Source: Clostridia bacterium
GTDB taxonomy: Bacteria > CBDUZB01 > JAGLHV01
NCBI GenBank assembly: GCA_030595925.1
Contig: JAUVLC010000039.1
Coordinates: 1 to 20,877, forward strand
Direction: 5' to 3'
DNA length: 20,877 bases
Position numbers and translations under genes: made by a program. Below, in pieces: positions 1 to 20,877 of this stretch (the first letter of the stretch is position 1; every line of letters begins with the position of its first letter). The notes below the pieces were generated by a model that was given only the letters and a program-made list of their open reading frames with translations, ran no database searches and was not told the DNA's origin.

Positions 1-514
1 CACGGGCACTTCCCGTATCATCTGTCTCAATAAGTCCTGCCGTTTGCCAACTCCCGGATTCATAAGTATTCGCCTGGATATTATACACCGTCCCATCATG
101 ATGCTCCCAGACAGCAAGAGCATTCCCATTTGAGTCTATGGCAACCTGAGGATCACGGGCACTTCCCGCATCATCTGTCTCAATAAGTCCTGCCGTTTGC
201 CAGCCTACACCTGCTACATACCTATTCGCCTGGATATTATACACCGTCCCATCATAGTGCTCCCAGACAGCAAATGCATTCCCATTTGAGTCTATGGCAA
301 CCTGAGGATCACGGGCATGTCCCGTATCATCTGTCTCAATAAGTCCTGCCGTCTGCCAGCCCACACCTGCTACATACCTATTCGCCTGGATATTATACCT
401 CGTCCCATCAAAGTGCTCCCAGACAGCAATTGCATTCCCATTTGGATCTATGGCAACCTGAGGATCATAGGCATTTCCTGCATTATCTATCTCAATAAAT
501 CCTGCTGTCTGCCA
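1..514 (-). repeat. In-frame 153/156-bp tandem repeats, 3.3 copies
   Basis: Units lie at 359-514, 203-358 and 50-202, with a partial one at 1-49. Spacing is 156, 156 and 153 bases, always a multiple of three, so the frame is kept. The 153-base unit has YESGSW where the others have YVAGVGW. The downstream units are nearly identical at DNA level; the first unit in the protein (359-514) is the most diverged. This pattern suggests recent expansion by unequal crossing-over. The array continues past the left edge. Confidence 0.9.
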
Positions 515-982
515 GCTTTTGATAGTTGTACCCGGGATAGTTGAAAATGACCACACCTCTCCTATTGCTGATGCACCATGGCTGTCTTTTGCCACAATTT
601 TCCAGTAATAAACCTTATTATTATTTAGCGTTCCGGGATCATAGCTTGTTCCTGTTTGATCATCCGAAACAAGAGAAGGCGGTATTGAAACACCAAAAAA
701 AACATCATACACCACACTATCTCCTATATTCGGATCCCCGCCACTCCAGCTTATATCCTGGGTAACAGGACATCCTGTCGCCCCGTTTGCCGGTGTGGGT
801 GCCGCCGGTGTATTAGGAGAATGATTACCCTCTGCTTTCTTTTTCTCTTCAACCTTCTTATCCAAATCCTCTACCCTTTCCTTCACTACAGATGGAATCC
901 CTATTCCAAATTTTGCATGACATACATAAAAAGGTATTCCTGTTAATATTAAGGCAGTTAAAATTGTAACGATTCTTTTCAT
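1..982 (-). CDS. Secreted FN3 and tandem-repeat surface protein, 3' end missing
   Basis: The reading frame opens at an ATG at 980-982 and runs without a stop to the left edge, so only the first 327 residues are visible. Residues 1-22 form a signal peptide (MKRIV, a hydrophobic stretch, then CHA). A short charged coiled-coil stretch follows (about 29-52), then a Pro/Ala-rich linker. A fibronectin-III-like domain spans about 65-152, recognisable by YDVFFG, TSYDPG, YYWKIVAKD and VWSFST. From about residue 157 the protein consists of 51/52-residue repeats with the core DPQVAIDxNGNAxAVWEH. FN3 plus repeats of this type usually means an exported adhesin-like or propeller-like surface protein; the exact function is not recognised. 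The start overlaps the stop of the upstream barrel gene as ATGA (979-982), which implies translational coupling. The repeat class is an inference from pattern. Confidence 0.8.
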   Translation of the reverse strand, partial: MKRIVTILTALILTGIPFYVCHAKFGIGIPSVVKERVEDLDKKVEEKKKAEGNHSPNTPAAPTPANGATGCPVTQDISWSGGDPNIGDSVVYDVFFGVSIPPSLVSDDQTGTSYDPGTLNNNKVYYWKIVAKDSHGASAIGEVWSFSTIPGTTIKSWQTAGFIEIDNAGNAYDPQVAIDPNGNAIAVWEHFDGTRYNIQANRYVAGVGWQTAGLIETDDTGHARDPQVAIDSNGNAFAVWEHYDGTVYNIQANRYVAGVGWQTAGLIETDDAGSARDPQVAIDSNGNALAVWEHHDGTVYNIQANTYESGSWQTAGLIETDDTGSAR

Positions 983-1452
983 TTTCCCTTACCTCCAAAG
1001 TAGTAGCTTAAACTTATATTAACTACATAATCAACCCCTTCTTCATACAACGAAGTTTCTTCATCTTTTATACTAACATATACAGGGCCTAAATCCAATC
1101 CTACACCAAACTTATCATTAATAAAATACTCTCCTCCTACAAAAATACCCACCGCAAAACCCGAACCATCACTATCTTCCCCTTTAAACGTTAAATAATC
1201 TGCTTCTCCTCCGATACACATAACCACCCTCTCTTCGGGATTGAAGTTATAATAATACCTCGGTCCTATTACAAATATGTCTTCCCCAAACTGACTTTTT
1301 ATCGCTACCGCATGATTTTCATTTATTCCATATTTTACACTTACTCCGGGATAATTAATCCCTACTCCCCACCTCCCGGCTTGTGAATTAGCAAAGCACA
1401 GAGACGGTAAAATTAATACAATCCCTACTACTACTACTGCCATCTTTCGCAT
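979..1452 (-). CDS. Small predicted outer-membrane beta-barrel protein
   Basis: This is a 157-residue protein. Residues 1-21 are a signal peptide (MRKMAVVVVG, then CFA/NSQ). The mature part alternates hydrophobic and polar residues in short strands joined by Gly/Asp-rich turns (RWGVGINYPGVSVKYGI, RYYYNFN, FVGGEYFINDKFGVGLDLG). It ends in aromatic-rich VNISLSYYFGGKGK, like the last strand of an eight-stranded outer-membrane barrel, although the final residue is Lys and not Phe. The start has a good ribosome site (AAGGAGG at 1459-1465) and lies about 50 bases below a consensus promoter. The stop overlaps the next gene by four bases. Possible roles are a small porin or an anchor for the downstream repeat protein; no specific family is recognised. 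Confidence 0.7.
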   Translation of the reverse strand: MRKMAVVVVGIVLILPSLCFANSQAGRWGVGINYPGVSVKYGINENHAVAIKSQFGEDIFVIGPRYYYNFNPEERVVMCIGGEADYLTFKGEDSDGSGFAVGIFVGGEYFINDKFGVGLDLGPVYVSIKDEETSLYEEGVDYVVNISLSYYFGGKGK

Positions 1453-1509
1453 TTTACACCTCCTTGTATAATATGGTAAAACTTTATTTTATATTCTATC
1501 TCAGAGAAT

Positions 1510-1539
1510 ATTATAAAAGATTTTACTAATATATGTCAA
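1510..1539 (-). promoter_or_regulatory. Consensus sigma70-type promoter
   Basis: On the minus strand, TTGACA (1534-1539) and TATAAT (1510-1515) are separated by 18 bases. Both hexamers match the housekeeping consensus perfectly. Transcription would begin near 1503, leaving about 50 bases of leader before the ATG at 1452. It should drive the barrel gene and the coupled repeat protein separately from the alpha-2-macroglobulin gene upstream. Confidence 0.8.
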
Positions 1540-1612
1540 TCTTTATTTTGGAAAGTCAGAAAAAACAACCTGAGCACAAACTTAATCTTATCAGTTGTAT
1601 TTACCTTTAATT

Positions 1613-4600
1613 TCATTCAACTACCTCAATGACAAAACCCGAACTATGGGCAGTCATTTCCGGAGAATACATCGATTGCAAAGTAGCCGCACCCATACGA
1701 TAAATGCCCGGCTTGGTCGGTTTTAATCTATAGCGTAAAATATATTCCCCGTGAGGAAGCCGGCTCATAAAAAAGTTAGTCAATGAATCCCGCGGCTCTT
1801 CGTAAAAGCTTAATGAATCATATTTCCAGCCGCTCAACAGCGTTTCTGCCTCAAAACCAGCCGCTTTAGGATCTTTAAGATGCATATATTCAAATTGACT
1901 GCGGGTATTAATCTTAAGCTGTACCTCTATTTGCTCACCTACCCGAACCTTTGTTCCTGATTTTACCGGTTTTAAACGGTATCTTTTCCTCTCTTTTACC
2001 CTGCGGTAAAATTTACGCTTTAACTCCAGCATACCCGGGGTAGACGCCTCCGGTATTTGGTCAGTGGAATAAATCCAGGTAAGACTGGCAAAAGCAAGCC
2101 CCGGACCTTCTTTTTTTATGGCAACTTTTTGTTTTTCCGGAGTAATTTTAAACCCTTTTTCCTTCCAGCGTAAAGGCTCTTCCAGCCAGTCATCTGCTTT
2201 CACTACTACCGAATCAGTCATTTTACCCCATTTTATCCGGAACATCTCGTCAGCAGCTAACGCCCCGCGCTGATTTAAATAATCAAGCAAAGCATATACT
2301 GCGGCAGTAGAAGCTTTGGTGGATTTCCAAACAGTTCCTTTACGGTTAAATAAAAGCCATTGCACCATACCCGGAATAAGTTTATCTTTGGGACGTATTT
2401 CCTGCAGTGTACGCAGAAAAAAGGCATGTTTTTCCACCGTGTCGGAATACCACACCCAGGAATATTTTTCCGGTGTCCAATAAGCACCTGCTATGGGGTC
2501 TTCCCTTACCCCGTCCATAGCCATATCCAGAATCTCCTCCGCTCTTTTTTTATTTCCTAATCGCAGGTAAGTATAGGAAAGGTATGCTTTACCTAACGGG
2601 GTTAACGCATGGATATGCCGCTCTAAAAACACTACCCAGGATTTTGCTGCCTGATGACCTTCTCCGGCGGCAGAAAATTCCCCTACAGGATAAGAAGTTA
2701 CTACATAAGAGGCATACGCTACCAGGGATAAATACCGCTCTTCTGCTTTTAATTTTAAAGGGATTTCTTTGTTTACATAACGCAAAGCCTTCTGAATCAT
2801 ATCCCTGGGCACCTTTACCCCGTAACGCCTTGCTTCGGCAAAACCGGCAAGAATATAAAGGGTCATATAAGCATCCTCTCTCCCTCCCGGCCACCAGGGA
2901 AACGCCCCGTTAGAAAGCTGTGCCGCTTTTAATTTAGCTAAATTTCTTTCCTTTTGACTTTGCACAACCTTGGGGTCAAGTAAATCAATCGTAGGAAAAC
3001 AGGTCGGACGGCCTTCCGATTGCCAGAGCCAGGGTGTCTCCATTAAACTAAGCAGTCTTTTAGGGTCGTCTTTTTCCCAGGCAGGGGTAACCGTCTTACG
3101 CCTGGGAATTTTACTCACCGCTTTACGCAAGGCAGGATGTTTTTTGTAAATTTCGTTAACGATACTTAAAGGCACATACTTATTTAATATTTGCTCTACA
3201 CAGTTATAAGGATACTGAATAAGAAAAGGCATTGTATTTAAAATACTTAGCGCTAATTGCGGGTCAACCTGAAGCACCATCGATTCATTAATTCTGGTAG
3301 AATCGGCTTTAAGGGCAATTTCCAATTTTTTAGTTTCATTTCCTGACAAAGTAGTAATTGCCGATTCAATCAGCCTCTGCCGGGAAGGAAGGATGGGAAG
3401 CTCTCTCTCCTCGGCATCAGAGAGTTTATCCGCCATTGCTACTACCCTTACCTTGTAGGTGCTTATCCCCTCCGGTATTTCCACCGTCCAGTTAAAAGTC
3501 TTTAAACTATGAGGAGATATTTTAAAAAACTGCTTATTGTTTTTAAGTTTCAATTGTTGATTAATTAACTTATTATTTTCACTAATTTCAATGACTACTT
3601 CCCCTTCCATAATTTTTTCCGATTCATTATGCACTATTGCCGTAACCGTCCCTTTATCTTTTTCCCTAAAAAAACGCGGCAAATCGGCACGCACCATCAA
3701 TTCTTTTTTGGTAACCGCTTCTTCGGTTAAAATTCCTTCTTTTATATCTTTAGTAAAAGCAAAGAGTTTTACTTTCCAGCCGGTAAGCTGCTCGGGCACG
3801 GTAAACGTAAATTTTTTAGTACCGTTACTTCCGGTGATAATATGCGGTTTAAAAAAAGCTGTATCGGCAAATTCTTTCCTTGTTTTTACCTTTGCTGCTG
3901 CCTGTTTGTGTTTTTTTTCTTCTCCTCCCAACCCCGCTATTTCTTCTTTTCTAATGCTTTTTTCCAGCGTAGCTGATTGAGGCATTACCGCCAACTTATC
4001 AGCACAAACTTCCCTCTCGGAAAGCTCATATAACCCTTTTCCTCTCCCGCTGTATCCAAATTCCCTTACCCATGTTCTTGCCGTACGCAAGCGGGGAAGA
4101 GCGGGTTTTCGGGGAGGTTGACGGAAAGCTTTAAGTAGCTTTTGCAGTAACCCCTCGGTAATAGGCAAACTAACACTATAGGGATTAAAAACGGAATTTA
4201 CACCATAAGCCGGTGCCGGCCGTAAATTATAAAGCCAGCTCAACCAGAGATTGTTAGAGGTTAAATAATATTCCAGGGAACGGTCATACATCAAAGCTAA
4301 TACTTCCCCTTTTACCGGCTGTTTTTTCCAGTCATTAATTTTTATTCCCCAGGTAATTTTTTCCCCGGGTTTCAATTCTTTTTTAAAAGGAGTAAGGACA
4401 AGGTTAAGTTTTTTCTCTTTCCAGGGAACAGCAACCGTCGTCTGGCCATAATGAACCTCCAAATTTTTTACCCCAAACCAGCGCAGGGTAAACCCTCCTT
4501 TCATTTTCCTGGTTACCGGAATCTGGATTAATCTTACCGGTTGATTCCCGTTAATCACTATTCCTTTTAAGAAATGTCTTCCTGCCCAAAGTTCCAGATG

Positions 4601-7600
4601 ATAAACCCCATCAGCTAATGCAGAACCAATAATAAAACGGGCTGTCTCGCCTACTTTATATTCATCCTTTTCCACCAACATTACCGAGGCGGCATTTACC
4701 GGGACGGCTTCTTTTCTGTTTTTTGCCACAACAAAAATCTTAGATTGCTCTACCTTTCCACCCCAACTGTCAAATGATTCCTCTACCAGACGATAAGTTC
4801 CCGGTAAAAGAGGATTGATTTTTACCAATGCCTCGCCCTCTTTATTATGTCTAATCTTTCCCTGAGCTACTAATTTCCCGTTGGGTACATCTTTTAATTG
4901 TACATCCAGAGGAGGTAACCATCCCCACCAATTCCCGGCATAACCATATCCCTGCTCAGTAAGTGACTTAGCCGGTACTTTCTGCAAACGAAAAACCTTA
5001 TAATTCCCTTTCCCTTCTACCGGAGCATCATTAATAGTCAGGCATCGGGATTGAATTAAAACGCTTTCTTTGCTTAAACAAAATCCCTTCTTAGGCTCAA
5101 GCACCAAATAAATAGCGTTCTTGCCGGCTTGATAAGATTGTTGAGCAGAAATCGTACGGCCACCGGAATCACGGACTTCTACTTCCACTAAAAATCGGGC
5201 TATATCCGGAAGACTGCCGGCATATTTTGTCTGAGGTGGTGGTGTAGGAATAAAATCAATTATAAAATTTCCCTGCTCATCGGTCTTTAATTCACCGGTA
5301 GCTATCTCCTGGGCATGGGAGGAATAATCCCCTTTAAACCAATAACGATAATACCAGGGTATATAGACCTGTCGTTTAATGCGGTATTTAATCGGTGCAT
5401 TAGGTACCGGCCCGCCGAAATAATATGTCGACTGCCCAAGAATTTTTACCGGCTGATTATACTTCCAGGCTTCTTTGGCTTCTTTAAGTAGAATTTCAAA
5501 CTCCGGCCGCTTATATTCTTCTACGGAAAACCCAATAGTTGTATCATTACTAAAACGGCCATCGCTGCCACGGATATTAATATGATATTTACCCAATAGG
5601 CGGCCGGTGGGTATTTTAAAATTAATACTAGCACTGCCAAATTCTTTTAAATTAACTTTTTTTGTAAAAAATTTCTTCCCGTTAGAATCGGACGCAGAAA
5701 AAGTTACCTCTGCTGTTTTATCTAACGTTTTAAACCCCTCTGCCTTTCTCCTTACTACAATTACTTTAGCCTTAACTTTATCCCCGGGACGATAAATAGG
5801 ACGATCAGTCTCTACAAAAAGTACTATAGGGTTGGGTGAATGATAATTAAGATACTGATTGTTCCGCCAAAAAGAAAAGGATTTACCCCATTTCGCTAAT
5901 GGATCAATATTGTAATAATTGTAATTATTAGGTGCTACTCTTACCGGCAAGGATAAAGCAGCCCTTCCTGTTTTATCAGTGGTTAATTTAAAAGTCCTTC
6001 TCTCCGACTGTTGGGATAAATAGGTATAAACATCCAGCTTAGCATCACTTACCGGTTTTCCTGTTTTTGCTTCTAAGGCATAAAAACGAAAACCTTCATC
6101 TATTATCTCTTTCCGGCCATAATCATCCATATACCGATAATAAGCATCCTCCACCTGGGTAGTAAATCCAAGTGTGCCGATTAAAACCAAATTCGTAACG
6201 TTAAAAAAACAAGCCTGCAATAAAGAACTACCCACTTTAAAGGATCTATCTCCGCAAGCTAAAACCAGATACATTCCTGCGGTTAACGCAGGAGAATTCA
6301 CCACCTGAGTAAAGGTATTAAAATCTCCTTTTTTATTTCCTGCTATTTTCCATTCTTTATACGGACTAACTTCCGGTAGGAAATGTTCTTTCAGCCACTT
6401 CTGATTCGGATAATTAAGTAAATTAGACCAGCCATTAAAGTTTTTACGAAAAAAACTTTCTTCATTTTTAAGCCCGTAAGGGTCTATTTTATAAACCCGA
6501 AAATATACTTTTTCCAGGTTTCTGGAGGTAACAGTAAATGCTTCCCGGGCCGGGGGCATTACCATTTTTACCTGCAAATTAAGGGTGGGCAGCTGAATCC
6601 TTGCCCGTAAAGATTTAGCACGTTGGCTGGCATAGGTATGAGGAAATTCTTCCTCTATTCTTTCGCATAATTTTACTGCCGATAAATATTGGGCATCATC
6701 ATTTAATATTTTAGCCGCCTGATAACCTGCCTCTGCTTTAGCTTGTTTGGTTTTAAAATTATCCATCCACTTAAGCAATATTTCTTTGGTCTGTTTTCTA
6801 TATTCTTTTATATCTTCATTATCATACAGTGTTTTATCCTTAGCTAAGTTTCTCAAATCAAATAAATTACTATAAGTCAAAGGTAACAAAATGCGTTTTA
6901 TCTTCCAGTGTTCACCGGCTTCCAATCGGCCATGAGAAGCAAAAATACCGGCTAACTCCATAAGTTCTGCCGCTAATAACGCCGGTGAATCACTAAAGTT
7001 TATTTTCCTTTTAAATTTATCTACTAACAATAATTTTGCTTCCGGCCTTATATTTTTTTCGGTTTCTCCGATATATCCGGAAGCTTCCACGCTCAGTAAA
7101 AAATCGGTCCAGCTTAAAATCAAATAATCAAACAGGGTCGGATACATACCAAAGTCGATATTTTTTATTTCCAAAAAATATGCTTCTTTTTTTATATCCA
7201 ATTTTACCAACTCTTTACGCAGTTCCCAGAGCTGTTTATATGCTTTTTTGATTTTTTCTTTTATTTCTTCCGGGGTAAGACGAAAAACATCACTTTTTTC
7301 TTCATCAATGATATCTCCTCTTTGAATAGAAGAATATTGTCTTAAAAAATCCCTGAATAGTTCTGCCTTAAGGATTAAAATGCGCACCCGGTTATCTGTT
7401 TGTTTGGGCAGGGGAGTGGAAATTAGTTTCTGGGCTGCTGCTCCATAACGGAAAAGATGGGTTAAAGATTCACAAGTTCTAAAAAATGCTTTCCAGCGAA
7501 TTTCAACATTAGTGGTTTTTTCAAATAGCAAATCATATTCTCCAAGTGCCTTTTGAAATTGCCCTTGCTTGAATAATTTATCTGCTTCTTCTATATTACC

Positions 7601-7681
7601 AGCAGTAGCAGTAAAACATATTCCATTAAGCAACAATACTAAAAACAAACCCCAAAAACTATATTTCCAGATATTTTTCAT
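1613..7681 (-). CDS. Alpha-2-macroglobulin family protein with thioester motif
   Basis: This 2022-residue exported protein belongs to the bacterial alpha-2-macroglobulin class (large extracellular alpha-helical proteins), thought to trap proteases in the periplasm or at the surface. Residues 1-28 are a signal peptide. There is a Cys at 22, but the preceding NGI does not form a proper lipobox, so lipidation is doubtful. A TPR-like helical region follows (about 28-130 and 320-365), then macroglobulin domains from about 367. YRPG at 630-633 is the MG2 hallmark. A low-complexity, bait-like charged linker covers about 1180-1276, and the A2M domain starts at AFFKPHI (about 1277). The thioester motif CVEQ is intact (Cys1494, Gln1497), followed by an alpha-toroid-like helical domain. 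The start has AAGGAG at 7688-7693. It lies 47 bases after the small membrane protein gene. No penicillin-binding protein PbpC gene, a frequent partner, is nearby. At 2022 residues it is longer than E. coli YfhM (about 1650), mostly through the N-terminal helical part. Confidence 0.9.
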   Translation of the reverse strand: MKNIWKYSFWGLFLVLLLNGICFTATAGNIEEADKLFKQGQFQKALGEYDLLFEKTTNVEIRWKAFFRTCESLTHLFRYGAAAQKLISTPLPKQTDNRVRILILKAELFRDFLRQYSSIQRGDIIDEEKSDVFRLTPEEIKEKIKKAYKQLWELRKELVKLDIKKEAYFLEIKNIDFGMYPTLFDYLILSWTDFLLSVEASGYIGETEKNIRPEAKLLLVDKFKRKINFSDSPALLAAELMELAGIFASHGRLEAGEHWKIKRILLPLTYSNLFDLRNLAKDKTLYDNEDIKEYRKQTKEILLKWMDNFKTKQAKAEAGYQAAKILNDDAQYLSAVKLCERIEEEFPHTYASQRAKSLRARIQLPTLNLQVKMVMPPAREAFTVTSRNLEKVYFRVYKIDPYGLKNEESFFRKNFNGWSNLLNYPNQKWLKEHFLPEVSPYKEWKIAGNKKGDFNTFTQVVNSPALTAGMYLVLACGDRSFKVGSSLLQACFFNVTNLVLIGTLGFTTQVEDAYYRYMDDYGRKEIIDEGFRFYALEAKTGKPVSDAKLDVYTYLSQQSERRTFKLTTDKTGRAALSLPVRVAPNNYNYYNIDPLAKWGKSFSFWRNNQYLNYHSPNPIVLFVETDRPIYRPGDKVKAKVIVVRRKAEGFKTLDKTAEVTFSASDSNGKKFFTKKVNLKEFGSASINFKIPTGRLLGKYHINIRGSDGRFSNDTTIGFSVEEYKRPEFEILLKEAKEAWKYNQPVKILGQSTYYFGGPVPNAPIKYRIKRQVYIPWYYRYWFKGDYSSHAQEIATGELKTDEQGNFIIDFIPTPPPQTKYAGSLPDIARFLVEVEVRDSGGRTISAQQSYQAGKNAIYLVLEPKKGFCLSKESVLIQSRCLTINDAPVEGKGNYKVFRLQKVPAKSLTEQGYGYAGNWWGWLPPLDVQLKDVPNGKLVAQGKIRHNKEGEALVKINPLLPGTYRLVEESFDSWGGKVEQSKIFVVAKNRKEAVPVNAASVMLVEKDEYKVGETARFIIGSALADGVYHLELWAGRHFLKGIVINGNQPVRLIQIPVTRKMKGGFTLRWFGVKNLEVHYGQTTVAVPWKEKKLNLVLTPFKKELKPGEKITWGIKINDWKKQPVKGEVLALMYDRSLEYYLTSNNLWLSWLYNLRPAPAYGVNSVFNPYSVSLPITEGLLQKLLKAFRQPPRKPALPRLRTARTWVREFGYSGRGKGLYELSEREVCADKLAVMPQSATLEKSIRKEEIAGLGGEEKKHKQAAAKVKTRKEFADTAFFKPHIITGSNGTKKFTFTVPEQLTGWKVKLFAFTKDIKEGILTEEAVTKKELMVRADLPRFFREKDKGTVTAIVHNESEKIMEGEVVIEISENNKLINQQLKLKNNKQFFKISPHSLKTFNWTVEIPEGISTYKVRVVAMADKLSDAEERELPILPSRQRLIESAITTLSGNETKKLEIALKADSTRINESMVLQVDPQLALSILNTMPFLIQYPYNCVEQILNKYVPLSIVNEIYKKHPALRKAVSKIPRRKTVTPAWEKDDPKRLLSLMETPWLWQSEGRPTCFPTIDLLDPKVVQSQKERNLAKLKAAQLSNGAFPWWPGGREDAYMTLYILAGFAEARRYGVKVPRDMIQKALRYVNKEIPLKLKAEERYLSLVAYASYVVTSYPVGEFSAAGEGHQAAKSWVVFLERHIHALTPLGKAYLSYTYLRLGNKKRAEEILDMAMDGVREDPIAGAYWTPEKYSWVWYSDTVEKHAFFLRTLQEIRPKDKLIPGMVQWLLFNRKGTVWKSTKASTAAVYALLDYLNQRGALAADEMFRIKWGKMTDSVVVKADDWLEEPLRWKEKGFKITPEKQKVAIKKEGPGLAFASLTWIYSTDQIPEASTPGMLELKRKFYRRVKERKRYRLKPVKSGTKVRVGEQIEVQLKINTRSQFEYMHLKDPKAAGFEAETLLSGWKYDSLSFYEEPRDSLTNFFMSRLPHGEYILRYRLKPTKPGIYRMGAATLQSMYSPEMTAHSSGFVIEVVE

Positions 7682-7728
7682 CTGCTTCTCCTTAACCCCC
7701 CCGGTAAATATTTTTTCTTATTACTTAA

Positions 7729-8151
7729 CTATTTCTCCACATAAATAGTTCCCACTATCGCACCGTTAATCAAACCCATTATCAAAGCATTGATTATCCA
7801 ATACACCACAACTGTGGTGGCAATGGTCATATAAAAAGGCATCGATATTATTCCTGAAAATGCTCCCACTAACCACACAAGTAAGCCATAGGTCATTCCC
7901 TTTTTTGCCCCTTTACCCGGAATCCCTTTGTAAAGTACTGCATAGACCAGAGCAAATACTATTGCGATAATAATTCCACATAAATTCATGCCAATCACAT
8001 TTCCCGCACTCATCATTGTTGTCGGGTCTTTCCATATATTAGGTGGTAATCTATATACCCAGTTAAAAAGCCAACCACAAGTCAGCCAGCCAAACAATGA
8101 ATTGACTATCCATATAATTGCCCCGGAAATTAAAATTTTTTTTACGTTCAC
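7729..8151 (-). CDS. Small four-helix membrane protein, unknown function
   Basis: This is a 140-residue protein with four predicted membrane helices: roughly residues 6-29 (ILISGAIIWIVNSLFGW), 53-75 (VIGMNLCGIIIAIVFAL), 84-108 (GMTYGLLVWLVGAFSGI) and 111-137 (ATTVVVYWIINALIMGL). Loops are short and rich in Gly and Lys. I do not recognise the family. A GTG at 8158-8160 in the same frame would add three residues, but it lies inside the Shine-Dalgarno sequence. The GTG at 8149-8151, six bases after AAGGAGGTG, is therefore the better start. The gene sits just upstream of the alpha-2-macroglobulin gene and is probably co-transcribed with it. A role linked to that protein is only an inference from position. 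Confidence 0.7.
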   Translation of the reverse strand: MNVKKILISGAIIWIVNSLFGWLTCGWLFNWVYRLPPNIWKDPTTMMSAGNVIGMNLCGIIIAIVFALVYAVLYKGIPGKGAKKGMTYGLLVWLVGAFSGIISMPFYMTIATTVVVYWIINALIMGLINGAIVGTIYVEK

Positions 8152-8157
8152 TATTTT

Positions 8158-8166
8158 CACCTCCTT
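8158..8166 (-). promoter_or_regulatory. Strong ribosome binding site that fixes the 8151 start
   Basis: The minus strand reads AAGGAGGTG and, six bases later, GTG (8149-8151). The more upstream in-frame GTG is part of the site itself and has no spacer, so it is unlikely to be used. Confidence 0.75.
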
Positions 8167-8206
8167 TTTTTAACGCTTTTAGAGCTCTGCCAAATAACAC
8201 ATTCCG

Positions 8207-8354
8207 TCATTCCGCACTTGGAGATTGTGTCATAACTCATATTTTCATGTGGTAGCCGCAGGCTTTAGCCTGCGTTATCGTCGGAACTTTTCCGCAGGCT
8301 AAAGCCTGCGACTACCAAAAAAGGGATTATGACACAATCTGTCCGCAGGAATGA
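8207..8354. repeat. MITE-like nested inverted-repeat element
   Basis: This 148-bp stretch can fold end to end. The outer arms are tcattcc (8207-8213) and ggaatga (8348-8354). The middle arms are a perfect 14-bp pair, agattgtgtcataa (8222-8235) and its complement (8327-8340). The inner arms are 24 bases matching at 23 positions (8251-8274 and 8293-8316) around an 18-base loop. Each inner arm is itself a near-perfect palindrome, e.g. CGCAGGCTTTAGCCTGCG at 8257-8274. There is no ORF inside. The form fits a dispersed REP/MITE-type element. It lies after gspM and could also act as a transcription barrier for the secretion operon. Confidence 0.8.
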
Positions 8355-8358
8355 CCCT

Positions 8359-8386
8359 CCTTATCCTCCACCTCAGGCGGATAAGG
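8359..8386. repeat. Small hairpin repeat next to the MITE-like element
   Basis: ccttatcc (8359-8366) and ggataagg (8379-8386) are perfect 8-bp inverted arms around a 12-base loop, followed by a GC-rich gcagagcgggcaggc tract. The GC-rich block stands out from the AT-rich surroundings and looks like a second dispersed repeat placed directly against the first. Confidence 0.6.
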
Positions 8387-8593
8387 CAGAGCGGGCAGGC
8401 CATACAGGGAAAAAGGCTATTTCGCAAAAGTCTACAACACCTTAATTTAATGCCCTTATTTCTAATCTGTTATTTAGCATAACAAACTAACTTTGATTTT
8501 TGCAATAAAAAAAGTAATGTTTCTAATTAAGTTTATATACAACTTTAATTGTTCCTTGGTTTTCTTCTGCATGATATTTTCTGGATGTTTTTT
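8387..8593. other. AT-rich gene-free spacer downstream of gspM
   Basis: Together with the repeats, this completes a gene-free gap of about 440 bases between gspM and the small membrane protein. I see no credible coding frame or RNA gene here; the only candidate signal is the weak promoter-like pair at 8476-8505. Confidence 0.5.
8476..8505 (-). promoter_or_regulatory. Possible promoter for the membrane-protein/macroglobulin pair
   Basis: On the minus strand TTGCAA (8500-8505) and TATGCT (8476-8481) are 18 bases apart. The -10 box matches the consensus at only four of six positions. It would give a leader of more than 300 bases running through the inverted-repeat element. This is a weak call, listed because no better promoter is visible in the gap. 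Confidence 0.25.
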
Positions 8594-9127
8594 TTACATA
8601 ACTAAAATTTTAGTAATAATCAAAGAACCTTTTACCCGGGTAGAAAAACTATTTCTTACATTAAGATGTATTTTTTCTACTTTTAAAATCTGGTAAGATT
8701 TTTGAAGATAATAAATAAATTTCACAAATTGTTCTATGTGTCCTTCTCCCTTTATTTCTATAGTGTATTTTTTGTAAAATTCCATTTTTTTAACTGGCTG
8801 CGGTTTAATATTAATCAAAGAGACCTTTGATTTTTGGGCAAGAGATTCTATTTCTTTAAGAAAAGAAGCAACGTCTTCTTCATCCGAACCTTTTTTCTTA
8901 ATAAAAGCCATATATTTTTCGAATTCTTCTTTTATCTGCTTTTTCTGTTTGATAATTTGATTATTTTTTTTCCACTCAATTTCTTTTTTTATTTTCTCCT
9001 GCTTTACTAAGCCTATTTCTTTTTTTAAAGGTGTTACTACAAAATTGTTAGAAAATACAATAGCCAGAAAAACAAGAACGATATAAAATAACTTTTTTTC
9101 TCGTTTATTTAAATGGTCAATAAACAT
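8594..9127 (-). CDS. gspM: Type II secretion platform protein GspM/PilO-like
   Basis: This is a 177-residue bitopic inner-membrane protein. It has a short cytoplasmic start (MFIDHLNKREKKL), one membrane helix (about 12-32), a long Lys/Glu-rich coiled coil (about 35-75), and a periplasmic ferredoxin-like domain (about 83-177: FLKEIESLAQKSKVSLINIKP, YTIEIKGEGHIEQFVKFIYYLQ). This layout matches PilO and the PilO-like form of GspM, which pair with GspL/PilN in the assembly platform of pseudopilus machines. Its ATG directly abuts the gspL stop (9128-9130), with GGAGAGG just upstream. It is the last gene of the gsp run. Confidence 0.8.
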   Translation of the reverse strand: MFIDHLNKREKKLFYIVLVFLAIVFSNNFVVTPLKKEIGLVKQEKIKKEIEWKKNNQIIKQKKQIKEEFEKYMAFIKKKGSDEEDVASFLKEIESLAQKSKVSLINIKPQPVKKMEFYKKYTIEIKGEGHIEQFVKFIYYLQKSYQILKVEKIHLNVRNSFSTRVKGSLIITKILVM

Positions 9128-10633
9128 TTAATGCCTCTCCATTTTCCCTGGTAAAAATTGACAAAAAACCTCAAAATCTGTTATTTCCTGATGGCGAATT
9201 TGTCTTTTACTTGCGTATTTTAATTTAACCTTTTCAAATAAATCCGATTTTTCCAAAATGGTGACCAATTTAAACACCCGCGACATCTGCGAAGAAGTTC
9301 CTTGCAAGGTTACATTTCCATCACTGTTATAAATAAATCCTGAAAGTGAAATCCGTGCAGGAATAATCCGATAAATTTCAGCTAAAATTTCTATACTCGA
9401 ATTTGTTCTATTCAAATGTTGCCGGATAATTGCTGTTTTTCTTTTTGTTGCTTTTAATTGTTCTGCTAAGGTTTGAGTTAAAGAAATTTCATTTTTTAAT
9501 TTTTTTATGTATTTCCTTTCTTTCCAAAACCATTGTCCGATTATTCCTGATATTAATAACACAATAAGAGTGATTAAAGAGAACAAAGTTATCATATCTC
9601 TTTTAACGATGAAAGACTTATGTTTTTTTTCTTTTTCCTGTTTAAGAAAATCAATCTGGAAAGTATTATCTAATAAGATTAATCCCAGAGTTTTTGGCCG
9701 GGAAAATACTTCTTGCGAAAAACCAATAGTTTCTTTTAAGTTCTTAATATTATCCGGCCAAACAAAACAATCAATTAATTCTATTGACAAACTTAATTCT
9801 TTTTCCAACATTTTTTTTAATTGGTTCGTTTCTTTACCGTAATCACCCATTAATATTTTCCTGATTTCCTTATAGTCAACATTTTTCTTATAGGCATTTA
9901 AAGAATCTTTAACAAAATTAATTATCGCCTTTCTATGTTTATTTAAGGCTTCTATTAAACAATCAGGATTCTCTTCCTTAATATTATGAAAATCTTCTAT
10001 CCTCATACTACGGGTAAAAATTAACTGCTGCTGATTGAAAATAATTAATTCAATCCCGGAATAGTCAATATGTAGTAATCCAACTATTTCATTTTTTCCA
10101 ATTAAATCCTTCCAAGTATTTATTACCCAGTTAAATAAAGTATATGGAACTATCGTTATATGAGCCGGTTCTATCCCTATTTTGTGTAAAATACCCCTAT
10201 ACCGGTCAAGAAAAGGTTTTTGTACAATAAACACAACCACTAAAGAATGGGTCTCATTCTTATGGATAATGGTATAATCATAAATGATTTCTTCCTGAGG
10301 AATAGGTAATTCTCTGATTAGTTGAAAATAAATCATTTCTTTTAGTTCTTTATCATTAATACTGGGAAAGTGATAATATTTAATAAATATGGATTTTCTT
10401 GATATAGCCATTACTATTGATGAAGGCTTATCTTTTATTTGGCTGATAATATTTTTTAAAATTATTGTTGTTTCTTCTAATGGAGAAGAATATATTCTTT
10501 CTACCCGATGTTCAATAATGTTTTTTCCATTTTTATTTTCAGTAAATTGAGTATATCGAATATACGGTTCATCAAGTTCTAAAATATTTTTTATAAATTT
10601 ATTTTTTCGTAAACCCAGTTTTTTGCTTATCAT
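9128..10633 (-). CDS. gspL: GspL-like platform protein (PilM-PilN fusion layout)
   Basis: From the ATG at 10631-10633 this protein has 501 residues. The N-terminal ~330 residues form a cytoplasmic PilM/GspL-type actin-like domain (PSSIVMAISRKSIFIKYYHF, ELPIPQEEIIYDYTI, VGLLHIDYSGIELIIF). One membrane helix follows (about 347-369), then a coiled coil and a periplasmic PilN-like ferredoxin domain (about 415-495: AEIYRIIPARISLSGFIY, GNVTLQGTSSQMSRVFKLV). In type II systems GspL couples the GspE ATPase to the pseudopilus platform. An in-frame ATG at 10715-10717 would add 28 residues but overlap gspK by 83 bases. The 10633 start has GAGGAG in front and sits one base past the gspK stop, so it is preferred. 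Confidence 0.8.
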   Translation of the reverse strand: MISKKLGLRKNKFIKNILELDEPYIRYTQFTENKNGKNIIEHRVERIYSSPLEETTIILKNIISQIKDKPSSIVMAISRKSIFIKYYHFPSINDKELKEMIYFQLIRELPIPQEEIIYDYTIIHKNETHSLVVVFIVQKPFLDRYRGILHKIGIEPAHITIVPYTLFNWVINTWKDLIGKNEIVGLLHIDYSGIELIIFNQQQLIFTRSMRIEDFHNIKEENPDCLIEALNKHRKAIINFVKDSLNAYKKNVDYKEIRKILMGDYGKETNQLKKMLEKELSLSIELIDCFVWPDNIKNLKETIGFSQEVFSRPKTLGLILLDNTFQIDFLKQEKEKKHKSFIVKRDMITLFSLITLIVLLISGIIGQWFWKERKYIKKLKNEISLTQTLAEQLKATKRKTAIIRQHLNRTNSSIEILAEIYRIIPARISLSGFIYNSDGNVTLQGTSSQMSRVFKLVTILEKSDLFEKVKLKYASKRQIRHQEITDFEVFCQFLPGKMERH

Positions 10634-10634
10634 T

Positions 10635-11612
10635 TTACTCCTCATGCCAATAAATAATATGTCCTTTTTCTCTATCAATAGTTGCCTCAACCTTTTGTAT
10701 AATCTCACTATTCCCATCCATTTTTATTTCCATACAGGCTTGAAAATATTTCGATTTTACGGTTATTAAATCCTGGCTGGTAAGTTTGTCAATTTGTAAT
10801 AAATCCTCTTCACTTATGGAGTAAATACCTTCCAGGGTATCCTTAATTTCGTTTACCTTTTTAAAAAATTTATCATCTTCAGTTCCTTCTTTTCCATCCG
10901 AACCCTTTCGATAATCAACAATTAACTGACTAAGATTATCATTTAAGCCTAAGACTTTTAGGGTTTTTATTGAACAGGTATTAATATTTACCTTCCCCTC
11001 TCCATAGACAGTTAATTCTTCTTTAAGTTTAGTTAATAGTTCCGGGGTTACACCTTTAACTAATATTAATTCATCCTTTGTCTGAAAAGGGCCGTTTTTA
11101 CAGGAATAGGGATCAGCAAGACTTTGGTAATATGAATTTTCCGCTCCCTCAGTAAGCGGGGTATCATCACTATCCCGCCAATCAATAATAGCTGAGGCAA
11201 TAGCTTCATCTATCTCCTCAAAGGACATAAGAACCTCCAAAGAAGCAGTATTGATATTAATTTTTCTTTCTTCATCTATTAAACCATAACATATTTCTTC
11301 TTCCTGATTATCTTCCCTGGAATAGAAAATAGTAAATTCTCCTCTATTTATAGTAATGCCTTTAAACATATCAGGATTGTTGCTCCATACATCATTTAAA
11401 GTATCACAGAAACTATCATCGCTTTTCAAAACAGCAATTGCTTTTCGTACACTTGCTTTGGTTATCTGTGCACTTTCAATTTTATCTTTTAACATAGCGG
11501 ATAACTTTAATTCCATTTTTACCCTACGGGCAAATCCTAAAGTAAATACTAATAATATAGTCAATATCCATAAAGTAACGATTAATATTGATCCGGTCGT
11601 CCTTTTTATCAT
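10635..11612 (-). CDS. gspK: Minor pseudopilin GspK
   Basis: This is a 325-residue protein. The class III leader is MIKRTTG/SILIV, with cleavage expected after Gly7. As usual for GspK, the Glu at mature position 5 is absent (Val here). A hydrophobic helix (8-27) is followed by a large globular domain with two helix-hairpin-helix-like SAM regions: KININTASLEVL at 117-128 and KVNINTCSIKTL at 207-218. These are GspK hallmarks, as is the acidic DWRDSDD segment (144-150). GspK caps the pseudopilus tip with GspI and GspJ. The gene begins four bases after gspJ ends, and its stop sits next to the gspL start. Confidence 0.9.
   Translation of the reverse strand: MIKRTTGSILIVTLWILTILLVFTLGFARRVKMELKLSAMLKDKIESAQITKASVRKAIAVLKSDDSFCDTLNDVWSNNPDMFKGITINRGEFTIFYSREDNQEEEICYGLIDEERKININTASLEVLMSFEEIDEAIASAIIDWRDSDDTPLTEGAENSYYQSLADPYSCKNGPFQTKDELILVKGVTPELLTKLKEELTVYGEGKVNINTCSIKTLKVLGLNDNLSQLIVDYRKGSDGKEGTEDDKFFKKVNEIKDTLEGIYSISEEDLLQIDKLTSQDLITVKSKYFQACMEIKMDGNSEIIQKVEATIDREKGHIIYWHEE
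10638..10643 (-). promoter_or_regulatory. Ribosome binding site deciding the gspL start
   Basis: The last codons of gspK supply GAGGAG on the minus strand, four bases before the ATG at 10633. The alternative ATG at 10717 lies deep inside gspK. Confidence 0.65.
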
Positions 11613-11616
11613 CGGG

Positions 11617-12234
11617 TTAAAGTACTCCTAATTTTCCTATTGGCATATAAATTGTTTTAGAATATTTTTCAGACTTACCATATTTATTAATCAGCTTTAA
11701 ATGAATTTTAATTCCTATAGGCAAGTCTTTCTTTGATTCCCAATAATCTTTCCAGTCAAAATCATCTTGCTCTTTGCTATAAGCATAGCTAATGTTAAAA
11801 TCTTCCACTCCGGCAGTTAATTTTTCATCTTTTCCCTTTTTCCCCAGATGAATCTCGCTGAAAGTCTGGTAGCTTCTCCTCAAGCATTGTTCCTGAGAGT
11901 CAAAATAATAGTTGATTTTACAAAGATTGCCCGTATTATAACGGTTAGAAAAAAGAAGAAAGGATATACTGTTTTTTTTGCCTTCAAAATCCAACGGTTG
12001 AAAAGAAACAGTATTTCTCAATTCACCGGCAATGAGTTCCAAAAAAAGACGGGATTTTTGGTGTAAAGCATACATTTCTTTTTCTCTTTTCCATAAAGTT
12101 ACACCCTGAGAAAAAATAGAAAATATTTTTATCCCAATTAACGAAAAAAGAACCAGAGCCATCAGTATCTCCACGAGTGTAACACCTTTCTTTTTCTTTA
12201 ATGGAGTAAAACCAATTCTTACAATTTTTAACAT
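11617..12234 (-). CDS. gspJ: Minor pseudopilin GspJ
   Basis: This is a 205-residue protein with a prepilin leader ending KKKKG/VTLVEILMALVLFSL. Cleavage is expected after Gly17, with Glu at mature position 5 and a standard hydrophobic helix. The globular domain contains the GspJ-like SRLFLELIAGELRNTVSF stretch (65-82), which resembles the family's RxLxxxLxxxLR segment. Size and place between gspI and gspK fit GspJ, part of the I-J-K tip complex. The start lies four bases after gspI, with GAGGA upstream inside the end of gspI. Confidence 0.85.
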   Translation of the reverse strand: MLKIVRIGFTPLKKKKGVTLVEILMALVLFSLIGIKIFSIFSQGVTLWKREKEMYALHQKSRLFLELIAGELRNTVSFQPLDFEGKKNSISFLLFSNRYNTGNLCKINYYFDSQEQCLRRSYQTFSEIHLGKKGKDEKLTAGVEDFNISYAYSKEQDDFDWKDYWESKKDLPIGIKIHLKLINKYGKSEKYSKTIYMPIGKLGVL

Positions 12235-12238
12235 TTTT

Positions 12239-12610
12239 TCATTCCTCAGGTAAAATATATGTTTCTAAATGCGCTATTTTTTCTCCCTTTTCCCCATATA
12301 CTCCCAGCTTTAATTTATTTAAAGAAATATTTTCTACTTCGGTTACTTCTGTTTTCCATCGATAACTCCTATCTTCTTCCTGAATATCTCCTTCTTCAAT
12401 ACCCAAAGGTATATTTCTTCCATTTTCCAACTCCCAAATCTTATTTTCTATAAGTAAGTACTGCTTAAAAATCTCTCGTGATGCTTCAACTGATGATAAA
12501 CAAGTTCTCAATGAATGCATAACCCATACCAATCCTAAAGAAACAACTCCCACGGTTATAAGCACTTCAATTAAGGTAAAAGCTTTTTCATTAGATAACA
12601 TTTTTTTCAT
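12239..12610 (-). CDS. gspI: Minor pseudopilin GspI
   Basis: This is a 123-residue protein, the usual length for GspI. The leader is MKKMLSNEKA/FTLIEVLITVGVVSL. The residue before the cleavage site is Ala, not the usual Gly, and Glu5 is present. The short C-terminal domain has the conserved-looking YLLIENKIWELENG stretch (46-59). GspI nucleates the tip complex with GspJ and GspK. AAGGA precedes the ATG. The start is one base after the gspH stop, so the two genes are translationally linked. Confidence 0.85.
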   Translation of the reverse strand: MKKMLSNEKAFTLIEVLITVGVVSLGLVWVMHSLRTCLSSVEASREIFKQYLLIENKIWELENGRNIPLGIEEGDIQEEDRSYRWKTEVTEVENISLNKLKLGVYGEKGEKIAHLETYILPEE

Positions 12611-12611
12611 T

Positions 12612-13094
12612 TTATTTTCCTTGATATTTCGCCAAAGCTAAGGCTTGTATCGATTCAAAATGTCCGTCACTTACAATAGCAAAACCTCTTTCTTGGTCTA
12701 TACTTAAAACAATATCTATTATATCATGCTCTCCGTTATGGAGAAACTCATAGTAATTTTTTTTTGTCCTGACTAAAACTTCCTCCGGCCAAAAATATGT
12801 TCTACCATATCGCCCTTTTAATCTTTTAAAATCAGCCGACCCATTTCTTTTGTTCCTGGTGGTTAACCAGTATCTTTTCTGGGACGGGTCTATATTTAAA
12901 CGAATTATCTTTTGCTCTAAGACCGCTTTCTGACGAGCAAATTGCAAAATCTTTTGCAAATTATAAGTATGATTTTCTATTCGAATTTGTTCATAGCTCT
13001 TTTTCATAAACGGAATTGAAATGGCCATCACCACCCCAATAATAATAACAACTATAATAAGTTCAAAAAGGGTAAATCCTTTTTTATTGCTCAT
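12612..13094 (-). CDS. gspH: Minor pseudopilin GspH
   Basis: From the ATG at 13092-13094 the protein is 160 residues. The leader is MSNKKG/FTLFELIIVVIIIGVV, with Glu5 and a typical helix. The globular part has the GspH/FimT feature of a long helix (LQKILQFARQKAVLEQKIIRL) followed by beta strands. GspH links the tip complex to the GspG shaft. An upstream in-frame ATG at 13110-13112 would give six more residues and a 22-base overlap with gspG. The ATGA overlap with the gspG stop (13091-13094) and the standard short leader favour the later start, although its Shine-Dalgarno spacing is poor. Confidence 0.8.
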   Translation of the reverse strand: MSNKKGFTLFELIIVVIIIGVVMAISIPFMKKSYEQIRIENHTYNLQKILQFARQKAVLEQKIIRLNIDPSQKRYWLTTRNKRNGSADFKRLKGRYGRTYFWPEEVLVRTKKNYYEFLHNGEHDIIDIVLSIDQERGFAIVSDGHFESIQALALAKYQGK

Positions 13095-13522
13095 TCCTGT
13101 TCTACATCCCAATTGGTAATATCGTCCCCTCCTCCCTCTACCCCATCAGCACCATAGGAAAATAAATCATAATCCTGGGAATTATGAATGCCGGGACATA
13201 CATAAACATAGGGATTATCCCAGGGGTCCCTGGGAAATTTTCGCTTGATATAAGGCCCGTTCCAATACTGAGGAACAGGAGGGGTTGTAGTTTTTTTGAG
13301 CAGTGCTCCCAGCCCCTGTTCAGTAGTAGGATATTTCCGATTATCTAATTGGTACAAATCAAGCGCTGTGGCAATATTTGCTTCAATATCAGCCTGAGCA
13401 GCCACTTTTCTTGCTTGTTCACTTCTCCCTACCATTCGGGGAATTACCATAGTCATTAATATCCCTAAAATAACTACCACTAACATAAGCTCTATTAAAG
13501 TAAAACCTTTTTTCTTCCACAT
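13091..13522 (-). CDS. gspG: Major pseudopilin GspG
   Basis: This is a 143-residue protein with the textbook leader MWKKKG/FTLIELMLVVVILGIL. It then has the GspG signature AARQADIEANIATALDLYQL-type helix (here from AAQADIEANI, residues 41-50) and YPTTEQGLGAL. Further hallmarks are GPYIKRKFPRDPWDNPY and an acidic, Gly-rich end (FSYGADGVEGGGDDI) that forms the calcium site in the family. GspG builds the pseudopilus shaft, and this gene is the strongest evidence that the cluster is a type II secretion system and not a type IV pilus. A strong AAGGAGAGG lies before the ATG. A 73-base gap separates it from gspF. Confidence 0.95.
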   Translation of the reverse strand: MWKKKGFTLIELMLVVVILGILMTMVIPRMVGRSEQARKVAAQADIEANIATALDLYQLDNRKYPTTEQGLGALLKKTTTPPVPQYWNGPYIKRKFPRDPWDNPYVYVCPGIHNSQDYDLFSYGADGVEGGGDDITNWDVEQE

Positions 13523-13595
13523 TATACACCTCTCCTTATTTTATAGATTTTGCCTTGTTTTTCCTCTTATATGACTCGTAATAGTTTCCGTATTA

Positions 13596-14813
13596 TTACA
13601 TCATTACATTCATCTCAAATATGGGAAGCAATATGGCGATTACGATAAATCCTATAACCAGGCCCATAATTAAAATGGTTAACGGTTCTAACAGAGTAAC
13701 GCTCATTTTTGTTACTCTGTCAGATTCCTTTTCATAAGAATTAGCAATCTTGTTTAAAGACTTATGCAGAGTATTACTTTCCTCACCCACTTTTACCATA
13801 TTTACCACCATATCGGGAAAATAGCTGCTTTTTTTTAGACTATCCGACATGGTCGTTCCATGAACTAAGTCATTATAAATTCTATCTGATTCCAAACGAA
13901 AAAGTTCATTTTGTAATACCCCTTTTACTAAGTGCACTGCAGCAAGAATAGGAACCCCGTTTTCCAGGAGCATACCTGTAGTCCTGGCAAACCGGGAAAT
14001 TTCTATTTTGTTAATTACCTTTCCCCAAAAAGGGAAATGCAACTTAAACAAACTCCAACTTTTTTTCCCTTTCTCCGTTTTTAATGCTCTTTTAAATAAC
14101 ATACCTAAAAATCCCACCAATAGCAAAACAGCCCACCAATATTGAACAAACATTTTACTCGTCTCCACTAATATTCTCGTTGGCAATGGTAAAACCTGAC
14201 CTAAATCCTCAAACATGGTAACCAGCCGGGGAATAACAAACAAGAAAAGAAAAATAATTGTTGCTATACCCACAGACACTACCAAAATAGGATAGACCAT
14301 CGCTGAACGCAGTTTTGATTTTATTTCCTCTTCCTTTTCTCTAAAATCGGCAAGATTGGCTAATATCTCTTCTAAATGTCCACTCATTTCCCCGGATTTA
14401 ATTAAACTCACAAATAAATTGGAAAAAATTTTAGGATATTGTTTTAAACTATTGGAAAAACTTTCCCCTTTTTCTACTTCTTTAGTTATATTTTCAATAA
14501 TAATTTTAAGCTCTCTATTTCCTGTTTGACCTTCTAAAATACGCAGTGCTTTCACAATGGGAACACCACCATAAAGCAAATCAGAAAACTGGCGGGTAAA
14601 CAAAGTAATATCCTGAGAACGTATTTTAAATAACAACCGTCTACTTATGTTTTTTCTTGCCCCTATATCCCTGTCCCTGTCTTTCTCCAGCATAAACGGG
14701 AAACATCCTCGCCTATTCAACTCCTCAACAGCCAGACTTTCATTTTGAGCTTCTATTTTCCCCTCAACAAATCCCTGGGTTTGATTTTTTGCTTTATAAA
14801 TAAAGATAGTCAT
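13596..14813 (-). CDS. gspF: Inner-membrane platform protein GspF
   Basis: This is a 405-residue polytopic protein of the GspF/PilC family, normal in length. It has a short N-terminal strand region (IYKAKNQTQGFVEGKIEA). Two repeated cytoplasmic helical domains follow, marked by ITLFTRQFSDLLYGGVPIVKAL (about 69-90) and ISRFARTTGMLLENGVPILAAV (about 270-291). Membrane helices lie near 168-195, 215-237 and 375-402. GspF turns in the platform to drive pseudopilin assembly powered by GspE. No strong ribosome site is visible before the ATG, though the upstream gspE stop is only 45 bases away. Confidence 0.93.
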   Translation of the reverse strand: MTIFIYKAKNQTQGFVEGKIEAQNESLAVEELNRRGCFPFMLEKDRDRDIGARKNISRRLLFKIRSQDITLFTRQFSDLLYGGVPIVKALRILEGQTGNRELKIIIENITKEVEKGESFSNSLKQYPKIFSNLFVSLIKSGEMSGHLEEILANLADFREKEEEIKSKLRSAMVYPILVVSVGIATIIFLFLFVIPRLVTMFEDLGQVLPLPTRILVETSKMFVQYWWAVLLLVGFLGMLFKRALKTEKGKKSWSLFKLHFPFWGKVINKIEISRFARTTGMLLENGVPILAAVHLVKGVLQNELFRLESDRIYNDLVHGTTMSDSLKKSSYFPDMVVNMVKVGEESNTLHKSLNKIANSYEKESDRVTKMSVTLLEPLTILIMGLVIGFIVIAILLPIFEMNVMM

Positions 14814-14858
14814 AATTTCTTATTTTACCTTTCTTTTGTGTTTTTAAAAGCCGTATTT

Positions 14859-16562
14859 CTAATCACTTTCTTCCTGAGTGACCCTGAGAATCTCACTCAC
14901 AGTGGTTAATCCTTTTATCACTTTTTCCCAGCCATCCTGACGCAAGGTTCTTATTCCCGATTTTAAAGCAACCTGTTTTATTTCCTCTGTAGAAACACGC
15001 TGAAGAATAAGTTCTCTTATCTCTTCATCTAATACGAGAACTTCATAGATTGCTGTCCGGCCTAAGTATCCGGTAAATCTACAATGACTACATCCTTTCC
15101 CCTCAAAAATCTCTGTTTCGGATTTTACATCCCATTTTATGCTTAATTCCTCAATTGCACTTTTGTCCAGAGGTATCTTAGTTTTACAATGCGGACAAAT
15201 CAGACGAACTAATCTCTGAGCAACAATACAGATTACCGATGAAGAAACTAAGAATGGTTCTACCCCCATATCCAACAGCCGGGTCACTGCACCTGAAGCA
15301 TCATTTGTATGTAAAGTGCTAAAAACCAAATGACCGGTCAAAGCTACACGAACGGCAATCTCAGCTGTTTCATAATCCCGTATTTCTCCGACCATCATTA
15401 TATCCGGATCATGCCTGAGCATAGACCTCAATCCCCGGGCAAAACTCAAATCAATTTGAGGGTGAATCTGAACCTGAGTAACCCCTTTTAACTGATACTC
15501 AATAGGATCTTCAATAGTAACAATCTTTTTTTCTGCATCATTAATCGTATCTAAACAAGCATATAAAGTAGTAGTTTTCCCACTGCCTGTAGGCCCGGTA
15601 ACCAGTATAATTCCGTGTGGTTTTTTTATCATCTCTTCCAGAATATTAAAATCCTTTTCTAAAAGCCCTAAACTCTTGAGACCAAAACGGATATTAGTAT
15701 TTAAAAGTCTTATATTGACGCTTTCTCCAAACGGAGTAGGAAGAATAGAAACTCTTAAATTAAGTTCTTCACCGCTTATCTTTACCTTAATTCTTCCGTC
15801 TTGAGGCAAGCGTTTCTCGGCAATATTTAAGGAAGACATAATCTTTATTCGTGATATGATGGCATGATGGAAATGTTTTAATTCTTCCGGCACTTGAATA
15901 GGACAAAGAATCCCATCAATGCGATATCGAATTCTTACCTCATCCTCGTATGGCTCAACATGAATATCGGTTGCCCGCTTCTGAAAAGCCTCAATTAAAA
16001 TCTGATTTACTAACCTTACCACAGACGCATCTAAAGCTAAATCCTTAATTTCTTCTGTACTAGATAAGGAAGCATCTTTAACTCCGGGTGTTACTTTTCC
16101 CTTCATCCCTTCTAAAGTCTCTGCTCCCACGCCATAATAGCGGGTAATGGCTTCCAGGATATCCTGTTTTCGGGCCAATACCGGATCAATCACCACCCCT
16201 AATAATAGCTCCAAATCATCCCGGGTAGCCACCTCTAACGGGTCACTCATGGTGACCGTCAGGATATTGTCCTTTCGGGCAATGGGCATTATTTTATAAT
16301 GGTAGGCGAATTTAGCCGGAACGGATTTAATCACTGACTCATCTATCGTGCTCTCTTTTAATTTAACATACGGAATATTGATTTTCTCTGAAAGTAAGGA
16401 AAAGACTTTATGCTCTTCTGCAAAGCCCAGATTCACCACTGCTTCTCCAATAAAATCATCCCCTTTTCTTTGTTCTACTAAAGCCAACCTCAATTGTTCG
16501 TCAGTGATTACTTTTTGGTCAACCAGCAACTCACCTAAATAGACATTATTTTCCTTAGACAT
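14859..16562 (-). CDS. gspE: Traffic ATPase GspE
   Basis: This is a 567-residue cytoplasmic secretion ATPase. The N-terminal GspE/PilB domain (1-160) includes LGELLVDQKVITDEQLRLAL and VTMSDPLEVATRDDLELLLG. The ATPase core has Walker A GPTGSGKT (323-330), Walker B around HDPDIMMVGEIRD, and a His box GHLVFSTLHTNDA. A zinc-binding tetracysteine is complete (Cys456, Cys459, Cys491, Cys494), with the usual wide spacing of GspE/PilB enzymes. It powers pseudopilus growth through GspL and GspF. TAGGAG precedes the ATG, and it lies 15 bases after gspD. Confidence 0.95.
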   Translation of the reverse strand: MSKENNVYLGELLVDQKVITDEQLRLALVEQRKGDDFIGEAVVNLGFAEEHKVFSLLSEKINIPYVKLKESTIDESVIKSVPAKFAYHYKIMPIARKDNILTVTMSDPLEVATRDDLELLLGVVIDPVLARKQDILEAITRYYGVGAETLEGMKGKVTPGVKDASLSSTEEIKDLALDASVVRLVNQILIEAFQKRATDIHVEPYEDEVRIRYRIDGILCPIQVPEELKHFHHAIISRIKIMSSLNIAEKRLPQDGRIKVKISGEELNLRVSILPTPFGESVNIRLLNTNIRFGLKSLGLLEKDFNILEEMIKKPHGIILVTGPTGSGKTTTLYACLDTINDAEKKIVTIEDPIEYQLKGVTQVQIHPQIDLSFARGLRSMLRHDPDIMMVGEIRDYETAEIAVRVALTGHLVFSTLHTNDASGAVTRLLDMGVEPFLVSSSVICIVAQRLVRLICPHCKTKIPLDKSAIEELSIKWDVKSETEIFEGKGCSHCRFTGYLGRTAIYEVLVLDEEIRELILQRVSTEEIKQVALKSGIRTLRQDGWEKVIKGLTTVSEILRVTQEESD

Positions 16563-16577
16563 AAGCTTCTCCTAACC

Positions 16578-17921
16578 TTATTTTTTAGGAATATATTTAC
16601 CCGTTTCTTCCGTAGCTATCGCTCCGGTTACAATGTGTGGAGTCAAAAACACTACTAAATCCGTCTTGGTCTTCTGTTTACTTGTACTTCTAAAAAAATA
16701 TCCCAGAAGAGGAATATCTCCCAAAAGAGGAACTTTATTTCTTGTATCCAATTTTTTATCCTCTATCAATCCGGCAATAACTATCGTCACCCCATCCTTA
16801 ACCAAAACGGTTGTTTCCGTCTCTGACGTGCGTACTATCGGAATGCTATTCCCTTCGCTGGTGATAATCTCACGATCTACCGAACTTACCTCCGGTTTAA
16901 TCTTCATTCTGATAAAATTATCCGTACTAATAGTGGGTGTTACAAAAAGTTTTACCCCTACATCGACAAAGGTTACTTCTTCGGCAGTAGTTATTACCCC
17001 GCTCCCTGAGGTAGTGGTGGTTGTAGTCACATAGGCTTCCTTGGTACCTACTAAGATTCTTGCTTCCTGGTTGTTAATTACTGTAATGCGTGGAGTAGAA
17101 AGAAGGTCTGTTGTCCCTACTGTCTGTAAAACCTTAATTAAAGCAGTATAGTCATTAGCATCCAATGTTCCTATACCAAATGTAGTTCCAAAAGACGATT
17201 CCCCTAAAATATTAAAATCTCCTTTGATTTTACCTCCTACCTTATGATTATTAATGTCAGAAAATACATATTCCCAATCAATCCCCATTTTAAATTCTTT
17301 ATTAAGAATTACCTGAATAATCTTTGCCTCTATCAAAACCTGTCTATCCCGTTTATCAATCTCCCCAATAACCTTCTCCATCCTTTCTATCACTTCCGGT
17401 AAATCAACAAGAATAAGTGAGTTGGCTCTTTCATCAACCAACACTTCACCCTTAATGCTTTTTATTTTAGTCAAAATGGTTACCACTTTAGTCCCATCCG
17501 CATAATTAAGATGAACCACTTTTACTTCTCTCTTATCGTTAAAACGTTTACCATATTTTTTTTCATAATCCTTGGCGGTTATGACTTTGATAATTCCCTC
17601 TTCAATTTCATAAGCCAGGTCGTTTGTTTCTAAAATTGCTTTCAATGCCCCCCAAATATTTACATCTTTGAGAAACAAACTTACCGACCCCCGCACCTTT
17701 TTACCGGCAACGATTTTTAATTTACTTTTTTGCGATAAGATTTTTAAAACATTAAGAATGTCCATACCCCGCAATTCCAGGGATATTTTCTTATCCTTAT
17801 TTTCCGTAGTCAATCGCATAACCTTCTGCTCATCTTTTGGCCGAACGAATTCCCGAGCCAAAACAATATTAACCTGGATTGCATAAGCTACAAACACTAA
17901 AACCAAAAATAATTTTCTCAT
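16578..17921 (-). CDS. gspD: Short outer-membrane secretin GspD/PilQ family
   Basis: This is a 447-residue secretin, the outer-membrane gate of the system. It has a signal peptide (1-22), then an STN-like N0 domain (about 43-120: ISLELRGMDILNVLKIL). A single N1-type KH-like domain follows (about 131-190: VKVVHLNYADGTKVVTIL, VDERANSLILVDLPEVIERM). The secretin barrel covers about 195-440, with STPRITVINNQEARI and the closing VPLLGDIPLLGYFF. Typical GspD proteins have N0-N3 and 600-700 residues, so two N domains and the C-terminal pilotin-binding tail are missing here. AAAGGAG precedes the ATG. No clear promoter is visible in front; the upstream gap contains an inserted repeat element. Confidence 0.88.
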   Translation of the reverse strand: MRKLFLVLVFVAYAIQVNIVLAREFVRPKDEQKVMRLTTENKDKKISLELRGMDILNVLKILSQKSKLKIVAGKKVRGSVSLFLKDVNIWGALKAILETNDLAYEIEEGIIKVITAKDYEKKYGKRFNDKREVKVVHLNYADGTKVVTILTKIKSIKGEVLVDERANSLILVDLPEVIERMEKVIGEIDKRDRQVLIEAKIIQVILNKEFKMGIDWEYVFSDINNHKVGGKIKGDFNILGESSFGTTFGIGTLDANDYTALIKVLQTVGTTDLLSTPRITVINNQEARILVGTKEAYVTTTTTTSGSGVITTAEEVTFVDVGVKLFVTPTISTDNFIRMKIKPEVSSVDREIITSEGNSIPIVRTSETETTVLVKDGVTIVIAGLIEDKKLDTRNKVPLLGDIPLLGYFFRSTSKQKTKTDLVVFLTPHIVTGAIATEETGKYIPKK

Positions 17922-18060
17922 ATTTAATTTCTCCTTTGCTTAAGGGGTATTGTCAAAAGCATTTGACATTTAGTTTATAATTTGTATTCTCGTCATCCTC
18001 CCCCCCTTTGAAAAAAAATAATATCTCCCCCTTTGAAAAAGGGGGTTGGGGGGATTTTAT

Positions 18061-18315
18061 TTATATTCTTTCTTTTACTGCCAGATAAATCACTTCCATA
18101 ACAGAATCCAGTTCTTGCAAAACTTGTAGATTATTAAAACGCAAGACACATAATCCCTTGTTCTTCAAGTATATATCTCGTTGTGCATCTTTCTGTTCCT
18201 TATCTGATTCCATATGTTGTGATCCATCCACTTCTATTACAATCCTTGCTTTGTTTCCTCTCCCCTTGCGGGAGAGGATTAAGGTGAGGGGACAGTGAAA
18301 GTTTGTTTTTTGTCT
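18061..18315 (-). pseudogene. DUF559 (Vsr-like endonuclease) C-terminal remnant
   Basis: The minus-strand frame from 18315 to a TAA at 18061-18063 is open but has no suitable start codon. Its last ~65 residues match the DUF559 family in my reading: NKARIVIEVDGSQH, then DAQRDIYLKNKGLCVLRF, NNLQVLQELDSVMEVI and a Lys/Glu end. The family's N-terminal part (roughly 40-50 residues leading to the first catalytic strand) is gone. It is replaced by an in-frame stretch CPLTLILSRKGRG that is simply the translation of a hairpin repeat. This is a decayed passenger gene. The family assignment is from pattern memory. Confidence 0.7.
18257..18277. repeat. Palindromic repeat fused in frame to the DUF559 remnant
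   Basis: cctctccc (18257-18264) and gggagagg (18270-18277) form a perfect 8-bp stem with a 5-base loop. Next to it is the associated attaaggtgagggg tract to about 18291. On the minus strand it is translated as LTLILSRKGRG, a peptide of the kind that repeats of this class give when read through. Confidence 0.65.
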
Positions 18316-18481
18316 TTAACTTTGTGCCTGTCTTTTTCTTTTATCTAAATCCCCCTATCCCCCTTTTTCAAAGGGGGAAATTACTTTTCATATTTTTTCA
18401 TCTATTTTATCATTCCTGCAGAAGCAGAAATCTATTGCATTATAGATTCCGCATCAACAAAATGTATATTTTGCAAAACTC

Positions 18482-19138
18482 TTAAGGCATATTTATTCGT
18501 ATCTTTTCTCCTTTATAACTGACAATAACCGCATTATTTAAAATCTCCTCAATTTTAAAATCGTCAATAGAATCTCCCTGATGAAGAAAAAAAGTCTGTT
18601 TTTTACTACCGTCCTTGATAATTGCCTCCGGCCTGCCCTCATCAAAAACAATACCACTCAAAATTAAATTTTTGGTTAACTCTTTCAATGTAGGTTTTTT
18701 TTCTTCCTTTATTTTTTCTTTTATTTTTGGTTTTTGGGATTGATAAATTTTAAAAATACGCTTTCCCCTTATCCTTCGCATATAGAAAGAAAGTGAACGC
18801 CCTTTTTTATTTTCCAATATATTTTCATTTACTTTATTCATCAAAGTTCTTTCCGGGCCGGCATGACTAAGTAATGTTTGTCCGGGTAAAGAATAAATTA
18901 TTTTCACTCCATAAAACACTAAAAGAATTACCATTATAGAAAGGAATTGATTTATATATTTTAAAGGCCGCAAATGAAATTGTGTTTTTCTTTTTTTAAA
19001 AAAAGTTTTAATTCTCCAATAAACTGCCGTCAAAAAACCTTTAACCTTTAACCTTATGTGTGAAAAAGGCTTGTCTTTGTTTTTTTTCTTTCTAATTAAC
19101 CTTAACAATTTTTCTTCCGGAGTAAAGGTAGTTTTCAT
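18482..19138 (-). CDS. GspB/GspC-like inner-membrane secretion protein
   Basis: This is a 218-residue protein. It has a basic cytoplasmic tail (1-60), one membrane helix (about 62-82: INQFLSIMVILLVFYGVKII), and a Lys-rich periplasmic linker (about 105-150). The C-terminal beta domain (about 155-216) reads LILSGIVFDEGRPEAIIKDG, FFLHQGDSIDDFKIEEIL and AVIVSYKGEKIRI. This fold is shared by the GspC homology region, PilP and GspB, which link the inner-membrane platform to the secretin. Position before gspD argues for GspC; direct coupling to an ExeA/GspA ATPase (ATGA overlap at 19135-19138) argues for GspB. No PDZ domain follows the beta domain. I cannot decide between the two names from sequence alone. 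Confidence 0.75.
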   Translation of the reverse strand: MKTTFTPEEKLLRLIRKKKNKDKPFSHIRLKVKGFLTAVYWRIKTFFKKRKTQFHLRPLKYINQFLSIMVILLVFYGVKIIYSLPGQTLLSHAGPERTLMNKVNENILENKKGRSLSFYMRRIRGKRIFKIYQSQKPKIKEKIKEEKKPTLKELTKNLILSGIVFDEGRPEAIIKDGSKKQTFFLHQGDSIDDFKIEEILNNAVIVSYKGEKIRINMP

Positions 19139-19953
19139 CTTCCGAACCCCTCATTAATAAGAAAATCCACACTCTCTTTGGTAACGACATTCTTCTTGTG
19201 AATGACTATATGTTCCAGACAATGATGACAGAGCAGGGCAATTTGACGCGGATAACCCTTGGTATAAAGAAAGATAGATTTCATTGCCTCTTCTGTAAAT
19301 AAAGAGTTTTTCTTTCGATTTCCTGCTTTTTTAAGACGAAAATCAATCATCTGCAAGGTTTCCATCTCATCAAAAGAATTAATTGTATATTTGAGATTTA
19401 CCCTATCCATAAAATTTCTTAATCTCTGTAAGCGGGGCAAAATCTCCAGTTGTGTTAAAATTACCAATTGTAAAAGTTTAAACTGATTAGTTTCATAATT
19501 AAGAAATATACGCAATATTTCAAGTAGTGGAAGAGACAATTTCTGCCCTTCATCAATCAAAAGAACAATGGTCTTATGCTCGTTTACTCCTTTTTCAAAA
19601 AGATAATCCTTGATAGCATCCTGATAATCAATACTTGCCCGATAATCTCCTTTAATCCCAAACATTCTACATACACTGCGTAAAAACTGAAATTCAGATT
19701 TAAACCCGGGATCAAGAATTAAATGGAATATAAAATCATCCTCTTCATTGAATAACTGAACCAATGTCCTACCCAACGTTGTCTTGCCTGTCCCTACATC
19801 TCCTAAAATAAGATTTAACCCTCGTTTTAGTCGAATAGCAATCTCCAATCGTGCCAGGGCTGATTGATGAGCCCGTGACCGGTAGAAAAAATCAGGATCA
19901 GGACTTGTAGAAAAGGGCTCCTTTTCCAAACCTAAAATTTTGAAATAACTCAT
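19135..19953 (-). CDS. ExeA/GspA-like AAA ATPase
   Basis: This is a 272-residue protein with the ExeA opening YFKILGLEKEPFSTSPDPDF and FYRSRAHQSALARLEIAI. Walker A is GDVGTGKTT (51-59) and Walker B is IVLLIDEGQ (129-137). A sensor-type RLRNFMDRVNLKY and a helical lid (KGYPRQIALLCHHCLEH) follow. Aeromonas ExeA is about twice as long, with a membrane helix and a peptidoglycan-binding domain; both are absent here, so this is the ATPase module alone. ExeA helps place the secretin in the cell wall. Four-base ATGA overlaps join it to both the upstream MerR-like gene and the downstream GspB/C-like gene. Confidence 0.85.
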   Translation of the reverse strand: MSYFKILGLEKEPFSTSPDPDFFYRSRAHQSALARLEIAIRLKRGLNLILGDVGTGKTTLGRTLVQLFNEEDDFIFHLILDPGFKSEFQFLRSVCRMFGIKGDYRASIDYQDAIKDYLFEKGVNEHKTIVLLIDEGQKLSLPLLEILRIFLNYETNQFKLLQLVILTQLEILPRLQRLRNFMDRVNLKYTINSFDEMETLQMIDFRLKKAGNRKKNSLFTEEAMKSIFLYTKGYPRQIALLCHHCLEHIVIHKKNVVTKESVDFLINEGFGR

Positions 19954-20168
19954 ATTATCTTTTTTATCTCTTTTAAAGACATCCCTTTTTTTCTCAATTT
20001 TCTAATCTTCTTTACTCGTATTACTGTATTGTAGTCAAAAAATCTGAAATTGGTATAAGGACTCCGGGCATATTCTTTAATCAATCCCAGTTTATAATAA
20101 TATTTTAAAGTATAAACTGAATTCCGGGTATCCCTGGCCAAATCTTTTAATAAATATATTTTTTTCAT
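19950..20168 (-). CDS. Stand-alone MerR-type DNA-binding protein
   Basis: This is a 72-residue protein consisting of one winged helix-turn-helix of the MerR superfamily: YLLKDLARDTRNSVYTLKYYYKLGLI, then the wing RSPYTNFRFFDYNTVIRVKKI and the closing helix LRKKGMSLKEIKKII. There is no dimerisation coiled coil or effector domain, unlike full-length MerR regulators (120 residues or more). It is the first gene of the secretion operon, overlapping the ATPase gene by ATGA (19950-19953). The promoter and dyad just in front suggest that it controls its own operon. The ribosome site is weak (AAAGAGAG). It could alternatively be an excisionase-like protein, but no phage genes are nearby. Confidence 0.75.
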   Translation of the reverse strand: MKKIYLLKDLARDTRNSVYTLKYYYKLGLIKEYARSPYTNFRFFDYNTVIRVKKIRKLRKKGMSLKEIKKII

Positions 20169-20180
20169 AAAAACTCTCTT

Positions 20181-20202
20181 TAACTCTCTAAGTAGAGAGT
20201 TA
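20181..20202. promoter_or_regulatory. Perfect 22-bp dyad, candidate operator
   Basis: taactctcta (20181-20190) and tagagagtta (20193-20202) are exact inverted arms around two bases. A further direct half-copy, aactctct, lies at 20172-20179, ten bases from the same octamer in the left arm, i.e. one helical turn. The dyad covers the expected start of transcription, below the -10 box. That fits a repressor site better than the classical MerR activator site between -35 and -10. An RNA hairpin in the leader is the alternative. Confidence 0.6.
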
Positions 20203-20204
20203 AT

Positions 20205-20233
20205 ATTATAACAAAAAAAATATAACTTTGCAA
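20205..20233 (-). promoter_or_regulatory. Sigma70-type promoter of the secretion operon
   Basis: On the minus strand, TTGCAA (20228-20233) and a perfect TATAAT (20205-20210) are 17 bases apart. The start site should fall near 20198, inside the dyad, about 30 bases before the ATG at 20168. Confidence 0.7.
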
Positions 20234-20252
20234 ACTTTTTTTACAAATACTC

Positions 20253-20294
20253 CCCGCACCTTACTGTCCATTCAAACAAAAAGTAAGGTGCGGG
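20253..20294. terminator. Strong hairpin, likely terminator of the HYR gene
   Basis: cccgcaccttact (20253-20265) pairs perfectly over 13 bases with 20282-20294 around a 16-base loop. It lies about 70 bases after the stop of the HYR-domain gene and before the next promoter, the right place for a terminator. On the minus strand the tract after the stem (gagtatttgt) is only a weak U-run. The plus-strand side (atattttt) is better, so it may work in both directions or need help. Confidence 0.6.
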
Positions 20295-20362
20295 ATATTT
20301 TTAAAATTACCAAACATTAACTCAGTCGTACAGGTTTTTTAAACTAACAAAAGAAAAATTAT

Positions 20363-20877
20363 TCAATCCTGATCATGGGGAACAGTGACAGTAGCTGTTG
20401 CACCGGCTGCGTTTCCGGAAGCGTCAGTTACCGTATAGGTAATAGTATAAACACGACCGTCTCCATTTCCGGATCTTTCCGCCCTTAAGGAGAATGAATA
20501 ATCTTCCGTACCCAAATCTGCTCCTTGAATATCGTTGGATGTATTTCCATCTCCCAACCCATTATCAGGCTCATTGCTGACAACCGATAAAAGGATAATC
20601 TCCGGTACAGCATCGCAAATATCACTCACTGTAACATTTGCCACAATATCTACCATTTTGTGATCGGGCGGCCAGAGACTATTTGGATTTACATTCACGC
20701 TGATATCCGGCGGAGTAGTGTCCGTAACCGTAACTACAATTTCATCACTTGCACTATTTCCAGAGGCATCTGTTGCAGTCACTGTGATTATAGTTGAACC
20801 GAGAGGATAGACATCTTTTTTTCCGGTTATCACTATCTCCGGATTAGGATCAACTATATCCTGGACATCAGGTACAG
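20363..20877 (-). CDS. Secreted HYR/Ig-like domain protein, 5' end missing
   Basis: The frame is open through the right edge, so the visible 171 residues are the C-terminal end of a larger protein. A GTG at 20831-20833 is internal and not a credible start, because the HYR domain already runs upstream of it (PDVQDIVDPNPEIVITG). One HYR domain ends at VTATDASGNSASDEIVVTVTD. The linker TTPPDISVNVNPNSLWPPDH introduces a second Ig-like module with SVVSNEP, LRAERSGNGDGRVYTITYTV and TDASGNAAGATATVTVP. Such modules occur in large exported adhesion or matrix proteins. No sorting tag, membrane anchor or C-terminal barrel follows the last domain. It is a plausible secretion substrate, by position only. 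Confidence 0.85.
   Translation of the reverse strand, partial: VPDVQDIVDPNPEIVITGKKDVYPLGSTIITVTATDASGNSASDEIVVTVTDTTPPDISVNVNPNSLWPPDHKMVDIVANVTVSDICDAVPEIILLSVVSNEPDNGLGDGNTSNDIQGADLGTEDYSFSLRAERSGNGDGRVYTITYTVTDASGNAAGATATVTVPHDQD

Follow-up and report, generated by a model that had tools for sequence, protein, structure and literature searches.

Among the gsp genes of a type II secretion operon from Clostridia bacterium (assembly GCA_030595925.1; the window analyzed here is a 20,877-nucleotide stretch, contig JAUVLC010000039.1), gspD, gspE and gspF are spaced by 15–45 bp, while 560 bp lie between the gspC-like stop codon (at 18482) and the gspD start (at 17921). What occupies this sole large gap in an otherwise packed run, and how did it get there? 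The initial annotation had proposed that exact 19-bp inverted repeats enclose a decayed Vsr-like DUF559 fragment in the gap, and each part of that description was borne out. The sequence CCCCCTTTGAAAAAGGGGG lies at 18027–18045 and its exact reverse complement at 18359–18377, each forming part of a longer 35-nt inverted arm (the two arms being 91% complementary), and the C-terminal half of PF04480 (profile positions 51–108) was found between them on the minus strand at 18076–18255, with scores of 50.2–53.4 bits versus a curated cut-off of 20.6. Allowing up to two mismatches, the 2.6-Mb genome contains 109 occurrences of a 20-nt version of the repeat end and none of a reversed control, and the inverted copies are therefore not a product of chance. 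Rfam and tRNA scans of the window returned no match.

The same annotation regarded the 19-bp repeats as the ends of an inserted unit, and this did not hold. The genome contains 24 DUF559 matches at approximately 19 places, and alignment of these copies indicated that conservation extends far outside the 19-bp repeats. Complete copies of this larger carrier are 509–657 bp in length, extending from GGTAGTGTCAAAA to TTTTGACA(T/A)TACC, and have 13-bp terminal repeats. Perfect 8-bp target duplications flank the copies in contigs C184 (TTAATAGA) and C163 (AAAACGAG), and matching 8-mers flank copies that are split between contigs (CGGAAATT for C90/C181; AGGAATGG for C110/C55). The duplications belong to the outer terminal repeats, which are the ends of the inserted unit, and the 19-bp repeats were ruled out as transposon ends. 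The window copy (Table 1) retains one carrier end, and since its target duplication recurs with seven of eight matching positions at the other side, the insertion most likely took place just behind the gspC-like stop codon. A clean empty site was sought in two genomes of the same genus, neither of which has an orthologous gspC-gspD junction; their gspD homologues are 47–49% identical and their loci are built differently.

Table 1. Features of the element between the gspC-like and gspD genes (window coordinates).
Feature	Position	Strand	Basis
Right-hand copy of the 8-bp target duplication (GCTTAAGG; minus strand CCTTAAGC)	17938..17945	.	Sequence; perfect 8-bp duplications at other copies
Carrier terminal inverted repeat, 3' end in gene orientation (TTTTGACAATACC)	17946..17958	-	Comparison of copies
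Carrier tail common to other copies; partial extra repeat at 18001-18015	17959..18022	-	Copy alignment
Triplex-type repeat, 3' side of DUF559	18023..18057	.	
DUF559 remnant, C-terminal half (profile 51-108)	18061..18255	-	Profile search
Second-type repeat (CCTCTCCCCTTGCGGGAGAGGATTAAGGTGAGGGG) at the DUF559 break	18257..18291	.	Same layout in C163 and C120; type occurs around other DUF559 genes
Filler in place of the DUF559 N-terminal half, partly common to C163 and C120	18292..18346	.	
Triplex-type repeat, 5' side of DUF559, inverted	18347..18381	.	
Carrier 5' segment common to other copies (GATGAAAAAATATGAAAAGTAATT)	18382..18402	-	
Eroded left carrier end; terminal repeat unrecognisable	18403..18479	.	
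Likely left-hand target duplication (TCTTAAGG, 7/8), spanning the gspC-like stop codon	18480..18487	.	Sequence; suggestive only

Within the eroded left end are TCATTCCTGCAGAAGCAGAAATC, which may derive from a different short dispersed repeat, and a 25-nt stretch that is 76% like the DUF559 3' end.

The N-terminal half of the window's DUF559 has been replaced by a block containing a second type of repeat. The same replacement is found in C163 and C120, and the defective form has therefore multiplied. Six other carrier copies have a frameshifting deletion in DUF559 in common. Movement of the carrier thus needs no working DUF559 in cis, and the carrier's transposase explains the multiplied frameshifted copies without the nuclease. 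A frameshifted DDE transposase gene adjoins one carrier terminal repeat (L143; contig C157) and matches Pfam rve_3, with only weak NCBIfam matches to IS3/IS481. The carrier is most likely a MITE moved in trans by a transposase resembling the IS6 family: it has the short terminal repeats and 8-bp target duplications of IS6-like MITEs and a transposase gene beside the same end, but differs from them in its cargo (DUF559 or RAYT), and the family of its partner transposase is uncertain. The same terminal repeat also bounds DUF559-free MITEs of 181–319 bp. We read the window element as a non-autonomous copy, now decayed, of an element with two layers: a MITE on the outside and a repeat-DUF559-repeat' unit on the inside.

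Several further observations concern the carrier. A 648-bp element with the same 13-bp terminal repeat (L136 866–1513; C129:14098–14745) contains a RAYT gene and REP-like sequences, so that the cargo of one carrier includes two repeat-linked enzymes with no relation to each other. In C53 (L002 1495–1824), carrier ends of the same kind surround a different DUF559 gene, which is YcjD-like and is accompanied by another G/C-run repeat (TCCCCTCCC...GGGAGGGG). Some flanking 8-mers match crosswise, with the right flank of the copy at C44:11455–12111 equal to the left flank of that at C46:2823–3467 (ATTTATGT), and the right flank of the latter equal to the left flank of that at C10:4595–5168 (ATAATAAG), which suggests either that copies have recombined with one another or that assembly joins fall within them. 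Many contigs break inside carrier elements (at the ends of C12, C13, C90, C110, C117, C144 and C181), and the number of DUF559 elements is therefore probably underestimated.

The inner repeats have a distinctive build. Each 35-nt arm comprises a hairpin (CCCCCTTT-GAA-AAAGGGGG), a short linker and a third G-run (GGGGGATTT); the consensus from 100 copies is TTTCCCCCTTTGAAAAAGGGGGTTAGGGGGATTT, with neither a GTAG nor a CGTC tag beside the palindrome. The computed hairpin folding energy is -8 to -9 kcal/mol, which is modest relative to shuffled sequences. The intrastrand triplex motif described by Holder et al. in 2015 consists of a pyrimidine arm, a loop, a purine arm, a short linker and a third purine strand (PMC4666352), and the repeats, with their own pyrimidine arm, purine arm and third purine strand, match that architecture in sequence. 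Such motifs (TM_ECO, PIT elements) were reported in 23 copies in E. coli K-12 and in more than 260 genomes, with inverted pairs and variation between strains; they are associated with variable E. coli loci and linked to genome instability, and the 2015 survey found no mobility activity nearby (PMC4666352). The likeness extends to the arm, loop and third-strand build, the inverted pairs and the many genomes. The described motifs have no mobility gene, whereas the repeats here are tied to DUF559, and the window's main family is of a C5T3 type, unlike the CCCTCTCCC of the triplex motifs, of which the repeat at the DUF559 break is a single copy.

The nuclease assignment was examined by comparing a predicted DUF559 structure (pLDDT 89) with solved ones. 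The closest was 3hrl, a Neisseria DUF559 protein (Z 16.0), followed by the catalytic domain of the homing endonuclease I-Bth0305I (3r3p; Z 12.7) and by Vsr (1cw0; Z 10.8). As modeled, DUF559 has the fold of the Vsr-like PD-(D/E)XK / EDxHD nucleases. Vsr is a mismatch-repair nickase and I-Bth0305I is intron-encoded; DUF559 has its fold in common with both but is approximately 20% identical and, here, boxed by repeats. Residues D51, E62 and D77 are invariant in the DUF559 alignment, which suggests DNA cleavage, and an earlier study assigned YcjD to the PD-(D/E)XK superfamily (PMC1189080). In database profiles the DUF559-locus proteins matched PF04480 and, weakly, MTES_1575; matches of sequence to enterotoxin B chains in the PDB were noise (E 0.03 or worse). 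Between pairs of close homologues dN/dS is 0.06–0.21, and the gene is therefore under purifying selection; the value for the two intact copies in the window genome is 0.45.

Whether the repeats accompany DUF559 beyond this genome was addressed with 80 loci from many phyla (14 phylum-level labels), chosen by DUF559 protein sequence alone, 79 of which have usable flanks. The repeat lies on both sides of the gene in 51 of the 79 loci and on at least one side in 70, versus 0 and 2, respectively, of 171 control ORFs in the same loci. (A mismatched-flank control is not a null, because the repeat is common to the loci, and the control-ORF comparison was used instead.) The repeat is found at a median of 21 bp before the start of the matched DUF559 region and 13.5 bp after its end, and a tally over 110 loci gave an inward orientation on 142 sides and an outward one on 15. 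Within the window genome all nine inward repeat pairs closer than 700 bp enclose DUF559. In other DUF559 subfamilies the gene is enclosed by repeats that differ in sequence but have the same build, for example CCCTCTCCC...GGGAGAGGG-TTG-GGGTGAGGGG, and the repeat type (A or B) switches once on the protein tree, in which only six rows are of type B. The repeat is thus both scattered and enriched around DUF559, in the genome and across phyla, contrary to the scatter without enrichment that would have refuted the initial annotation, and the DUF559-linked repeat family that the initial annotation had suspected is therefore real; we regard the association and the cognate pairing of protein and repeat as close to certain. 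The pairing is broad and is unreported in the papers that we searched; the literature search returned no report of a DUF559-repeat link, although most subscription journals lay outside it, which makes it weak evidence of novelty.

The repeats are also found away from the gene. The exact repeat core is present in 32 of 40 genomes with a DUF559 relative, in up to 64 copies, while the reversed control is present in none, and many copies form inverted pairs at a fixed spacing (approximately 63 bp in genome G070 and 69 bp in G084). Among 201 genomes of one order the repeat occurs in 21 of the 23 that have a close DUF559 relative (E < 1e-30) versus 49 of the 178 others (p 3.5e-9, with genomes treated as independent of shared ancestry). 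In the repeat-bearing genomes that have no close DUF559, the gene may have been lost or may be missing through incompleteness; otherwise these genomes count as evidence against the model. A sister species in Geomonas, with flanks 89–91% identical, is without the whole DUF559 unit, and E. coli strains differ in whether a repeat pair lies between hrpB and mrcB and between lldD and trmL, a difference that either gain or loss could produce. Neither of these comparisons gave an exact empty site in which a cut could be positioned, nor was excision, nicking or transposition seen. For the repeat on its own, neither an exact junction nor a target duplication was resolved, and the fetched parts of the window genome gave no convincing paralogous empty site for a solo repeat.

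The DUF559 gene occupies a single locus in E. coli and in Azospirillum, and is therefore seldom mobile itself; a search for recent movement on plasmids covered 40 records and again placed the Azospirillum gene at one locus. The E. coli K-12 gene is ycjD (L321 1206–1421), where triplex motifs are confined to the 3' side: motif number 9 of the 2015 survey (1,351,204–1,351,239) lies approximately 170 bp past the 3' end, and a degenerate copy is found at the stop codon. Strains without ycjD belong to other phylogroups and have the eef efflux operon at that position (PMC12817139), and the locus was set aside as an empty-site case that is not clean.

The explanation that we consider best overall, with a probability of roughly 0.7, is a two-layer element with a nuclease-linked inner module. 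The outer MITE layer would account for an insertion directly behind the gspC-like stop codon and for the multiple copies in the window genome, and the inner layer is a cross-phylum unit in which a Vsr-fold nuclease gene is closely boxed by inward copies of its own G/C-run, triplex-type repeat. In the mechanism that we consider most likely, the repeat would fold into a hairpin or triplex where DNA is single-stranded, as in replication; the nuclease would recognize this folded form and nick there, and host repair would then copy the repeat to new sites. We infer that the nuclease cuts its repeat, that cutting spreads the repeat and that single-stranded folding is the trigger, and we lean towards such nuclease-driven dispersal. 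Weighing against it are the single-locus genes of E. coli and Azospirillum, the one-sided repeats of ycjD, the 49 repeat-bearing genomes without a close DUF559 relative and the multiplication of frameshifted copies. The nuclease would thereby do for its repeat what RAYT transposases are believed to do for REP sequences. In REP/RAYT systems (REPtrons, REPINs/BIMEs), too, a small gene is flanked by inverted palindromic repeats that are also scattered singly and in pairs. RAYTs, however, are HUH/Y1 tyrosine transposases whose REPs bear GTAG tags (PMC3733652), whereas DUF559 is a predicted Vsr-fold nuclease and its repeat is a C-run hairpin with a third G-run. Since both the enzyme and the tag differ, the DUF559 unit would work like REP/RAYT without being a member, and the best reading, by analogy, is a partnership of the RAYT/REP kind in which an unrelated nuclease stands in for the RAYT.

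There are competing explanations. The inner module could itself be a complete small transposon, in which DUF559 cuts both repeats and moves the whole unit of approximately 430 bp; the recurrence of the compact repeat-DUF559-repeat' arrangement in many phyla, its absence from the sister Geomonas species and its many copies in the window genome would all agree with this. We nevertheless consider it unlikely, given that those copies are accounted for by the outer terminal repeats and their 8-bp duplications, that the gene keeps to a single position in E. coli and in Azospirillum, and that no target duplication was seen around the inner unit. A housekeeping or policing nuclease acting on hairpins or triplexes, with the repeats as operator, terminator or other regulatory sites that spread by some other route, would agree with the purifying selection, with repeats only 10–25 bp from the gene and with the genomes that have repeats but no close DUF559. 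It fits poorly with repeats that are inverted on both sides, that also occur, scattered and polymorphic, far away from it, and whose type tracks the protein subfamily, and we view it as improbable.

Two readings deny any functional link. In one, the repeats are merely prone to recombination, as their association with variable E. coli loci (PMC4666352) might suggest, and DUF559 genes were trapped between them as passengers. This is already disfavoured and very improbable: not one of the control genes in the same loci is boxed, the close inward pairs all enclose DUF559 alone, and different subfamilies carry matching repeat types. In the other, which is confined to the window, an ordinary MITE insertion picked up DUF559 as chance cargo of no wider meaning. 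The carrier does have other cargo, including RAYT, but the inner module recurs across phyla in loci selected independently of the carrier, and as a full account this reading is refuted and scarcely credible.

The two-layer reading with its nuclease-linked module has consequences beyond this locus, where the window element is a decayed relic that leads to the broader pairing. For DUF559, whose function is unknown, the pairing suggests a role, and it makes the family a first candidate enzyme for common triplex-type repeats whose origin was unexplained, a question that is thereby made testable in laboratory E. coli. We slightly favor the view that DUF559 proteins, as small Vsr-fold nucleases each paired with its own triplex-type repeat, form a second, non-HUH class of bacterial repeat-dispersing enzymes, and that they made and are still spreading the triplex repeats known from hundreds of genomes, E. 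coli among them (through ycjD). If true, enzymes of two unrelated types gave rise to repeat-dispersing systems.

In four sequences (L337, L338, L339 and L340) repeats are located inside coding sequences, among them type I restriction genes, and are translated in frame (as PPFEKGG and similar peptides).
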